64,000 bases of DNA from NCBI GenBank assembly GCA_022760475.1, contig JALEFZ010000006.1:186001-250000 (forward strand), read 5' to 3'. Below, in pieces: positions 1-64,000 of the stretch; positions within the stretch are counted from its first letter, which is position 1; each line of letters begins with the position of its first letter. The notes below the pieces were generated by a model. It had not been told where the DNA came from, did not search any database, and was given only the letters and a program-made list of their open reading frames with translations. The DNA is from Bacteroidia bacterium (GTDB lineage Bacteria; Bacteroidota; Bacteroidia; J057). The position numbers were made by a program, and so were the translations under genes.

Positions 1-737
1 ACAATGCCTCAGTGAAGGAAATGGGTATGGCGGATAGGGCGGCTTCTCGGAGCTCTTATTTTGGGATTGTTGATTTGGTGGGCATCCCTAAAGACCGATA
101 TTATTTATACAAAAGCTATTGGAAAGCTGAAGAGACTACAATTCACATTTTACCTCATTGGAACTGGCCTGAGAAAGTAGGCGACACCATCCCTGTATTT
201 GTCTATACCAATGGAGATCACGCAGAGCTGTTTTTGAATGGAAAATCAATGGGAATGCGTTATAAAAAGCCCAAATCGGAAAATTCGACTGAGCGTTTTC
301 GTCTCATGTGGAATGAAGTCGTTTATCAACCTGGGGAATTGAAAGTAGTTGCATACAAAGATGGTCTTGAACTTGGAAGTAAGACCCTCCAAACCACTGG
401 AAAAGTAAAGGAATTAAGGCTAGAGGCAGACAGAAAAACAATCAAGGCTGATGGCTCGGATCTCAGTTACATCCTGGTGGAGGCCATCGACAAGGATGGA
501 CTCGTAGTACCAATAGCAGATCTTGAACTCCAGGTAGAAGTGGAGGGAAGGGGAAGTCTTGTGGGGGTTGGAAACGGAAACCCTCAATCATTCCATGATT
601 TCAAGGGCAATGAAGTGCCTTTATTTTACGGTAAAGCAATGCTGATAATCAAGTCGGATAATACCCCCGGAAATATCATGCTGAAGGTAAAGGCTAAAAA
701 GCTGGGCAATTACGAACTGCTTATCAAAGCAGAATAA
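1..737 (+). CDS. Glycoside hydrolase family 2 (beta-galactosidase type), C-terminal part, 5' truncated by window edge
   Basis: The reading frame is open from the first bases, so the catalytic TIM barrel lies outside the window. The visible 244 residues start with the end of the GH2 barrel (the FPKDRYYLYKSYW-like stretch, here GIPKDRYYLYKSYW). A DUF4982-type beta sandwich follows, containing FVYTNGDHAELFLNGKSMG. Last comes a GH2 C5-type Ig-like domain with VEAIDKDG and GVGNGNPQSF. This C-terminal order is usual for exported Bacteroidota beta-galactosidases acting on plant or host glycans. The substrate cannot be told from this part. A GNRA-loop hairpin follows the stop directly. Confidence 0.85.
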   Translation, partial: NASVKEMGMADRAASRSSYFGIVDLVGIPKDRYYLYKSYWKAEETTIHILPHWNWPEKVGDTIPVFVYTNGDHAELFLNGKSMGMRYKKPKSENSTERFRLMWNEVVYQPGELKVVAYKDGLELGSKTLQTTGKVKELRLEADRKTIKADGSDLSYILVEAIDKDGLVVPIADLELQVEVEGRGSLVGVGNGNPQSFHDFKGNEVPLFYGKAMLIIKSDNTPGNIMLKVKAKKLGNYELLIKAE

Positions 738-741
738 GTTG

Positions 742-760
742 GAGGGCCGAAAGGCCCTCT
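742..760 (+). terminator. GC-rich hairpin between convergent genes
   Basis: GAGGGCC, a GAAA tetraloop and GGCCCTC form a perfect 7-bp stem three bases after the GH2 stop codon and six bases before the end of the opposing barrel gene. The T-rich tail (CTTGTTTATC) is weak. It probably ends transcription of the plus-strand gene and may act in both directions. Confidence 0.6.
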
Positions 761-765
761 CTTGT

Positions 766-1368
766 TTATCTATTACCAAAGAAGTAGACGAAATCCAATG
801 TGATGGCCTGGTTGACCAAGGTAAACTCAGGGTCAGACATGGCCAAATCTATGATGCCGGGTTCGAATGACAGCCTGGCCTGCAACTTGTCAAAAAACTC
901 CACTCCTGCTCCAAGGATAAAGCCAAGGTCAATGGGGCTGTAGCCCAGTCCGTCGCTTTTGAATGGGTCAAATACACCCGAAATGCCCACCCCCAGGTAA
1001 CTCCCCGCAAATCCCATGAGTTTGACTTTGTCTGTCAGAGATTTTTTCAAGGCTACCTGTACGGGAAGCTCGATGTAATTGATGTGGTAATAATTGATCA
1101 GGGTATTTTCGCGCGTATAGCCTTTTACAGAATAGATAAGACTGCCACTCACTTCCGTACGCTCAGAAATGGTATATCGAGCACTCCCTCCAATTCTGAT
1201 TCCCAATTTTGGTTCAAATATTCCAAATCCTCCTTCAGATTGGCTAATGACATTGGCGTAGTTGAAGCCCAGATGTGGCCCAAATTGCAATTGGGCTTGG
1301 GTGCTTTGAAGGCCAAGAACGAACAGTAAGGAAAAGGTAGTTACACAAAGTTGGACGAATTTTCTCAT
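766..1368 (-). CDS. PorT-like outer membrane beta-barrel protein
   Basis: The protein has 200 residues with a clear signal peptide (MRKFVQLCVTTFSLLFVLG, cleavage after TQA-Q near residue 25). The rest is alternating strands and turns with glycines, including FGPHLGFNYANV, IELPVQVALKKSL and LGAGVEFFD, ending in aromatic LDFVYFFGNR. This is the layout of the OMP_b-brl_2/PorT superfamily of small outer-membrane barrels, common in Bacteroidota. The exact role is unknown. It lies 140 bases downstream of the helicase gene on the same strand and is convergent with the GH2 gene. Confidence 0.65.
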   Translation of the reverse strand: MRKFVQLCVTTFSLLFVLGLQSTQAQLQFGPHLGFNYANVISQSEGGFGIFEPKLGIRIGGSARYTISERTEVSGSLIYSVKGYTRENTLINYYHINYIELPVQVALKKSLTDKVKLMGFAGSYLGVGISGVFDPFKSDGLGYSPIDLGFILGAGVEFFDKLQARLSFEPGIIDLAMSDPEFTLVNQAITLDFVYFFGNR

Positions 1369-1508
1369 GACTATGTATTGTTATGTTGTTTTTGATTGGC
1401 CTTTCGGCCTTACAACTACACAGTCGGAAGACAAGGGAAGAGGTCAACCCTTACAGCCTGGGGAAAAAAAGAGTCAGGCCTATTCTAAAAGGATTTTTCT
1501 TCATATTC

Positions 1509-3440
1509 CTACACCTCCATATATTCCCAGGCAGTTTTATACGCCTCAAGTCCCTCTACATAGTTCAAAAAGTCCTCGTAGAATGGGTGATTCCCCAAAG
1601 TTGCTGAATCTCCAACCAGCACCAGCTTCTTCTTTGCCCTCGTAAGGGCTACGTTCATTCGACGGATGTCTTGAAGAAATCCTATTTCGCCTTTCTGGTT
1701 AGATCGCACCAGGCTAATGTAAATCACATCCCTTTCCTGTCCTTGAAAACCGTCTACGGTATTGACTGTGATGCGCTTTGAATATTGATGCAGCATCGGG
1801 ATCTGATCCAATTGGGCTTTGATGATTTTTACCTGCTCTTTGTAAGGTGCTATGATACCAATTTTGAATTCATCTTCAAATACCTCTGGACATTCCTTTT
1901 CAATCTGGTTGCACATCAAGGCAAGGTGCTTTAGAATCAAATTGGCCTCATCGGGATTGCCAGTTGAAAGGGTCTCTGGATTTTTTTTCTCATCAAAACC
2001 ACAACCTGCTGTATCTATGAACTCTACAGGAGTAAAGTTTTCTCCTACCAGGTGATGTTTGACGCTTTTATCTGCAATGAGCTTATTGTCATAAAACTTC
2101 CTGCCGCTAAATGCCATGATCTTTTCATTCATGCGATACTGCTGGTCAAGCATGACGGCAACGCCTTCTTTTTCCTCTATGACTTGCTCAAAGAGGGTAC
2201 GGCTAAGTCCACCTTTGTCTGCCTCCCTTGATTTTACTGTAGGGGGCAATTGACAATGGTCGCCTGCCATGATGACTCTATTCGCTCTCAAAATTGGAAT
2301 CCAGCAAGAGGGTTCTAACGCTTGCCCAGCTTCATCAATAAAAAGAGTATGGAAACGCTTGCTACCCAGTACCGATGCCGCAGCTCCAGTAAGTGTTGCC
2401 GTTATAACCTGTGTATTGTTGATGATCTGGTGGAGGATATGGCCTTCCCATTGATTGGCCATGGCCCTCAACTCACGAGCCTCTCGGAAAAGTTCTTTCC
2501 TCTTCTGATACTCCTGGTTCCCAAATTTCCTTTTGTATTTTGCAGCCTTTTTCCTGGCTTGTTCAGCGTCCTTCCGCAATTTTTTGAGGGAAGGATAATC
2601 ATGGTGATTGGTGATCGCTCCATCCAGGGTATGGCTCAGCAGGGTTTCATCTACCCTGGCAGGGTTACCCAGGCGCACCACATCCATGCCTTGCTCCAGG
2701 CATTTTAGAGTAAGCAGGTCTACCGCTGTATTACTTGGGGCACATACGAGTACCTGATGTTCCCGAAGGATGGTCTCCTTGATCGCCTGAACCAAAGTTG
2801 TTGTTTTTCCTGTGCCTGGAGGGCCGTGGATGATGGCGACATCCTTTGCTTCCAGCACCTGCTGTACAGCTTTGTTTTGGCTAGGGTTCAAATCTGGATT
2901 GTGGTAAAATACATTCCATTCATTGAAGAAGTTAGGCTTGCTGTCTCCAATGAGAACCTCTCTCAATTCCTTTAAACGCTCATTTTTTTGTGGATCCTTG
3001 ACCTTCCCCAGTGCTTGATTCATCTCCTGATAGGTCTTGTCATCAAAATCCAGGTCAACCCCCAATTTTGTATGAGAAAGCCAGTCGGGAGCATTGTCGA
3101 TGGAGAGGGAAATCTTCATCTCCTTGGGTTTCAACATGGAGATTACTCCCGTGAGCTTACCTATGGGTTGGTCTTCTGCATTACCAAACAAGGAAACGAC
3201 ACTTCCTGTCTGGAAACTTCCGGTCTTTGTCCCTCCATCAGCCCGGTCAAGTTCAATGGTAAGCCTTTCTCCAAGGCCAAAGTACATTTTCTTGATCATG
3301 ACCGGGTACCAGGTAACGCCTTTTTTGATGCGCTCCTTAAGGCTTCTTTTAAGAACTGTATTTTGATATATTCTAAGGTCTTCAGCACGCTCAATTTTGA
3401 GCAACTCCTGAAGATGAGCGATTTTTTCCGTACTTGTCAT
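1509..3440 (-). CDS. Superfamily 1 DNA/RNA helicase, IGHMBP2/Upf1-like
   Basis: This 643-residue protein shows the SF1 helicase motifs in order. They are Walker [11 protein letters not shown] (about 206-215), CAPSNTAVD (Ia), DEAG (369-372, II), GDHCQLPPT (about 393-401, III), QQYRMN (about 433-438, IV), [11 protein letters not shown] (about 562-572, V) and [14 protein letters not shown] (about 593-606, VI). The N-terminal 150 residues resemble the beta-barrel 1B region of IGHMBP2-type helicases. A charged helical insert (about 285-325) sits between motifs Ia and II. The predicted activity is ATP-dependent 5'-3' unwinding in the cytoplasm. The nucleic acid target is not known for bacterial members. 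It is transcribed alone. Confidence 0.88.
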
Positions 3441-3542
3441 TGATATGCTTGCTATGCAAAAGGAGAAGTTCTCCTTATACCCTGTTTGCTAACGAATGAG
3501 AGGGGGCAAAGTTCTGTCTAGGGCAAATATGATAAAAGCACA

Positions 3543-3575
3543 TTAAAAAAAATGCCCCAAAGTCACTTTGGAGCA
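3543..3575 (-). terminator. Intrinsic terminator after the lipoprotein gene
   Basis: Read on the minus strand, TGCTCCAAAG pairs with CTTTGGGGCA (one G-T wobble) and is followed by an eight-T run. It lies about 50 bases past the stop of the lipoprotein gene at 3625. Confidence 0.8.
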
Positions 3576-3624
3576 TTCTCACATATATATAACACAAGAA
3601 GAAAAAGATCTTTTTAATATTAAT

Positions 3625-4272
3625 CTAGAGTCTAACCCATCCAGTAATCCTGTCGCTACTCAAGATGGTATGGCTTACATAAAGCTCTGACTCATCATAA
3701 ATAAGATAGCCTTCCAGGCTCAAAACCAATGGTACACAGGATACAGCGGTTTTATCTTTGACCTCCATGTCCGGTAATTCAAAGCTGTTGAGTTGGCCAA
3801 CTTCATTTCCCACAAATACATCTCCATTAATCTCTAGTCTGCACTGCTTCTGGATGAGCTTTGTTCTATTGTCAGGTTGTAGCCTCAAGGTATCATTCCC
3901 GTAAAAGAAAAAGAGCCTTGACACGAATCTGTTGGGAATCAGGGTATTTTGTTTGTCTGGGTAAAAGGGATTATAAATGGTGTCAAGTGGACTGTAGTTC
4001 ACAGAATGTTCTGTCAGGTACTCCAGCATGATCCAGTGATCATCTTGCTTGGTAATCTCTACGATCAAGGTATCGCCGACGTAATTGAAATCTTTGTTGA
4101 GGGAGCCACAGTTAGACTCATACAATTGATAGTATGTCTTTTGGCCTACTGTAGGATTCCCAAGGTCTATGGTGTTGGATTTATTAAAGGAATGTGGACG
4201 AATGGGCTCGGGTTCCTGATCACAGCTCCAAAATAGGATGGCCAATGGAAGTATAAGGAGTAAATATTTCAT
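3625..4272 (-). CDS. Predicted lipoprotein of unknown function
   Basis: The protein has 215 residues from the ATG at 4272, chosen because MKYLLLILPLAILFWSC then forms a standard type II signal peptide with the lipid-modified Cys at residue 17. An upstream start would add nine residues before it. The mature part begins DQEPEPIRP and is mostly predicted beta strand, with cysteines in ESNCGSL, KQCRLEI and VSCVPLV. No family was recognised. It is a single-gene unit with its own terminator. The only supported role is as a membrane-anchored envelope protein. Confidence 0.6.
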   Translation of the reverse strand: MKYLLLILPLAILFWSCDQEPEPIRPHSFNKSNTIDLGNPTVGQKTYYQLYESNCGSLNKDFNYVGDTLIVEITKQDDHWIMLEYLTEHSVNYSPLDTIYNPFYPDKQNTLIPNRFVSRLFFFYGNDTLRLQPDNRTKLIQKQCRLEINGDVFVGNEVGQLNSFELPDMEVKDKTAVSCVPLVLSLEGYLIYDESELYVSHTILSSDRITGWVRL

Positions 4273-4480
4273 GCTTGTTGGTTTTCTTAATAGACGCAAC
4301 TATTGACTCAAGTGCTGCCGAAAAACTGAAAAAAGGGATATTTTTGTAGTTAATGGTGAGTTCCTCCAATAATTGTTTTTGAGATAATTTTCCCCTGTCC
4401 CCCATGCAACCTTTCATCAATAAATTGCCTCATCCATATGTAAGTATTAAAAATCCCTTTTAAGGCAGGCATCATTTTAT

Positions 4481-4488
4481 TAGTTTTG
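4481..4488 (+). promoter_or_regulatory. Candidate -7 box of the uppS-bamA operon
   Basis: TAGTTTTG matches the Bacteroidota -7 consensus TAnnTTTG exactly and lies 28 bases before the chosen ATG at 4517. No convincing -33 TTG lies at the expected distance, so this rests on one box. Confidence 0.45.
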
Positions 4489-4516
4489 GTGGCCACAATA
4501 AGAAGAATCAGTGCTG

Positions 4517-5263
4517 ATGAACCTTAGGGAACAAATTGATGTCCAGAAACTTCCTCGTCACATCGCCATTATCATGGATGGTAATGGAAGATGGGCCAAA
4601 AAGAAAGGCAACGACAGGGTCTTTGGACACCGTTCGGCCATCAAAGCGGTGCGTGATGCTACGGAGGGAGCGGCTGAATTAGGGGTAGAGTTTCTAACCT
4701 TATATGCATTTTCTACAGAAAACTGGCGTCGGCCAAAGGCTGAAGTAAATGCATTAATGATGCTTTTGGTGGATACCATTCGCAAGGAAACTGCCACCCT
4801 CATGGACAACGACATCAGGCTGAAAGCCATCGGACATTTGGATAAACTTCCCGGTAATTGCCAATCAAGGCTGGAAGAATCCATGAAAATGACTGAAAAC
4901 AACCAACGGATGACACTTACACTTGCGTTATCCTATGGGGCAAGGGCTGATATGATCACGGCAAGTCAAAAACTGGCACAAAAAGTCAAAGATGGAGAAC
5001 TGGATGTGAATGACATCAATGAAGATGTTTTTTCAAATGAGTTGAGCACAGCTTTTGCAGCAGAACCTGAGCTATTGATCAGGACTTCTGGAGAACATCG
5101 AATCAGCAATTTCCTCTTGTGGGAAATCGCCTACGCAGAAATATATTTTACCCCAAAATTATGGCCAGATTTTAGAAGAGACGATCTTTATGAGGCCATC
5201 ATAGATTTCCAGGGCAGAGAAAGACGCTTTGGGAAGATAAGTGAACAAATAAAAAGCAGATGA
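4517..5263 (+). CDS. uppS: Isoprenyl transferase, undecaprenyl diphosphate synthase
   Basis: The 248-residue enzyme adds eight isopentenyl units to farnesyl diphosphate, giving the C55 carrier lipid used for peptidoglycan and surface glycans. HIAIIMDGNGRWAKKKG carries the catalytic Asp and the diphosphate-binding residues. LTLYAFSTENWRRP, and near the C-terminus RTSGEHRISNFLLW and AYAEIYF, are family signatures. The ATG at 4517 is preferred over a GTG two codons earlier. The stop overlaps the bamA start by four bases (ATGA), so the two are translationally coupled, as in many Bacteroidota. Confidence 0.95.
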   Translation: MNLREQIDVQKLPRHIAIIMDGNGRWAKKKGNDRVFGHRSAIKAVRDATEGAAELGVEFLTLYAFSTENWRRPKAEVNALMMLLVDTIRKETATLMDNDIRLKAIGHLDKLPGNCQSRLEESMKMTENNQRMTLTLALSYGARADMITASQKLAQKVKDGELDVNDINEDVFSNELSTAFAAEPELLIRTSGEHRISNFLLWEIAYAEIYFTPKLWPDFRRDDLYEAIIDFQGRERRFGKISEQIKSR

Positions 5264-7788
5264 AAAGGAGTTTGAAACTAATGATGTTTTTCCTGCTGAT
5301 CTCGTGCACCGCATGGGCTCAGACCAACCCCGGCAACGAAGGAAAAACCTACTTGCTTTCAGGTCTAGAAGTAGAAGGCGCCAAGTATTCTGACAAATCC
5401 CTGGTTGTCAGCCTTAGTGGCCTTGAAATCGGAGAGCCTGTAACCATCCCCGGTATCCAAATCTCCGATGCCATCAAGCGATTGTGGAAAGAAAATATTT
5501 TCTCCGATATCTCTATTCGTGCAGATAAAATCGTAGGAGAAAAGGTCTTCCTGGTGATCGTCGTAAGAGAAAGACCCCGTATTTCACAATTCTCCTTCCA
5601 GGGAATCAACAAATCACAGGCAGATGAATTGAGAGAAAAAATCAACTTCATCCGTGGAACCATCCTTACCGACTCCAAAAAGCAAACCGCACAAAGGGTA
5701 ATCAGAAACTTCTACGTAGAAAAGGGATTCTACAATACCACAGTAGAAATTTTAGAAGAGCCTGATAAAATCATCAAAAACGGGGTAGTAGTTAACATCA
5801 AGGTTAGTAAAAACAACCGAGTAGGGATCGCTGAAATCGTACCGATTGGAAATACCCAATTCACAGATGAAAAATTTAAGCGTAAGCTCAAGAAGTTCAA
5901 TGAAAAGAAATGGTGGAGATTTTGGGCACGGTCCAAATTCGTCCCTAAACAATACCGCGAGGCAAAGGGAGAACTGATTACTGCTTATCGTTCCCTTGGG
6001 TATAGAGATGCCTTGATCGAAAGAGACACGGTTTATAAAACCGAAGAGGGCTTATTAAGGGTTGAAATCCAGGTAAGTGAAGGAAAGCAATACTTTCATA
6101 GAAATATTGAATGGTCGGGAAACTACCGTTATGGAGCCGATGTGCTTGAGCAGGTCCTTGGTCTGAGAGAGGGCGACATTTACTCCAAAGACAAGGTTGA
6201 GCAAAGATTGTTTGGTGATCCACAAGGAGGAGATGTTAGCTCCCTTTACCTTGACAATGGTTACCTCTTCTTCAACCTGGAACCTGTAGAGGTTGCCATC
6301 ATTGGAGACTCTATCGACCTCGAAATGCGTGTGCGCGAAGGACCCCAGGCAAGTATCCGTAAGGTTGCGATCGCAGGCAATACCAAGACAAGTGATTTTG
6401 TAGTAAGAAGGGAATTGTATACAAATCCAGGTTCCAACTTCAGCCGTGCGGACATTATCCGTTCACAGCGCCAGGTCCTGGCCTTGAATTACTTTGACCA
6501 GGAAAAACTGGGTGTGAATCCAATCCCCAACCAGACTACAGGAACTGTTGATATCAATTATGCGGTTGAAGAACGTCCTTCTGACCAGCTTCAGCTTCAA
6601 GGGGGCTGGGGACAGCCTGTAAGAAACTCCAACGGAGACATCCTCTTTGGTGGTTTTGTAGGAACAGTTCAGTTGGCCTTCAACAACTTCTCGGCCAAGC
6701 GCATGCTACAGGCAGATCAGTGGAGACCCGTTCCTTCCGGAGATGGTCAGCGCGTGAGCCTTTCATTCCAGATGAATGGCGCCACCTACAAGCAGTTTTC
6801 TGCTTCCTTCCTGGAGCCATGGCTTGGAGGTAAGAAGCCCAATTCTTTGGGTGTGAATGCTTCTTACTTTGTTACCCAGAGTGTGGCGACAAACTTTAGA
6901 AACTCGATTTTCCAGGCCTCTGTCGACTACGGCCGTAGGCTAAAGTGGCCGGATGACTTCTTTACTTCAAGGACTTCTCTAGGTTTTAAATTCTATGATA
7001 TCTTGACTCCGGAGAGGATCTTCAACGGATTCGAAGGGGAACCACAAGCATTCATCAATATCTTTACCCTGAGACAATCCTTTGACAGAAGTAGTGTAGA
7101 CGCACCGATCTATCCAAGGTCAGGTTCTATCATGTCGCTATCGGTAGAAGCAACTCCGCCCTACTCTCTATTCAGTCAGACCAATAATTATGATGATTTA
7201 CCTGATGCAACCAGGTACAGATTCCTTGAATACCACAAGTGGAGATTCTCTACAAACTGGTTCTTTAGACTTGTAGACAATCTGGTACTGAGTGCGAAGG
7301 TGGAGGCAGGATACCTTGGGATCTACAACAAAGACGTCGGAATTCCTCCTTTTGAAAGATTCTTCCTTGGAGGTGCTGGTTTAGGTAACCTTGGATTCGG
7401 AGGATTTGATGGAAGGGAATTCATCGCCTTACGCGGATATGAAAACCAGAGTTTGATCAATGCAGCCAATGCAAATGACAACCAGGGAGCTGGATATCCG
7501 ATCTACAACAGAATGATCCTTGAGTTCCGCTATCCAATCAGCTTGAACCAATCTGCGCCAGTATGGGTACAGGCCTTCCTCGAAGGTGGAAACGGTTATG
7601 AAAACTTCAGAGAGTATAACCCATTCAAAATCAGAAGATCTGCAGGTGTAGGTCTTAGGGCAATGCTTCCAATGGTGGGGCTGCTTGGACTTGACTGGGC
7701 TTGGGGCTTTGACACTGCGAATGACCTTCCTGGAACCACAAATATTTCTGGTAGCCAGTTCCACTTCATCATTGGACAGCAGTTCTAA
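5260..7788 (+). CDS. bamA: Outer membrane protein assembly factor BamA
   Basis: This 842-residue Omp85 protein inserts beta-barrels into the outer membrane. A signal peptide (cleavage near AWAQ, residue 21) is followed by a POTRA array over about residues 27-440, with typical segments such as EGDIYSKDKVEQRLFGDP and VREGPQASIRKVAIAGNTKT. The C-terminal barrel contains the LRGYE motif of the L6 loop (ALRGYENQSL, about 725) and ends FHFIIGQQF with a terminal Phe. The FERFFLGGAGLGNLG stretch precedes the L6 loop, as in the family. It sits between uppS and two ompH genes, a conserved arrangement. A strong terminator follows. Confidence 0.95.
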   Translation: MKRSLKLMMFFLLISCTAWAQTNPGNEGKTYLLSGLEVEGAKYSDKSLVVSLSGLEIGEPVTIPGIQISDAIKRLWKENIFSDISIRADKIVGEKVFLVIVVRERPRISQFSFQGINKSQADELREKINFIRGTILTDSKKQTAQRVIRNFYVEKGFYNTTVEILEEPDKIIKNGVVVNIKVSKNNRVGIAEIVPIGNTQFTDEKFKRKLKKFNEKKWWRFWARSKFVPKQYREAKGELITAYRSLGYRDALIERDTVYKTEEGLLRVEIQVSEGKQYFHRNIEWSGNYRYGADVLEQVLGLREGDIYSKDKVEQRLFGDPQGGDVSSLYLDNGYLFFNLEPVEVAIIGDSIDLEMRVREGPQASIRKVAIAGNTKTSDFVVRRELYTNPGSNFSRADIIRSQRQVLALNYFDQEKLGVNPIPNQTTGTVDINYAVEERPSDQLQLQGGWGQPVRNSNGDILFGGFVGTVQLAFNNFSAKRMLQADQWRPVPSGDGQRVSLSFQMNGATYKQFSASFLEPWLGGKKPNSLGVNASYFVTQSVATNFRNSIFQASVDYGRRLKWPDDFFTSRTSLGFKFYDILTPERIFNGFEGEPQAFINIFTLRQSFDRSSVDAPIYPRSGSIMSLSVEATPPYSLFSQTNNYDDLPDATRYRFLEYHKWRFSTNWFFRLVDNLVLSAKVEAGYLGIYNKDVGIPPFERFFLGGAGLGNLGFGGFDGREFIALRGYENQSLINAANANDNQGAGYPIYNRMILEFRYPISLNQSAPVWVQAFLEGGNGYENFREYNPFKIRRSAGVGLRAMLPMVGLLGLDWAWGFDTANDLPGTTNISGSQFHFIIGQQF

Positions 7789-7811
7789 GAAAAAAAATTG
7801 ATACTTTTTTC

Positions 7812-7851
7812 AAGAACGATCTTCTTAATTTAGAGGATCGTTCTTTTTTTT
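7812..7851 (+). terminator. Intrinsic terminator after bamA
   Basis: AAGAACGATC and GATCGTTCTT form a perfect 10-bp stem with a 13-base loop, followed directly by seven more Ts. It lies 23 bases past the bamA stop and separates it from the ompH pair. Confidence 0.92.
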
Positions 7852-7999
7852 GCTTTTGGGCTCATTATCAGAGCATGTCCCAAAATGAGCAAGCGTGTAG
7901 GAATATTTTTCCAGTAAATCTGCATTCTGAATTATTTTCCTTAAGATAGGGACGATTCAAAGCATTGAATATTATTTATAGATAACGACCTAAATAACA

Positions 8000-8533
8000 A
8001 TGAAATTTTCAACAGCATTTTTCCTCTTCTCACTTTTGGCATTTTCTGTTTCTTTCGGACAAAGCCAAAAGATAGGATATGTAGATACAGAGGCCATTTT
8101 AGAAAAAATTCCTCAGTACGGCGTAGCCCAGCAGGAGATTGAAAGAATTACAGAACAATGGCAAAAGGATCTTGAGAAGCAATACTCAGAGATCGAAACT
8201 CTATATGCCAATTATCAGGCTCAGGAGGTACTACTTTCTGAAGACGTGAAAAGACAGCGTCAGGATGAAATTTTCAAGGCAGAAAGGGAAGCCAAAGAAT
8301 ACCGCGAGAAGAAGTTTGGCTACAATGGGGAGCTTTTTCAGCTTCAGGAAGCCAAGGTGAAACCTATCCAGGAAAAGGTATTCAAAGCTGTGGAGGCCAT
8401 TGCTGAGCGCAAAAGGTTCTCTTATATCTTTGATAAGGCAGGCGAAGTAACCTGGCTTTATGTAAACCCCAACTATGACCTTACAGAGGAGGTTTTGGAA
8501 GAGCTTGGGATAAAGGATGAAAATAAAAATTAA
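8000..8533 (+). CDS. OmpH/Skp family periplasmic chaperone, copy 1
   Basis: The protein has 177 residues with a signal peptide (MKFSTAFFLFSLLAFSVSFG, cut before QSQK). The mature start KIGYVDTEAILEKIPQY is the typical OmpH strand. A long charged coiled coil follows (about 40-130), forming the tentacle of the Skp trimer, then a return strand FSYIFDKAGEVTWLYVNP. Skp proteins hold unfolded barrel proteins for BamA. Its place directly after bamA fits this role. A second copy follows 121 bases later, and the sequences differ clearly, so this is not a recent duplication. Confidence 0.88.
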   Translation: MKFSTAFFLFSLLAFSVSFGQSQKIGYVDTEAILEKIPQYGVAQQEIERITEQWQKDLEKQYSEIETLYANYQAQEVLLSEDVKRQRQDEIFKAEREAKEYREKKFGYNGELFQLQEAKVKPIQEKVFKAVEAIAERKRFSYIFDKAGEVTWLYVNPNYDLTEEVLEELGIKDENKN

Positions 8534-8616
8534 CCAAAAGCCCGCATCCTACCATTAGGCTTTCAATAACAAGCTTTAAGAGTTTGTTAAGAGAATAGGT
8601 AATGCTGAGTAGGATT

Positions 8617-8624
8617 TATTTTTG
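8617..8624 (+). promoter_or_regulatory. Candidate -7 box of the second ompH gene
   Basis: TATTTTTG is a perfect TAnnTTTG box, 31 bases before the ATG at 8655. No clear -33 element lies at 19-21 bases. It suggests the second chaperone gene can be transcribed separately. Confidence 0.4.
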
Positions 8625-8654
8625 TAATTTGCAGCGGCTTTTACAAACTAACGA

Positions 8655-9236
8655 ATGAGCAATTTAAAAACAATGAACCTTAAAACTGTACTGATGGCAT
8701 GCGTGTTGGGCTTAGGCTTAATCACGTCAGCATCTGCCCAAGAATTGAAGATTGGGTACGCGAATATCGAAGGGCTGATTGCATACATGCCAGCCACTAA
8801 GTCCATGAACCAGGAGCTTGCAACATATGAGAAAAAGCTGGCAGAAGGCCTTCAGCCTCGTCAGACTATGCTTCAGCAGCTATATGCTGAGTACCAGGAA
8901 ATGGTTCAGAAATTCCAATCTGGAGACAAGACCATTACTGAATCACAGATTCAAGCTAAGCAAGAAGAGATTGTAGGTCTTGAAAAGACCCTTCAAACTA
9001 AAACTCAGGAGGCTCAGCAAAAACTTGTTACCAAGCGTCAAGACCTCATGGAACCTATCCTTGATCAGGTAAGAGGTGAGCTTGAGAAGCTAGCCAATGA
9101 GCAGAAATATACCTACATTTTCAACGCTGTAGATGGTGCCGGAACTTCTATCATCCTTCACGGTCCCGAAGGTGATAACGTAACCAAGGAACTGGCAAAG
9201 CGTCTTGGAATTGAACTTCCTGACGAAGGGAAATAA
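8655..9236 (+). CDS. OmpH/Skp family periplasmic chaperone, copy 2
   Basis: The protein has 193 residues with a signal peptide ending SASAQ (about residue 29). ELKIGYANIEGLIAYMPATKSM is the family's N-terminal strand and helix. A Q- and E-rich coiled coil covers about residues 55-140, and the closing strand is YTYIFNAVDGAGTSIILHGP. The predicted role is a trimeric periplasmic holdase for outer-membrane proteins. An internal Met six codons in could also be the start; both give a signal peptide. The gene ends the envelope block and is followed by a strong terminator. Confidence 0.88.
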   Translation: MSNLKTMNLKTVLMACVLGLGLITSASAQELKIGYANIEGLIAYMPATKSMNQELATYEKKLAEGLQPRQTMLQQLYAEYQEMVQKFQSGDKTITESQIQAKQEEIVGLEKTLQTKTQEAQQKLVTKRQDLMEPILDQVRGELEKLANEQKYTYIFNAVDGAGTSIILHGPEGDNVTKELAKRLGIELPDEGK

Positions 9237-9300
9237 TTAAGTTTTTTATTTAAAACTTACATATAAAATTCCCATTATTTTGGAGAATTTTTAAATAAGA

Positions 9301-9332
9301 AAGCTATCCGCTAAAACGGATAGCTTTTTTTG
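9301..9332 (+). terminator. Intrinsic terminator after ompH copy 2
   Basis: AAGCTATCCG and CGGATAGCTT form a 10-bp perfect stem with a six-base loop (CTAAAA), followed by six more Ts. It lies about 65 bases past the stop. Confidence 0.92.
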
Positions 9333-9401
9333 TTAAGAAAGTCTGGCTGTGTTTTTTGTCTAAATATTAAGTTTTGGCTGGGTAATTTGTAGATTATATA
9401 A

Positions 9402-10295
9402 ATGAAACACCACAGACTTATGCGTGTCCTGAATTATTTCCTGGTTAAAATTGTTATTTGTACTTCTCTACTCTTTTTATCGACGAGTTCGTTCGCACAA
9501 TATTATGGGGCGACTTCCAGGGTAGATGGTTTATGGTCTGTGGGGCTTCGTTTTGGGAATGGATGGATCGAAGGAGATGTTTCGCCACAGTTGCCAAACT
9601 ATGACCTTGGAATATATGGGCAAAAATACCTGGCGCGTTCGTTAGATGTTAGGTTTTCAGCGAATGCAGGAATTTATTCAGGACAGGATTTTTCTTCTAG
9701 CAGGGGATTTCTTGCAAACCCGGTATTGAATGGCGGGAACAATCCCGAATTGGCCTATCAGGAGGATGACTTGTATTTCCAAAACTACCAGATGAAGTGG
9801 CTGGATGCTTGTATACAACTTAAGTTGAACTTCAATCGCATGTTTGCTGAATATGGGCATGAGGATTGGGATGCCTTTATTCTAATGGGAGCAGGAGCGA
9901 TAGCTTCCCAAACTTTCATGGATGCGTTTAATTCTGGAAATAGCCAGGTCTATGACTATTCTGATTTAGCTATTGACCAGACAGACAGGGATGCTATTGT
10001 CGCAAGACTCATGGAAGTTCAGGACGGTACCTATGAAAGCCGGGCAGAGTTCGATCACATCAATTCAACCACCTTCAGGGGTATGGTCATCAACTCGCAA
10101 ATTTCAACAGGTTTTGGCTTGAGATGTAAAGTCAGCAAGTGCATGGCCCTGGGCTTTCTTGCAGAGTATAATTTCGTTGGAAGCGACCTGCTTGACGGAC
10201 AACAATGGGAAGGCTTTGGGACAAGTGTCCAATCGAGTTACGACAATGACAAACTTTTAAGGCTTGGCCTTAGCATGGACTGGGAAATCAGGTAA
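9402..10295 (+). CDS. Outer membrane beta-barrel protein, function unknown
   Basis: The 297-residue protein has a hydrophobic export signal (VKIVICTSLLFLSTSSFAQ; cleavage near 33). Many short amphipathic strands follow: LWSVGLRFGNGWIEGD, DVRFSANAGIYSG, FRGMVINSQISTGFGLRC and the closing LLRLGLSMDWEIR. The overall look is that of the DUF6089/PorG-like barrels of Bacteroidota, but I cannot name a family. Two Cys in LRCKVSKCMAL may form a disulfide. It is transcribed alone and overlaps the end of the reductase gene on the other strand by eight bases. Confidence 0.55.
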   Translation: MKHHRLMRVLNYFLVKIVICTSLLFLSTSSFAQYYGATSRVDGLWSVGLRFGNGWIEGDVSPQLPNYDLGIYGQKYLARSLDVRFSANAGIYSGQDFSSSRGFLANPVLNGGNNPELAYQEDDLYFQNYQMKWLDACIQLKLNFNRMFAEYGHEDWDAFILMGAGAIASQTFMDAFNSGNSQVYDYSDLAIDQTDRDAIVARLMEVQDGTYESRAEFDHINSTTFRGMVINSQISTGFGLRCKVSKCMALGFLAEYNFVGSDLLDGQQWEGFGTSVQSSYDNDKLLRLGLSMDWEIR

Positions 10296-11379
10296 AGGCA
10301 TCGAAGTCAATGCTAACATCATCTGAAAGGGGCTTCGCTTGACAGGTTAAAATCTCTCCATTGGCTAGCTCTTCCTCCGAAAGACTTACCCATTCGTTCA
10401 TATACACCTCTCCAGAAACTTTTTTTGCCTTACAACTAACACAGAGTCCAGAGCGACACGCATAGGCTGGGTCTAAACCTGCCTCAATGACAGCAGTAAG
10501 AATGTCTGTATTTGCCTTCACCTGAACGGTCTGAGCTTTGCCTTCCAGGACAATTTCTACCTTCCGGTCTTCGAACTCTGGCAACTCAGCAAAAAAGGAC
10601 TCTTCCTCTTCAGCTTCTTCCTCAGCTTCATGTAAAGGAATGCTAAAGTATTCAGAATGGATATCTGATGGATGAATCGCATGCTTTTCAAGTGCATCAA
10701 ATACCTCAGTCATCATAGGAGACGGTCCACAGATGAAGTACTGCTTGCGGTATTCATCTACCATGAATAACTCCAGGATTTCCTGGTATACGGTGTCAAA
10801 GTTGACCCAGCCTATGTTGCCCTTCCAAGTGGCGGAAGGCCTGGAAAGGTAATACTTAACCTCAAATCGGTCTGGGTATTTTTTCTTGAGGGTTTTCAGC
10901 TCTTGCTCAAAGATTATCGAAGCTTCATCCCTATTCCCATACCAAAGACTCAGCTTGCTTAAAGGTTCTTCCTCCAGCACTGCCTTGGTCATCGACATAA
11001 TGGGTGTTATTCCACTCCCGGCAGCAAAACATAAATAATGCCTGCTACGGTCAAGAATAGGCTCTACCCGAAAATTGCCCATGGGCTTAAGGACTTTCAA
11101 GAAATCCCCTTCCTTGATGCTGTCTTTAAGGTAGTTGGATACCAAGCCGCCTTCTACCCGCTTGATGGTAATGGCGAGTTGATGGCTTTCACCTGGATAT
11201 GATGACAAGGAGTAAGCACGTCTGTGTTCCTCGTTATCAATAGTTAAAATAAGTGTTATATATTGACCTGGAAGGTAGTTGATTGCTTCATTTTCCGTAT
11301 TTTCAAGAAAGAGGGTATAGGCATCAGCTGTCTCCTCCTTGATTCTACTTACCCTCAGTTCCAAACGATTCATTCCCAT
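10288..11379 (-). CDS. Ferredoxin-NADP reductase-type oxidoreductase with C-terminal 2Fe-2S domain (PaaE/Hmp-like)
   Basis: The 363-residue protein (from ATG 11379) has three domains. They are an FAD-binding barrel (YLPGQYITLIL, then RAYSLSS for FAD phosphate), an NAD(P)-binding domain (CFAAGSGITPIMSM, and YFICGPSPMMTEV near the end) and a plant-type ferredoxin domain. The last carries CRSGLCVSCKAKK with a fourth Cys in ILTCQA. An acidic linker (EEAEEEE) joins the last two. It moves electrons from NAD(P)H through FAD to the 2Fe-2S cluster for an oxygenase or desaturase partner that is not in the window. A TTG 15 codons upstream is an alternative start. The NADH dehydrogenase gene diverges from it. 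Confidence 0.85.
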   Translation of the reverse strand: MGMNRLELRVSRIKEETADAYTLFLENTENEAINYLPGQYITLILTIDNEEHRRAYSLSSYPGESHQLAITIKRVEGGLVSNYLKDSIKEGDFLKVLKPMGNFRVEPILDRSRHYLCFAAGSGITPIMSMTKAVLEEEPLSKLSLWYGNRDEASIIFEQELKTLKKKYPDRFEVKYYLSRPSATWKGNIGWVNFDTVYQEILELFMVDEYRKQYFICGPSPMMTEVFDALEKHAIHPSDIHSEYFSIPLHEAEEEAEEEESFFAELPEFEDRKVEIVLEGKAQTVQVKANTDILTAVIEAGLDPAYACRSGLCVSCKAKKVSGEVYMNEWVSLSEEELANGEILTCQAKPLSDDVSIDFDAFT

Positions 11380-11503
11380 TTTTCTCAATGTAGATTGCCA
11401 CGCAATTAAGAAAGAATTAGCCAAAGGTTAATGTTTTAAATAAGGTGAATTTAAGCCAACTTCTTTTTTAGTAGGGCGTACAATAAATAGCTTCCAGAAA
11501 AAA

Positions 11504-12823
11504 TTGAAAATTATGAAAGCAAACCTTCCCAACACAGATTTACCCAGAGTGGTAGTTATAGGAGGAGGATATGGAGGCATCACTGTAGCACAAGCCTTAA
11601 GAAAAGCACCTGTGCAGGTGGTGATGATCGATAAGAACAATTATCATACCTTCCAACCCTTACTCTATCAAGTTGCTTCCGGTGGCTTAGAGCCGGACTC
11701 GATTGCGTTTCCCCTAAGGAAAATGTTTGCCAAACAGAAGAACTTTACGTTCCGCTGGGCAGAAGTTGACAGGGTGCACCCGGATAAAAAGTGCATAGAA
11801 ACCAGCATTGGTACCATCAATTACGACTACCTTGTCATTGCGACAGGAAGTAAAACGAATTTCTTTGGAAATAAAGAAATCGAAACCAATGCCCTCGGCA
11901 TGAAGAGCATCCCTGAATCTTTGGATTTGAGGAGCCTTATCTTACAGAATTTTGAAGAAGCTCATGATCATCAGAGTACGGAGGTACAGGACAGATTGAT
12001 GGGTTTTGTAGTAGTGGGTGGTGGACCTACGGGAGTCGAGACCGCTGGAGCCCTGGCAGAGTTGAAAGCTCACGTTCTTCCAAGCGATTATCCAGACCTT
12101 GATTTGGATCTAATGGACATTCACCTCATCGAGGCAGGCGGACGAATCCTGAAAGGGATGTCCGAAAACTCAAGCCAAGATGCCTTGAGATCACTTGAGA
12201 AATTAGGGGTTAGCGTTCACCTGAACACCCTCGTAACCAGCTTCGACGGAAGTGTGGTTGAAACCAAAAGCGGTGAAAAGATCGACGCCTCTACCGTGAT
12301 TTGGGCGGCAGGGGTTCAAGGCGCAGCCATTGACGGCTTGGAAGAAGCCATCGAGCAAAGGCCAAACAGGCTTAAAGTAGATAAGTATAACCGCGTAGAG
12401 GGCTATGAAGATGTCTTCGCCGTCGGAGACATTGCCTTGATGCAAACCGAAGAGTACGAGCGGGGACATCCCATGGTGGCTCCTGTGGCTATGCAGATGG
12501 GAGAGCATTTGGGTAAAAACCTTGCTCAAATGTTTAAAGGTGCTCCACTGAAGCCTTTTAGATACTTCGACAAAGGATCTATGGCAACCATCGGTAGAAA
12601 CAAAGCCGTGCTAGACTTGGGTAAGTTGCACCTGAGAGGAATCGTAGCGTGGCTCGGGTGGATGTTCGTTCATATTTTTTACCTGATTGGATTCAGGAAT
12701 AAAGTAGTCGTTTTTGTCAATTGGGTATGGAGTTATTTTACTTATGACAAAGGAACCAGGTTAATTATTCGACCATATAAACGAAAAGATAAAAATAGTA
12801 AAGAGAAAGTGGCGGCAGGATAG
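11504..12823 (+). CDS. Type II NADH dehydrogenase (NAD(P)/FAD-dependent oxidoreductase)
   Basis: The 439-residue flavoprotein moves electrons from NADH to quinone without pumping protons. The first Rossmann fold is RVVVIGGGYGGITVAQAL (FAD, about 15-32), followed by NNYHTFQPLLYQVASGGLEP, typical of NDH-2. The second fold is GFVVVGGGPTGVETAGALAE (NADH, about 167-186). The FAD-contact motif is DVFAVGDIAL. The C-terminal part (about 365-425) is hydrophobic and basic (VAWLGWMFVHIFYLIGF), consistent with membrane attachment. MKIMKAN gives two possible starts three residues apart. It is monocistronic with its own terminator. Confidence 0.9.
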   Translation: MKIMKANLPNTDLPRVVVIGGGYGGITVAQALRKAPVQVVMIDKNNYHTFQPLLYQVASGGLEPDSIAFPLRKMFAKQKNFTFRWAEVDRVHPDKKCIETSIGTINYDYLVIATGSKTNFFGNKEIETNALGMKSIPESLDLRSLILQNFEEAHDHQSTEVQDRLMGFVVVGGGPTGVETAGALAELKAHVLPSDYPDLDLDLMDIHLIEAGGRILKGMSENSSQDALRSLEKLGVSVHLNTLVTSFDGSVVETKSGEKIDASTVIWAAGVQGAAIDGLEEAIEQRPNRLKVDKYNRVEGYEDVFAVGDIALMQTEEYERGHPMVAPVAMQMGEHLGKNLAQMFKGAPLKPFRYFDKGSMATIGRNKAVLDLGKLHLRGIVAWLGWMFVHIFYLIGFRNKVVVFVNWVWSYFTYDKGTRLIIRPYKRKDKNSKEKVAAG

Positions 12824-12852
12824 GGAAATCTCCTGACTTGCACATAAATAAT

Positions 12853-12885
12853 ATGGGAACCATTCATTGGTTCCCATTTCTTTTT
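12853..12885 (+). terminator. Intrinsic terminator after the NADH dehydrogenase gene
   Basis: ATGGGAACCA and TGGTTCCCAT form a 10-bp stem with a five-base loop, followed by TTCTTTTTG. It lies 30 bases past the stop. Confidence 0.88.
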
Positions 12886-13052
12886 GTCCTACAGTTCATT
12901 TTTTGATGAAATGACACAGAAGAAAGAAATTTCATTAACTTTCAATCGTTATTAGAGTTAAATTTCATATTTCTGTATTGTCAAAAAAACAGGATTCTAA
13001 AAAAGAATTATTTTTAAACTATCTCTCTTTCAGGCATATCATTTTCGATAAA

Positions 13053-13913
13053 ATGAATCAATCCACACCACTCAGAAACAATCTTATTGTCTTAGGTTTT
13101 CTCTGCTTCGCCATCTTCTTCGGAAATAGTTTATTCGCACAGCGCTCCGCAAAAATTTCCCTTGGATCAGGTACTACCTACTACAATGGAGACCTTACCG
13201 ATGGTTTCCTGAATAATTTATACCGACCTACCATCTCAGTAGGCCTTTCATACTATGTAAATCCGTGGGTATCCATTCGCGGAGAAGTAAACCAGGCCTG
13301 GATTGGCGCTGCTGATTCATTGGTTACTGATCCCATTAGATCACAAAGGAACCTGCACTTTCGATCTGCCGTAACCGACTTTTCGGTTCAATTGGTGATT
13401 GAATTGCTCGAAGACAGGAGTATAGGTAAGGCTTTTGGCAAGTCTGTTCATTTTACGCCATATGTCTTTGGAGGTATAGGCGGTTTTGCGTTCCGACCTA
13501 TGGGTCTTTTCCAGGGTGAATATTACGACCTTCAGTCTCTGGGTACCGAAGGACAATTTCTGATTGGCTCTACAACTTCTCCTTATTCCAGATTTCAGCT
13601 AAATATACCCTTTGGTGGAGGAATCGAATATAGATTTGGAAAAAACTGGGGAATGCAGATAGAAGCCAGTTATAGATACCTCTTTACAGATTATTTGGAC
13701 GATATCAGTACTGTATTTCCTGACCAGGAGGCGATGAGAAATGCAAATCCTGTGGCAGCATACTTCGCCAATCCCTCTGGGAACTTTGACTTATTTACTG
13801 ATGGGTCGCCAAGGGGCAATCCAAGATTGGTAGATTCTTATATCTTTGTCAGTGTGAAAGCCGTTTATTTCTTCGAGAAAGTTTCCAGATTCTCTCGTTG
13901 TTACAACAGATAA
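13053..13913 (+). CDS. DUF6089-like outer membrane beta-barrel protein
   Basis: The protein has 286 residues from the ATG at 13053, chosen because a signal peptide (NLIVLGFLCFAIFFGNSLFAQ) follows directly; a TTG 25 codons earlier adds a charged stretch. The mature start SAKISLGSGTTYYNGDL, then YRPTISVGLSYYVNPWVSIRGE and GGGIEYRFGKNWGMQIEASYRY, match the DUF6089 family (PorG-type barrels near the type IX secretion and gliding machinery). A role in secretion is only inferred from the family. A 10-bp-stem terminator follows. Confidence 0.7.
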   Translation: MNQSTPLRNNLIVLGFLCFAIFFGNSLFAQRSAKISLGSGTTYYNGDLTDGFLNNLYRPTISVGLSYYVNPWVSIRGEVNQAWIGAADSLVTDPIRSQRNLHFRSAVTDFSVQLVIELLEDRSIGKAFGKSVHFTPYVFGGIGGFAFRPMGLFQGEYYDLQSLGTEGQFLIGSTTSPYSRFQLNIPFGGGIEYRFGKNWGMQIEASYRYLFTDYLDDISTVFPDQEAMRNANPVAAYFANPSGNFDLFTDGSPRGNPRLVDSYIFVSVKAVYFFEKVSRFSRCYNR

Positions 13914-13958
13914 AATACTTTTTCAGGTTCTGCCTGAGATTGTTAAATATTTTTTGGG

Positions 13959-13995
13959 ATGCGCCTCTGTTTTTTGATAGAGGCGCATTATTTTA
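13959..13995 (+). terminator. Intrinsic terminator between the barrel gene and the first Nudix gene
   Basis: ATGCGCCTCT and AGAGGCGCAT form a 10-bp stem with a 10-base loop, followed by TATTTTATG. It lies 45 bases past the barrel stop, and its position argues against a Nudix start upstream of it. Confidence 0.85.
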
Positions 13996-14038
13996 TGCGT
14001 TTGGATACACTACCCCCGTTTTTAATTATCGATTCCAC

Positions 14039-14683
14039 ATGGTATTTCAACCAGATATAATAGACAAGCTCAAAAGATCATTTGAAAATCCCCTCCCAGG
14101 GCTTGATGCACATCTTGAGATGGCTCCTCCTCTTTTTCATAAGTTTACCAAGACCATGAAAATCCCGGAGAATGCAAGGGAAGCCGCAGTCTTGCTCTTG
14201 CTCTACGTGGATAATGGAAAGCTCTACATTCCTTTTATGAGGCGTACTGAGGATGGGCGTGTCCATGGGGGGCAGATTAGTTTTCCAGGTGGCAGGGTGG
14301 AGGAATCGGATCCGGACTACACTTTCACTGCCATAAGAGAGGCAGAAGAAGAGTTTGGCATTAAGTCTGAATCACTTGATATGGTTGGTGCCATGAGTCA
14401 ATTATACATTGTACCGAGCAACTTCATCGTTCACCCCAGGGTGGCCTTTTTGAACGAGAAGCCTAATTTCATTCCGAATGAAGAAGAAGTCGCAGAGATT
14501 ATTGAGGTTGAATTGGGGGTATTGTTGGAAAAAAGTACGCGTCAACTTGTAAAGAAGAAGTTGCATACTGGCCATGAGATTGAGGTGCCTTCTTTTTATG
14601 TGAATTCAGATACAATTATATGGGGTGGAACTTCCATGATGTTAGCTGAATTTTTAGCAATCTTTGAAAATATTTATCAATAA
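14039..14683 (+). CDS. Nudix hydrolase, CoA pyrophosphatase type, copy 1
   Basis: The protein has 214 residues from the ATG at 14039. An in-frame TTG at 13898 is rejected because the terminator lies between them and the extra residues do not look like the family. The Nudix box runs GGRVEESDPDYTFTAIREAE and on to EEFGI, preceded by RRTEDGRVHGGQISFPGG. That is the extended signature of CoA diphosphatases, which split CoA to 3',5'-ADP and 4'-phosphopantetheine with Mg2+. The start ENPLPGLDAH is shared with the second copy (SDPLPGLQAQ) only 65 bases downstream, so the two are tandem paralogues. Confidence 0.88.
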   Translation: MVFQPDIIDKLKRSFENPLPGLDAHLEMAPPLFHKFTKTMKIPENAREAAVLLLLYVDNGKLYIPFMRRTEDGRVHGGQISFPGGRVEESDPDYTFTAIREAEEEFGIKSESLDMVGAMSQLYIVPSNFIVHPRVAFLNEKPNFIPNEEEVAEIIEVELGVLLEKSTRQLVKKKLHTGHEIEVPSFYVNSDTIIWGGTSMMLAEFLAIFENIYQ

Positions 14684-14720
14684 CTGCGTATATGTTAATC
14701 ACCCCTTAAAAATTCGTAGT

Positions 14721-14728
14721 TATTTTTG
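14721..14728 (+). promoter_or_regulatory. Candidate -7 box of the second Nudix gene
   Basis: TATTTTTG matches TAnnTTTG exactly and ends 19 bases before the TTG at 14748. It supports both separate transcription and that start codon. Confidence 0.45.
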
Positions 14729-14747
14729 TGAAAAATAAATTTAATAG

Positions 14748-15350
14748 TTGATTAAGTTACTCAGAAGCAGGCTATCAGATCCCCTTCCCGGCCTGCAGGC
14801 ACAACTGGAATTGGCAACCTCAGGTAGAGGGAGTCATTGGGTAGTTCGTCCCGATCACAAAATGGGAGGAGTTTTGATCTTGCTTTATCCCAAGTTGGGT
14901 CAATGGTATATTTTGTTGATGAAACGAACTGAAGACGGCGGTGCTCATAGTGGACAGATTTGCTTTCCAGGTGGGCGCATGGAGAAGGGTGATTCAAATA
15001 TTTCTTTTACTGCATTGAGAGAGAGTTGGGAAGAATTGGGAATCGTACCATCGGAGGTAGAAGTCATGGGGCAGCTGACGGAATTGTATATCCCGATCAG
15101 TAACTACCTGGTAGTTCCTACGCTTGGGATTGCAGGAAAAGCACCTCGATTTGTTCCGAATGCCTCTGAAGTATCCGCGGTTATTGAAGCTCCCTTGAGC
15201 TATCTCCTTTCCCCTGCCAGCAGGACTTATGCCGAGGTAGTCAATAGCCGAGGCCTTCATATGGAAGTCCCTGCCTTTGTCGTTAATGGCGAAGTAGTCT
15301 GGGGAGCTACAGCAATGATGCTCAATGAATTGCTAGCCCTGATGAGGTAA
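14748..15350 (+). CDS. Nudix hydrolase, CoA pyrophosphatase type, copy 2
   Basis: The protein has 200 residues starting with TTG. The region aligning with copy 1 (LSDPLPGLQAQLELA) begins within ten codons, no in-frame ATG or GTG exists before it, and a -7 box lies just upstream. The Nudix box is GGRMEKGDSNISFTALRESW then EELGI, preceded by KRTEDGGAHSGQICFPGG, so the catalytic Glu residues are kept. The reaction should match copy 1 (CoA or acyl-CoA diphosphate cleavage). Divergence between the copies outside the box suggests different substrates. It is convergent with the deacetylase gene, five bases away. Confidence 0.86.
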   Translation: MIKLLRSRLSDPLPGLQAQLELATSGRGSHWVVRPDHKMGGVLILLYPKLGQWYILLMKRTEDGGAHSGQICFPGGRMEKGDSNISFTALRESWEELGIVPSEVEVMGQLTELYIPISNYLVVPTLGIAGKAPRFVPNASEVSAVIEAPLSYLLSPASRTYAEVVNSRGLHMEVPAFVVNGEVVWGATAMMLNELLALMR

Positions 15351-15355
15351 GAAGT

Positions 15356-16003
15356 CTAACCCTGATAAGCCCTTTGGGCGATAGGGATTCCCATGAACTC
15401 ATAGCCCATGCTTTCCAATTGCATCAAGATTTCGGGTAAGGCCTTTTCCAAACGTGGGAAGGCCTGTTTGGTATCATGAAAGCCAATAATTGCTCCTGGA
15501 GTGATGTGATCAATGACTCCTTTGCTGATCTCCTGAGCGCTTAGTTTTTCATCAAAATCGCCACTCATAAAACTCATCATCACAATTTTATGGGTTCTCT
15601 TGATATACCTTGCCTTGGTCTGCGTAATGTGGATGTATGGGGGGCGAAAAAGGCGCGCGTGTTTTCCTGTATACTCAAAAATGCTTTGCTGACCTTTTAG
15701 AAAGTCTCTCAGGTAGGTTCTAAGAGGAGTTTTCCAGCCATCAAGGTGCTTGTAGCCATGGTTTCCAATGACATGTCCACCATCAATCATCCTGTGGACA
15801 GTCTCAGGATATTTTTCAACATTTTGCCCCAATAGGAAAAATGTACCCGTCGCATCAAAAGTTTCCAGAAGATCCATTACCCAATTGCTTACTTCGGGAT
15901 CAGGACCATCATCAAATGTAAGGTAGACTATTTTCTCGTTGGTAGGCATTGACCATGTCAGTTGAGAATAATAGCTCTTTACGATTTGAGGAATTTTTTT
16001 CAT
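15356..16003 (-). CDS. Polysaccharide deacetylase family protein (NodB homology, CE4)
   Basis: The protein has 215 residues from the ATG at 16003; a TTG four codons earlier is less likely. The NodB motifs are present: VYLTFDDGPDP (catalytic Asp and metal Asp), GNHGYKH (metal His pair), RLFRPPY, and IIGFHDT near the C-terminus. Such enzymes remove N-acetyl groups from chitin oligomers, peptidoglycan or exopolysaccharide. There is no signal peptide, which is unusual for a cell-wall enzyme, so it may act inside the cell or on lipid-linked precursors. The substrate is unknown. Confidence 0.85.
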   Translation of the reverse strand: MKKIPQIVKSYYSQLTWSMPTNEKIVYLTFDDGPDPEVSNWVMDLLETFDATGTFFLLGQNVEKYPETVHRMIDGGHVIGNHGYKHLDGWKTPLRTYLRDFLKGQQSIFEYTGKHARLFRPPYIHITQTKARYIKRTHKIVMMSFMSGDFDEKLSAQEISKGVIDHITPGAIIGFHDTKQAFPRLEKALPEILMQLESMGYEFMGIPIAQRAYQG

Positions 16004-16029
16004 ATAAATCTTCAAGGAATATTTTTTAG

Positions 16030-16878
16030 TCAGGAAAATACATTTGGCGCCATTGAAAGGGCGCTTTGCAAAGCTTCAGGATTTAATCCTGTTTGTATTT
16101 GGTTTTCGTGGCAAAATTCAAGCAAGGACTCGGTAGATATGTTTCCTACCAACTCATCTTTGGCAAAAGGGCAGCCTCCGAATCCATTCACCGCTACATC
16201 GAAACGTCTACAGCCAGCCGCCCATGCAGCCTTGATTTTAATTTGACGTTCATGTGGAGCTGCATGAAAGTGGGCACCTATGCTCAAATCGCTCAAGTTG
16301 GGCAATAGGTTGCCAAAAACTTCTGTGATCAATTCGGCAGAAGCATTTCCAACAGTATCTGCAAGAGCTATCGTTTTGATACCCAATGCCTTCATTTCAT
16401 TTGCCCATTTTTCAATTTCTTCTACACTCCATGGATCTCCATATGGATTTCCAAATGCCATAGAAAGGTAGACCAGCAGTTCTTGTCCACTTTTTTGGCA
16501 GATTTCCTGTATTTCTTTGACCAGATCCAGGGATTGAGCAATGGTTTTTCTTGTATTTCGAATTTGAAAAGTCTCGGATATCGAAAAAGGATAGCCTAGG
16601 TAGGTGATTTCTGAGTGCTTGGAAGCATCTTCGGCTCCTCTCTTATTGGCAACAATGGCCAGCAACTTACTTTGGGTAATCTCCAGGTCAAGGCCTTCCA
16701 ATACTTCTCTGGTATCAGCCATTTGGGGAATCGCCTTGGGAGAAACGAAACTACCAAAGTCTACCGTATCAAAGCCTACTTTTAACAATTGATTGATATA
16801 CTCAATTTTCATCTCTGTAGGGATGGGATGGGTAATTCCTTGCATGGCATCCCTTGGGCATTCCGTAATTTGAATCAT
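16030..16878 (-). CDS. Hydroxymethylglutaryl-CoA lyase
   Basis: The 282-residue HMGL-like TIM barrel cleaves HMG-CoA to acetyl-CoA and acetoacetate in leucine or ketone-body breakdown. ITECPRDAMQGI at the N-terminus is the metal- and substrate-binding strand. VDFGSFVSPKAIPQMAD, ALADTVGNAS and GAHFHAAP (metal His pair) follow in order. GFGGCPFAKDELVGNIST carries the active-site Cys loop. The length is slightly below the usual 300. The deacetylase gene follows after 26 bases on the same strand, so the two may be co-transcribed without an obvious link. Confidence 0.9.
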   Translation of the reverse strand: MIQITECPRDAMQGITHPIPTEMKIEYINQLLKVGFDTVDFGSFVSPKAIPQMADTREVLEGLDLEITQSKLLAIVANKRGAEDASKHSEITYLGYPFSISETFQIRNTRKTIAQSLDLVKEIQEICQKSGQELLVYLSMAFGNPYGDPWSVEEIEKWANEMKALGIKTIALADTVGNASAELITEVFGNLLPNLSDLSIGAHFHAAPHERQIKIKAAWAAGCRRFDVAVNGFGGCPFAKDELVGNISTESLLEFCHENQIQTGLNPEALQSALSMAPNVFS

Positions 16879-16900
16879 AAAAGCAGCTATTGAGGTGAGG

Positions 16901-16908
16901 CAAATGTA
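16901..16908 (-). promoter_or_regulatory. Candidate -7 box of the HMG-CoA lyase gene
   Basis: Read on the minus strand this is TACATTTG, an exact TAnnTTTG match, ending 22 bases before the ATG at 16878. No clear -33 box is visible. Confidence 0.45.
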
Positions 16909-17059
16909 GGAATTCTGAGTAGCATAATATGCAGGATTTCCATAAAAATTGAAACAATTTCACCTAAATGTTTAGCATTCCTTTTACATAAGACAAATTG
17001 ATACTGGTTAGGGGAATTTGATAGAAATGAGATCAAAAAATTCTCATTTGGAATAGAAA

Positions 17060-17104
17060 ATAAAAAACCTGAAGGGATTTCCAGATCGAAAATTCCTTCA
17101 GGTT
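17060..17104 (-). terminator. Intrinsic terminator after the TPR gene
   Basis: AACCTGAAGG and CCTTCAGGTT form a 10-bp stem closing a 19-base loop. Read on the minus strand, TTTTTATTTT follows. It lies 27 bases beyond the TPR protein stop. Confidence 0.88.
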
Positions 17105-17130
17105 CTAATTGAGGATTGATTTTATCTTGT

Positions 17131-18933
17131 TTATCCTTCTCTCAATTTACGAATCCGTTTTCTTACTTCTACCGAGAAGAGGCTGCCAGGATAGGTCGAT
17201 AAAAACTGCAAATAATACTTCATCGCCTGGTCTTTATCTTTCAAGGTGAAGTCATAAATCCGTGCCTTGGTGTAAAGGGCGTCGTCTCCATAAATATCAT
17301 AAGGAAACAGTTCCAAAATGCGGTCGATATAACCCATAGCTCTGTCAAGGTCGTTTTGCTTCAGGAAGATGGTGGCCTTCTCCCAAAGAATTTCATCAGC
17401 CAGGGGATGATCACTGAACTTCAATGCCAGAGAATCAAGCATGTTGAGGGAACTGTCATATTTGCGCTGATAGGTAAGCAATTGGGCAGTAGCAAACATT
17501 TCCAGGGCAGTGGTGGTGGTATCTAGGCCTGTATTGTCCAGGATGGTCAGGTTGAGCTTGATGGCATCATTGGAGATGTCATTGGAAGTATTGTCCTTGA
17601 TGGCAGAAAGAAGTGCCTGAGACAGGTTGAACTCGCCTTTATAATAGGCCAATTGGGCCAATTTATACTTTGCCAAGGCTCCCAACTGGCGATCCTGGAA
17701 GAGATCACTGACCTCTGTGAAAATTAATTTCGCCTTGTTGAATTCCTGCTGAATCAGGTGTATGTCTCCCAAAAGGATACGGGCTTCTGCCCAATTTTCA
17801 TCCGTTAGGCTTTGCCTGCTCGCAGTGAGGAGCTCAAGCTCCTGCTTTGCTCCATCCAGTTGGTCCAGGTAAAACACCATCAGTTTGGACATGCGGTAGA
17901 TGGGCTCATAGAAGGCTGGCTTTCGCCCAAATTCTTTTAATAGATCCTCATATGCTTCTACTGCTGCCTGGATTGACTCCAAGTCGACAGGTATGTTGTC
18001 GAAGGCCTTCAATTCAGCATTTATCGCTTTCTGAAAATGTGCCTGGAAAAAAAACTGAGAGTTATCTTTCAACTTCTGAATGATGTAGTCAAAAGCCTTA
18101 TCAGAAAGGTCGTAGTTTTTGTTGTTGCGCATGGTTTCCCCAAACTGGAACACACGCAAACCGTCTTCACGGTAGAGTTTGTCAATGGATTTCACCTGTA
18201 TGAAGGCCTCCATGAAATTTTCGGTCAAGACGTAGAACTCATAAAGTATATTTCGAAGTCCTTTTTCGGAAGGCTCACGGTCTACAGCTCGTAGAAGGGC
18301 TGTTTCGATTTCATCCTGATTGCTTGGACTGGCCATGTTCAGGATGGATAGGTTGGATGTGTTGTAGTTGCCCCGCTTGTCCTGGAAGTATAGGTTTAGG
18401 TATTCGGTGGTGGCTTTGCCAAACTCCCCTTGCTGGGCATAGATATTGGCAATTTCATTGGCGAAGGCGTATTCGTCTCGGCCTTTGCGCCTTGCTTTGA
18501 GGTAAGTCTGTAATGCCCATTCCAGTTTTCCCGCCTGGTAGAGAAAGGAACCTATCTGAATAAAGTCTCCATCATTCCTTAATTTCTTATTGATGACTTC
18601 CTCATAAATTTTGTCAGCTCCTTTTAGGTCACCTGTTTTTTCAAGGATACTTGCCTTGAGAACAGGGAAAATGGGGCGGTCGGACTTCTTGGAAGTCTTA
18701 GTCAGAAACTTAATGGCCTCATCATACTGATTGAGGTTTTCGTAGCAACTGGCAATTTTTTTGATGTAATCTTCATTTATGCCTCTTCGATTCAGTTTTA
18801 GGTATAAATCCAGTGCGGATTCAAATTCACCATCTTCATAATACCTTTCTGCCAGCTTTACCTCCTGGGATACCTGGGCAACTACAAGGTTGGTCCCTAG
18901 AAAGAGGACCAAGGCTATCGCTAATTTTTTCAT
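17131..18933 (-). CDS. Exported tetratricopeptide-repeat protein
   Basis: The protein has 600 residues from the ATG at 18933, chosen because MKKLAIALVLFLGTNLVVAQ is a clean signal peptide. The rest is helical TPR repeats, such as ERYYEDGEFESALDLYLKLN, SCYENLNQYDEAIKFL, EIANIYAQQGEFGKATTEYL, and near the C-terminus the YbgF-like DRAMGYIDRILELFPYD and DQAMKYYLQFLSTYPGS. Such proteins scaffold envelope complexes, but no partner is encoded nearby. It stands alone between a small unknown gene and HMG-CoA lyase, with its own terminator. Confidence 0.8.
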   Translation of the reverse strand: MKKLAIALVLFLGTNLVVAQVSQEVKLAERYYEDGEFESALDLYLKLNRRGINEDYIKKIASCYENLNQYDEAIKFLTKTSKKSDRPIFPVLKASILEKTGDLKGADKIYEEVINKKLRNDGDFIQIGSFLYQAGKLEWALQTYLKARRKGRDEYAFANEIANIYAQQGEFGKATTEYLNLYFQDKRGNYNTSNLSILNMASPSNQDEIETALLRAVDREPSEKGLRNILYEFYVLTENFMEAFIQVKSIDKLYREDGLRVFQFGETMRNNKNYDLSDKAFDYIIQKLKDNSQFFFQAHFQKAINAELKAFDNIPVDLESIQAAVEAYEDLLKEFGRKPAFYEPIYRMSKLMVFYLDQLDGAKQELELLTASRQSLTDENWAEARILLGDIHLIQQEFNKAKLIFTEVSDLFQDRQLGALAKYKLAQLAYYKGEFNLSQALLSAIKDNTSNDISNDAIKLNLTILDNTGLDTTTTALEMFATAQLLTYQRKYDSSLNMLDSLALKFSDHPLADEILWEKATIFLKQNDLDRAMGYIDRILELFPYDIYGDDALYTKARIYDFTLKDKDQAMKYYLQFLSTYPGSLFSVEVRKRIRKLREG

Positions 18934-19046
18934 AAAAACCGTACGCATTATTTTATACAGAATCAGTTTCTTCCTGAGAAGGATTCAAGATGGGCTTTTC
19001 AAGGGGAATCTTTTCTATAGAAACTCGGCTGATTGTGTTTTCAAGT

Positions 19047-19086
19047 TAAAAAAAATCAAGACCTAATATCAATGTGATTGAGGTCT
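19047..19086 (-). terminator. Intrinsic terminator after the 149-residue gene
   Basis: On the minus strand AGACCT and AGGTCT close a 16-base loop with some inner pairing, followed by TGATTTTTTTT. It begins 12 bases past the stop at 19098. Confidence 0.7.
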
Positions 19087-19097
19087 ATTCTTGCTTC

Positions 19098-19547
19098 TTA
19101 AGCCCTTCTGCTTCTGAGCCGATCCTCCCAGGTCTCAAGGGATTTTTTTACCCTGTTTTTCCTGACAAACTTTGGCAATACTGACTGGTGTTCGTTGACA
19201 GCATCCTGGATGCTGTGCAGGTCTATGCCATTACCATTTCTTCTAAGGAGGTTTTTTAGGGTGTCATCCATATCTACTCCAAAAGCAGCCTGAATCTTTT
19301 GGTCCAATTCATCAATTGCCAGATGGAATCGATCTTCGGCATTGGTTTTCATGTTTTGCAAAGCCCTTTCGGTTTCTGCTTCGGAACTTGAAAACTCAAA
19401 GTCCTGTAGAATCATCTCCATAAATGTCAGATTGGAAAGTCTGGTAAGTGAACGGATCTCCTGGCGGCTCATGGGCCTGCCCAATTTTGACTCAATGAGG
19501 GCTTTGGCCTTTTTACATTCGTTTTTGAAAAGGTCGGTATAGGACAT
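19098..19547 (-). CDS. Small cytoplasmic protein of unknown function
   Basis: The 149-residue protein has no signal peptide or membrane segment. It is helical and charged, with a Cys in KNECKKAKALIESKLG, and ends in a strongly basic tail (KFVRKNRVKKSLETWEDRL then RSRRA). The GRPMSRQEIRSLTRLSNLTF stretch looks like a short helix-turn-helix-type segment, but this is a guess. It starts 41 bases after the cyclophilin gene on the same strand, so it may be the last gene of a gcvH-cyclophilin operon. No family was recognised. Confidence 0.5.
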   Translation of the reverse strand: MSYTDLFKNECKKAKALIESKLGRPMSRQEIRSLTRLSNLTFMEMILQDFEFSSSEAETERALQNMKTNAEDRFHLAIDELDQKIQAAFGVDMDDTLKNLLRRNGNGIDLHSIQDAVNEHQSVLPKFVRKNRVKKSLETWEDRLRSRRA

Positions 19548-19588
19548 GGAAAGTGTTTTATATTTTAACGAAGGTCAAGCCCTTTGGG

Positions 19589-20224
19589 TTAAGGCTGCAA
19601 TTCTGCCCTAAGGATAAAATCCAGGTCGCTATAGTTGCTTTTGAAATATTCATTTCCCTGGCTGTACATTTCTTCCTGATGGTTGGCAGGATCAAAACCA
19701 TATCTGCCATTTAATAGATTCAAGGTATTCCAACTTTGCTCTCCAATGATCCTTCCAACTGGCGGAAAGCCCCTTAGTCCCATAAACTCAATCGTGTCCA
19801 GCTTGAAGTTGTCTTCCAGGTTAATGAATAATTGGGTATCTCTTGAGTCTTTTCCTTCCCTTGCATATGAAATGGTTCCTTTCAGATTGGAATGTCGCAG
19901 TGGCTCGTCATGGATGGGGTGCTTACGCCAATATTGACTTACACTTGGCTTTCCCGAAATACCAAACTGCACCACATAGGGAGGCTGAACCCTGAAAATG
20001 TAGGAACTGTCGTAATATGACTCTCCAAGAAGTTGGTAAAGTCTGTCTACTCCTTCAGGACTCCAGTCTCTAATGGCCTCTGCAAGGATTTCTCCCTTGT
20101 TGGTTTTTATAACAAATTGGAAAGTATCCGGTGCTGCAACCCAATCTGATTTTGGGCTGTAACTATTCTCATTCCCACAAGCAAAGAGAAATGCCAGTGA
20201 AGCAATACAAAAAAGAATTCGCAT
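19589..20224 (-). CDS. Cyclophilin-type peptidyl-prolyl isomerase lipoprotein
   Basis: The 211-residue protein has a lipobox (IASLAFLFAC, Cys 16) and a cyclophilin domain from about residue 35. Family features are FVIKTNKGEILAEAI, YDSSYIFRVQPPYVVQFGIS (the usual F-H-R-V-I catalytic stretch is altered to YIFRVQPP), GTISYAREGKDSRDTQLFIN, and VGRIIGEQSWNTLNLL. The Arg of FRV and the Q-x-F of TQLFIN are kept, so it is probably active. It should help fold proline-containing proteins in the periplasm. It starts 21 bases after gcvH on the same strand. Confidence 0.83.
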   Translation of the reverse strand: MRILFCIASLAFLFACGNENSYSPKSDWVAAPDTFQFVIKTNKGEILAEAIRDWSPEGVDRLYQLLGESYYDSSYIFRVQPPYVVQFGISGKPSVSQYWRKHPIHDEPLRHSNLKGTISYAREGKDSRDTQLFINLEDNFKLDTIEFMGLRGFPPVGRIIGEQSWNTLNLLNGRYGFDPANHQEEMYSQGNEYFKSNYSDLDFILRAELQP

Positions 20225-20245
20225 GTAATGAAATTAATGGCTGGT

Positions 20246-20632
20246 TTAAGCCTCTTGTTCTACCTGTTTTTGGTATGCATCAGCATCCATCAAACTGCTC
20301 ATGTCAACCCCCTCTTCGAATGTAATTTTGATCATCCATCCGTTTCCATATGGGTCTTCGTTCACTAATTCTGGTTGGTCTTCCAAGGCAGGGTTCACTT
20401 CAGAAACTTCTCCTGAAATGGGCATAAACAGGTCAGAAACAGTTTTTACCGCTTCTACTGATCCGAAAACTTGATTGGCATCCACCTGGTCGCCTACTGA
20501 GTCTACATCAATATAAACAATGTCTCCCAATTGGCTTTGGGCGAAATCAGTGATACCAACAGTTGCAGTAGTTCCTTCAATACGTATCCACTCGTGCTCC
20601 TTGGTATATTTGAGGTCTTCTGGAAAGTTCAT
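20246..20632 (-). CDS. gcvH: Glycine cleavage system H protein
   Basis: The 128-residue lipoyl carrier protein shuttles the aminomethyl group between the P, T and L proteins. [16 protein letters not shown] is the standard start. [19 protein letters not shown] is typical, and the lipoylated Lys is residue 63 in [31 protein letters not shown] and [10 protein letters not shown] follow. The length is normal. None of gcvP, gcvT or lpd is in the window, so the cleavage genes are scattered, as often in Bacteroidota. The cyclophilin lipoprotein gene lies just downstream. Confidence 0.95.
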
Positions 20633-20810
20633 TAGCGTTGTTTTCGAGGATTAGACTTTAGAAAGGCGAATTTAGGAGAAAAATTGAATATAGCAACTTA
20701 AGGCTGGCAGAGGGGTGCAACCTAAAATGACTTCATGTTATTTTCTGAATAGCGGGGTTTAATTCCTCGGAAAACATGGCCTAATTTTTATATTTAAAAA
20801 AAATAGTTGT

Positions 20811-21368
20811 ATGCGACTTTCCTCAATTGTGTTACTGGCTGTCCTGTTCATGTTTTGTCTTCCCATGCAAGGACAACAGAAGTTTATCCTCAATGCAGAG
20901 GTAGGTGGTAAGGTATTCCTCTTTGGGTCCCTATCCCTGGAATCCTACTGGGAAAAGCCTCAGTTTGGAATAGGCATGGGTGCAGGATTTAATTCTATTT
21001 CTCGCAGCAATCAATTCCTGACCGACTCTGCTACCAATGAACTGGTAGAGTTTTCGTCAACGGAGCTTAGAATTCCACTCACAGCCTACATCTACAAGAC
21101 TTTTGGAAGAGACAAACACAGGCTTTTTATCCCTCTTGGCTACTCTACATTGACATCTCTGACCAGAAGTAATACTGGAGGTGAAACGAGTTGGAACTTT
21201 GAAGAGGTTTCACCCCTTCCATTTGCTGGAATGGGTTATGAACTCCATGGAGAAAAGGTCATTTTCCGCCTTCCTGTTTATGTACTTTACCTTGGGGATG
21301 ATCCATCAAATATCTTCCCGGACTTTTTACCTTGGCTAGGAATGAGTTTTGGCTTTCGCCTGGGCTAA
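20811..21368 (+). CDS. Exported small beta-rich (barrel-like) protein of unknown function
   Basis: The protein has 185 residues with a signal peptide (SSIVLLAVLFMFCLPMQGQ). The mature protein has alternating short strands: FILNAEVGGKVFLFGSLSLE, FGIGMGAGFNSIS, LRIPLTAYIYKTFG, KVIFRLPVYVLYLG and the closing LPWLGMSFGFRLG. This fits a small outer-membrane barrel, although no family was recognised. Upstream TATATTTA differs from the -7 consensus by one base. It is convergent with the oxidoreductase gene 15 bases away. Confidence 0.5.
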   Translation: MRLSSIVLLAVLFMFCLPMQGQQKFILNAEVGGKVFLFGSLSLESYWEKPQFGIGMGAGFNSISRSNQFLTDSATNELVEFSSTELRIPLTAYIYKTFGRDKHRLFIPLGYSTLTSLTRSNTGGETSWNFEEVSPLPFAGMGYELHGEKVIFRLPVYVLYLGDDPSNIFPDFLPWLGMSFGFRLG

Positions 21369-21383
21369 AAGAATCTTCACCTA

Positions 21384-22487
21384 TCAACGAAGTTGAATCG
21401 CCTTGCCTGATTTTGCAGATTTCATGGCCGCGTCCAGTATTTCCATAACTGTCATGTTGACCTCAAGGGAGGAAAGTTCGATTTCGCTTACTTTATGAGT
21501 TCCCCGAACCGTCGCTGCCAATAAGGCAAAAGGATCATCCAAGGGAGTTTCCAGCTTGGCAAGAGGCAGTTGACGTTCTTTCTGACCTTCATTTTCCCAG
21601 TACATCAAGGTAGACCTGTCTTTTGCAAGAAAATAGCCTTCTTTCCCATATACTTCCATGTCCTTTCTGTTGTAAGTCCAGTTCCAGGAGGCCTGGATAA
21701 TGGCTTGTGCCTTGGGATAAGTCAATACAATGGTTGCTTCATCATCTACCTTGGGGTAGAGTTCAGGTTTGATTTGCTGGGTAACAGCGAAAACAGATAA
21801 GGGTTTTTCTCCTTTCATGAGCCAGGTCATGAGGTCTGCTCCATAGCAACCAAAATCAGTGAGGGCACCTGCTCCATTTTGTTCAGGATCTGTGAGCCAT
21901 TCGAGGAACTCTTCATTGCAGCCAATCTCAATTGGTCCTGGATGACCGTCATGAATTACTACCTTCCTGATTTCTCCGATTGCAGAATACTTATTTTTGT
22001 GAATGAGTTCGTAGATCCTATGGTTGGAGGGGTACCAGGTCGTTTCATAATTGGTAAGTAAATGAATGCCATGGGTCTTTGCCAATTGCTCCATCTTTTT
22101 GGCATGTTTCAGGCTTACAGCCAAGGGCTTTTCGACCATTACATGGATTTTTCTTGCTGCACAGTATTCCACGGTTTCCAGGTGTTGGGAAATGGTGTTG
22201 AAGGCACAGACGGCCTCAGGTTTGGTTTTTTCAACCATTTCGGGCAGGCTGGCATACCAAAGAGTTGTATCCAGCCCATGCTGCTTCAGGTACCTCATAG
22301 CCAATTCCTTATTGGGTTCTGCTATCCCGACTATGTCAATGTCTCCCCTTTTTTCTCTCCCCAATAGCCAGTGGACATGGGTATGGGTAAAGCCATCAAT
22401 GCCAATTCTCACAGGTTTAGCATCAGTTTGGGAGAATCCAGTCATGCTCATAAGGATTAGGCTGAGTAGTAGTAGAAGATTTTTCAT
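21384..22487 (-). CDS. Exported Gfo/Idh/MocA family oxidoreductase
   Basis: The 367-residue protein has a signal peptide (MKNLLLLLSLILMSMTGFSQ), so it is expected in the periplasm. VRIGIDGFTHTHVHWLLGR replaces the usual GxGxxG dinucleotide loop. IVGIAEPNKELAMRYLKQHG, KPEAVCAFNTISQHLETVEYC and VMVEKPLAVSLKHAKKME carry the family order, with the catalytic Lys in EKPLA. The catalytic domain contains TDFGCYGADLMTWLM. It may be an NAD-dependent sugar dehydrogenase or a GH109-type glycosidase, but the weak nucleotide loop makes cofactor binding uncertain. It diverges from neuA. Confidence 0.78.
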   Translation of the reverse strand: MKNLLLLLSLILMSMTGFSQTDAKPVRIGIDGFTHTHVHWLLGREKRGDIDIVGIAEPNKELAMRYLKQHGLDTTLWYASLPEMVEKTKPEAVCAFNTISQHLETVEYCAARKIHVMVEKPLAVSLKHAKKMEQLAKTHGIHLLTNYETTWYPSNHRIYELIHKNKYSAIGEIRKVVIHDGHPGPIEIGCNEEFLEWLTDPEQNGAGALTDFGCYGADLMTWLMKGEKPLSVFAVTQQIKPELYPKVDDEATIVLTYPKAQAIIQASWNWTYNRKDMEVYGKEGYFLAKDRSTLMYWENEGQKERQLPLAKLETPLDDPFALLAATVRGTHKVSEIELSSLEVNMTVMEILDAAMKSAKSGKAIQLR

Positions 22488-22570
22488 TTTTTAGGGATAA
22501 TCAACAAAGTATCGAAAAACAATCTCCTCTAAAACTATGAAATTGTTTTTCAAGCTAATAAGTTTAAGTC

Positions 22571-23293
22571 ATGAATATTTTGATTACCATCTGCGCCCGT
22601 GGAGGTTCCAAGGGAGTACCGAATAAAAATATCCTTGACATCGGAGGCAAGCCCCTCATTGCCTATTCTATACAGACTGCTCAAACTTTTGCAAAGAATC
22701 ATGGGGCAGAAATTGTCCTTTCAACTGAATCTGAAAAAATAAGGGGAGTTGCAGCGAAGCATGGCCTCGAATCTCCTTACCGAAGGCCTGAAAGCCTGGC
22801 TGGAGACCGAGTGGGGAAAGTGGCGGTGATCCGCGATGCATGGGAATGGGCAGAAAAGCACTTTGAAAAAAGCTATGAGCTGGTGCTTGACCTGGATGTA
22901 ACCTCACCCCTACGCACCCAAAAAGACCTTGCAGAAGCCCTGGAGAAAATTCAGCGGCTGAAGGAAGCAAAAGTCCTGTACTCCGTAAGCCACGCCCGAA
23001 GAAATCCCTATTTCAATATGGTTGAGGAGGCGGATAATGATTTGGTCAAGCTGGCAAAAAGACCTGATAAACCCTTTTTATCCAGGCAAGTAGCCCCCAA
23101 GGTTTACGATATCAATGGTTCATTTTATTTCTACAAAAGAGAGTTCTTCGTCGAAGGCTTCGAGAGCGTTACCCTTGACCATCAGTCTACAGTTTATGTC
23201 ATGACCCATCTTTGTTTTGACATTGATGAGCCCTTGGACTATACCTTCATGAAGTTTTTGATTGAAGGTGGGCATTTGGAAATAGAGGTCTAA
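22571..23293 (+). CDS. neuA: CMP-nonulosonic acid cytidylyltransferase (NeuA/LegF type)
   Basis: The 240-residue enzyme couples CTP to a nine-carbon keto sugar acid, giving the CMP-sugar donor. ILITICARGGSKGVPNKNI is the CTP-binding N-terminus. EIVLSTESEKI, YRRPESLAGD, LVLDLDVTSPLRTQKDLAEA and YDINGSFYFYKREFF are in family order. It is the only plus-strand gene of the nonulosonic locus, and its stop codon abuts that of the polysialyltransferase-like gene with no base between. With NeuB, NeuC and the Bac-type enzymes on the other strand, the likely substrate is legionaminic acid rather than Neu5Ac. Confidence 0.9.
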   Translation: MNILITICARGGSKGVPNKNILDIGGKPLIAYSIQTAQTFAKNHGAEIVLSTESEKIRGVAAKHGLESPYRRPESLAGDRVGKVAVIRDAWEWAEKHFEKSYELVLDLDVTSPLRTQKDLAEALEKIQRLKEAKVLYSVSHARRNPYFNMVEEADNDLVKLAKRPDKPFLSRQVAPKVYDINGSFYFYKREFFVEGFESVTLDHQSTVYVMTHLCFDIDEPLDYTFMKFLIEGGHLEIEV

Positions 23294-24466
23294 TCAATGG
23301 ATTTCCTTTACATGCTTACCAAAGACTTCCTTTAGGAGGGGATAAAGATCTTTCCACCTTTTCACATACATCGGAGGGCTGTTTTGGGTAAATTCAAATA
23401 AGGGCTGAATGCCGAAATAGTACTGGGTTTCCTTGGCAGGATAGAGCCTTGAAAGGTAAAAGACTGCCGAAGAGAAAGGCGAAAATACATAGGCCACCTT
23501 TCCGTACATTTTCTTGAATATCAATTCCAGGTTGAGGCTTTTCAGCTCGGGCTTATCCCAGATAAGCACATCCAGGCCTTTTGCCGATAAATGGTCAATG
23601 ATTTTTTCAATGACTTCCTTTTCCTGTCTGGGGTGGGGTTTAATCAAAAATGTGTATTGGCTAGGTTCGTTGATTCGATCCACACACAAGTCCAGAAATT
23701 TTTCCCAAAAGGCATCCGAAACTTCAAACTGCTTCAAGGCCTGAGTGGCAATTAGTACTAGGGCTTTTTCTGATGGGAGTTCTACTTTATTGATCAATGG
23801 GAAATAGGTCTCTAGCTTCAGGTCATCCTGAAGAAATCCTTTTTCGCTCACGACAGGGTGAATAAAGCTGGATTTTAAACCCCTGTTTTCCTGAAAGGCC
23901 CTTAACTCTTCATCAAATACACAGTGAAATTTGATGCCTGTTTTTGCCCCCCTTTCATCATCCATGACATCCAGATAGTCTCCCAATCCATGCTCGAAAT
24001 AAGAGATATCAGACGTGGGAAATTTATTTTTGATGGATGAGTTCAGCTTCACCAGGGGCTGGGTATGCAATTTGAAGGCTTCATAGTCTATACCAAATGC
24101 ATCTGCACATTTTTCCTCAAGCCTTTCCTGCAACTTTTTGCTCTCCTGAGCCTGCTGTCTTTGGTACAGCATGTCATAGACTTGTTTGAAGCCTGGAAGG
24201 GTTTTGGCCTTTCTTGTCAATCGCTTTTTTAGGCTTGGCACCTGCGAAGAGTTTTCTGCCATTGGAAGAGACATGTCCACGACCCAATCGTAGGCATGAT
24301 GAGAAATAGCCTGCAAAATCGGACCCTTCTGCGAAGGCTTTAGTGCCAAAGCATCTACAATGAAGAGGTCTTGGTCTTCACTGCCCTTGGTATTTTTAGC
24401 ATAAATGGACTGATAGAGGGCAGATAGCCCCGAAGTACTAATGAATATCCTGAGCGTCTTTCCCAT
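23294..24466 (-). CDS. Polysialyltransferase-like (POLYST-type) glycosyltransferase
   Basis: The protein has 390 residues with no signal peptide. Three short motifs match bacterial sialyl- and polysialyltransferases of the GT-B type: an acidic-Gly motif SYFEHGLGDY (about 156-165), a His-Pro motif LIKPHPRQE (about 274-282) and a Ser-Ser motif VFSPFSSAVFY (about 327-337). These are the proposed acid, CMP-binding and phosphate-binding sites. It starts two bases after the dehydratase gene at the end of the nonulosonic operon and faces neuA. I infer that it transfers the CMP-activated sugar to a surface glycan. A single addition or a polymer are both possible. Confidence 0.6.
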   Translation of the reverse strand: MGKTLRIFISTSGLSALYQSIYAKNTKGSEDQDLFIVDALALKPSQKGPILQAISHHAYDWVVDMSLPMAENSSQVPSLKKRLTRKAKTLPGFKQVYDMLYQRQQAQESKKLQERLEEKCADAFGIDYEAFKLHTQPLVKLNSSIKNKFPTSDISYFEHGLGDYLDVMDDERGAKTGIKFHCVFDEELRAFQENRGLKSSFIHPVVSEKGFLQDDLKLETYFPLINKVELPSEKALVLIATQALKQFEVSDAFWEKFLDLCVDRINEPSQYTFLIKPHPRQEKEVIEKIIDHLSAKGLDVLIWDKPELKSLNLELIFKKMYGKVAYVFSPFSSAVFYLSRLYPAKETQYYFGIQPLFEFTQNSPPMYVKRWKDLYPLLKEVFGKHVKEIH

Positions 24467-24468
24467 CT

Positions 24469-25464
24469 TTATAGAATTTGCTCCCTATACAGCAAATCCC
24501 TGATTTCTTCCTGAGAAAGCATCTCCATGTTGTCAGAACTGTAATTGGAAAAACTTGCATGGGTGTCCGGCTGGAAATTGTCGTAAGGCGAGTTCCTTAG
24601 GATAAACATGCTGTCAGTTTCTTCAATGAAGGGTCTTTCTTCCTCGGTAAACAAGGCTTCGTACAACTTCTCTCCAGGCCTCAGTCCAATAACCTTGATT
24701 TCGATGTCATCCGGCTTATGGCCATATTTAGCGGCGAGTTCCTGGATCATTACTTCTGCCAGGTCTTTGATTTTGAGCCCGTTCATTTTCAGGACAAAAA
24801 TCTCTCGCCCATTCATGTTTTCTGCCGCCCTTAGAATCAGTGAAACAGCCTGGGGAATGGTCATAAAAAACCTGGTCATATCCTCAGAGGTAAGCGTAAT
24901 CGGACCTCCCTGGGAAATCTGATTTCTGAACAATGGAATAACCGAACCTACGGAGTTGAGGACATTACCGAAGCGTACACAAGCAAAATTGGTTTGGGAA
25001 GTACCCAGGGGAGCATTGATGATGATGCGTTCTCCCAGCAATTTGGTGGCTCCCATGGTATTGATTGGGCTAACCGCCTTATCTGTTGAGATCCCAACCA
25101 TCTTCTGGACATTGTTTTCAATAGCTGCCTCGACTACATGCTTTGTCCCGATCACATTGGTGTAGACAGCCTCGAAGGGGTTATACTCACAGAATGGAAC
25201 ATGCTTCAGGGCGGCTGCATGGAAAATATAATCTACGCCTTCTGCTGCCCTCAAAATCCTGTCTCTGTCTCGGACATCTCCGATCAGGTTTCTGATTCGA
25301 TTGGATTTTATTTTTTGATTTAGGTTAAAATGTCCCGATTCACTGTTGTCCAGCACCCTTACTCTTTTGGGATCAAATGGGATAAGCTGTTTAACAATTT
25401 CGGAACCTATTGATCCGCAACCACCTGTTACGAGTATGTCTTTGCCTTCGAATAATTCGTTCAT
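24469..25464 (-). CDS. UDP-GlcNAc 4,6-dehydratase (LegB/PglF-like, retaining type)
   Basis: The 331-residue extended SDR begins ILVTGGCGSIGSEIVKQL (cofactor loop), then LDNSESGHFNLNQK and YIFHAAALKHVPFCE. The catalytic region is GISTDKAVSPINTMGATKL. The Thr-Asp-Lys triad is present, and a Met replaces the Tyr of inverting PseB/FlaA1 enzymes, as in PglF- and WbpM-type retaining dehydratases. It should make UDP-4-keto-6-deoxy-GlcNAc, the first step towards bacillosamine and legionaminic acid. GLRPGEKLYEALF is typical of the family. It lies between the aminotransferase gene (65-base gap with a hairpin) and the transferase gene (two bases). Confidence 0.87.
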   Translation of the reverse strand: MNELFEGKDILVTGGCGSIGSEIVKQLIPFDPKRVRVLDNSESGHFNLNQKIKSNRIRNLIGDVRDRDRILRAAEGVDYIFHAAALKHVPFCEYNPFEAVYTNVIGTKHVVEAAIENNVQKMVGISTDKAVSPINTMGATKLLGERIIINAPLGTSQTNFACVRFGNVLNSVGSVIPLFRNQISQGGPITLTSEDMTRFFMTIPQAVSLILRAAENMNGREIFVLKMNGLKIKDLAEVMIQELAAKYGHKPDDIEIKVIGLRPGEKLYEALFTEEERPFIEETDSMFILRNSPYDNFQPDTHASFSNYSSDNMEMLSQEEIRDLLYREQIL

Positions 25465-25490
25465 CAGAGTTTAAAGTATCTCATTGAGGC

Positions 25491-25517
25491 TCTGCCTCGG
25501 ACTGGAGTCCAGGCAGA
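25491..25517 (-). promoter_or_regulatory. Stem-loop between the aminotransferase and dehydratase genes
   Basis: TCTGCCT pairs with AGGCAGA and, inside it, GGACT pairs with AGTCC around a two-base loop, with one unpaired base between the stems. There is no T-run after it on the minus strand, so it is not a standard terminator. It may set mRNA stability or partial read-through within the operon. That role is inference. Confidence 0.5.
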
Positions 25518-25529
25518 ACTGAAAATCGT

Positions 25530-26654
25530 TTAGTTTAATTTGCCCATGATTGTCTTGAGGTTTTCATAGACATAAGCGACCTCTTCATCCGTCATCTGTG
25601 GATAAAAGGGCAGAATGACCATTTCGTGGCTTAGGCTTTCAGCGACAGGATAGTCCCCCTCTTTGTAGCCATAACTTTCCATGTAAAATTCCTGAAGATG
25701 GATGCAGGGAGAAAAATATGCTTTGGACTGGACTCCTGTATTGTTCAATTCCTCGATCAATTGATCTCTGATTTCCTCTCTTACCCTGATCCCAAATACA
25801 AACCACGCATGCTCGTTGCCTTCTGAAGTTTCAGGCAGCCTGATACCGTCAATGTCTTTTAACATTTCAAGGTATTTGTTAGCGAGTCTTTGCCTTTGGC
25901 TAATGAATTCTGGTAGACGCCTGGTTTGTACCACTCCAAGTGCGGCAGTCAATTCATTGATTCGGTAGTTGTACCCCAGACGGGTGTGAGATAACCATTG
26001 CATGTCATCTCCACGGCCCTGGTTGCGCATGCTCCTGGTCAGGCGATAGATTTCATCGTCATTGGTGATGAGCATACCCCCTTCTCCGGTGGTCATTTGT
26101 TTGTTGGGATAGAAACCAAATGCGCCACAGTCTCCTATGGTACCGGAAATTTGCCCCCGGTGGGTGCCCAAAGGAGCTTCGCATGCATCTTCGATGACCT
26201 TCAAGTTATATTTCTTGGCCAATGCCATGATTTCGGTCATGTTGGAGCATTGCCCGAAAACGTGTACCGGCAGTATGGCCTTGGTTTTTGGAGTGATAGC
26301 TGCTTCAATCAATGAAACATCCATATTGAAGCTGTTGGCTTCTACATCTACAAACACTGGTGTTCCCCTTTCAAAAAGGATGCAGTTGGCTGAGGCGATG
26401 AAGGAAAATGGTGAGGTGATCACTTCATCTCTGTCTGAAATTCCGAGGGCACGGATGGCCAGGTGTAAGGCAGAGGTTCCTGAGTTACACGCGACTGCAT
26501 ACTTGCTCCCCATGGTTTCAGCAAAAATCTCCTCAAACTCCTGTGTTACAGGTCCCAGGCTCAGGCGAGGAGAGCGAAGGACTTCGTTTACTTTCTGAAT
26601 TTCTGCCTCGCTGATATCAGGCTTGGACAGAGGAATATTCAATTTTGTTTTCAT
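25530..26654 (-). CDS. PLP-dependent sugar aminotransferase (DegT/DnrJ/EryC1 family, LegC-like)
   Basis: The 374-residue enzyme adds an amino group to a 4-keto nucleotide sugar using glutamate and PLP. IPLSKPDISEAEIQKVNEVL is the family start. CNSGTSALHLAI and SPFSFIASANCILF bind the cofactor phosphate. VIEDACEAPLG carries the Asp that pairs with the pyridine nitrogen (about 156), and FGFYPNKQMTTGEGG holds the Schiff-base Lys (about 185). Its start overlaps the acyltransferase stop by four bases. Placed between the acyltransferase and the 4,6-dehydratase, it should make the UDP-4-amino sugar. Confidence 0.88.
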   Translation of the reverse strand: MKTKLNIPLSKPDISEAEIQKVNEVLRSPRLSLGPVTQEFEEIFAETMGSKYAVACNSGTSALHLAIRALGISDRDEVITSPFSFIASANCILFERGTPVFVDVEANSFNMDVSLIEAAITPKTKAILPVHVFGQCSNMTEIMALAKKYNLKVIEDACEAPLGTHRGQISGTIGDCGAFGFYPNKQMTTGEGGMLITNDDEIYRLTRSMRNQGRGDDMQWLSHTRLGYNYRINELTAALGVVQTRRLPEFISQRQRLANKYLEMLKDIDGIRLPETSEGNEHAWFVFGIRVREEIRDQLIEELNNTGVQSKAYFSPCIHLQEFYMESYGYKEGDYPVAESLSHEMVILPFYPQMTDEEVAYVYENLKTIMGKLN

Positions 26655-27061
26655 TCCTGATCGATTGTTCTGATGATTTTTACGGGTGTACCAACAGCGA
26701 TGACATTGTCCGGGATGTCTTTGTTGACGAAGCTGAAGGCTCCAATGATGGAGTTTTCTCCGATCGTAACTCCGGGCATCACCACAGCGTGTGATCCGAT
26801 GCGGGCATTTTTCTTAATGGTTACTTTGCCCTTTTTGTTGTCAATGGTGCTCAGGCTATAAATGGAACAATGGCTTCCAATTTGTGCCCATTCACCAATT
26901 TCTACGCCGTGCTTGGCATTGATATAGGTAAAGGCACCAATGTCAGACTTGTATCCAATTTCAAGATTATCTTTGTGCTGGACCATCCAGTTCCACTTGG
27001 TGAGTTTTCCATCTTCAAGTTCGGGGGCTTTCCAGCCATCAAAGCGATCTTCTTCAGACAT
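26651..27061 (-). CDS. Left-handed beta-helix acyltransferase (probable LegH role)
   Basis: The protein has 136 residues from the ATG at 27061; a TTG seven codons earlier is possible. From about residue 40 it is hexapeptide repeats (IGYKSDIGAFTYINAKHG, VEIGEWAQIGSHCSIYS, VTIKKNARIGSHAVVMPG, VTIGENSIIGAFSFVNKDIP), ending in VIAVGTPVKIIR. This folds into a trimeric beta-helix that uses acetyl-CoA. By position it should N-acetylate the 4-amino sugar made by the aminotransferase. It lacks the N-terminal Rossmann-like domain of PglD-type enzymes and is therefore short for that role. O-acetylation or another acyl group is an alternative. Confidence 0.75.
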   Translation of the reverse strand: MSEEDRFDGWKAPELEDGKLTKWNWMVQHKDNLEIGYKSDIGAFTYINAKHGVEIGEWAQIGSHCSIYSLSTIDNKKGKVTIKKNARIGSHAVVMPGVTIGENSIIGAFSFVNKDIPDNVIAVGTPVKIIRTIDQE

Positions 27062-27124
27062 AGGATTAGTTGTTTTTTCCAATAGACAAAAAAGAAGGCA
27101 AGACCCACCTGCCCTTACAAATAT

Positions 27125-28264
27125 CTAATATTCTATCTGCTTTTGAAGCAAATCTGAATCTATTTTTAAATCAATCAAATGACCCACAATCCGTTCTCCA
27201 GCTTTTCCATCTCCATATGGATTTACCGATCCCCTCAATTGGTTTTGGAAATCTTCCCCCCCCAAGGCCATTTCCAGCCCTTTGAGGATATTTTTCTTGC
27301 CATTTTCTACATCAATGACATTTTTTCCCCTCAATCTTCCCAACTGTCTTTCTCCAATATTTACAACAGGGGTTTGGAAAGAAGGCGCTTCTATGATGCC
27401 AGCACTTGAATTTCCTACCATTACAGAAGCATGCTTCATTAGACTCAAAAATCTTTGACGCTGAAGGGAGCTGAAGGTCTTTATACCTGCCTGACCTTCA
27501 ATTTTTTGTATTACTTCGATCATACTTTTCCCACCTGCATCTGCATTGGGATAGACAATGACAGTCTGAAGATTTTTTTCAAGAATGGCTTCCAGGCTTG
27601 CTTCAATTTGAGAAGCTGCAAGTTCAACCTCCTCACTCACCGGATGCTGTATCAGGAGACAAAGGGCTTTATTTACATCGAAACCGAGGTTTTCAAAAAG
27701 CTCCTCTTTACTCAGTAGGCTTTCATCGATTCCATCCAGGCCAGGGGCTCCACATACATGAACGTGTTTTGGGGATTCCCCCATTTTCAGGATGCGCTTA
27801 GCAGAGTCTTCTGTAGCTGGAAAATGTACCTGAGCGAGTTTGGTGATGGCATGTCGGACAGCTTCGTCTACGGTAGAGGTCACTTCACCGCCGTGGATGT
27901 GAGCTACTGCTATGCCTAGGTAAAGAGCCGCAGAAGCAGCTGCCAACATTTCTCCACGATCTCCCAATAAAAGAATTACATCAGGTTTTTCAGCCTGAAA
28001 TATATCTACCATGCCACGCAGACTGTCTCCCACGAAGGCCGCCATGGCAGCACGGCTGTCTTCTTCGAAGATGACAGGAAGCTCAATCAGCTCGAAATTA
28101 TCAGCCTTGATTTCATTCAGCGTGTATCCCCTGGATTCCATCAGGTGCATGCCTGTGGCCAGGACTTTTAATTCTAAATGATCTGAGGCCTCAATGGCTT
28201 TCAAAGTCCTTCGCATGAGCCCATAATCGGCGCGGGTTCCACTGATATAGAGTATCTTCTTCAT
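27125..28264 (-). CDS. neuC: UDP-sugar hydrolysing 2-epimerase (NeuC/LegG type)
   Basis: The 379-residue enzyme starts at ATG 28264, overlapping the neuB stop by four bases. KKILYISGTRADYGLMR is the standard NeuC start. TGMHLMESRGYTLNEI, LLLGDRGEMLAAASAALYL, AHIHGGEVTSTVDEAVRHAI and VGNSSAGIIEAPSF follow in family order, in a GT-B fold. It hydrolyses the UDP-sugar and inverts C2, giving a free ManNAc-type sugar. With the dehydratase, aminotransferase and acyltransferase alongside, the expected substrate is UDP-diacetamido-trideoxyglucose rather than UDP-GlcNAc. The sequence alone does not settle this. Confidence 0.92.
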   Translation of the reverse strand: MKKILYISGTRADYGLMRRTLKAIEASDHLELKVLATGMHLMESRGYTLNEIKADNFELIELPVIFEEDSRAAMAAFVGDSLRGMVDIFQAEKPDVILLLGDRGEMLAAASAALYLGIAVAHIHGGEVTSTVDEAVRHAITKLAQVHFPATEDSAKRILKMGESPKHVHVCGAPGLDGIDESLLSKEELFENLGFDVNKALCLLIQHPVSEEVELAASQIEASLEAILEKNLQTVIVYPNADAGGKSMIEVIQKIEGQAGIKTFSSLQRQRFLSLMKHASVMVGNSSAGIIEAPSFQTPVVNIGERQLGRLRGKNVIDVENGKKNILKGLEMALGGEDFQNQLRGSVNPYGDGKAGERIVGHLIDLKIDSDLLQKQIEY

Positions 28265-29313
28265 TTGAGCATTTCCCAACTAATCAAGGCCTCCAGGGGA
28301 ATCTCCTGAGCGGCCTCTTTACCAATGATTTTTGAAAATTCAGCAGGAGCTATACCTGTTCCAGGACGTTTAATGGTCAGCATTTTAGCTTCAATTAGGC
28401 TTCCCTTTGGAATCTCCACCGCTGCAACAATGCTTTTGCGGGCTACCTTGGCAACTTCAAGTTCGGCAGCGGTTGGTTCCTTCTCTGCTCGTCCTCTGAC
28501 GACCTCCATCAAGCGGATGCTTTTGACCATCTCAGCCAATTCATCCGGTTCCAATGATGCCTTGTGATCAGGGCCTTCCATATTCTTGTCCAGGGTAAAA
28601 TGCTTTTCGATGACCACAGCACCCATGGCCACTGCTGCAGTGGGTACCAGGATGCCTTCGGTATGATCAGAATAACCCAAAAGGCTGTTGGTCTGGTCAG
28701 AAAGGGTGTGCATGGCCCGTAAGTTGGCATCTTCGAGTGGGGTAGGATAATTCGAAGTACAGTGTAAGAAGATCACTTGTTTATTGCCCGTAGAAAGGAT
28801 AGCCGTTTTGGCTGCTTCTACTTCATCCATGGTAGCCATTCCCGTAGAAACGATCATCGGAAGGCCTTTTTGGGCCATATAGATCAGATAGGGAATATTG
28901 GTAAGATCTCCTGAACCTACTTTGAATGCATTAACATCAAGTCCATGAAGGTAATCAATGGCTGATTCATCAAAGGGGGTGGCCATGAAGGTCATTCCCT
29001 GTGATTCTGTATATGCTTTTAGCTCTGCAAAAGCCTCTTCAGGTAGCTCCAATCGCTTGAGCATCTCATACTGCGATTCTGTTTTTCCCAAATTCTTGCT
29101 CTGATAGGCAGCTTGCTTGGCTGATTTGGTAACCAATTTGTCAGCAGAGAATAACTGAAATTTTACTGCATCAACACCTGAATCTTTGCCTGCATCCACC
29201 AGTTTTTTTGCAAGTGCAAAGTCTCCATTATGGTTGACTCCTGCTTCAGCAATGATGAAAACAGAGCCATTTGGCTTGATGAGTTTTTGACCTATTTGAA
29301 TCTCTTGCTCCAT
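28261..29313 (-). CDS. neuB: Nonulosonic acid synthase (NeuB/LegI type)
   Basis: The 350-residue enzyme condenses phosphoenolpyruvate with a six-carbon sugar to make a nine-carbon acid. IAEAGVNHNGDFALAKKLVD is the N-terminal TIM-barrel signature. AVKFQLFSADKLVTKSAKQA, FMATPFDESAID, VNAFKVGSGDLTNIPYL, PMIVSTGMAT, LHCTSNYPTP and GYSDHTEGI carry metal and PEP ligands. The C-terminal SAF (antifreeze-like) domain starts near residue 285 (SIVAAVEIPKGSLIEA) with the conserved KRPGTGI. It begins one base after the flippase stop. The likely product is legionaminic acid. Confidence 0.93.
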   Translation of the reverse strand: MEQEIQIGQKLIKPNGSVFIIAEAGVNHNGDFALAKKLVDAGKDSGVDAVKFQLFSADKLVTKSAKQAAYQSKNLGKTESQYEMLKRLELPEEAFAELKAYTESQGMTFMATPFDESAIDYLHGLDVNAFKVGSGDLTNIPYLIYMAQKGLPMIVSTGMATMDEVEAAKTAILSTGNKQVIFLHCTSNYPTPLEDANLRAMHTLSDQTNSLLGYSDHTEGILVPTAAVAMGAVVIEKHFTLDKNMEGPDHKASLEPDELAEMVKSIRLMEVVRGRAEKEPTAAELEVAKVARKSIVAAVEIPKGSLIEAKMLTIKRPGTGIAPAEFSKIIGKEAAQEIPLEALISWEMLK

Positions 29314-29314
29314 C

Positions 29315-30829
29315 TTATTTTTTTCTTTTCAAAAAAGGTTTCAGTAAAGTAGGTACGCCCAATCTTGCTGCAATTCTTTCTATGTACTCATTGACATCCT
29401 TTGAGACTTCCAACCTTAACATCAATCCTCCGAAGATCAAGGTAAAAATCAATGACCTGACAGGAATATCCATCAAAAAGGGCATTTGAGGAATAAACTC
29501 TATCACTCCATAGCCCAACACTCCAATCAGGATGATGAGCAGCATCGGCCTACTGAAGGGCTGTAACTTGAACAAGATCCAAACTGCAATGATCCTTGCC
29601 ATATTGATACTGACAAGGGAAATGGCCGTAGCGGCAGCAGCTCCATAAATGCCATACTGTGGTATGAGCCATAGGTTGGTGCCGATCCCGATCCCGATGA
29701 GTGCCAATTGGAAGAAGGTATCGAAAATATATTTTCTGGAAGTGCTCAAGATGATGCCATTTAGCCCTGCCGTCATGTCAAAGACCTTTGCCAGTCCCAA
29801 AATCAGTAAAACGGGCAAACCTGGGCTATAATCCCCGCCCTGCATGATCGAAAAGAGGTTTTGCCGATTGATCCAAATCCCAAGGAAGATGAAGACACCA
29901 GCCATCATGCTAATGAGCGAAGTGCGTTGGTAGATCCGCTGCATTTCCTTCATGTTTTTCTGTTTCCAATGATCTGCCACCAAAGCACCAGAAATTCTCA
30001 TCAAGGCTTTATATGGGATGGTGATCACTGAAGAAATAAAACTCATGACCAAAAATATTCCGATTCTTTCTTCCTTGACATAAAAGGTCAGCATGAAAAG
30101 GTCCAGGTAGCTGAGTACGATGGAAGAGCCATATGAAAGGAAGGTCGCCAGGGTGTAGCCAAAAATTCGTTTGTAAAGCCTTTGCCAGACCCTTCCGAAG
30201 TTGGGTAGAATGAAAAACTGCCTTAGGTAAATAAGGTAGATCACGGGGACAAAGGCTGCCAGGATCACCAGGGCAACATAAAAGTCTACAAAAAAGTCAA
30301 AATCAATGTATCCAAGGGCGTACAGGCAGATTCCAATGCTTGCTGGCAGACGAAGCAAGATCTCTCGAACGAGGCTCATCACCGCGATTTTGTAGAGAGA
30401 ACGGAGGTAAGCCTCGAAGAAATTGATCATGAGGTAGCAAAAGGCAAAGGGGAAGAGCAGGTAATATTTTTCGTGGAGGATGGGGGTTTGGACTGACCAA
30501 ATGTCAAGTATTTGGTCCTGAAAAAGGAAGAAGATCAGTGAAAACAAGCCGAAGCCTACCAGATTGATCAGAAAAAAGCCAAACAGAAAGCCATTGTGTT
30601 TGCGTTCCTTTTGCCTAAAGAAGGGGAAAAAGCGTAGCGTTGCATTTGGGGTTCCCAAGGCTGCAAATTGGGAAAACATCAAGGCAAGGCTTGGTAAGGC
30701 ATTGAAAAAACCAACTTGAGAGAGGGTAAGGAAGTTGGTGAACAGCACCACCTTGTTGACAAATCCAAGAGCAGCACCCGCATAACTGATGATGGCCGCT
30801 GATACCCCTTGCTTTTGTACTACTCCCAT
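29315..30829 (-). CDS. Wzx-like polysaccharide flippase (MATE/MVF superfamily)
   Basis: The 504-residue membrane protein has about 12-14 hydrophobic segments. AAIISYAGAALGFVNKVVLF is the first, and the second half includes IPYKALMRISGALVADHWKQKN, typical of O-antigen translocases. The C-terminus is basic (LKPFLKRKK). It should flip lipid-linked oligosaccharide to the outer leaflet. The ATG at 30829 is preferred to one four codons earlier. It is the first surface-glycan gene of the nonulosonic operon, 65 bases after the nucleosidase gene. No Wzy or Wza is present, so the rest of the export route is elsewhere. Confidence 0.85.
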   Translation of the reverse strand: MGVVQKQGVSAAIISYAGAALGFVNKVVLFTNFLTLSQVGFFNALPSLALMFSQFAALGTPNATLRFFPFFRQKERKHNGFLFGFFLINLVGFGLFSLIFFLFQDQILDIWSVQTPILHEKYYLLFPFAFCYLMINFFEAYLRSLYKIAVMSLVREILLRLPASIGICLYALGYIDFDFFVDFYVALVILAAFVPVIYLIYLRQFFILPNFGRVWQRLYKRIFGYTLATFLSYGSSIVLSYLDLFMLTFYVKEERIGIFLVMSFISSVITIPYKALMRISGALVADHWKQKNMKEMQRIYQRTSLISMMAGVFIFLGIWINRQNLFSIMQGGDYSPGLPVLLILGLAKVFDMTAGLNGIILSTSRKYIFDTFFQLALIGIGIGTNLWLIPQYGIYGAAAATAISLVSINMARIIAVWILFKLQPFSRPMLLIILIGVLGYGVIEFIPQMPFLMDIPVRSLIFTLIFGGLMLRLEVSKDVNEYIERIAARLGVPTLLKPFLKRKK

Positions 30830-30894
30830 GTTTTGTGGCAAATAAATTTGAAGCCCTAAAGATGGGAAAATAATGTCATTGGTTCCATAGGAGC

Positions 30895-31656
30895 TTAATT
30901 TTCGATGAGGCTTTTTCGCATCCTGGATAATATACCTTTGATGACCTCCGGGGAGAGCTCAACGAGGATTTCATCTATGAACTTGAGGAAGTCCATCCCT
31001 GCATTGTGATCAGCGGTATCCGAAATGGTTCGGATAACGGTAAATGGAACGCCAAATTCAAAACAAACCTGGGCTACAGCAGCGCCTTCCATCTCTACAC
31101 ATTTGATACTTGGCAAGGCGCCTAACAGAGCATCTTTGTCTTTTTGGAAGCTAAAAAATTTATCTCCTGTGGCTATATCTCCCATCATTACCTTCGGATC
31201 ATCACTTCCAATAGTTTTGAGGTAAGGAAAAACATCATGATCCAGGAAGAACTCTTTAGCAGCATGGGCAGCCATTCTGGAAAGGACAGGATCCGTTTCA
31301 AAGTAGGTTTTTTCAAGCAGAGGAATTTCATATTGGGGCATGATAGGCCTTGGGTCCATGTCGTGTTGTATGAGATTTTCTCCTACGACTATGTCTCCGA
31401 TCTTTAGCCCAGGCGCGATAGCTCCAGCTACACCTGTGAAAATAACATGGCTTACCCCAAACTCAAGTATGAGGATGGATACAGTACTGGCAGCAGCTAC
31501 TTTGCCAATTCTGGAAAAAACAACTACAACCTCTATCCCTTCAATTTTCCCAGTTACAAATTCTCGCATGGCCACCTCCTTGTGTTCCTTTTCTTCCACA
31601 ATTTTGAGTATGGAATGAATTTCCTGAGGCATGGCTCCCATGATCCCGATTTTCAT
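30895..31656 (-). CDS. mtnN: 5'-methylthioadenosine/S-adenosylhomocysteine nucleosidase
   Basis: The 253-residue enzyme removes adenine from MTA, SAH and 5'-deoxyadenosine. MKIGIMGAMPQEIHSI carries the start and an acidic catalytic residue. ILEFGVSHVIFTGVAGAI, DIATGDKFF, VEMEGAAVAQVC and VIRTISDTAD (catalytic Asp) follow in family order. It is slightly longer than the usual 230 residues, with an insert around 115-145. It lies 65 bases upstream of the flippase on the same strand and may be the first gene of that operon, although it has no pathway link to nonulosonic acids. Confidence 0.92.
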   Translation of the reverse strand: MKIGIMGAMPQEIHSILKIVEEKEHKEVAMREFVTGKIEGIEVVVVFSRIGKVAAASTVSILILEFGVSHVIFTGVAGAIAPGLKIGDIVVGENLIQHDMDPRPIMPQYEIPLLEKTYFETDPVLSRMAAHAAKEFFLDHDVFPYLKTIGSDDPKVMMGDIATGDKFFSFQKDKDALLGALPSIKCVEMEGAAVAQVCFEFGVPFTVIRTISDTADHNAGMDFLKFIDEILVELSPEVIKGILSRMRKSLIEN

Positions 31657-31828
31657 ATGTAGCTGTATTTTTTTGTAGGGAAATTATTCTTCAATATTAA
31701 CGATTTGAAGGGAGATTTTCGTGAGTACATTCAAAAGAAGATGAGAAATAAAGGTAGATTTTCATTCCAAATGGATAGTTTTAATTGTCCCATTCACTTA
31801 AGCAGCGGCCATTGAACTTTGTTTAAAT

Positions 31829-31865
31829 AAAAAAGAGAGGGGCAGAAAAAGATCTACCGCCTCTC
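31829..31865 (-). terminator. Intrinsic terminator after pgi
   Basis: Read on the minus strand, GAGAGG and CCTCTC close a 19-base loop with extra inner pairs, followed by six Ts. It lies about 40 bases past the pgi stop. Confidence 0.8.
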
Positions 31866-31904
31866 AAATAATAGAATTAGCTGCATAAATTATTTGTTAC
31901 CTTT

Positions 31905-33566
31905 TCAGGCCTTCCTCATAGACTTATATGCATTGATCAGGCCATTCGTAGAGGAATCGTGGCTGCTGACCGCTTCATCTCCGCCCAATTCAGGTAAAAT
32001 TGCCTTCGCCAACTGCTTCCCGAGTTCAACTCCCCATTGATCAAAGGAGAAAATATTCCAGATTACGCCTTGAACAAAGATTTTGTGTTCATACATGGCA
32101 ATGAGCTGTCCCAATGTGTAGGGAGTAATCTGCTTGACCATGATAGAATTGGTCGGGCGGTTGCCAAGAAATACTTTAAAAGGTGCGAGTTTCTGGATTT
32201 CTTCAGGAGATTTTCCGGACTCTTCCAATTCTTTGGCTACAGCTTCATAGCTTTTTCCCTTCATCAAAGCCTCCGTCTGGGCAAAGAAGTTGGCCAACAA
32301 CTTGGGGTGATGGTCCCCAACAGGATTGTGAGATATGGCAGGTGCGATGAAATCACAAGGAATGATTTTGCTTCCCTGGTGGATCAACTGGTAAAAGGCA
32401 TGCTGTCCATTGGTACCTGGCTCGCCCCAGATTACGGGGCCGGTTTGCCAGCTTACTGGGCTTCCATCCCTGCCTACATATTTTCCGTTGGATTCCATGT
32501 TGCCCTGCTGGAAATAGGCTGCGAATCTGTGGAGGTATTGGTCGTAAGGCAGAATGGCTTCCGTCTCAGATCCATAGAAATTGTTGTACCATACGCCAAT
32601 CAATGCCAAAATCACCGGAAAGTTTTCTTCAAATGGAGTCTCTCTAAAGTGCTTGTCCATGCTGTGTGCTCCTTCGAGCAACTGGCGGAAATTGTCGAAG
32701 CCAATGACACAGGCAATTGAAAGCCCGATCGCTGACCAAAGGGAATATCTTCCCCCTACCCAATCCCAGAAGCCAAACATATTGGCTGGGTCTATGCCAA
32801 ATTTCTCCACTCCATCGCGATTGGTTGATAGTGCCACAAAGTGCTTTTTGATGTGTTCTTCATCTTTGGCGGTATCCAGAAACCAATTCCTTGCTGTATG
32901 CGCATTGGTCATGGTCTCCTGGGTGGTAAAGGTCTTGGAGGCAATCATGAAGAGGGTACTCTCCGGATTTAGGCCTTTCAGGCTTTCAGCAATGTGGGTT
33001 CCGTCTACATTTGAAACGTAGTGTACATTCATTCCTGGTTTCCAGTAAGGCTTCAGGGCTTCGGTAACCATGATCGGACCCAGGTCAGAACCTCCAATTC
33101 CAATGTTCACGATATCGGTAATTCTGCTCCCTGAGAATCCTGTCCAACTACCATCAATTACCTTGTTGGAGAATGCTTCCATCCTGTCCAGCACCTCATT
33201 TACTGCAGGCATGACATCCTCTCCGTCTACCATAATCGCCTTATTCGATCTGTTTCTTAAGGCAATATGAAGTACAGCCCTGTCTTCGGTCTGGTTTATC
33301 CGAGCACCGGTAAACATCTTTTCGATGGCATCCTTGACTTCCAGTTCTTCCGCCAGCTCAAAAAGCTGTTCCATTGTCGCCTTTGTAATGAGGTTTTTTG
33401 AGTAGTCTAATAAGATGTCTTCAAAGGTCGCAGAAAACTTTTCAAACCTCTGGGGATCAATCTCAAAGTGTCGACTTAGGTCAAAACCCTTCTCTTGAAT
33501 GGTATGGTATGTAGATTCTAGGGCTTTCCAGGCCTCTGAGCTTGTAGGATTGTTAGATTGAAGCAT
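31905..33566 (-). CDS. pgi: Glucose-6-phosphate isomerase
   Basis: The 553-residue enzyme interconverts glucose-6-phosphate and fructose-6-phosphate, close to the 549 residues of the E. coli enzyme. [55 protein letters not shown] and [18 protein letters not shown] (catalytic Glu and His) are clear signatures. The conserved Lys lies in [13 protein letters not shown]. It is transcribed alone, with 210 bases upstream in which no consensus promoter box was seen. Its product could feed UDP-GlcNAc synthesis for the neighbouring glycan operon. Confidence 0.96.
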
Positions 33567-33777
33567 AATGATGTTCTAATTGCAGGGAATTTGCGGGTTT
33601 TCATGCCTTTTTTCAAGCATCATCCAAAAATTAACCCAGGGCTAATCTTGGAATAAGTCTTTTGAAAAAGAGCTGGGAAGCGGACATTTCTTTGGCAATA
33701 TCTTTCAAATTGCCCTTATTTGACCATTGATTAACAGTTGAGTGAAAACTTGCCCTACTATTTCAACTTAAAAAGAA

Positions 33778-34260
33778 ATGAATACCATCCCTGCGACCGT
33801 CGTTGATGAGATTACCGAAGAGCTATTTTTTCTGGAAAATGAGTTAGTTTTTGAGCAAATGGTCAATGACCTTGGTGAAGAGCAGCCATTTGTTTTTACC
33901 TATTTGATGACCATTGGGGAGAATGACTTTAATGAGGAAGAAAGGGAATTGATGCTGGTATTGGGAGTGATCATTTGGAAAATCATGTCCAAAGGAAAGG
34001 ATGGCTTGCCCACCGTTTCTGAACAAGAGTTGGATAAGGTGGAACAAAGCAATATGCCACTGCTTGAAAAACTGGCTGGTGATGAGTCAGGTTTTGTCAG
34101 TTCTGCCAGAAATTTGGCCGTCGGATACAACCAACCGGAAATTCTAAATTATATCATAGATAGTGTGATTGCTGAAGAGGAAGAAGGAGAAGTGCGTGAG
34201 ATTAACCAGGGCATTATGATTATCTTCCTGAAAATAGTAATTGATTGCCTTGATGGTTAA
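33778..34260 (+). CDS. Small acidic protein of unknown function
   Basis: The 160-residue protein has no signal peptide. It is rich in Glu and Asp (ITEELFFLENELVFEQM, NDFNEEERELMLVLG, IAEEEEGEVREI) and looks all helical. Hydrophobic stretches (LMLVLGVIIWKIM and IMIIFLKIVIDCL) are buried-helix type rather than membrane spans. No family was recognised. It lies 55 bases before the large TraB/GumN gene on the same strand, and the two may be co-transcribed. Confidence 0.55.
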   Translation: MNTIPATVVDEITEELFFLENELVFEQMVNDLGEEQPFVFTYLMTIGENDFNEEERELMLVLGVIIWKIMSKGKDGLPTVSEQELDKVEQSNMPLLEKLAGDESGFVSSARNLAVGYNQPEILNYIIDSVIAEEEEGEVREINQGIMIIFLKIVIDCLDG

Positions 34261-34314
34261 GACAAATAAAGGGCTTTATGCCCCATAAACTTAATTTACA
34301 TTTTGACACAGACC

Positions 34315-37311
34315 ATGAATACACTTTTTAGGAAGTATGTCCTTTTATTCGTAGGCATATCACTTTGCCTCGCCACACCTATCCTGGGCCAGACCAACAA
34401 ACTTCTTTGGAAGATCACTGGAAATGGGCTTGAAAAGCCCTCCTACCTATATGGAACAATCCATGTCCGCGATTCCAGGGCATTCAAATTTAGCGATTCG
34501 GTCATGATCGCTTTGGAGAATAGCGAAGTCTTCGCTATTGAAGTCCATCCTGACTCATTATCCAAGATGACATCCATTGCCCTCACAGAAGGATTGTATG
34601 AAAAGATGGACTCTGTGAGGCAAACCAAGCCGAAGGACAGTACCAATGAGCAAATTTATAGACCTGAGTTGTTGAAGTATGCCTGGAAGGAAATCCTTTC
34701 AAAAAAAGAGGAGAAGAAAGTGTTTGTCGACGCTTACCTTTTGGGAGTGGCCAATTCGCTCAAAAAGGAGGTATTAGGCCTGGAATCAATCAATAACCAA
34801 CTGGAGGTACTCCGGAATCCTGAAGAATCACTCAAAAGAGGAAAGCAGAGTCTCCCCGTTTATGCATGGATTGAGATGTATGAGTCAGGAGACCTGGAAA
34901 AAATGGAGGAAGTCATTGGTAAGGAAGCACTTGAAGGCAAGGTATACAAAGACCGGAACATTGATATGGCAAACTCGATGGATACCGTCATGAAGGGGGG
35001 ACGGAGTCTTTTTGCAGCAGTTGGTAGTGGACACCTTGTTGGGAAGTACGGCATCCCCAATCTGCTTAGAAAGAAAGGCTATCAAGTAGAATTTGTCCCA
35101 GCCGTATTTACCGGGTATGCAGACAAATATAAAAATGACATCTTTTTGCCTGGTTGGAGGGATTTCGTAGATAAGAAGGGGGCATATAGAATTCGTATCC
35201 CTGCTACAGCTCAAAAAATCCCTTCTCAAGCCTTCGAATATGGAGAGCAGGGATCAAGCGAGGAAACGATGCACCTCTATGTTAGCCTGGATTTATCAAG
35301 CATGACCAATTGCCTTGTTGGCTACGAAGATTATGAAACAGGCTTCAATATGGACAACAAAGAGGATGTATTCAGGTATCTTCTTGAAGAAACTGAGGAG
35401 GATTGGAAGGCTGTGGGAGAAATTGATACGCTTGAATACCAAGGCTTTGAAGCAAGGGAGAGAGACTTCATAATCAAGGGGATGTCCAAGGCAAGATTCA
35501 GGGTGATCCTGCGTGGAAACAGGATTTACAGGATTATTTATCAGGAATTGACCCTGAATGGAGGCATGGCGAATGTGGATGATTTTTTTAATTCCCTGGA
35601 GTTTCTCCCTTACGATACGATTCCATTGACTAGTAAAAAACCTGAAGGAGAAGACTTTGAAGTGCCTGCATTCAGTACTTATTATGAATTTCCAGACTCA
35701 ACAGATAACTTTTTTGCTAAATACATCGATGACCTTACCAGCTATTCTACCAGAAGTGAGTTAAGTGGGGCGGCATTTAACACCAGTGTTTACGACTTTA
35801 AACCGTTTTATTATGTGGCACAGGAAGATTCCTTTTTGAAGGAATTGAAAGAGACTTTTGTGGCGGAAGAAGATAGCATCATAAAGGAAAGGGATATAGT
35901 TGAGGGTGGCATCAAAAAGAAAGAGCTTGTATTCATGGAATCTAACAACCACCTGGTGAAGAGATACAGATTCTGGCTTCAAGGGGGGCGATTGTTTTTC
36001 ATGCATTCTTACACTGGATCCGAAGAGAGCATGGGAGCCATGGACAACTTATATTTTGACTCTTTCAAATGGATTGGAGATCAGGCCGAAGGGAATGAGG
36101 AGTTGCTAAAGCCAAAGTTTGACGAATGGGAAAAGGCTTTACAATCTTCTAATAAAGAGAATTGGCAGGAGGCTAAGTTGGCTATCAATTACCTTAAATT
36201 TAAGAAAGAAGACCTCCCAAATCTATTTGGGTTGCTTAACAACTCTTATGCTGACGATAGTTCATATTATGGCATTCGGGATTTATTGATAGATAAGATA
36301 TTTGAGCTGGATTCCATACCCCCAGCCAAACTGATTCGAGAGGCATATTACATGGAAAAGCTGTCCGATGATTTGAAAAGCAGGCTATTGAGCAATCTCT
36401 TCAACTATCGGAGTAAAGATATCGAAGCCAATGTCCAGCTCGGTATGGAGTTGTTGAAAGAAGCCCCTCCCCTGGATCCTTCGAGCACATGGAGTACATT
36501 AACACCTTACAGCAGGAATCCCGCCTGGATTGAGCGTGATAAGGAATTTCTATTTGGCCTTATGGATAAAGCAATTTACCGAAATACCATCTTGTATCTT
36601 TTTCAAGATGCCTTTCAGAAAAATATTTGGAATCGCGATAGCCTTCCTCAAGAAACAATTGACAACATCCTGAAATATGCCAAAGTAGACCTAGATAGTG
36701 CCAAGAATTTACTCGAGAAAGAAGGAGAACTCTTCACCTTAGGGGTCAGGCCCTATAATTATTTTGACTTGTTTCTCGTTATGGGCAAGCAAAAAATAGG
36801 GGAAGAATTTGCAACCTACTTTTTGGGAAACACCCTCAATAGATACCTAAGCTCACAATCTTTGAAATATTTGTTGACCTATGGCTACCCAGTTTCGGAT
36901 TCAACCATTAGGGCACATTTTGAAGAAGAATCCCTAAGGTATGAAGCCTATTTACCCTTGATTAAAAATGGTCTCGAAGATCGGATACCCGAATCCTACC
37001 GGAGTGTGGAAGAGTTTGGGAAAAGTTTTATCAATAACAGCATCTATGAGGACGAATATTCCTTTTCAACGGTAGAGGTGATCACAGATACCTATATCCG
37101 TAAAAAGCGAATTCTCATCATGACCTATCAGTTTGTGGGCGAGGAAGAAAAGCATTTGGCTGCGGCTGGACCATTTGGTGATGAACTATCATCCACTGAT
37201 TTGGAAAAGCTCAAGTACAATTACAGGTATGAAGCGTATGAGGAGGGCAATCAGAAACAAATTCAAGAGATTTTGAAGTCTTTGTTTGAATGGATTGAGG
37301 AAAAAGAATAG
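34315..37311 (+). CDS. Very large exported TraB/GumN-family protein with long C-terminal extension
   Basis: The protein has 998 residues from the ATG at 34315 (a TTG four codons earlier is possible), with a signal peptide ending ILGQ. Residues about 25-285 form a TraB/GumN (TIKI-like) domain: LWKITGNGLEKPSYLYGTIH with the GTIH metal motif, and AAVGSGHLVGKYGIPNLLRK with the second His motif. Two related beta-rich modules follow (about 290-440 and 450-615), each ending in an R-x-x-R-x-x-L-x-G strand pair. The rest (about 620-960) looks like a helical solenoid. Normal family members have about 300 residues. Metalloprotease activity is known for animal TIKI proteins; here it is inference. Confidence 0.75.
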   Translation: MNTLFRKYVLLFVGISLCLATPILGQTNKLLWKITGNGLEKPSYLYGTIHVRDSRAFKFSDSVMIALENSEVFAIEVHPDSLSKMTSIALTEGLYEKMDSVRQTKPKDSTNEQIYRPELLKYAWKEILSKKEEKKVFVDAYLLGVANSLKKEVLGLESINNQLEVLRNPEESLKRGKQSLPVYAWIEMYESGDLEKMEEVIGKEALEGKVYKDRNIDMANSMDTVMKGGRSLFAAVGSGHLVGKYGIPNLLRKKGYQVEFVPAVFTGYADKYKNDIFLPGWRDFVDKKGAYRIRIPATAQKIPSQAFEYGEQGSSEETMHLYVSLDLSSMTNCLVGYEDYETGFNMDNKEDVFRYLLEETEEDWKAVGEIDTLEYQGFEARERDFIIKGMSKARFRVILRGNRIYRIIYQELTLNGGMANVDDFFNSLEFLPYDTIPLTSKKPEGEDFEVPAFSTYYEFPDSTDNFFAKYIDDLTSYSTRSELSGAAFNTSVYDFKPFYYVAQEDSFLKELKETFVAEEDSIIKERDIVEGGIKKKELVFMESNNHLVKRYRFWLQGGRLFFMHSYTGSEESMGAMDNLYFDSFKWIGDQAEGNEELLKPKFDEWEKALQSSNKENWQEAKLAINYLKFKKEDLPNLFGLLNNSYADDSSYYGIRDLLIDKIFELDSIPPAKLIREAYYMEKLSDDLKSRLLSNLFNYRSKDIEANVQLGMELLKEAPPLDPSSTWSTLTPYSRNPAWIERDKEFLFGLMDKAIYRNTILYLFQDAFQKNIWNRDSLPQETIDNILKYAKVDLDSAKNLLEKEGELFTLGVRPYNYFDLFLVMGKQKIGEEFATYFLGNTLNRYLSSQSLKYLLTYGYPVSDSTIRAHFEEESLRYEAYLPLIKNGLEDRIPESYRSVEEFGKSFINNSIYEDEYSFSTVEVITDTYIRKKRILIMTYQFVGEEEKHLAAAGPFGDELSSTDLEKLKYNYRYEAYEEGNQKQIQEILKSLFEWIEEKE

Positions 37312-37315
37312 CAAA

Positions 37316-38359
37316 TCACCAGTTTTTCAAAGCCAATTGGCCACAGGCTCCGTCTACATCTTTGCCTCGGCTGCGCCTTACATTGACAATGACTCCATTT
37401 TTCTCCAGGTGATGTATAAAGGCATCCATCCTTTTGCGGGTGGTGTTTACGAAGTCGGCCAGCTCTACCTGGTTGTACTCTATGACATTGACTTTGGAAG
37501 GAATGATCCTCGAAAATTCTACCAATTCCTGTGCATGTTGGATCGAGTCATTGACATCCTTGAAAATACAATACTCATAAGTGATCCTTGTTTTGGTCTT
37601 TTCATAGAAATATTCAAGGGCTTCTGTCAATTTTTCCAGATTGTTAGAATCGTTGATGGGCATGATTTTCGATCGTGTCTCATCATTGGCTGCGTGTAAC
37701 GAGAGCGCAAATTCAAATTTGACATTGTCGTCAGCCAACTTCTTGATCATCTTGGCGACTCCCGCTGTGGATAGGGTAATTCGCTTCGGAGACATAGCCA
37801 TGCCATCTTCGGAGGTGATTTTATCAATAGATGAGAGGACATTCTTGTAGTTGAGAAGGGGTTCTCCCATTCCCATATAAACGATATTGGTCAGGGGACG
37901 ACCGTATGTTTTTTCTGCTTCCTTGTTGATGTGCTGTACCTGATCGTAGATTTCGTAGTGGTAGAGATTCCTTTTTAGATCCAGGAAGCCCGTCCCACAA
38001 AACTTACAATCCAGCGAACAACCTGCCTGAGAAGAAATACAAGCTGTAATACGCTTGGGCGTGGGGATCAACACCCCTTCCACCATCTGTCCTGTCGAAA
38101 GTTCAAAGGCATACTTGACCGTCCCATCCGAACTCTTTTGAGAATCCAGAATTTTGACCTGTTCAATGCTGTAATTTTGAGACAACTTTTCCCGCAGGGG
38201 CTTGCTTAAATTGCTCATTTCATTGAAGGTAGCAGCATGCTTTTTCCAAAGCCATTCATACACTTGCTTGGCGCGAAATTTCTTTTCGCCTAGCTTTTCC
38301 ATCTCTACAATGAGTTCCTCAAGGCTGAAGGAACGGATATTTTTCACTTTATCTGGCAT
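37316..38359 (-). CDS. rlmN: 23S rRNA (adenine2503-C2)-methyltransferase, dual-specificity RlmN
   Basis: The 347-residue radical SAM enzyme methylates A2503 of 23S rRNA and often A37 of tRNAs. ACISSQAGCSLDCKFCGTGF holds the 4Fe-4S ligands Cys 114, 118 and 121. GMGEPLLNY, RITLSTAGV and FALSLHA follow. The mechanistic Cys near the C-terminus is in DVDGACGQLA. The ATG at 38359 is chosen over one seven codons earlier because the family start is near here and a perfect -7 box overlaps the longer form. It is convergent with the TraB/GumN gene, with four bases between stops. Confidence 0.95.
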   Translation of the reverse strand: MPDKVKNIRSFSLEELIVEMEKLGEKKFRAKQVYEWLWKKHAATFNEMSNLSKPLREKLSQNYSIEQVKILDSQKSSDGTVKYAFELSTGQMVEGVLIPTPKRITACISSQAGCSLDCKFCGTGFLDLKRNLYHYEIYDQVQHINKEAEKTYGRPLTNIVYMGMGEPLLNYKNVLSSIDKITSEDGMAMSPKRITLSTAGVAKMIKKLADDNVKFEFALSLHAANDETRSKIMPINDSNNLEKLTEALEYFYEKTKTRITYEYCIFKDVNDSIQHAQELVEFSRIIPSKVNVIEYNQVELADFVNTTRKRMDAFIHHLEKNGVIVNVRRSRGKDVDGACGQLALKNW

Positions 38360-38367
38360 GTCAGTCG

Positions 38368-38375
38368 CAAAAATA
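38368..38375 (-). promoter_or_regulatory. Candidate -7 box of rlmN
   Basis: On the minus strand this is TATTTTTG, an exact TAnnTTTG match. It ends nine bases before the ATG at 38359, so the transcript would have almost no leader. It would lie inside the gene if the upstream start were used. Confidence 0.4.
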
Positions 38376-38475
38376 CACAATTAATAGGGGAGTTCCTGAA
38401 TGAGTTCCTCAAATTCTCTGATGCTAAGTAGGATTCTCTAAGCAGCATCCTATATGGATATTGCGTTCCTATCAT

Positions 38476-39594
38476 ATGCAGCAACAACCCGAAAAACAAG
38501 AGCCTCCCAAAGCACATTTTTATTGGTTTGCTTATTACGGCCTGGTAGGGCCAAGTGTTCGCTACCGGGGCAAATATCCCATGGATCATTTGGCAGAGTC
38601 AGGTAGGTCCACCTACGATTTCTATTATCCCAAGAAAAACTTTAAATCCCTTCTTAAGTTTTTAGAGCTATGTCTGGAAATCATTTTTTTCCCTAAGCCT
38701 GATTCTGTCATCGTAATCCAGAAGGTATTTTCAAATGGATTTTATGCCAATTCTCTAAAGATTCTCCTTGCCCTCTCTGGTAGGCCAAGCCTTTATGACC
38801 TGGACGATGCTGAATATCATAGAGTCGATCCCGTTTCAATTCATCACTTTATCAAAAACTGTGATTATGTCCAGGTAGGTAGCTTGGCTTTACAGCAATA
38901 TTGCAGGCATTTGAATAAGCAGGTATATATCAATACATCTCCAGTAATCAATCACGATTCACGGAAGGATAAGCGCAACTACAAATTGAACATTGGCTGG
39001 GTAGGTGATTTTGGGAATGGAAAAGCCACTTCCCGTCCATTTTCACATAAGACCAGCCTGTACACGGAGTTTTTTCCCTGTCTCAATGAAATTGGCTTTC
39101 CTGTTAAACTGACTCTTCTCGGCGTCAAAATGCCTCAAGACATCCCTGAAATTCAAGCATACTTTGCAGGGAAGCCCAATATTGAATTAGAAATTCCTGA
39201 AAACCTGGAATGGGAAGATGATGGATGGGTCTATGACATGCTTTCTGACTTTGACATCGGCCTTTCTCCCATGGTAGATCATCCTTTTACCCAGGCAAAG
39301 TCCGCATTCAAAGCCAAACAATACCTGTCCTGCGGAGTCCCGGTCATAGCCAGCAATGTAGGTGAAAACCGCAATTTTGTTTTGCATGGAATCAATGGAT
39401 TCCTGGCCGAAAATGGAGCTGAGTTTAAAGAATATTTGGAGTTAATAGCCAGGATGGATGATGATGCTTATTGGCGGATGTCTGATGCCTGCCTTGAAAA
39501 CCTATCTTCTTTTTCCCTGGAACATTATTCTTGTCAACTACTCCACATCTTTGCTTTTGAGGGTATAGGAGACCTCCCCTCGATCCCTGCCTAA
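38476..39594 (+). CDS. Glycosyltransferase, GT4-like
   Basis: The protein has 372 residues from the ATG at 38476; a TTG five codons earlier is possible. The C-terminal half is GT-B type: NIGWVGDFGNGKATSRP, FPVKLTLLGVKMP, DFDIGLSPMVDHPFTQAKSA, KAKQYLSCGVPVIASNVGEN and LHGINGFLAENGAEFKEYLE. This is the usual donor-binding region with the acidic residue replaced by a looser motif. YGLVGPSVRYRGKYPMDHLA near the start resembles enzymes acting on surface glycans. There is no signal peptide or membrane span. Donor and acceptor are unknown. It is isolated from other glycan genes. Confidence 0.78.
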   Translation: MQQQPEKQEPPKAHFYWFAYYGLVGPSVRYRGKYPMDHLAESGRSTYDFYYPKKNFKSLLKFLELCLEIIFFPKPDSVIVIQKVFSNGFYANSLKILLALSGRPSLYDLDDAEYHRVDPVSIHHFIKNCDYVQVGSLALQQYCRHLNKQVYINTSPVINHDSRKDKRNYKLNIGWVGDFGNGKATSRPFSHKTSLYTEFFPCLNEIGFPVKLTLLGVKMPQDIPEIQAYFAGKPNIELEIPENLEWEDDGWVYDMLSDFDIGLSPMVDHPFTQAKSAFKAKQYLSCGVPVIASNVGENRNFVLHGINGFLAENGAEFKEYLELIARMDDDAYWRMSDACLENLSSFSLEHYSCQLLHIFAFEGIGDLPSIPA

Positions 39595-40275
39595 GCATAT
39601 TTTTTATCCCAAATCAGATGAAGAAAAGCTATCCGAGCTAAAAAAAAATCAAATGCCCCAAAAAATGGGGACAGAAAGAAATTTTGTCGCTGCTAACTTG
39701 TAGATGTTTTAGAAAGAAACCTATAAGTATTGACTCAGTAACAAACGTTCTTTCACGGTAGAAATCTATAGCTCATAAGAAACCCCCACTAGCTAAGACC
39801 CTGATTTGGCGGATAATTTAGAAATGCCTAAGGCATAAAAAAAGAATGCCCATTTCCTCTGGTTCGGAGATGGGAGTAGAAATGCAAATAGTTTAGTATC
39901 AAGGCCTTGCCAAGTCGATTAGGAATCCCAGCCAGCCACTATATGTGGTCGCTGGGGTTTTTTATTTGATGAAAGTAGAAAATTCCGAAGATAGTAGGAT
40001 TGTCCTCAAAATTAGGGGCAGCACTGCCTGACTTAAATCCCTTCCTTTGTAATGTGAGAGATGCTATTGACCCGGTGTCTTTCTTCAACCATGGAAAGCG
40101 CACTTATAGCTAAATGGCCAGCACTATCCTAGAAGTAATAGTAGTGTGTTAAGTAGTTCGCTCTTGTGATTCTGGTGAAGGGCAAGAAAAGTAGTAAAGT
40201 AGGTCAATATATAGTTCGTGTATGGCCATTTTGGGTAATCCCGGAAACCTGTAGCTCAGGCTTCCGGGATATTTT
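39595..40275 (+). other. 680-base stretch without a protein gene; contains two plus-strand terminators, possible small RNA genes
   Basis: No plausible coding frame was found on either strand. Two strong plus-strand terminators lie at 39927 and 40239. Weak similarity links the two halves: ATTGACTCAGT at 39729 and ATTGACCCGGT at 40066 differ by two bases, TATAGCT follows in each, and each lies about 170-200 bases before a terminator. The first terminator could serve the glycosyltransferase mRNA. The second needs another plus-strand transcript starting after 39967. Two tandem small RNAs are the simplest reading, but no known RNA family was recognised and no consensus promoter was found. Confidence 0.4.
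39927..39967 (+). terminator. Intrinsic terminator, first of two in the non-coding stretch
   Basis: CCCAGC pairs with GCTGGG, and inside it CCAC pairs with GTGG around a five-base loop. TTTTTTATTTG follows. It is 333 bases from the end of the glycosyltransferase gene. Confidence 0.8.
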
Positions 40276-40280
40276 TTACT
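40239..40280 (+). terminator. Intrinsic terminator, second in the non-coding stretch
   Basis: TCCCGGAA pairs with TTCCGGGA and CCTG with CAGG inside it, with one A-C mismatch and a TAGCT loop, followed by TATTTTTTACTTTTT. The T-run is on the plus strand and runs into the msrA 3' end, so it is not the terminator of msrA. Confidence 0.85.
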
Positions 40281-40809
40281 TTTTCAACATATCCAGGTAT
40301 TGCTTCCTGAATTTTGCCACCTTAGGCCTTATGACAAAGGCACAATAAGGTTGATTACCATGTTGATTGAAGTAATTCTGGTGATAGCCTTCCGCTGGAT
40401 AATAATTGATCAACGGACTTACTTCTGTTACAATAGGATTGTCGTAGAGCGGGCCAGCCTTGATTTTTGCTGCTTCTGCAGCGGCCTTTTCCTCTTCATT
40501 TTTATAAAAAATGGCAGATCTGTATTGTGGGCCCACATCATTTCCCTGTCTGTTAAGGGTTGTTGGATCATGGGTTACAAAGAAAATATCGAGGATTTGA
40601 TCCCTTGAAATGACTGATGGGTCATAGGTGATTTTTACGACCTCGGCATGTCCAGTGGTCTTGCTGCAAACCTGCTCATAGCTTGGGTTCTCTACATGTC
40701 CTCCAGAATAACCTGATTCAACGCTTTCAACCCCTCTGAGGTCCTGAAAAATTGCTTCTGTGCACCAGAAACAGCCATTTCCGAAAATAATGGTATCAAG
40801 AGAATTCAT
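40276..40809 (-). CDS. msrA: Peptide-methionine (S)-S-oxide reductase
   Basis: The 177-residue enzyme repairs oxidised methionine. IIFGNGCFWCTEAIF has the catalytic Cys 13 in GCFWC. VESVESGYSGGHVENPSYEQVC, TGHAEVVKITYDP, THDPTTLNRQGNDVGPQYRS and YHQNYFNQHGNQPYC follow in family order. The last gives a possible resolving Cys. The ATG at 40809 is chosen; an upstream in-frame start would add 18 hydrophobic residues not typical of the family. It is cytoplasmic. No msrB is in the window. Confidence 0.95.
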   Translation of the reverse strand: MNSLDTIIFGNGCFWCTEAIFQDLRGVESVESGYSGGHVENPSYEQVCSKTTGHAEVVKITYDPSVISRDQILDIFFVTHDPTTLNRQGNDVGPQYRSAIFYKNEEEKAAAEAAKIKAGPLYDNPIVTEVSPLINYYPAEGYHQNYFNQHGNQPYCAFVIRPKVAKFRKQYLDMLKK

Positions 40810-40974
40810 ATGGCTCAAAATAAATGTGGTATATGAATACAAAAACAAGGAACGGAAAACCATCCCGAGGGATCATCAACCATTCCTTGTCCTAAGAACT
40901 ATTCTAAAACTTCTTTCGCTTGCTTGAATACGCCTGAGGATGAAAATTGTTTATGCTTTTGGGAAGGAAACTAT

Positions 40975-42186
40975 TTATAGCAGGCGTTCTGTCGCAAAAA
41001 CGACATTTTTCTTTCCTTGTTTGGTGGCTATCAAGTAGATATCGCCCCCTTCAGCCAGTTTTAAGTCTTTTCTGATTTTAGAAACTGGAAAAGGGAAATT
41101 TCTGGCAACTACATGGCTTTTGGTAATGTTTGAGCTCTTTAGAAAACGCTTGATTTCCTTGGGTTTGTAGGAAATTGTAGCCAAAATCCGGAAAATACGA
41201 CCAGGAAAATCTTCTTCGAGATGCTTCGAAGAAAGGAAAAATCCCATCTCATGTGTAATATTTCCTGGCAAATGCTTGAAATATTTCGAGAACAACTGGG
41301 ATACCTTACGAATTTTATAAAATGCTACATCAGGCTCATAAAGAAATTGTGGAGGGTCAAAAGTGGTAGTTTTGTGGTTCGAAACTTCGCCCCATTCGAA
41401 GGAAAATTTACTAGCTTTGCCTTTGGACGAAGTAACTACTTCTAGTTGAGGGACTTTTGACGCAGGGATTGACGGCTCAGCTTCCAGAATCAACTCTTTA
41501 ACTTCATTTTGTATCGAATTGACGGATATGCGACTGAGGGATGGGATTTTTTTCCGAGCTTCGTTTACATCATACAGAGGCGAAGCCTTGATCACAACTT
41601 TCGAGGCATGTTTGTAGAGGAGAGGAATCAGTTCAAAAACATTGGGTTGGCAATCTTTAAGGTCATTGATTCTACGCCCATTTTGATCTCTCCTGGCTGG
41701 ATCAAGGTAGATAAGATCGAAAACAGGTCCATTATAGGCTTTTAGAAATGTTTCGGCTGATTGATGTATGATGTTGATGTTTTGACGATCTAAAAGTTTG
41801 AAATTGATTTTTCCAATTTGGACCAGACTTAAATTAGTTTCGACGGACAAGACCTCGTCAAAAGAATGTGAAAAGTGCAATGCGTCCACACCGAGTCCCA
41901 TGGTAAGGTCAAGGCATCGTTTGCCTGCATAGGATTTGAGTTTTGCCGCGGCTTCGCTGCTAGCTTGCTCGTAGGATACAGGAGGGATTATGCAAAGTTT
42001 GTTGTAATAAGATGGGAGTTTGGACTTAGCCCTTTGTAGATATTTGAGCTGAGTCGAAACCAAAGCGGTGGGGAAGGAGTTGTTTTTTTGCGAAAGTGCA
42101 AAGGAAGCAGGATCTTGCTTAAGATTTTCTCTTATTGTAGACCTCACACTTTCACTTGTTAGAATATTTAATTCTTCCTCAGTCAT
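40975..42186 (-). CDS. Class I SAM-dependent methyltransferase with THUMP-like C-terminal domain
   Basis: The 403-residue protein has a helical N-terminus (about 1-80), a Rossmann methyltransferase domain with CLDLTMGLGVDALHFSHSF (SAM loop), VLSVETNLSLVQIGKIN and DLIYLDPARRDQNGRR (a DPPR/DPAR motif IV), then a C-terminal ferredoxin/THUMP-like part ending LIATKQGKKNVVFATERLL. This layout belongs to a Bacteroidota family annotated only as THUMP-like methyltransferase. RNA is the probable substrate, but this is inferred from the domain type. It diverges from the small lipoprotein-ytxJ pair. Confidence 0.8.
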   Translation of the reverse strand: MTEEELNILTSESVRSTIRENLKQDPASFALSQKNNSFPTALVSTQLKYLQRAKSKLPSYYNKLCIIPPVSYEQASSEAAAKLKSYAGKRCLDLTMGLGVDALHFSHSFDEVLSVETNLSLVQIGKINFKLLDRQNINIIHQSAETFLKAYNGPVFDLIYLDPARRDQNGRRINDLKDCQPNVFELIPLLYKHASKVVIKASPLYDVNEARKKIPSLSRISVNSIQNEVKELILEAEPSIPASKVPQLEVVTSSKGKASKFSFEWGEVSNHKTTTFDPPQFLYEPDVAFYKIRKVSQLFSKYFKHLPGNITHEMGFFLSSKHLEEDFPGRIFRILATISYKPKEIKRFLKSSNITKSHVVARNFPFPVSKIRKDLKLAEGGDIYLIATKQGKKNVVFATERLL

Positions 42187-42224
42187 TTACCAATTCTGAC
42201 TTTTACTTTTACAATAAAGTGTTT

Positions 42225-42232
42225 TATATTTC
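42225..42232 (+). promoter_or_regulatory. Candidate -7 box of the small lipoprotein-ytxJ pair
   Basis: TATATTTC differs from TAnnTTTG only at the last base and lies 29 bases before the ATG at 42262. Confidence 0.3.
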
Positions 42233-42261
42233 CGTACAATTTCCAAACCTATTTTAAAAAA

Positions 42262-42375
42262 ATGAAGCGTTCCAAATTAGTTATCATCGCCATTCTTTTG
42301 TTGGGTTTTGTAGCCATTACGACAACAGGTTGCTATTCTTCTCGCAATGTTTGCCAAGCAAAGAAAGTTGGTAAC
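42262..42375 (+). CDS. 37-residue predicted lipoprotein
   Basis: The frame from the ATG at 42262 encodes Met-Lys-Arg-Ser-Lys, then a hydrophobic core (LVIIAILLLGFVAITTTGC) with a lipobox ending at Cys 24, and only 13 further residues (YSSRNVCQAKESW) before TAA. The n-, h- and c-regions make a textbook type II signal peptide, so the mature product would be a 14-residue lipopeptide with a second Cys. A near-consensus -7 box lies upstream, and ytxJ starts 14 bases after the stop. Short genes of this kind are easily missed. Its function is unknown. Confidence 0.6.
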
Positions 42376-42389
42376 CATAGATAAGAAAA

Positions 42390-42725
42390 ATGAAAAACTG
42401 GCAAGAATTGAACTCTGGAGCGAAGTTGAACGCTCTCGTAGAAGCTTCTTTCCAAAGACCTCAGCTCATATTCAAGCATAGCATTCGCTGCGGCATCTCT
42501 GCTCACGTACTCCACGGTTTGCAAGAATCGACGGAACAGCTAGCTGAATCTGTAGAACTGCATTATTTGGATCTGATTAATTTCAGAAATATTTCCAATC
42601 AGGTTGCTGCGGACTTTAATGTACCGCATCAATCTCCCCAGGTAATTTTGATCAAAGATGGCAAAGCAGTCCACAACGCAAGCCACTTTTCGATTGAGCC
42701 TCAGGGGATTCTGACTGCAGCTTAA
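42390..42725 (+). CDS. ytxJ: Bacilliredoxin-like monothiol protein YtxJ
   Basis: The 111-residue thioredoxin-fold protein of the DUF2847 family removes bacillithiol from oxidised protein thiols. LIFKHSIRCGISAHVLHGL holds the single active Cys in the place of the CxxC site. VELHYLDLINFRNISNQVA, then the cis-Pro region HQSPQVILIKDGKAVHNASH, match the family. It implies that the organism uses bacillithiol or a similar thiol. It follows the 37-residue lipoprotein gene by 14 bases and ends at a bidirectional terminator. Confidence 0.9.
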   Translation: MKNWQELNSGAKLNALVEASFQRPQLIFKHSIRCGISAHVLHGLQESTEQLAESVELHYLDLINFRNISNQVAADFNVPHQSPQVILIKDGKAVHNASHFSIEPQGILTAA

Positions 42726-42751
42726 TAAGCATCATCCAATCGGATTAGAAT

Positions 42752-42792
42752 AAAAAACAGACTCTTTTGCAGGACAAAGGAGTCTGTTTTTT
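42752..42792 (+). terminator. Bidirectional intrinsic terminator between ytxJ and osmC
   Basis: AAAAAACAGACTC and GAGTCTGTTTTTT pair over 13 bases around a 15-base loop. The stem includes A-runs and T-runs on both sides, so it can stop transcription from both convergent genes. Confidence 0.88.
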
Positions 42793-42806
42793 ATGTGCCG
42801 TTCTAT

Positions 42807-43214
42807 TCAGGAGTAATTAAACTTGACATTTACCATGATTTCAGGATGGATGCTTCTGGTAACTGGGCAAGATAGGGCTGCTGCTTCCAAAAGGCCTTTT
42901 TCGGTTTCATTGAGGTTGTGATTCTGAAAATCCAGTTCTATGTGAAGTTCTGCTATTCTTCTTGGACCTGAAGTCATTACCTTTTTTACTTCTCCGCTTA
43001 CTTCTCCCATGCTGAAGTCATTTTTTTCAGCAGAAATCCCCATAATGGTAATCATGCACGTCAATGCCGCAGTGGCTACAAGGTCAGTAGGTGAGAAGGC
43101 TTCTCCCTTGCCATTGTTGTCAATAGGTGCATCTGTGAGCAGGGTATCACCTGATTTTATGTGGGTGGCCTCGGTGCGAAGATTACCCTTATAAACTACT
43201 TTAGTTGTATTCAT
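42807..43214 (-). CDS. OsmC family peroxiredoxin-like protein
   Basis: The 135-residue protein has the two OsmC/Ohr-type cysteines, one in AALTCMITIMG and one in AALSCPVTRSIHPEI. SPTDLVATAA is the helix start that places the first Cys. These proteins reduce organic peroxides or hydrogen peroxide with a dithiol partner. The sequence is of the general OsmC/YhfA branch rather than clear Ohr. With ytxJ and msrA close by, this section of the window is rich in thiol and oxidative-stress functions. Confidence 0.9.
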   Translation of the reverse strand: MNTTKVVYKGNLRTEATHIKSGDTLLTDAPIDNNGKGEAFSPTDLVATAALTCMITIMGISAEKNDFSMGEVSGEVKKVMTSGPRRIAELHIELDFQNHNLNETEKGLLEAAALSCPVTRSIHPEIMVNVKFNYS

Positions 43215-43249
43215 GTGAATTAAAAAATTATCCCAAGCTAAGGAATTAT

Positions 43250-43966
43250 TTACTCAACTACAGCGATGATCACACCAAAATTTCCATCCAGTTGAATCCA
43301 GTCTTTGGAAGGAATGTAAGCCCTTGAGACAAAACCATCCAGATATAGCGCATTTTTACATCCTTTTTCCTTAAAAAAACTGGCAAAATCATAAAGATTT
43401 ACCCGCTCTTTCGAGATGGCGAAGATGAGTCTGCCGTCTTCCAATATCCCCACACCATTTCTAATGTGTGTATTTGAAGAGCCCTTAGTAAATTTTGGAT
43501 GGATTTTGCCGTCAATAACAAGCATGGGGCCTGACTGGGTGGCGTACTTTGCTTTTGTTCCATTTTTGAATTGGGGAGTGGTACAGATAATGGGCTGGTT
43601 ATCAGGAGTCAAGTAAAAAATACCATTGGGTTGCAGGTAGAAATTGCCATAGGCTTTTTTAACTCTGTTTGCCTTTTTTTTGACTACTCCATTTTCAATA
43701 AATAAGCCTTGAGGAGAAAGGTCTTTCAGGTACATTCCTCCATTCATGGCAAAAAGAAGGCTTTGACCATTGCCCTCCAGGTATGATTTTAGCTTCCCCA
43801 GGCTCTTGATTGGCTGTCCATTTTCTTTCTTCCAATAGAATTTTAGGTGTGATTCTCTTGGATCAATTACATAATCAATGATTCGATGGTCTGAAGGTGT
43901 AGGGCGAGAAACCAACCCAAGCCATATCAAACTACAAAGCACCGTAAGAAGCAGGTATGTTTTCAT
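43250..43966 (-). CDS. Exported phosphodiester glycosidase family protein (DUF2233/NAGPA-like)
   Basis: The 238-residue protein has an N-terminal signal or anchor (LLLTVLCSLIWLGLVS). The NAGPA-like core includes FAMNGGMYLKDLSPQGLFIENG, FYLQPNGIFYL, ATQSGPMLVIDGKIHPKF, RNGVGILEDGRLIFAIS and KNALYLDGFVSRAYIP, with the conserved N-G-G, S-G-P and D-G motifs of this fold. Family members cleave GlcNAc-phosphodiesters or related cell-wall links. Here the substrate is unknown. Its start overlaps the stop of the upstream SnoaL-like gene by four bases, so they are translationally coupled. Confidence 0.82.
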   Translation of the reverse strand: MKTYLLLTVLCSLIWLGLVSRPTPSDHRIIDYVIDPRESHLKFYWKKENGQPIKSLGKLKSYLEGNGQSLLFAMNGGMYLKDLSPQGLFIENGVVKKKANRVKKAYGNFYLQPNGIFYLTPDNQPIICTTPQFKNGTKAKYATQSGPMLVIDGKIHPKFTKGSSNTHIRNGVGILEDGRLIFAISKERVNLYDFASFFKEKGCKNALYLDGFVSRAYIPSKDWIQLDGNFGVIIAVVE

Positions 43967-44835
43967 TCATTTTGGGGCGAAAAGTCAACAACTGTGTCTA
44001 TGGATTTTATCTTTAAGGCATCATCATAGGTCAAGACCTCAACTGCAAGGTTTTCAGCATGCCATTGAGCGTCAGGGCCTTTTTCAAAATTTTGTATCAA
44101 ATAAATACATTGATTCCCAGAAATAAAGCTAAGCAGTGTTTTGGATTGCCTCAACGTATCTACTTTAAGGCTCTTGGCAAGTTTATCCTTGACCTTGGGC
44201 TTACCTTCAATGAATACGTATTTCTCACCACTAAATTCTCCTGGCATAGCATGGAGGCCTTTGGTAGATAGAGTTATGTTTTCCGCCAAAAGATGGCTGA
44301 AGTCACTGACCACCTCTCTATTCCTAAACACTTTTGAAAGGCTATCCAGGGCTTTAAGGTCTGAGGTAGGTTCCATAACTATTTTACCATTCATGCTTGA
44401 ATTCACATAATCGACATAGTCCACCTGACTTTGAATTTTCCCATTTCTGATTTGTAGAACATGTATAAATTCTGCTTCCCAGACCCCAGCTTTTCCATAA
44501 TCAACTTTAATTTTCCCTTGATAAACCGCCATTTCTCCTGAAAAAAAGCTATGAGAAATGATTCTTTCGATACTCGATGCAGATTTGAATGCGAGTTGAT
44601 ACATCTGCTGGATTTTCTTTTGTCCTGACAGCAGAATGGGTTTTCCGTTGTTCTGCTCCGCGATGGTTTGATCCGCAAAAGTGGCATCTTCAGCAAAAAG
44701 ATTAGCTAAATCTTTTATCTCTAGTTGATCATAGTGCCTGAGGAATTGGGCTGCAATTTCTTTTACCTCTGGCTTGGTTTGAGCTAGAAGTGTTGCCCCT
44801 GAAAAGGCCAGAATTAAGCAGAATAGGTGTTTCAT
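43963..44835 (-). CDS. Exported protein with two SnoaL/NTF2-like domains
   Basis: The 290-residue protein has a signal peptide (HLFCLILAFSGATLLAQ). The first NTF2-like unit (about 24-155) has AAQFLRHYDQLEIKDLANLF, EDATFADQT and YQGKIKVDYG then VLQIRNGKIQSQVDYVDYV. A second, more divergent unit (about 160-285) has HLLAENITLSTKGLHAM, KTLLSFISGNQCIYLIQNF and LAVEVLTYDDALKIKSID. Such cone-shaped folds bind small ligands or act as isomerases; no catalytic residues stand out. It is coupled to the phosphodiester glycosidase gene, suggesting joint work in the periplasm. Confidence 0.68.
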   Translation of the reverse strand: MKHLFCLILAFSGATLLAQTKPEVKEIAAQFLRHYDQLEIKDLANLFAEDATFADQTIAEQNNGKPILLSGQKKIQQMYQLAFKSASSIERIISHSFFSGEMAVYQGKIKVDYGKAGVWEAEFIHVLQIRNGKIQSQVDYVDYVNSSMNGKIVMEPTSDLKALDSLSKVFRNREVVSDFSHLLAENITLSTKGLHAMPGEFSGEKYVFIEGKPKVKDKLAKSLKVDTLRQSKTLLSFISGNQCIYLIQNFEKGPDAQWHAENLAVEVLTYDDALKIKSIDTVVDFSPQNE

Positions 44836-44914
44836 TTGATGGTGTTTTGATAGCCATGTTAAGATAGGGCTTTCAAAGCAATTCTTCCATCTGTAAATGA
44901 CTTCGAAAACGGTC

Positions 44915-46594
44915 TTAGGCTTTGCGGTTAAGGTTCTTTCTCCTGCGAAGATAAAATCGGATAAAACCGAAAATTACCACCAAAAGTACTGGTAGCAAGA
45001 GATTCGTAATCCTTAGCAATTGCGGGAATTTACTTGCCTTCTCTCGGTTAATTCTACGAACACCCACCTCTTTGGAGCGAATATCGGTCAAGGCCTTATC
45101 GCCACTTAGGTAATCCAGGGCATTCATGATCAGGGCTTTGTTGTCATAAGGGATGAAGCCCCTGCGGTTGCGAAATTTCTTGCCTTGTGCAAATTCTCCA
45201 TCAGAGATGATGGCAAGGCTACCTGGGTATGCAGGATTATTTTGAGGCCCAAACAAAGCCGTCGGAGGCTTGGTCGCAATAGAATCTACTGGAGGCTTCC
45301 GGTTCTGGAAAAGCGATTGGAAAACCCCTTCTACCAGCAGGCCTGTAATTACCCCGTCTGCTTTGTTAAACAAGGATTGGGGAGGCTGATTTTGGAGATA
45401 ATCATTGATGTCGATGAATTGCTTGCCCTGGACAGTTCTGCTTAACCTTGAAGTCTTCAGGAATACCTCCCTGCGTGTACCGGGAATAGAAAAGGTGTCG
45501 ATGGAATTGGCATATCTCATCAAAGTGGCGTCGACATTTCTTGAAATGGGATGGTCAGGGAATTGAAGCATCATGGGATAAAAGATCCATTTCCTGGATT
45601 CAAAACTTGCCCTTCCCGAAGGGCCTGGGACTACGATTTCCGTAGGTTCACACTCCATGTCCTGGACAAGGTCATAATTCAGCTTGAAGCCATATTTGAA
45701 AAACATATCATCCAGGTTCAACTCCCTAAGCTCAGAAAGGGTACTTTGATTTCTATATAAGGAAAGGTCCACCAACTGATTATCCAGCATCCACAGGATA
45801 GAACCCCCTCTCATCAGGTATTGGTCTATTTCATATTTATCTCTTTCGCTAAAGGCTCTTTTCGGCTGTAAAATCACCAATACATCAACGGTGGGACTGA
45901 TTGAGTAATCAGGAACCTTCTGAAGGTCAAAGGTAAAGAGGTTGTAATTGTTGGTGATTTCTGTAACCAATTCCGGAATGGAATCAGGAGGTAGCTCTCC
46001 ATGTCCCTGTAAAAATGCGACAACCCCACCACGCTTTTGATTGAGTTTACGCATGGCTGATGTGATTTTATATTCAAGGTCTGCTTCGGCTTTGGCGAAG
46101 TTTATGTTAGGTCCTTGGGTGGTCATTACACTGGCTCCCTTCACCAGGTCTACGAAGATTTCACGTTCATTTGAGAAGACTTCCAGAACTGGCCACATCT
46201 GATTGGTTCTGATTTCTGAAGCAGAAACCCTGACTCTAATAGGTATGGGGGATAGCCCTCTATCTACAAGGCTTTTTTGCAACTCTGGATTCTCTGTCGG
46301 ATCAATGAATTGAAACTGAAGGTCATCTCCGGCATATTGCTTCATTTCAAGAAGTGTAGTCCGGATGGCATCCTGAAACTCCCTTACATTTGGAGGGAAT
46401 TCTCCTTCCAGGTATATACTCACCAATACCGGATGGGTAAATTCCTTCACGGTTTCCTTGGTTAAGGGAGAGAGGGAATACCTGCCTTCTTTGGTCAGGT
46501 CAATGCGGAAAAAGAAATTGGACAGTATGAGGTTCAGGATCACAATGATCCCTATGATGATGATCCACTGGAGGTTTGCCTGGATATTTTTCAT
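44915..46594 (-). CDS. gldG: Gliding-motility ABC transporter auxiliary component GldG
   Basis: The 559-residue protein begins with a membrane anchor (LQWIIIIGIIVILNLILSNFFF) and RIDLTKEGRYSLSPLTKETV, the standard GldG start. The DUF4350-like periplasmic part contains LEYKITSAMRKLNQ, VVAFLQGHGELPPDS and DVLVILQPKRAFSERDKYEIDQ then SILWMLDN. A second span lies near the end (LLRITNLLLPVLLVVIFGFIRFYL), followed by a basic tail RRRKNLNRK. With GldF and GldA it forms an ABC transporter needed for gliding in Flavobacterium. No gldF is adjacent: pyk lies upstream after 200 bases with a hairpin. Confidence 0.9.
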   Translation of the reverse strand: MKNIQANLQWIIIIGIIVILNLILSNFFFRIDLTKEGRYSLSPLTKETVKEFTHPVLVSIYLEGEFPPNVREFQDAIRTTLLEMKQYAGDDLQFQFIDPTENPELQKSLVDRGLSPIPIRVRVSASEIRTNQMWPVLEVFSNEREIFVDLVKGASVMTTQGPNINFAKAEADLEYKITSAMRKLNQKRGGVVAFLQGHGELPPDSIPELVTEITNNYNLFTFDLQKVPDYSISPTVDVLVILQPKRAFSERDKYEIDQYLMRGGSILWMLDNQLVDLSLYRNQSTLSELRELNLDDMFFKYGFKLNYDLVQDMECEPTEIVVPGPSGRASFESRKWIFYPMMLQFPDHPISRNVDATLMRYANSIDTFSIPGTRREVFLKTSRLSRTVQGKQFIDINDYLQNQPPQSLFNKADGVITGLLVEGVFQSLFQNRKPPVDSIATKPPTALFGPQNNPAYPGSLAIISDGEFAQGKKFRNRRGFIPYDNKALIMNALDYLSGDKALTDIRSKEVGVRRINREKASKFPQLLRITNLLLPVLLVVIFGFIRFYLRRRKNLNRKA

Positions 46595-46690
46595 TTCTTT
46601 ATCATTAATCCCAGAGGGACCTAAGTATAACTTCTAGAATAACTCTTTGCTTATTGGATTTGGATGAGCTTGATTTACCCTAAAAGCAAA

Positions 46691-46726
46691 GGGCTTTTTG
46701 CGGTGGATTAAATTCGCAAAAAGCCC
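46691..46726 (-). terminator. Long hairpin downstream of pyk
   Basis: GGGCTTTTTGCG and CGCAAAAAGCCC pair over 12 bases around a 12-base loop. On the minus strand TTTGCTTTT follows, a modest T-tail, about 70 bases past the pyk stop and 97 bases before gldG. Confidence 0.75.
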
Positions 46727-46794
46727 AAATCTATCAAAAAGCTATGTGATTCAATATAAAAAGCGAATTACATCACTTTTTTCATTTGCTGTTA

Positions 46795-48306
46795 TCACTT
46801 AGCCTTGGCCTTGGAAGCCGTTCTTTTCTTAGCTATGGTTTTCTGGCCAGGTCTCATATGGCCTTTTTCCTTCATGCGGCTAATTTTGATCATGTTGGTC
46901 AGGCCATGCTCCATGAGAGGCATGCTACCGGTATTGACGAGGATATCTCCCTGGTCTACCAAATCCTTTTCTTTAAGGATTTCGTGTACATCCTGGATGA
47001 CATCATCGGTACTCTTGAAATTGTTGTAGAAATACCCACGCACACCCCAAACGAGGTTAAGCGTAGTCAATACCTGGCGGTTATTGGTGAAGGCATAAAT
47101 AAATGACTTCGGCCTACATCTGGAAAGTTGAATGGCCGTGTAACCTGATCTTGTCATGGCCAGGATCGCTCTTGCGTCGGTTTCTTTCGACAATTTACAA
47201 GCGGCTTTAACGATGGAAGTGCTCAATACCTCTGCATCTTCAGGTACTGTATCCATGTTTTTATAGTAAATGCTCTGGTCTTCCTTTTCTACACTTTCCA
47301 CGATTCTACACATGGAAGCTACTACCCTTACAGGATATTTACCTACAGAGGTTTCTCCACTCAGCATCACAGCATCGGCACCATCTACTACGGCATTACC
47401 TACATCGCTCGCCTCAGCTCTGGTAGGACGGGCGTTGTCGATCATGGATTCCATCATCTGTGTAGCTACGATTACAGGCTTTCCTTGCAGGTTACACTTT
47501 TTGATGATGCGTTTTTGCCAGGCAGGTACTTCCTCCATGGGGATTTCTACCCCTAGGTCTCCGCGGGCTACCATGATCCCATCAGCTTCTGCTACAATGT
47601 CATCAATGTTTTCGAGGGCCTCAGGTTTTTCAACCTTGGCTATGATTTTGCTTACGCCACCTTTCAAACGGATAAGCTCTTTCAATAGACGGATGTCATT
47701 GGCTGAACGTACAAATGAAAGTGCCAACCACTCTACATTGTGCTTGATGGCAAATTCGTAATCTTTGAAGTCTTTTTCTGTAAGGGTAGGGACAGAAATA
47801 TTGGTTTTAGGAAGGTTTACTCCCTTTCTACTCTTTATAATATCTCCTACGATTACTTCCAGCTTTACGAGGTTGGCACCGTTGGTAGAGCTGACTCTTA
47901 GTTCAACCTTTCCATCATCAATCAGGATGGGCTCGCCTTCCTCTACGTCCTGCGCAAAGGTTTCATAGACGATGGGGAGAATATCAGAACCTTCTTCCTG
48001 TTTTTTGATATCGCATTGGAAGGTCAGGATTTGTCCAGACTTGATGGGGTAATCTTCTACAAGATCTCCCATTCGAATCTTGGGGCCTTGAAGGTCCTGG
48101 AGCACGGCTATGGTTTTACCATACTTTTCATTGATCTCCCTAATCATATCCAGAGACTTTTTATGGGTCTCATGGTCTGCATGGGAGAAATTAAGCCTGG
48201 CTACGTCCATTCCGGCATGTGCCATTTGTAGCAAGGTGTCGGGATTCGTGGAGGCTGGGCCCAAGGTGGCCACGATTTTGGTACGGCGGATGTGATTAGA
48301 ACTCAA
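46795..48306 (-). CDS. pyk: Pyruvate kinase
   Basis: The 503-residue enzyme makes pyruvate and ATP from PEP and ADP. IRRTKIVATLGPAS starts the barrel. ILIDDGKVEL, IIAKVEKPEALENIDDI (catalytic Lys), VARGDLGVEIPMEEVP and GKPVIVATQMMESMI are signatures. The basic tail (KTIAKKRTASKAKAK) extends beyond most homologues. The start is taken as TTG at 48306, whose TTGA overlaps the TGA of the upstream gene by four bases. No ATG or GTG lies between that stop and the conserved start, and a longer frame would run back over the neighbouring gene. This implies translational coupling. Confidence 0.93.
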   Translation of the reverse strand: MSSNHIRRTKIVATLGPASTNPDTLLQMAHAGMDVARLNFSHADHETHKKSLDMIREINEKYGKTIAVLQDLQGPKIRMGDLVEDYPIKSGQILTFQCDIKKQEEGSDILPIVYETFAQDVEEGEPILIDDGKVELRVSSTNGANLVKLEVIVGDIIKSRKGVNLPKTNISVPTLTEKDFKDYEFAIKHNVEWLALSFVRSANDIRLLKELIRLKGGVSKIIAKVEKPEALENIDDIVAEADGIMVARGDLGVEIPMEEVPAWQKRIIKKCNLQGKPVIVATQMMESMIDNARPTRAEASDVGNAVVDGADAVMLSGETSVGKYPVRVVASMCRIVESVEKEDQSIYYKNMDTVPEDAEVLSTSIVKAACKLSKETDARAILAMTRSGYTAIQLSRCRPKSFIYAFTNNRQVLTTLNLVWGVRGYFYNNFKSTDDVIQDVHEILKEKDLVDQGDILVNTGSMPLMEHGLTNMIKISRMKEKGHMRPGQKTIAKKRTASKAKAK

Positions 48307-48770
48307 GACAAAATGTTTTTTAGTTCCTGTAAATTTGATAGGTCGAAGATGGTAAGAACGACAGGTGAGGCTTTTAACTTTTCCTTCCAGGAAATCCACT
48401 CCTGTTCTTCGAAATCTGTAGTAGTATAATGCAAAAAGAGGAAATATCTAAAAGGTCTTGCGGGTTTGGGTAAAATTCGCCCTGCACCCGGGCACAATAT
48501 TACAGTGTAATTTGGAATATTCTGTTCATCAAGGTATAAAAATTCTGCTTCTCGGTTTTGAAAGTCCTTAAATGAAGAATTAAATAGATTAAAAGCATCA
48601 TTTTTTTCTGGACTTTTGGCTTTCTCAGCCGACTTTTCGACCCTCTGTAATTGAAGACCAAGGACATCATTGAGGACATGAGATAGCTTCCAGATTTTTT
48701 CTTCTGTATTGATTCCCAGGATTTTATACTGGTCATCGGGAATTTCTGATAAGGATCTTTTTTTTGCCAA
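48303..48770 (-). CDS. IPExxxVDY family protein
   Basis: The 155-residue protein starts with TTG. The in-frame codons just upstream hold a TAG stop, and no Met occurs until after the conserved region, so TTG is forced. SEIPDDQYKILGINTEEKIW is near the family's N-terminal motif, followed by WKLSHVLNDVLGLQLQRVEK and RPFRYFLFLHYTTT. Proteins of this type are found in Bacteroidota next to pyk and acpP-fabF-rnc, exactly as here. The function is unknown. It is the first gene of a two-gene unit with pyk, driven from a -7 box at 48791. Confidence 0.7.
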   Translation of the reverse strand: MAKKRSLSEIPDDQYKILGINTEEKIWKLSHVLNDVLGLQLQRVEKSAEKAKSPEKNDAFNLFNSSFKDFQNREAEFLYLDEQNIPNYTVILCPGAGRILPKPARPFRYFLFLHYTTTDFEEQEWISWKEKLKASPVVLTIFDLSNLQELKNILS

Positions 48771-48790
48771 AACGCAGGTCTAGGGTTGTT

Positions 48791-48798
48791 CAAAGATA
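48791..48798 (-). promoter_or_regulatory. Candidate -7 box of the IPExxxVDY-pyk operon
   Basis: On the minus strand this is TATCTTTG, an exact TAnnTTTG match, ending 20 bases before the TTG start at 48770. It lies 41 bases from the oppositely directed acpP box, so the two promoters share one short control region. Confidence 0.5.
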
Positions 48799-48839
48799 AA
48801 AAAAGCCTGGGCATAAGGTAGGAAGAATCAGAAAGTTCT

Positions 48840-48847
48840 TATATTTG
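48840..48847 (+). promoter_or_regulatory. Candidate -7 box of the acpP-fabF-rnc operon
   Basis: TATATTTG matches TAnnTTTG exactly and lies 52 bases before the acpP ATG. No -33 TTG was found at 19-21 bases upstream. Confidence 0.5.
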
Positions 48848-48899
48848 CCCAAATTTTCATTGAGAGATTTAACTTATTATTAACTTAACGTGTACAGAT

Positions 48900-49148
48900 A
48901 TGACATCTGAACAAATTGCAAGCAAAGTTACCGAGATCATCGTTGACAAACTTGGTGTAGAGCCAACAGAAGTTACTGCTGAGGCTAGTTTTGCCAATGA
49001 TCTAGGAGCAGATTCCTTGGATACTGTGGAGTTGATTATGGAATTCGAAAAAGTGTTCAATCTGAGCATTCCTGACGAAGATGCAGAAAAGATTGTAACT
49101 GTAGGCGACTCCATCACCTACCTCCAAAAGAACGCAGACTCCGAGTAA
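48900..49148 (+). CDS. acpP: Acyl carrier protein
   Basis: The 82-residue acidic protein carries growing fatty acyl chains on a 4'-phosphopantetheine arm. The attachment Ser is residue 39 in [19 protein letters not shown], the classic DSL motif. [20 protein letters not shown] is the typical third and fourth helix. Its length is normal. It is followed after 19 bases by fabF and then rnc, the conserved bacterial order. Confidence 0.97.
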
Positions 49149-49167
49149 GGATAAAAAACATTATTTT

Positions 49168-50421
49168 ATGCAATCAAGAAGGGTAGTAGTAACTGGAATG
49201 GGGGCCATAACTCCCATCGGTAACACTGTCCCTGCTTTTTGGGAAGGTCTTTCCCAAGGTAAAAGCGGGGCAAACCTCATCACGCACTTCGATACTGAAA
49301 AGTTCAAGGTGAAGTTTGCCTGCGAGGTGAAAGACTACAAAGCTGCCGATCACTTTGACCGCAAAGAGGCACGAAAGCTGGATTTGTTTTCTCATTATGC
49401 CATCATCGCTGCAAGAGAGGCCATGGCCGATGCAGACTTTAACCTAGATAGCATTGATAAAACGCGCTTTGGTGTGATTGTGGGATCTGGGATCGGCGGT
49501 CTTGGTGTTTTTCAGGAAGAACTCTTGTACTACGCCAAGCTGAAAGCAGAAGACAAGGAACCCAAGTTCAATCCATTCTTTATTCCGAAGATGATCAGCG
49601 ACATCGCTTCGGGACATATTTCGATGCAGTTTGGACTACAGGGACCTAACTATGCTGTTGTTTCTGCCTGTGCTTCTTCTACCAATTGTCTTATAGATTC
49701 CTATATGATGATCAAAACCGGATATGCTGATTGCATGTTGGCAGGAGGTGCTGAAGCTGCAGTTACAGATGCTGGAATTGGTGGTTTCATGTCGATGAAA
49801 GCTCTTTCCTCCCGAAATGATGAATACCTGACTGCCAGTAGGCCATTTGACTCTACAAGAGATGGTTTTGTCATGGGTGAAGGAGGAGGTGTCCTCGTCC
49901 TGGAAGAGTACGAACATGCCATGAAGCGCGGAGCCAAAATTTATGGCGAAGTGAAAGGAATTGGTATGTCTGCTGATGCACACCACATTACTGCCCCTCA
50001 TCCAGAGGGAGATGGCGCTGCTCTTGTAATGAACAATGTCGTGAAGGATGCTGGCCTTACCCTAGAAGACGTAGATTACATCAATATGCATGGAACATCT
50101 ACCCCTCTTGGTGATATCGCCGAAACCAAAGCCATTAAAAGAGTTTTTGGTGAGCATGCTTACAAAATGAATATAAGTTCCTCGAAGTCAATGACGGGAC
50201 ACCTCCTGGGTGCTGCCGGTGCTGTGGAGGCCATCGTCGTTTTGCTCGCTATGAAGCATAACCTGGTGCCACCAACCATTAACTTCAAAGAGGCGGATCC
50301 TGATTGTGATTTGAACTATACGTTCAATGAAGCCCAGGCTAGAGAGGTAAATGTAGGTGTTTCGAACACCTTCGGTTTCGGAGGCCATAATGCTTCTGTG
50401 CTGTTTACCAAAGTCCAGTAA
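49168..50421 (+). CDS. fabF: Beta-ketoacyl-ACP synthase II
   Basis: The 417-residue enzyme extends acyl-ACP by condensation with malonyl-ACP. The N-terminus RRVVVTGMGAITPIGNTV is standard. The catalytic Cys is residue 168 in VVSACASSTNCL. The two His are in INMHGTSTPLGD and SMTGHLLGAAGAVEA, and GVSNTFGFGGHNASVLF closes the thiolase fold. It lies directly after acpP. A long hairpin with a T-tail separates it from rnc. Confidence 0.97.
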   Translation: MQSRRVVVTGMGAITPIGNTVPAFWEGLSQGKSGANLITHFDTEKFKVKFACEVKDYKAADHFDRKEARKLDLFSHYAIIAAREAMADADFNLDSIDKTRFGVIVGSGIGGLGVFQEELLYYAKLKAEDKEPKFNPFFIPKMISDIASGHISMQFGLQGPNYAVVSACASSTNCLIDSYMMIKTGYADCMLAGGAEAAVTDAGIGGFMSMKALSSRNDEYLTASRPFDSTRDGFVMGEGGGVLVLEEYEHAMKRGAKIYGEVKGIGMSADAHHITAPHPEGDGAALVMNNVVKDAGLTLEDVDYINMHGTSTPLGDIAETKAIKRVFGEHAYKMNISSSKSMTGHLLGAAGAVEAIVVLLAMKHNLVPPTINFKEADPDCDLNYTFNEAQAREVNVGVSNTFGFGGHNASVLFTKVQ

Positions 50422-50442
50422 GATTTTTTTAAGTAATATAGG

Positions 50443-50524
50443 GGTCAAACATCAATGAGAAACTCGTCTAAGAAATTATTCTGGGGCAAGTGACTTGAAA
50501 ATTGGTGTTTGACCTTTTATTTTT
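50443..50524 (+). terminator. Long-stem hairpin with T-tail between fabF and rnc
   Basis: GGTCAAACATCAAT (50443-50456) pairs with ATTGGTGTTTGACC (50501-50514) over 14 bases with one G-T wobble, closing a 44-base loop that itself holds CAAGT/ACTTG. TTTTATTTTT follows. It probably weakens or stops read-through into rnc, or may be cut by RNase III. Confidence 0.65.
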
Positions 50525-50542
50525 ACATGGATGCGGGATTGA

Positions 50543-51295
50543 ATGCTTACGCCAAGACAGACATATAACCTTTATTTTTCCAGGGACAAAGAGTTCGTGA
50601 GAGATGTGTATGAAATTTCCGGTTTCGTTCCCAAGGAGGTTTTTCTATACAGGCTTGCACTGACCCATAGTTCGTCCATCAATGGATTAGCCACTGAGGC
50701 AGACAGAAAAAAAGCTGCTGCCAGAGGTTGCAACGAACGATTAGAGTTCCTTGGAGATTCTATTCTGGATTCAATCATTGCAGAATTTCTCTTCAAAATC
50801 TATCCCACCAAGGGTGAAGGCTTCCTCACAGAGATGAGATCCAAGATCGTTAACAGGAAGTCGCTCAATAAAATCTGCCGAAAACTTCGTGTAGATACCC
50901 TGATCAGGCATCGCCAAAACGGCTCTATCAACGAATCCATGTATGGGGATGCCCTTGAAGCCTTGATTGGTGCTATTTATATGGATTTGGGCTATCATTT
51001 TACAAAGAGATTCGTGTACAAAAGAATCCTAGAGCCACATGTCCACCTCCATTCTGTAGAAAGACAAATCATCAGCTATAAAAATAAACTGATCGAGTAT
51101 GTCCAGAAGACCAAAATGGGACAGCTTGTCTTTGAAGTGATTGAAGAAATCGGGGATGGAAGGGCGAAAATCTTCAGGATCGCAGCACGAGTCGGTGATC
51201 AAACCATGGGAATTGGTGAAGGTAAAAACAAGAAAACTGCGGAGCAGAGGGCTTCTCAGGACGCCTTGACCAAATTAAACCTCATTTCTTCTTAA
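50543..51295 (+). CDS. rnc: Ribonuclease III
   Basis: The 250-residue double-strand RNA endonuclease matures rRNA and controls mRNAs. The signature NERLEFLGDSILDSIIAEFLF holds the metal-binding Glu and Asp. A second acidic site is in MYGDALEALIGAIYMDLGY. The C-terminal dsRNA-binding domain (about 175-248) runs from YKNKLIEYVQKTKMGQLVFE to GEGKNKKTAEQRASQDALTK. It starts about 20 bases after the long hairpin, which itself could be a substrate. Its stop overlaps the small convergent gene by four bases. Confidence 0.94.
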   Translation: MLTPRQTYNLYFSRDKEFVRDVYEISGFVPKEVFLYRLALTHSSSINGLATEADRKKAAARGCNERLEFLGDSILDSIIAEFLFKIYPTKGEGFLTEMRSKIVNRKSLNKICRKLRVDTLIRHRQNGSINESMYGDALEALIGAIYMDLGYHFTKRFVYKRILEPHVHLHSVERQIISYKNKLIEYVQKTKMGQLVFEVIEEIGDGRAKIFRIAARVGDQTMGIGEGKNKKTAEQRASQDALTKLNLISS

Positions 51296-51471
51296 TTGCG
51301 ATCCTCTGGCATTCTCCTGCCGATAACTTTCAATAAAGTACCAACAATTAAGCCCATACTTCCTAGCCCAATAGCAAGGAAGGAGCCAGGAAATCCATTA
51401 AGCTGAAGAATAATACCCGCAGTCAAGACCAGGGCAGCCAAAATTAGAATGATAGTGGAGGCAAATTTCAT
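51292..51471 (-). CDS. Small membrane protein with two predicted spans
   Basis: The protein has 59 residues from the ATG at 51471; an in-frame start eight codons earlier is possible. It consists almost wholly of two hydrophobic helices, STIILILAALVLTAGIILQL and SFLAIGLGSMGLIVGTLLKV, split by a short NGFPG turn, and a charged end (GRRMPEDRN). No function was recognised. It is tail-to-tail with rnc and lies 45 bases before ald on the other side. The compact, tidy composition supports a real gene. Confidence 0.5.
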   Translation of the reverse strand: MKFASTIILILAALVLTAGIILQLNGFPGSFLAIGLGSMGLIVGTLLKVIGRRMPEDRN

Positions 51472-51516
51472 GCTGGGAAAGATATACAAGCCCATCCCGA
51501 GAGATGGGCTTGCGAT

Positions 51517-52623
51517 TTAGGCTACAATTTCTTCGTAAGGAAGGTCAAATACTTCTGCAACTTCCTGATAAACTACCCTGCCTTCTATGATGTTGAGGCC
51601 TTTTTTCAGCACCGGGTTCTCTTCACATGCTTTTTCCCATCCTTTTCCAGCTAATTGGAGCACGTAAGGAAGGGTTGCATTGGTGAGGGCAATGGTCGAG
51701 GTAAATGGAACTGCCCCAGGCATATTGGCTACGCAGTAATGAACCACATCGTCAATCACATAAACAGGATTCTCGTGAGTGGTCGGCCTGCAAGTCTCGA
51801 TACAACCCCCCTGATCTACAGCGACGTCTACCAAGACGGTTCCCGGTTGCATTTCTTTGAGCATGTCTCTGGTAATCAAGTGTGGTGCCTTCGCTCCAGG
51901 GATCAGCACTGCTCCAATGATAAGGTCATGGTCAGATATTAAACCCCTGATTGTATGTTCATTAGAATAAAGTGGTGTAACATTGGCTGGCATGATGTCC
52001 GAAAGGTATCTTAACCTAGGAATGCTGATATCCAGGATGCTGACCTGGGCACCAAGTCCAGCAGCCATTTTTGCAGCCTGGGTTCCTACCACACCTCCTC
52101 CCAGAATCAAGACTTTGGCCGGGGCTACTCCTGGAACACCTCCTAGCAGGATTCCCTTTCCACCCTCGGGTTTTTCAAGATACTTGGCACCTTCCTGAAC
52201 AGCCATCCTTCCGGCTACTTCAGACATAGGAACCAATAGTGGAAGCGAACGGTCTGCTTCTTGCACAGTTTCATAGGCAATACAGATAGCACCACTTTTG
52301 ATACAGGCCATGGTCAAGGCTTCAGAAGATGCAAAGTGGAAATAGGTGAAAATAACCTGTCCTGCCTTAAGAAGTGGGTATTCTACCTCAATAGGCTCCT
52401 TTACTTTTACGACCATTTCTGCATTGGCATAAATGGATTCGATGTCGGGCTGGATGGTGGCTCCTGCTTCCTTATAACTTTCATCTGAAAAACCGCTGCC
52501 AATACCAGCTTGAGTCTGGATCATGACATTGTGTCCTCTCTTGACGAGCTCCATGACTCCCGCAGGAGTCATCGCGACACGATTTTCGTTGTTTTTAATT
52601 TCTTTTGGTACACCGATTAGCAT
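51517..52623 (-). CDS. ald: Alanine dehydrogenase
   Basis: The 368-residue NAD-dependent enzyme interconverts alanine and pyruvate plus ammonia. GVPKEIKNNENRVAMTPAGV is the standard N-terminus with the pyruvate-binding Arg. VMIQTQAGIGSGFSDESY, VMVKVKEPIEVEY-like VVKVKEPIEVEYPLL and GQVIFTYFHFA follow. The Rossmann loop is ILGGGVVGTQAAKMAAGLGA. DVAVDQGGCIETCRPTTHENP holds the second domain signature. The ATG at 52623 is chosen because the family begins there; an upstream start would add 24 residues. Confidence 0.94.
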   Translation of the reverse strand: MLIGVPKEIKNNENRVAMTPAGVMELVKRGHNVMIQTQAGIGSGFSDESYKEAGATIQPDIESIYANAEMVVKVKEPIEVEYPLLKAGQVIFTYFHFASSEALTMACIKSGAICIAYETVQEADRSLPLLVPMSEVAGRMAVQEGAKYLEKPEGGKGILLGGVPGVAPAKVLILGGGVVGTQAAKMAAGLGAQVSILDISIPRLRYLSDIMPANVTPLYSNEHTIRGLISDHDLIIGAVLIPGAKAPHLITRDMLKEMQPGTVLVDVAVDQGGCIETCRPTTHENPVYVIDDVVHYCVANMPGAVPFTSTIALTNATLPYVLQLAGKGWEKACEENPVLKKGLNIIEGRVVYQEVAEVFDLPYEEIVA

Positions 52624-53176
52624 GATGCTGTAGTTAGTATGGTAATGTTTGAGAATTTTTCTAATGGCCACCCCAGAAGCAAGGACTACTTGCAAGCATG
52701 GCGTAAAAAGTGCAGAAAATTAACCTTAGGGATTTGATTTACCAAGTTAAAGTTTGCAGCAAGCCCGTCAAATTCTATTTGGTGAATAGGTGTTGTGCCG
52801 TCGAATTCTTGGGCTTATCCATTATAAATATGGAGGGGGAATGGTTTGTAGGTGGTATTTGATAATTTCTAGTCATTTGATGGAGGTATACAAATGCAGG
52901 TGTAAAGTATGAGGGCTTAGAAAAAATTGACCTGAAAGGGTAGATAGGTTAGAATGAGGCACTTTTATTTTTAGTATTTATTTTATTGATTTTGAGTGTA
53001 TTATGTTTTTTGACTAAATATTTTTAGCTTATGAATGATTGAGTTGTAACACATCAAAAAATTATTTCGTATCTTTAATTAGTCATAAGAGAATTAACTC
53101 CAAATTGATCGTTCAATATGGAGATTCTTTTATTCATTATTCACTTAAAATTTTTGTTACACTAAAATTATTTCTA
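52624..53176 (+). other. 550-base AT-rich intergenic region between ald and infC
   Basis: No credible protein gene was found on either strand. The ald-proximal part should hold its promoter, although no exact TAnnTTTG box was seen. The infC-proximal part holds a near-consensus box TATCTTTA at 53070-53077, with TTG 23 bases upstream, and the leader hairpin at 53098. The frame that runs back from infC to about 53039 has no similarity to IF-3 and is read as untranslated leader. Confidence 0.5.
53098..53123 (+). promoter_or_regulatory. Leader hairpin upstream of infC
   Basis: CTCCA-A-ATTGA and TCAAT-A-TGGAG pair over ten of eleven positions around a TCGT loop. It lies 53 bases before the TTG start and about 20 bases after the likely -7 box. 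It has no T-tail, so it is not a terminator. A role in translational control of IF-3 is inferred from position. Confidence 0.45.
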
Positions 53177-53731
53177 TTGGGTAGAAGAAGAACAGGTAGT
53201 AGAAAGCCAACAAGGATTAACAAAGAACCTGAGCACAGGATCAACCACAGAATTAGAGTTCCTCAGGTTCGTCTGGTATCAATTGACGGCGAGACTGCAA
53301 ATGAAATTGTCTCAACAAGAGACGCCCTTGCAAGAGCTGAAAGTCTTGAACTTGATTTGGTAGAAATCTCTCCAAACGCCAACCCACCGGTTGTGAAGAT
53401 CATGGAGTATTCCAAATTCATGTATGAGATTAAAAAGCAGCGCAAGGCTCAAAAAGCAAAACAAGCCACCACAGAGGTAAAGGAGCTTAGATTCGGTCCC
53501 AACACCGATGAGCACGACTTGAACTTCAAATTGAAGCATGCTGAAAAATTCCTGCAGGAAGGTAATAAGCTGAAAGTTTATGTTCAGTTTAAAGGGAGAA
53601 GTATCATCTACAAGGATAGAGGAAGAGATGTACTGAAGAAAGTTGTAGATTCCCTGAGCGAGTATGCAAAAGTTGAGTCTCCACCACAGATGAACGGTCG
53701 TAGAATGACCATGATGTTGGCTCCTAAATAA
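53177..53731 (+). CDS. infC: Translation initiation factor IF-3
   Basis: The 184-residue factor checks the start codon and keeps the 30S subunit free. HRINHRIRVPQVRLVSIDGE starts the N-terminal domain. DLVEISPNANPPVVKIMEYS is the family signature. After a Lys-rich linker (KKQRKAQKAKQATTEVKE) comes the C-terminal domain, ending PPQMNGRRMTMMLAPK. The start is the TTG at 53177, giving a normal length; no ATG exists in frame before the conserved part except far upstream. A non-AUG start is known in infC of other bacteria, where IF-3 represses its own synthesis. rpmI and rplT, usual partners, are absent here. Confidence 0.93.
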   Translation: MGRRRTGSRKPTRINKEPEHRINHRIRVPQVRLVSIDGETANEIVSTRDALARAESLELDLVEISPNANPPVVKIMEYSKFMYEIKKQRKAQKAKQATTEVKELRFGPNTDEHDLNFKLKHAEKFLQEGNKLKVYVQFKGRSIIYKDRGRDVLKKVVDSLSEYAKVESPPQMNGRRMTMMLAPK

Positions 53732-53790
53732 TAAATCACCTGTCTCGGGGAATAGTGATAGTTTTTTTCGAGGCAGTATTCCAAAATATA

Positions 53791-53819
53791 AGGGAAGGAT
53801 CTGATCCTTCCCTTTTTTT
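53791..53819 (+). terminator. Intrinsic terminator between infC and the thioesterase gene
   Basis: GGGAAGGA and TCCTTCCC pair around a short TCTGA centre, followed by seven Ts. It lies 60 bases past infC and abuts the convergent thioesterase gene. Confidence 0.88.
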
Positions 53820-54345
53820 ATTCCTTTTTGGAACGAGCATAGATGTATTCTTGCAGGTTTTTGGCTTGATCCATGTCCAATCTTCCTGCTAAGAGTAACC
53901 TTAATTCTCTGCGACGAAGTGCTTCTTCAAACCATTGCTTTTCCTCCTCGGTTTCAGGGATGACTGGCGTGACAGGAATGGGTCTACCGGACTGGTCTAC
54001 GGCTACGAAGGTGTAATAAGCAACATGAGAATGTTTTCTATTTCCGGTTGAGAGGTCTTCTACAGAGACATCAATCCGAACCTCCAGTGAAGAGGTGAAC
54101 GTACGGCTAACCCTTGCTTCCAGGATGACAATTGAACCTTGAGGAATGGGTAATTTGAATTCCACAAAATCCACTGCTACCGTTACAACCGTCCTGTTTG
54201 AAGCTCTTTGGGCAGAAATTGCCGAAACAATGTCCATCCAATGAAGGAGTTTACCTCCCATAAGGTTACCCAGGTTGTTGCTGTCATCAGGCATGACAAG
54301 CTCTGTTTTCAAGGTATAGGTCTCAGAGACTTTTTTGCCTTTCAT
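53818..54345 (-). CDS. Acyl-CoA thioesterase (hotdog fold)
   Basis: The 175-residue protein hydrolyses acyl-CoA esters. TELVMPDDSNNLGNLMGGKL then LHWMDIVSAISAQRAS is the hotdog central helix with the Asn and Asp that place the catalytic water, as in YciA/BACH thioesterases. VDFVEFKLPIPQGSIVILEA and VAYYTFVAVDQSGRPIPVTPV follow. The last 40 residues (EEALRRRELRLLLAGRLD) form a charged helical tail. Chain-length preference is not readable. Confidence 0.87.
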   Translation of the reverse strand: MKGKKVSETYTLKTELVMPDDSNNLGNLMGGKLLHWMDIVSAISAQRASNRTVVTVAVDFVEFKLPIPQGSIVILEARVSRTFTSSLEVRIDVSVEDLSTGNRKHSHVAYYTFVAVDQSGRPIPVTPVIPETEEEKQWFEEALRRRELRLLLAGRLDMDQAKNLQEYIYARSKKE

Positions 54346-54466
54346 GTAGTTACTTATTCAGGTGATTGGGGATAACTTCATTCGATTTATTTCTGATGAT
54401 CCCCTTAGTTTTGAGTGAAGATTTGATAGCAAAGTAACACATTCACCTTTATTATTGCTAGTAGAT

Positions 54467-55261
54467 ATGCGTACCTACCTAGATTTACTGAAACACGTAT
54501 TGGACAATGGAGTGGACCGTGGAGACCGCACAGGGACAGGTACCCGCTCGGTATTTGGTTACCAGATGAGGTTCGACCTCTCTGAGGGATTTCCTTTGGT
54601 TACCACCAAAAAGGTACACCTGAAGTCTATCATCCACGAATTGCTTTGGTTTTTATCGGGATCAAGCAATGTCAAATACCTGCAGGAAAATGGCGTTCGC
54701 ATTTGGAATGAATGGGCTGATAAAAATGGTGAACTTGGACCTGTATACGGGGTACAGTGGCGCAGTTGGAAGGGAGCCAATGGGGAGACCATAGATCAGA
54801 TCGCCAATGTTGTGGACATGATCAAGAATAAGCCTGAGTCCAGGAGAATCATGGTAAGTGCATGGAATGTAGCGGATGTACCAGATATGGCTTTACCTCC
54901 CTGTCATGCTTTATTTCAGTTTTATGTGGCGAATGGCAAACTCTCTTGCCAATTGTACCAAAGAAGTGCAGACCTATTCCTGGGAGTGCCTTTTAATATT
55001 GCTTCATATGCGTTGCTTACAATGATGATTGCTCAGGTTTGTGATTTAGAGCCTGGGGATTTCGTCCATACTTTTGGAGATGCCCACATTTACCACAATC
55101 ACTTTGATCAGGTCAAGGAGCAACTGAGCAGGAGTACAAGGAGCCTTCCTCAGATGAAGTTGAATCCAAATGTGAAAAATCTGCTTGAATTTACATTCGA
55201 AGACTTCGAATTGGTGGGTTACGATCCACATCCGACCATCAAAGCACCGATTGCCGTATAA
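54467..55261 (+). CDS. thyA: Thymidylate synthase
   Basis: The enzyme has 264 residues from the ATG at 54467, the same length as E. coli ThyA; a TTG four codons earlier is rejected. It methylates dUMP with methylene-tetrahydrofolate. The catalytic Cys is residue 146 in [60 protein letters not shown] and DAHIYHNH are signatures. No folA gene follows. The DUF58 gene starts about 135 bases downstream with its own promoter. Confidence 0.97.
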
Positions 55262-55324
55262 TTTCTGTTAATTTTGTTTATTTTGAATAGATAAATTGTC
55301 GGAAATTTAGAGGAGCAGGATCTG

Positions 55325-55355
55325 TTTGTACTACAGGGCATTAGCATGACTTTTG
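55325..55355 (+). promoter_or_regulatory. Candidate promoter of the DUF58 operon
   Basis: TTTG (-33) is followed by 19 bases and GACTTTTG, which differs from the -7 consensus TAnnTTTG at one base. The spacing is that expected for Bacteroidota, and the start codon lies 42 bases further on. Confidence 0.5.
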
Positions 55356-55396
55356 TAGTAAACTAGATGACTGACCATGTGTGCTGCCCTTAACCT

Positions 55397-56296
55397 ATGA
55401 AAGATCTATTCAAAAAAGTAAAAAAGCTCGAGATCAAAATCCGTAAAATGGTAGATGCCACTTTCGCGGGTGAGTATCAATCTGCATTTAAAGGCCAGGG
55501 ACTCGAGTTTGATGAGGTGCGTCCCTATCAATATGGGGATGACATCAGGGCAATTGACTGGAATGTAACGGCTAAGACAGGTCAGCCTTATATCAAAAAA
55601 TTTAAGGAGGAAAGGGAACAAACCCTCTTTGTACTATTTGACACCAGTGGTTCGGGAGATTTTGGTCCAGCGGAGGAGAATAAGCGTTTCATCGGGATGG
55701 AAATGGCAGCAATCATGGCATTCTCTGCGATGAAAAACAACGATAAGTTTGGGCTGGCTACCTTTTCTGATCACATAGAACAGTATTATAAGCCTGACAA
55801 AGGCAGGAAGCACATCATGAAAATTATTCGGGGTGTTCTTTCATTTAAAAATAAAAGCGAAGGAACCAGCATAAAAAATGCTCTTGAGCTTGCCCACCAT
55901 GTCCTCAAGAGGCGAAGTGTAGTCATTATCATTTCAGATTTTCTGGATGACAACTACGAAGCCCCCCTCGTCAAACTTGCCCATAAGCATGAGATCATCC
56001 TGATTCGTCTTTTCCACCCCAATGAAATTTTCCATGAAGGTGCAGGGATTATTCCTGTCATAGACATTGAAACAAATCGCCAGCATTGGTTGAATGCAGG
56101 TGATATGGGCTACAGGGAGCAATTGCAGGAAAACTTCGAGAGCATAGAGCGACACCTGACTGAACTCTGTAAACGAAATGGACTTGGATACCTATCTGTG
56201 AATACCAAGGAGGATTACATTCCTGTCATGGAGCGCTATTTCAGGGAGAGAATTCAGGGAAAACGTAGGAAAGGGCAATTAATTCAGCCATCTTGA
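55397..56296 (+). CDS. DUF58 domain protein (Bat/MoxR-associated von Willebrand-like)
   Basis: The 299-residue cytoplasmic protein has no membrane spans. GEYQSAFKGQGLEFDEVRPY then QYGDDIRAIDWNVTAKTGQP is the DUF58 signature, followed by a vWA-like fold with FVLFDTSGSGDFG (MIDAS-like D-x-S-x-S) and VVIIISDFLDDNYEAPLV. Such proteins work with MoxR AAA+ ATPases in envelope stress or aerotolerance (Bat) systems. No moxR precedes it and no batA or batB follows. Only the small BatD-like gene comes after. Confidence 0.85.
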   Translation: MKDLFKKVKKLEIKIRKMVDATFAGEYQSAFKGQGLEFDEVRPYQYGDDIRAIDWNVTAKTGQPYIKKFKEEREQTLFVLFDTSGSGDFGPAEENKRFIGMEMAAIMAFSAMKNNDKFGLATFSDHIEQYYKPDKGRKHIMKIIRGVLSFKNKSEGTSIKNALELAHHVLKRRSVVIIISDFLDDNYEAPLVKLAHKHEIILIRLFHPNEIFHEGAGIIPVIDIETNRQHWLNAGDMGYREQLQENFESIERHLTELCKRNGLGYLSVNTKEDYIPVMERYFRERIQGKRRKGQLIQPS

Positions 56297-56390
56297 CAGC
56301 TAATCAGGTAATGTGTAATCAGTCTCTTTCTTTTCCGTAATATTGGGTAGCCGTAAAACAAACATTCACCATAATATTCCATTAAGCCAA

Positions 56391-57314
56391 ATGGGCCTTA
56401 AGCAGTTATATATTCTCCTTTTCCTCATTATTTCTTTTGCCGGGAGATCTCTCGGTCAAGAGGTAAAGGCCAGTATTGACTTCTTGGGGGATACTACGGC
56501 TATTGGTAAGCCCGTGGGACTCCGAATTGCGGTTTCTCACCCTGAAAGGACTCCAGTCATTTTTCCTCGTAAGAGCAAATATTTCAAGCCATTTGAATTT
56601 ATTAGTCAAAAGGCCTTTCCTACACGGACTGTAGATGGAATCTCTTATGATACTGCCATTTATCAATTGAGGACATTTGAAATGAATGAAGTTCAATACC
56701 TCAAATTGCCTTTTGGCTATGTTCAGGGTAAAGATACGCTTGATATTTATTCTAAGGTTGATAGTATCCAGCTGAATTACAGGTATTTGGAAGGTGCTTC
56801 GGTTGAAGAGTTCCGAGCTGTTGGTTTACCCATTGAGATGACTGATCCTCCAAACTATACCTTAATTATTCTGCTCAGTTTGGCGGGGATTGTCTTTTTA
56901 ATAGGACTCTTTTTTGTATTAAAAGAACCAGTGATAAAACGCCTAAAGCTTCGAAACAATAAGAAGCAATTTGAAGAGGCCTTGTTCAAGTTAAAATCAA
57001 TTTCAGGTTTAATTGATCCTGAAAGACAAATTGAAGTCGTCAACGATCTGTGGAAGTCCTACTTGGACCCTGATCAGGAGCACAAGTTAAAAGCACTGAC
57101 TACCATGGAGTTGGAGGGAGAATTGATCATGATGCATCATTTGAATGAAGAGCATCGTGAACCTTTGATCGAGGCATCAGCTTTGTATGACAGGGCTGTC
57201 TATGCCGGCGAATACCTCAATTCTGAGGAAATAAACAACCTACTGGTCAAGTTGATTCCAGCTTTTGAGGTTGAGTTTTTGAGAAGAAAAGAAGTGATAT
57301 CTCAGGATAGATAA
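56391..57314 (+). CDS. Exported membrane-anchored protein of a DUF58/Bat operon
   Basis: The protein has 307 residues from the ATG at 56391 (a TTG 16 codons earlier is weaker). It has a signal peptide (LYILLFLIISFAGRSLGQ), a periplasmic beta domain (about 24-165: SIDFLGDTTAIGKPVGLRIA, IYQLRTFEMNEVQYLKLPFG), one span (YTLIILLSLAGIVFLIGLFFV) and a cytoplasmic helical tail (RLKLRNNKKQFEEALFKLKS to the end). This resembles the BatD-like or DUF4381-like partner found after DUF58 genes. It probably relays an envelope signal to the DUF58 protein. It overlaps the convergent channel gene by 13 bases. Confidence 0.65.
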   Translation: MGLKQLYILLFLIISFAGRSLGQEVKASIDFLGDTTAIGKPVGLRIAVSHPERTPVIFPRKSKYFKPFEFISQKAFPTRTVDGISYDTAIYQLRTFEMNEVQYLKLPFGYVQGKDTLDIYSKVDSIQLNYRYLEGASVEEFRAVGLPIEMTDPPNYTLIILLSLAGIVFLIGLFFVLKEPVIKRLKLRNNKKQFEEALFKLKSISGLIDPERQIEVVNDLWKSYLDPDQEHKLKALTTMELEGELIMMHHLNEEHREPLIEASALYDRAVYAGEYLNSEEINNLLVKLIPAFEVEFLRRKEVISQDR

Positions 57315-58309
57315 GTATCCTTGAAAATTTTGAGTTCATCATCAGTCCCCAGGATGAATAACCTGTCTCCTTCTGATATTTTTCTATTGGCAGCGAGATT
57401 TAGCTCCAGTTCCCCTTCCCCATTTTTTGCACCCAAAACAAGTACCCCTGTTTTTGAACGAATATTGAGCCCTGCAAGGGTTTGCCCTACGAGTTTGGGA
57501 TGATTGTCGCAATCCACCTCTTCCAGGTGGAGCTGTGAACTGCCTTCCCCGGTTACGATGTCTACGAATTCCATCAGTGCAGGCCTTGTCAATACATTGG
57601 CCATTCTTCTTCCGCCAATAAGGTTGGGCACAATTACGTGGTCTGCACCGGCTCTTTTGAGCTTGTTGATGGTGGTTTCATTGGATGCCCTGGCTACTAT
57701 TTTGAGGCGGGGATTCATCCCTCGGGCTGTCAGGGTGATGTAGACATTTTCGGCATCGGTGGAAAGAGAGCTCACAAGTCCTTCTGCATCATGGATTTTG
57801 GCTTGTTCCAGGATTTCCTCATGCGTAGCATCGCCCTTGATAAAGAGGTATTTATGGGTTTCCGTATACTCCTCGATGACTTCTTCATCACGTTCAATGA
57901 TGACGAAGTCTCGCTTTTGTCTGGTCAGCTCGGTAGCGGCTTCACGTCCATTCCTACCCATTCCGCAGATGATGTAATGGTTTTCTAATTTGTCTACTTT
58001 CTTACTCAATTGGTACTTTGTTAAAATTAATTGCATTTCACCTTCGATGATGAAGGTTGTAATGGTGGTGAAAGCATAAACCACGGTTCCACTACTCAAG
58101 ATAATTAAGAGAACGGAAAATGCCTTTCCTGAATTGCTGAGCTCTCCGATGGTACCAAATCCGACGGTACTCATGGTAATGACGGTCATGTAAAAGGAGT
58201 CAAGGAAATTATATCCTTCAATCAGCATGAATCCAATCACCCCTACGAGGGAAATCATCAGGATTAGGAAGAGCGCTTGAAAAATTCTTCTGAAAGAGAT
58301 AAATTCCAT
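57302..58309 (-). CDS. Two-span potassium channel with RCK (TrkA-N/TrkA-C) domains
   Basis: The 335-residue protein has two membrane helices (IFQALFLILMISLVGVIGFM and an inner helix about 62-85) flanking the pore loop with filter MSTVGFGTIGE (residues 46-56). This is the TVGFG variant of TVGYG. The RCK domain starts NHYIICGMGRNGREAATELT (about 110), followed by FIIERDEEVIEEY-like VIIERDEEVIEEYTETHKYL and KGDATHEEIL. A TrkA-C domain ends the protein. It should conduct K+ under nucleotide or Ca2+ control (MthK/Kch type). Confidence 0.92.
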   Translation of the reverse strand: MEFISFRRIFQALFLILMISLVGVIGFMLIEGYNFLDSFYMTVITMSTVGFGTIGELSNSGKAFSVLLIILSSGTVVYAFTTITTFIIEGEMQLILTKYQLSKKVDKLENHYIICGMGRNGREAATELTRQKRDFVIIERDEEVIEEYTETHKYLFIKGDATHEEILEQAKIHDAEGLVSSLSTDAENVYITLTARGMNPRLKIVARASNETTINKLKRAGADHVIVPNLIGGRRMANVLTRPALMEFVDIVTGEGSSQLHLEEVDCDNHPKLVGQTLAGLNIRSKTGVLVLGAKNGEGELELNLAANRKISEGDRLFILGTDDELKIFKDTYLS

Positions 58310-58414
58310 ATAACATTGACCCTGAGGCGGATGCCAGCTTAAATGACCTCGCCATATTTAGAACGATAAGTTTGTAAAAAATATGAATCTTTCCTTAGCT
58401 TTTTATGGAATAAA

Positions 58415-58445
58415 TTGGACACAAGTTTAAAGAATATTATATTTG
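58415..58445 (+). promoter_or_regulatory. Promoter of the tRNA-Ala gene
   Basis: TTG (58415-58417) is followed by 20 bases and a perfect -7 box TATATTTG (58438-58445). Both elements and the spacing match the Bacteroidota promoter. The tRNA starts 12 bases after the box. Confidence 0.75.
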
Positions 58446-58456
58446 CTGTCCATTCT

Positions 58457-58530
<74 letters not shown>

Positions 58531-58545
58531 CATCAAATAAAAAGA

Positions 58546-58573
58546 GCCTTCACAAAAGTGAAGGCCTTTTTAT
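58546..58573 (+). terminator. Intrinsic terminator after tRNA-Ala
   Basis: GCCTTCAC, an AAAA loop and GTGAAGGC form a perfect 8-bp stem, followed by CTTTTTATTT, 16 bases after the tRNA. Confidence 0.9.
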
Positions 58574-58621
58574 TTCCATGAAAATGAACGTACCAGTTTA
58601 CACTTGACCTTGAGAAAGGAG

Positions 58622-60190
58622 CTATTTCATTCTGACAATTACTACATTGTCCAAAATAGACCTGTCTGCAATGCTTTTTATTTTAAGTGTTCCCGAAGCT
58701 CGGTAGTACCCACTGGCATTGGTAGGCCCACTGGATCTTTTTGTATCAAGATTTGCATTAGCGATTTTATTGAGTTTGACGTATTGTTGGGATTTGTTCT
58801 TTCCAGCCCTGCCTGCAGGGTCATGCACGATGATGTAATTACTCCTTTCATTGCCATTTTGATCTACCCCATATCCAATAGCCGTGACCCAATGGCCTCC
58901 TACTCGGGTGTACTTGTTTTTATTGGCGTCGTATTCGTACCAACCTACATTCAGGAAAACCATTGAGTGTTCGAGAATTCCCTTTTTGATCCAATCCATT
59001 TTTGGTTTTGATCCAATTTTGTCAGATGAATTCTTCCAACCTGCCATTTCAATGGACTTAGGACTATAGCCTTTGTCTTGCAGGTATTTTTTTATGCCTG
59101 AGATCATTTTTGAGGGACCGGTACCACTGCCTTCCTCGGTATTCATGTATTTGGGTTTGGCCAGGTCAAGTACCATTTTGATTTGACCAGATTTGCTGTT
59201 GGCATAGGGATTAATTTTGGGGTAATTATTTTTGTCAAGCCAAACGAATGCATTGGAAGTTGCCACGGGTCCGCAATAATCACTTGTTCCTGCAGACTCT
59301 GGGAATGCATCGTCATTTTGACAGAGGTCAGGTGTCTCCTGAATTTTGTATGTGTACTTATTTGGAGGGCTATAGACTGCAGAATTGGTATTATGGACTT
59401 CAAAATCTACCAATTCCACATTCTCACTGGATTTCTGCTTACGATTGGCTCTAAAACTCAAAAAATCCACATTTGATCTCATAGACCAAGCGCCTGTTTT
59501 CTTTTCAAAGATGCAGAGGTAATAGGTTTTTCCATTGATGCTTTTTCTTTCAAAGTCTGAGGGACGCCAGCCTTGAGCAATCAATTGATCTCGTTTGCTT
59601 TTGAATTTGGTAAAACTGGTGAATTGATAAAGCCTGTTTTTACTGCCTGTAGTTTGGGTGAAAAGTGCCAGGTATTTTTGTTGTCCATTTTCCAGGTAGG
59701 TTTCCACATCTACGATATGAAGTCCTTTGGCTTGGAGCTGGACCATCTTTTCTGTGAGTTTGATGTGGCTACTGAGCCGCCAGAGTTCATGATTTTTAGT
59801 GCCTGATTTCCAAATACCCATGAAATATTGCTGGCTTCCTTCATGGTAGCTTTCTACATCGATGAGGGTTTTTGAGCCTTGAAGTTCCTTTTTCTTATTC
59901 AGGAAGTTGGTATATCCAACTGTTTTGTAGAGGTATCTGACCTCAGAATGATCCTTTGTCCAAGTGGCATAGTACTTTCTTTGGCCATTGACTTGCAGGC
60001 TTTCAATATCTGTAAGGCGATAGCCTTGACTACGGATTTCCTTGTCCTTGTCTTTCAGTCCTGACCAGCTTGTCCAATACCAGTGGTATTGGTTTTTAGA
60101 ACTGGCTTGCCATACGCCTGACCAGCCCTTTTGGGCATGGCTGTGGGTAAGGAGAAATAAAAGGGGCCAAAGGAGTATTTGCTTTTTCAT
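58622..60190 (-). CDS. Exported papain-like (C39-type) cysteine peptidase with N-terminal tandem repeats
   Basis: The 522-residue protein has a signal peptide (KKQILLWPLLFLLTHSHAQ). Residues about 22-265 hold five repeats of roughly 45 residues in the pattern L-x-x-x-G-[YLW]-x-x-x-D-[IV]-E-x-[YS]-x-x-x-G-x-x-x-Y-x-x-x-[WF]: GYRLTDIESLQVNGQRKYYA, TLIDVESYHEGSQQYFMG, GLHIVDVETYLENGQQKYLA, GWRPSDFERKSINGKTYYLC and a degenerate last one. They resemble bacterial tandem repeat domain 1. The peptidase part has SDYCGPVATSNAF (Cys 306), RVGGHWVTAIGYG (His 433) and IIVHDPAG (Asp 457). It may cut peptides or act as a toxin. The EAD-TIR gene lies 77 bases upstream. Confidence 0.72.
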   Translation of the reverse strand: MKKQILLWPLLFLLTHSHAQKGWSGVWQASSKNQYHWYWTSWSGLKDKDKEIRSQGYRLTDIESLQVNGQRKYYATWTKDHSEVRYLYKTVGYTNFLNKKKELQGSKTLIDVESYHEGSQQYFMGIWKSGTKNHELWRLSSHIKLTEKMVQLQAKGLHIVDVETYLENGQQKYLALFTQTTGSKNRLYQFTSFTKFKSKRDQLIAQGWRPSDFERKSINGKTYYLCIFEKKTGAWSMRSNVDFLSFRANRKQKSSENVELVDFEVHNTNSAVYSPPNKYTYKIQETPDLCQNDDAFPESAGTSDYCGPVATSNAFVWLDKNNYPKINPYANSKSGQIKMVLDLAKPKYMNTEEGSGTGPSKMISGIKKYLQDKGYSPKSIEMAGWKNSSDKIGSKPKMDWIKKGILEHSMVFLNVGWYEYDANKNKYTRVGGHWVTAIGYGVDQNGNERSNYIIVHDPAGRAGKNKSQQYVKLNKIANANLDTKRSSGPTNASGYYRASGTLKIKSIADRSILDNVVIVRMK

Positions 60191-60267
60191 GATTAGGTTG
60201 TGTTTGTTTCATGAAAAAGGACGTAGAGGGGGGGATATTTACATATGCCTTTTGATTGCCTGCTTGA

Positions 60268-61158
60268 TCAATCCAAAATTTTTAATCTCTTATCTATAGT
60301 TTCCTTGACCTTTTGAAAGTTTTCTTCACTAAGTAGCGGGATTGTCATTGAGTTCCAATCTGAAAGCCAATCAAGTAAGGTGGTCAACTTCCCTTTTATG
60401 TTGGCAACCTTTTCATAATTTCGTCTTATACCAAGAGCAGTCAGGTTCTCTATATACAACTCTTCCCATTCTTTTTCTAAAGCCTTCCAATGGGTTAGGT
60501 ACTTTCTCATACTTTGAGGAGTATTAAACCTAAGATTTTCAAGGTTAATGGGAAGGATTCTTGATCTTACTAGCTCCTCTTCCCACTTATTGTTTCTGGC
60601 TATTTCAAATAGCTCAAACATTGAATAATCAGATCGCACGTATTTGTCACTAATAAAAACGAGTATTAAGCCGCCTTCACCCATATCTTTCATGAATTCC
60701 AAAATGGATTCTCCATATGCCAAGTCAACTTTATCTCTTACTAGTTGATATCCATCCCTTTCCAAATCATTGTATAATTTGTCTACAACGATCTCCAGGT
60801 TTTTCCTGTTTTCAATTTCTTCGGGAGAAAAGCCCTCCCTTTCTTTATCATCCTTCCAGGAATAGGAGAAATAGATTTTATGTTTACTTTTCTGAGTTTT
60901 AATGTCCTTAGGAGAAGTAGTTTCTTTATACAAAAACTCATAAGTCTGCATAATAGAATTAATAACCTGAGCACTTTCAACTCTGATCTGTTCCCTGCTT
61001 AGGATTCCTAGTATTTGATTGGTCTTTAACTCGGTATAATCTCTTTGAAGTTTGGATACGGCTTGAGTTAATTGACCTTTTTCATTGGCTAAATCCAATA
61101 AGCTAGTCAAGGCCTCGTCTATTCTATTTTCACTAATTAGTTTATGGTAGTCTATCAT
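60268..61158 (-). CDS. EAD11-TIR protein: effector-associated domain fused to a TIR domain
   Basis: The 296-residue soluble protein has two parts. Residues about 1-75 (LISENRIDEALTSLLDLANE, LQRDYTELKTNQILGILSRE, then a helix with SAQVINSIMQTYEFL) match the pattern of effector-associated domain 11, an adaptor of NTP-dependent conflict systems. Residues about 93-260 form a TIR domain: KHKIYFSYSWKDDKE (first strand), VVDKLYNDLERDGYQLVRDK, YGESILEFMKDMGEGGLILVFIS and SDYSMFELFEIA with the expected catalytic Glu 182. TIR enzymes split NAD+ or signal through it. A matching EAD partner (NTPase, VMAP or caspase-like) is not in the window. The domain calls are by eye. Confidence 0.75.
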   Translation of the reverse strand: MIDYHKLISENRIDEALTSLLDLANEKGQLTQAVSKLQRDYTELKTNQILGILSREQIRVESAQVINSIMQTYEFLYKETTSPKDIKTQKSKHKIYFSYSWKDDKEREGFSPEEIENRKNLEIVVDKLYNDLERDGYQLVRDKVDLAYGESILEFMKDMGEGGLILVFISDKYVRSDYSMFELFEIARNNKWEEELVRSRILPINLENLRFNTPQSMRKYLTHWKALEKEWEELYIENLTALGIRRNYEKVANIKGKLTTLLDWLSDWNSMTIPLLSEENFQKVKETIDKRLKILD

Positions 61159-61212
61159 TTGTGGGTTTAATTTTCCTATAAGTTAAAATACTTTTTTGTG
61201 ATTTCCATTCAT

Positions 61213-61248
61213 TAGCCCTGTCAGGGTTAAAAACCCTGTCAGGGTTCC
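61213..61248 (+). repeat. REP-like palindromic repeat, copy A
   Basis: It contains two CCCTGTCAGGG palindromes separated by TTAAAAA. It matches copy B (61389-61424) at 34 of 36 positions in the same orientation. Such CCCTGTCAGGG pairs look like repetitive extragenic palindromes spread by Y1-type transposases. Confidence 0.8.
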
Positions 61249-61388
61249 CTGTATTAAAGGCTCCTCGTGTCGAAGAACAAGAGAACAAGTGTAATGATGG
61301 CTATTCAAAACATCGAGAATGTAGGCCTGCTTGATTTAGATGGCCTTATGGATATGGTTTCTTTTGGTTGAAACCCAGTTCTGATCAG

Positions 61389-61424
61389 TAGCCCTGACAG
61401 GGTTTAAAACCCTGTCAGGGTTCC
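61389..61424 (+). repeat. REP-like palindromic repeat, copy B
   Basis: CCCTGACAGGG, TTTAAAA and CCCTGTCAGGG make an exact inverted repeat. It lies 140 bases after copy A and ends 38 bases before the phytase-like gene's stop, where it could also serve as that gene's terminator. Confidence 0.8.
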
Positions 61425-61462
61425 TAATTGGGCAAAGCCGCAATACCAAGCTGCCAGCTTAC

Positions 61463-62842
61463 TCAGTTCAATTTTAAAAAATATATCTCCGTTCGTTCCA
61501 TTTCACCCATTCGATTCAATTTCTGAAAAACACCCCTCTTCTTATCGCTGTCAATCGCGAAGTCATTGTCGTTGACAATCGCAATGCAGCTATCCTTCGG
61601 AAAGAAAGCAATGCCCTCGGCCTTGTCATGCAGGTACGGAATCTCCGAAAAAAGTAGGTCGTAGACCATGCGCTTCCTCACAGGCTTAATGCCGACTTTT
61701 GCCAAACCCAGGCTGTCTTTTAGCTGTTCAATGGTATAGCCAGCTGATATAATGTCTGTATTCGAATCCTTTACCTCTCCTAATTTGTCCTCATCCGCTA
61801 TGTCGATTTTATAGGTCAAACCTAGTGCCCCATTCCTTGGATCACTGATGTCCGTAGCCTCACTGAGGTCAATTTCCATGATGGTTTTGTATTCGCTTGG
61901 AGTCGAAATGACCACTTTTCCTGGGTCAACTTCCACCTCCGGGTAATCACTATCTCTCTCGATAACTAGAAATTTATCATTGGATATGGCACATATACCA
62001 CTCAAAGCCAAGCCTGGATAATCCTGTACATAAGCATATTGTTGGGTCTGAGAGGTCGTCAAATCGAAGGTCATGATTCGACATATTTTAGCGTACTTTT
62101 TGACGGATTTATCCGGGTTGTAAAGGGCTGATTGCATGATTCCGACAAGTTTTGTTCCATCTGGCGTGATGGTAAGCCCTTCCATTCCCCTGTTCGGGCG
62201 TCTTTTTCGAAAGACCCTGGGTAGAGAATTTCCTTTATCATGATCGACATCAAAAGGGCTGAATTTTTCTTTTAAGACCCCATTAGAATCAAATCGCATG
62301 AGGTAGGGGCCATATTCATCACTCACCCAAAAATCTCCGTTTTTCAACGCTACCAAGCCTTCAGGATCAATTCCATTGGGATCATTTTCTAGCAAACTGC
62401 TGTCCGCTGCATAGGCAGCCTCGTTGGTCCCACCCTTACCGGGTAAATTTGGAAGGCCAGTCAAGGCCTGGCCATCAGGACCTTTCAAAAGGATTGTTTT
62501 TACCAGTTCATAGGTATTTTCTTTGCGGACAAATAAGCCAATCCTTGGGGTATAATCTGGTATCGCAAAACCCTTGGCTTCTGAACCATCCTTGCTTATC
62601 CAGTCGTAATTTGGCCCTCGGTCAGTAAGCAGGTAAAATGCATCCTCCAAACTGGGATGAGGAAAAAGGTCTGAGCCATAGCCTCCAATTATTTTAATAC
62701 TATCCTGGAAAATAGTAGGCGTGAGTCCAGATAATGGATATTTAATAGGTCGTTTTTCAGATTGATCTGCGGCTTTTTTTTCTGCGGGATTGGTACAAGA
62801 GAAAAATAAAAGGGAAATAATGAGTAGGAGTAGGTTTTTCAT
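61463..62842 (-). CDS. Esterase-like activity of phytase family lipoprotein
   Basis: The protein has 459 residues from the ATG at 62842, chosen because MKNLLLLIISLLFFSC is then a lipobox with Cys 16; a longer start adds six residues. It is a beta-propeller of the PF13449 type: DAFYLLTDRGPNYDW, PNGIDPEGLVALKNGDFWVS then DEYGPYLMRFDSNG, RRPNRGMEGLTITPDGTKLV, and near the end LHDKAEGIAFFPKDSCIAIV. Family members are linked to phytate or phosphoester breakdown, but few are tested. It is expected at the outer membrane. A bidirectional-looking hairpin lies between it and gltD. Confidence 0.83.
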   Translation of the reverse strand: MKNLLLLIISLLFFSCTNPAEKKAADQSEKRPIKYPLSGLTPTIFQDSIKIIGGYGSDLFPHPSLEDAFYLLTDRGPNYDWISKDGSEAKGFAIPDYTPRIGLFVRKENTYELVKTILLKGPDGQALTGLPNLPGKGGTNEAAYAADSSLLENDPNGIDPEGLVALKNGDFWVSDEYGPYLMRFDSNGVLKEKFSPFDVDHDKGNSLPRVFRKRRPNRGMEGLTITPDGTKLVGIMQSALYNPDKSVKKYAKICRIMTFDLTTSQTQQYAYVQDYPGLALSGICAISNDKFLVIERDSDYPEVEVDPGKVVISTPSEYKTIMEIDLSEATDISDPRNGALGLTYKIDIADEDKLGEVKDSNTDIISAGYTIEQLKDSLGLAKVGIKPVRKRMVYDLLFSEIPYLHDKAEGIAFFPKDSCIAIVNDNDFAIDSDKKRGVFQKLNRMGEMERTEIYFLKLN

Positions 62843-62921
62843 AAATGGATAGCTTCTCATAATTCATTCGGAGAATAGAAGAAAGGGTTACTCAAATTCA
62901 CAATAAGCCTGCATTTTAAAC

Positions 62922-62947
62922 GAAAAAATCCCGCCAATATGGCGGGA
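62922..62947 (-). terminator. Intrinsic terminator after gltD
   Basis: On the minus strand TCCCGCC, ATATT and GGCGGGA form a 7-bp GC-rich stem, followed by TTTTTTCG. It lies 40 bases past the gltD stop. Confidence 0.88.
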
Positions 62948-62987
62948 CACAATTCACCTAAAAACTAATACCCCAATAAATTCATTG

Positions 62988-64000
62988 TCAATTTTTCAAT
63001 ACACTTGACCGTTGAGACAAAAAATCATGACAAGCAGCAGCAGCCTCCCTGCCTTCCTGAATGGCCCAAACAATCAATGAAGCTCCCCTTTTAAGGTCGC
63101 CCGCCACAAATACACTTTCTGTAGCCTTGTAATTATCAAAATTTGGTAGATCTTTTTCATCAAAACTTATTCCGAAGGCCTCATATAGAGGATTCCTCTT
63201 TGGTTTTTGAAAACCAATTGAAATCAAGGCCAATTCGCAAGGAATGATACGCTCGCTTCCTTCAATCTCATTAAAGCCCTTTCTCCCAGTCTCCCATTCG
63301 ATCTCAATGACCTTTAAACCTGTCAGATTTCCTTTTTCATCCCCAATAAATTCCTTCGAAAGGATGTTCCACTGCCGTTCAACACCCTCTTGCTGAGAAC
63401 TGGAAGTTTCGAATACCATGGGCCACTCTGGCCAGGGATTCTCCAGCTTTCGCTCTTCAGGGGGCATCAACCCCCATGTAATCTGGTAAACCGAATCAGC
63501 TTCCTGCCTATGGGCTGTTCCAATGCAATCTGAGCCTGTATCTCCCCCTCCAATAACCAATACTTTTTTATCTTTTGCAGAAATGCCTGTAGCTGTTGTC
63601 TCTCCTCCTATCTCCTGATTTTGAAGGGTGAGGTATTCCATTGCTTTATGGATACCCTTAAGGCCACTACCCGGAATCTCCATTTCCCTGGCCACAGGTG
63701 CTCCTGTGCATAGAACGATTGCATCAAAATTTGCTTGAATATCTTCCGCAGAGATGTCCTTGCCAATTTCCTTTCCACATTCAAACTTAATTCCTGCCTT
63801 GACCATAAAAGATAACCTGCGGTCAATGACCCACTTCTCTAACTTGAAGTCAGGAATCCCATAACGCATGAGTCCACCAGCTTTTTGATCTTTTTCAAAT
63901 ATTGTTATCTCATGCCCAGCTTCGTTTAGTTGCTCTGCCGCAGCCAGACCGGCAGGTCCAGATCCAATCACAGCCACTTTTTTGCCCGTTCTGGCCTTGG
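62988..64000 (-). CDS. gltD: Glutamate synthase small subunit (NADPH), C-terminal two thirds; 5' end outside the window
   Basis: The frame is open to the window edge with ARTGKKVAVIGSGPAGLAAA (FAD loop), so the N-terminal iron-sulphur domain lies beyond 64000. AGGLMRYGIPDFKLEKWVID, VLCTGAPVAREMEIPG, VLVIGGGDTGSDCIGTAHRQ (NADPH loop) and FVAGDLKRGASLIVWAIQEG follow. The subunit passes electrons from NADPH to the large subunit GltB for glutamate synthesis. The ending RSSVLKN is normal. gltB is not visible and would be expected upstream on the minus strand. A strong terminator follows. Confidence 0.92.
   Translation of the reverse strand, partial: KARTGKKVAVIGSGPAGLAAAEQLNEAGHEITIFEKDQKAGGLMRYGIPDFKLEKWVIDRRLSFMVKAGIKFECGKEIGKDISAEDIQANFDAIVLCTGAPVAREMEIPGSGLKGIHKAMEYLTLQNQEIGGETTATGISAKDKKVLVIGGGDTGSDCIGTAHRQEADSVYQITWGLMPPEERKLENPWPEWPMVFETSSSQQEGVERQWNILSKEFIGDEKGNLTGLKVIEIEWETGRKGFNEIEGSERIIPCELALISIGFQKPKRNPLYEAFGISFDEKDLPNFDNYKATESVFVAGDLKRGASLIVWAIQEGREAAAACHDFLSQRSSVLKN

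Follow-up and report, generated by a model that had tools for sequence, protein, structure and literature searches.

A PF07388 protein encoded with a nonulosonic acid pathway and a flippase in Bacteroidia is a candidate legionaminic acid transferase

The last gene of an operon in the 64,000-nucleotide stretch of Bacteroidia DNA analysed here (the window) probably encodes a CMP-legionaminate transferase that would cap an oligosaccharide before it is flipped; judging from sequence, gene neighbourhood and predicted structures, we put the probability of this reading at about 60%. Such an enzyme would join legionaminic acid, which resembles sialic acid and occurs in bacteria, to a glycan of the cell surface. 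The protein is a PF07388 member and most likely a distant cousin of the known sialic acid transferases, not a new kind of system. A sequence-only reading had proposed a legionaminyl- or polylegionaminyltransferase. The PF07388 match, the fold matches to sialyltransferases and the nonulosonate operon speak for that interpretation, but its polymerase version found no support.

Results

Gene and operon

The transferase gene is an open frame with an ATG start and a TGA stop (Table 1). It had been placed at the end of an operon from the sequence alone, and we confirmed this position: it follows the dehydratase gene at a distance of 2 bp, and its stop codon directly adjoins the stop codon of neuA, which runs towards it on the plus strand. 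The operon comprises seven minus-strand genes that encode, in order, a flippase, a NeuB-type synthase, a NeuC-type 2-epimerase, a hexapeptide acetyltransferase, a DegT aminotransferase, a 4,6-dehydratase and the transferase, with spacings of 1, -19, 42, -4, 65 and 2 bp when mechanically listed starts are used. A promoter and terminator scan found fewer sites than in shuffles, and we therefore gave it no weight. Divergent from neuA lies a gene (window 21384-22487, (-)) for a GFO/IDH/MocA oxidoreductase that seems to carry a signal peptide.

Table 1. Window coordinates of the transferase gene, its motifs and the neighbouring pathway genes
Feature	Coordinates	Strand	Remarks
CMP-nonulosonate synthetase, NeuA/LegF type	22571..23293	(+)	PF02348; best PDB match a CMP-Neu5Ac synthetase; convergent, abutting
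POLYST-family transferase	23294..24466	(-)	390 aa, last operon gene; PF07388 E 6.2e-12; predicted MhPST-like fold
SPFSS; S332-S333, candidate phosphate-binding S-[ST] pair	23468..23482	(-)	S-[ST] in 11/11; S339/T340 of MhPST
E314, candidate ribose-binding Glu (E323 of MhPST)	23525..23527	(-)	identical in 11/11; assigned by order and spacing
K276-P277-H278-P279, (K/R)xHP CMP-binding motif	23630..23641	(-)	KxHP in 11/11; motif meaning as described in PMC12887879 and PMC5517516
E158-H159-G160	23987..23995	(-)	identical in 11/11; His159 at the putative base position, after PMC5517516
Nucleotide-sugar 4,6-dehydratase	24469..25464	(-)	PF02719; Met for catalytic Tyr; best PDB sequence 6bwc, 300 bits
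DegT-type sugar aminotransferase	25530..26654	(-)	PF01041; perosamine synthases best, PseC (2fn6) last of 44
Hexapeptide acetyltransferase	26651..27082	(-)	PF00132; short 143-aa form, TTG start as mechanically listed
Hydrolysing 2-epimerase, NeuC/LegG type	27125..28279	(-)	TIGR03568, 425 bits (cut-off 235.9); best PDB match diacetylbacillosamine 2-epimerase
Nonulosonate synthase, NeuB/LegI type	28261..29313	(-)	TIGR03569, 453.5 bits (cut-off 399.65); best PDB match SpsE
Wzx-like flippase, first operon gene	29315..30841	(-)	PF01943, 24.5 bits, under cut-off of 28.2; relatives adjoin transferase in 8/11 other loci

Conserved residues and predicted active site

EHG, KPHP and SPFSS, the motifs noted in the sequence-only reading, each occur once in the transferase, at residues 158, 276 and 329. 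Could they have arisen by chance? A relaxed version of the motifs in fixed order ([DE][DEH]G, 90-170 residues, [KR]xHP, 35-75 residues, S[ST]) matched 15 of 20,000 shuffles of the transferase protein. Among the 49 window frames of at least 200 residues it matched only the transferase itself. Among 486 such frames from fetched loci longer than 5 kb it matched 13, namely 12 relatives of the transferase (10 distinct genes, since L023 duplicates L038 and L024 duplicates L040) and one unrelated frame in L046. With these counts and the conservation of the columns, we rejected a chance origin of the motifs. The window protein and ten aligned relatives, which are 26-34% identical to it, share E158, H159, G160, D163, Y164, K276, H278, P279, E314, S332 and Y337 in all 11 sequences, and residue 333 is Ser or Thr throughout. 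SPFSS was rejected as a family motif: the exact word is found in two of the 11 (window and L040), and its constant part is only S-[ST].

The motifs had been read as the active-site pattern of sialyl- and polysialyltransferases. This stands for KxHP and S-[ST], which are constant, but EHG, present in 11 of 11, departs from the published D/E-D/E-G motif with its carboxylate base (PMC2169525). In MhPST, the GT38 enzyme of Mannheimia haemolytica, the donor site is described as K289, H291, P292, E323, S339 and T340 (PMC5517516). By position, the conserved KxHP, E314 and S-[ST] appear to correspond to this CMP-donor site: KxHP does so directly, and the order and spacing of E314 and S332/S333 agree with it (His-Glu, 36 versus 32 residues; His-Ser, 54 versus 48). 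(K/R)xHP is described as common to sialyltransferases and retaining Kdo transferases (PMC12887879); hence it marks a CMP-ulosonate donor, not sialic acid in particular.

The base of MhPST is given as E153, within D/E-D/E-G and next to E152, and T155 as equivalent to S143 of PmST1, two residues after D141 (PMC5517516). This numbering puts the likely base at the second residue of the motif and so points to His159 here. Because that residue is His in 11 of 11, EHG lies outside the published motif, and we kept the transferase out of GT38. Other PF07388 proteins, read by eye, have QHG in two cases (L014 and L017) and EEG, DDG or DEG in others; His at the putative base position is thus not unique to the aligned group. 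A tentative idea, which we consider less likely than not, sees the aligned proteins as an unnamed family of their own in Bacteroidota: transferases for legionaminate (nonulosonate) that are coupled to a flippase and in which the catalytic carboxylate of sialyltransferases has given way to the invariant His of E-H-G.

Family membership and distribution

The PF07388 (POLYST) match of the transferase scored 46.1 bits against a curated cut-off of 23.3. Nine of the 11 aligned members match this family at E up to 1 (L038 with 24.7 bits), and the L041 relative has no match at 0.001. Up to E 1, the only other Pfam match of the transferase was ACC_central, below cut-off; no Kdo, CDP-glycerol or epimerase family was matched. 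NCBIfam and PHROGs profiles gave no match, nor was a convincing PDB chain found by sequence with the transferase protein alone or the 11-row profile. PF07388 also includes genes in other settings, and two proteins that we read by eye as UDP-GlcNAc 2-epimerases match it at 20.5 and 19.6 bits, under the cut-off; given these two, we rejected a PF07388 match alone as proof of function.

The family around the transferase is thin. Relatives were found in 7 of 198 near-relative genomes, 2 of 22 genomes of the order and 13 of 395 class genomes (one a weak match, G673 at 3.3e-4, later dropped); in a phylum-wide draw, the single positive genome of 395 was the source genome itself. An N-terminal fragment at a contig end (G688) was left out of the alignments and kept among the 11 other loci as L063. 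Phages, plasmids, viral contigs and PHROGs gave no sequence match, and a viral fold search gave only low-scoring GT-B matches; there is thus no sign of a viral or plasmid gene. Titles and abstracts of the open-licence literature yielded no paper on a POLYST-type legionaminyltransferase in Bacteroidota.

Predicted fold

We modelled the transferase with AlphaFold2 from three sequences (mean pLDDT 66.4, pTM 0.67). The prediction is good over the C-terminal half and poor for residues 68-140. VIA-align placed MhPST at the top for this predicted structure (5wc6, Z 14.5, rmsd 5.8, 280 aligned; 5wcn, Z 13.8), followed by GT80 enzymes (Z 13.4 and lower) and by UDP-GlcNAc 2-epimerases from Z 12.2 down, and Foldseek ranked 5wcn first (E 3.0e-8). 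The Z gaps in this list are small, so we take the fold match as support, not proof. A second model, of the L024 relative (31% identical, mean pLDDT 64.2), again had MhPST on top (Z 13.4, rmsd 5.1, 239 aligned, and Z 13.2), with the next entry at 11.2; the retaining Kdo transferase 9yfx was among its matches (Z 9.5, 131 aligned). GT80 structures rank below GT38 for both predicted structures. No GT52 entry was among the 50 matches listed for either model, an absence that does not exclude GT52. These models of modest confidence suggest a GT-B fold like that of MhPST, and their best matches, GT38 and GT80, lie within the GT-B sialyltransferases and not outside them, in keeping with the sequence-only reading.

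Loci of the relatives

In eight of the 11 other loci (L039, L041-L046 and L063, the last a 3.2-kb contig), the transferase gene has next to it a gene related to the window flippase. The remaining three (L038, L040 and L047) have no flippase relative. They have no neuB or neuA relatives within reach either, which counts against our preferred reading, though their genomes have neuB elsewhere. neuB lies within 10 kb in five of the other loci (L041, L042, L044, L045 and L046); a sixth, L043, has neuA and an aminotransferase gene near the transferase gene, and L039 has only a 28-bit neuA match, near a contig end. With the window included, neuB linkage is seen in 6 of 12 loci (chance at most 3.8e-7 under two rough assumptions), and linkage to neuB and neuA recurs in several taxonomic families. 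All 12 transferase genomes encode a strong NeuB somewhere; of the genomes sampled from the class, 208 of 390 do so (hypergeometric 4.5e-4, kinship uncorrected; 50 weak NeuB rows were tallied by hand for the latter count). Over eight loci, transferase and flippase identities correlate (r 0.84), as linkage or common descent would give.

Ten loci with other PF07388 genes (L048-L057), of 21 places beyond the close family, served as controls. Four of them (L049, L052, L056 and L057) contain neuB or neuC relatives. The typical PF01943 flippase of L050 was unmatched by the window flippase at E 1e-5; hence, as far as this single control of its sort goes, the matches beside the relatives are not to just any flippase.

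Several of these loci have features of their own. On the flank of the flippase gene that faces away from the transferase, L039, L041, L042, L043 and L045 have an adjoining Methyltransf_23 gene, and L046 has one less than 2 kb from its flippase gene; this suggests a methylated glycan in those loci. No such gene adjoins the window flippase. In G010, a family relative of the window (L038:10719-11882, L058), the transferase homologue is found on its own next to rnc, fabF and a pyruvate kinase gene, and a NeuB-NeuC-aminotransferase-dehydratase run without flippase or transferase is on another contig. The corresponding fabF, rnc and pyruvate kinase genes of the window are at about 46.8-51.3 kb. The nonulosonate loci L041 (8645-11479) and L045 (12207-15013) both encode a GNAT acetyltransferase fused to a xylose-isomerase-like barrel, adjoining neuB, and the L041 DegT aminotransferase, also adjoining neuB, carries N-terminal CBS domains; the nonulosonate pathway of these two loci is unusual.

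Elsewhere in the window, an EAD11-TIR protein adjoins a BTRD1-repeat protein (58622-61158, (-)), possibly as a conflict or defence pair; PADLOC gave only a weak bSEFIR match, for the EAD11-TIR protein. A gene for a NAGPA-type phosphodiester glycosidase overlaps a SnoaL-like gene (43250-44835, (-)).

The candidate donor

Which nonulosonic acid would the transferase use? All six enzyme classes for CMP-legionaminate by the UDP route are represented by one gene each at 22571-29313, neuA counted, so that the operon and neuA cover every class that the synthesis of CMP-legionaminic acid, or of an isomer, requires. The sequence-only reading had expected a non-sialic donor, and the neighbouring pathway does fit legionaminic better than sialic acid. 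A UDP-linked route to Leg5,7Ac2 is described for Bacillus subtilis (PMC7439481), and the matches of the 2-epimerase, the synthase (SpsE) and the aminotransferase fit Leg5,7Ac2 made in this way. NCBIfam cut-offs were unreached for LegB (73.1 of 475 bits), LegC (276.3 of 420 bits) and PseF; PseB and PseC outscore LegB and LegC, all four being below cut-off, and the synthase passes the NeuB cut-off and not that of PseI. The LegB and LegC models may not fit the UDP route, and we therefore term the product legionaminic acid or an isomer. The solved relatives of the dehydratase rank as 6bwc, then CapE-type, PseB and PglF; being nearer to CapE and PseB types than to PglF, it casts doubt on the C5 configuration and makes an isomer possible. 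Met at the dehydratase Tyr position is described in both C5-inverting and C5-retaining enzymes (PMC7439481), and for that reason we rejected it as proof of a C5-retaining enzyme.

Comparison with known systems

MhPST (5wc6, 5wcn) is the best fold for both models and shares the KxHP, Glu and S-[ST] donor residues. Unlike MhPST, to which it has no sequence-level match, the window protein has His at the base position, and it is encoded with a pathway that appears to make a non-sialic acid and with a flippase instead of a capsule exporter. The GT80 mono-sialyltransferases (PmST1, Photobacterium), the second fold group, share the HP motif and the one-residue transfer that we propose here; they have a carboxylate base, however (D141 in PmST1, PMC5517516), and the window protein does not match them by sequence.

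Tannerella forsythia PseT/GtfS and LegT/TFUB4_00887 are likewise from Bacteroidota and are described as having a Pse or Leg donor and an HP motif. Their clusters have wzx beside CMP-Pse or CMP-Leg genes, and transferase knockouts lose the terminal acid of the O-glycan (PMC6120980, PMC6388019). As described, these enzymes are 442-445 aa long with a TagB domain and D/E-D/E-G; for the window protein, Pfam up to E 1 gave POLYST and the below-cut-off ACC_central only. The B. subtilis sps legionaminic acid pathway resembles that of the window in its UDP-linked route, in SpsE, the nearest match of the window synthase, and in a Met-type dehydratase, SpsM (PMC7439481). By the published account its own transferase, in contrast, has not been identified yet, SpsA and SpsB having been ruled out as required.

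Discussion

We propose that the donor is a nonulosonic acid activated with CMP and that it is most likely CMP-Leg5,7Ac2, supplied by the same operon and neuA. K276 and P279 would hold the cytosine, E314 the ribose, and H278, S332 and S333 the phosphate; H278 would also stabilise CMP as it leaves. The acceptor may be deprotonated by His159 or, alternatively, by Glu158 of EHG, and the linkage would form by attack at C2 with inversion of the anomeric centre. In this way the GT-B transferase would add one residue, on the cytoplasmic side, to an oligosaccharide that is probably lipid-linked, and the Wzx-like flippase would then export the product. Single-residue transfer followed by flipping is proposed by analogy with T. 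forsythia; a review of Bacteroidota describes an outer glycan that is assembled in the cytoplasm and then flipped (PMC12871550). The operon contains no other glycosyltransferase, hence none to build the acceptor, and this counts against the proposal.

Might the enzyme instead be a polymerase that adds one legionaminic acid residue after another, building poly-legionaminic acid in the way that GT38 enzymes build polysialic acid? Its best fold match and its Pfam family are polysialyltransferases, and the family tends to be mildly basic, with a pI of 7.4-9.2 in 10 of 11 members and of 6.3 in L038. The window protein is far from strongly basic, however (53 K+R versus 51 D+E), His stands at the position of the carboxylate base of MhPST and its relatives, and PF07388 extends beyond such settings. 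As in group 2 capsules, a polymer made in the cytoplasm is expected to exit by an ABC exporter. The constant neighbour here is a flippase, in the operon and beside most relatives, and no capsule ABC exporter was found among the genes annotated in this analysis. We conclude that a polymerase is very unlikely, and the polylegionaminyltransferase option of the earlier reading is unsupported. A closer contender, though still an unlikely one in our estimate, is the same chemistry with another donor: a legionaminic acid isomer (4-epi, 8-epi or a C5-inverted relative) or pseudaminic acid. The ranking of the dehydratase relatives, its ambiguous Met and the higher PseB and PseC scores fit such a donor, and in Acinetobacter additional genes are described that turn CMP-Leg into other isomers (PMC5595891). 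Three pathway enzymes argue for legionaminic acid: the hydrolysing 2-epimerase is nearest to the diacetylbacillosamine enzyme, the synthase behaves as NeuB and not PseI and is nearest to SpsE, and the aminotransferase is far from PseC.

That the protein is not a nonulosonate transferase at all, and is a Kdo or CDP-polyol transferase or another GT-B enzyme located here by chance, we regard as highly improbable. The (K/R)xHP motif shared with retaining Kdo transferases, the 9yfx match of the second model and the weak PF07388 scores of the putative 2-epimerases would allow it. They are outweighed by the near full-length fold match to GT38 and GT80, by the repeated linkage to neuB and neuA across taxonomic families and by the Pfam search, in which Kdo, CDP-glycerol and epimerase families did not appear.

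Legionaminic acid transferases are scarce. The T. forsythia enzymes are backed by knockouts (PMC6388019), and Campylobacter Maf4 is termed putative (PMC9298399). If the legionaminate transferase reading is true, this small family would supply, out of compact operons that combine pathway and flippase, an enzyme of use in legionaminoside synthesis, and it would offer a natural test of histidine as the base in a sialyltransferase fold.
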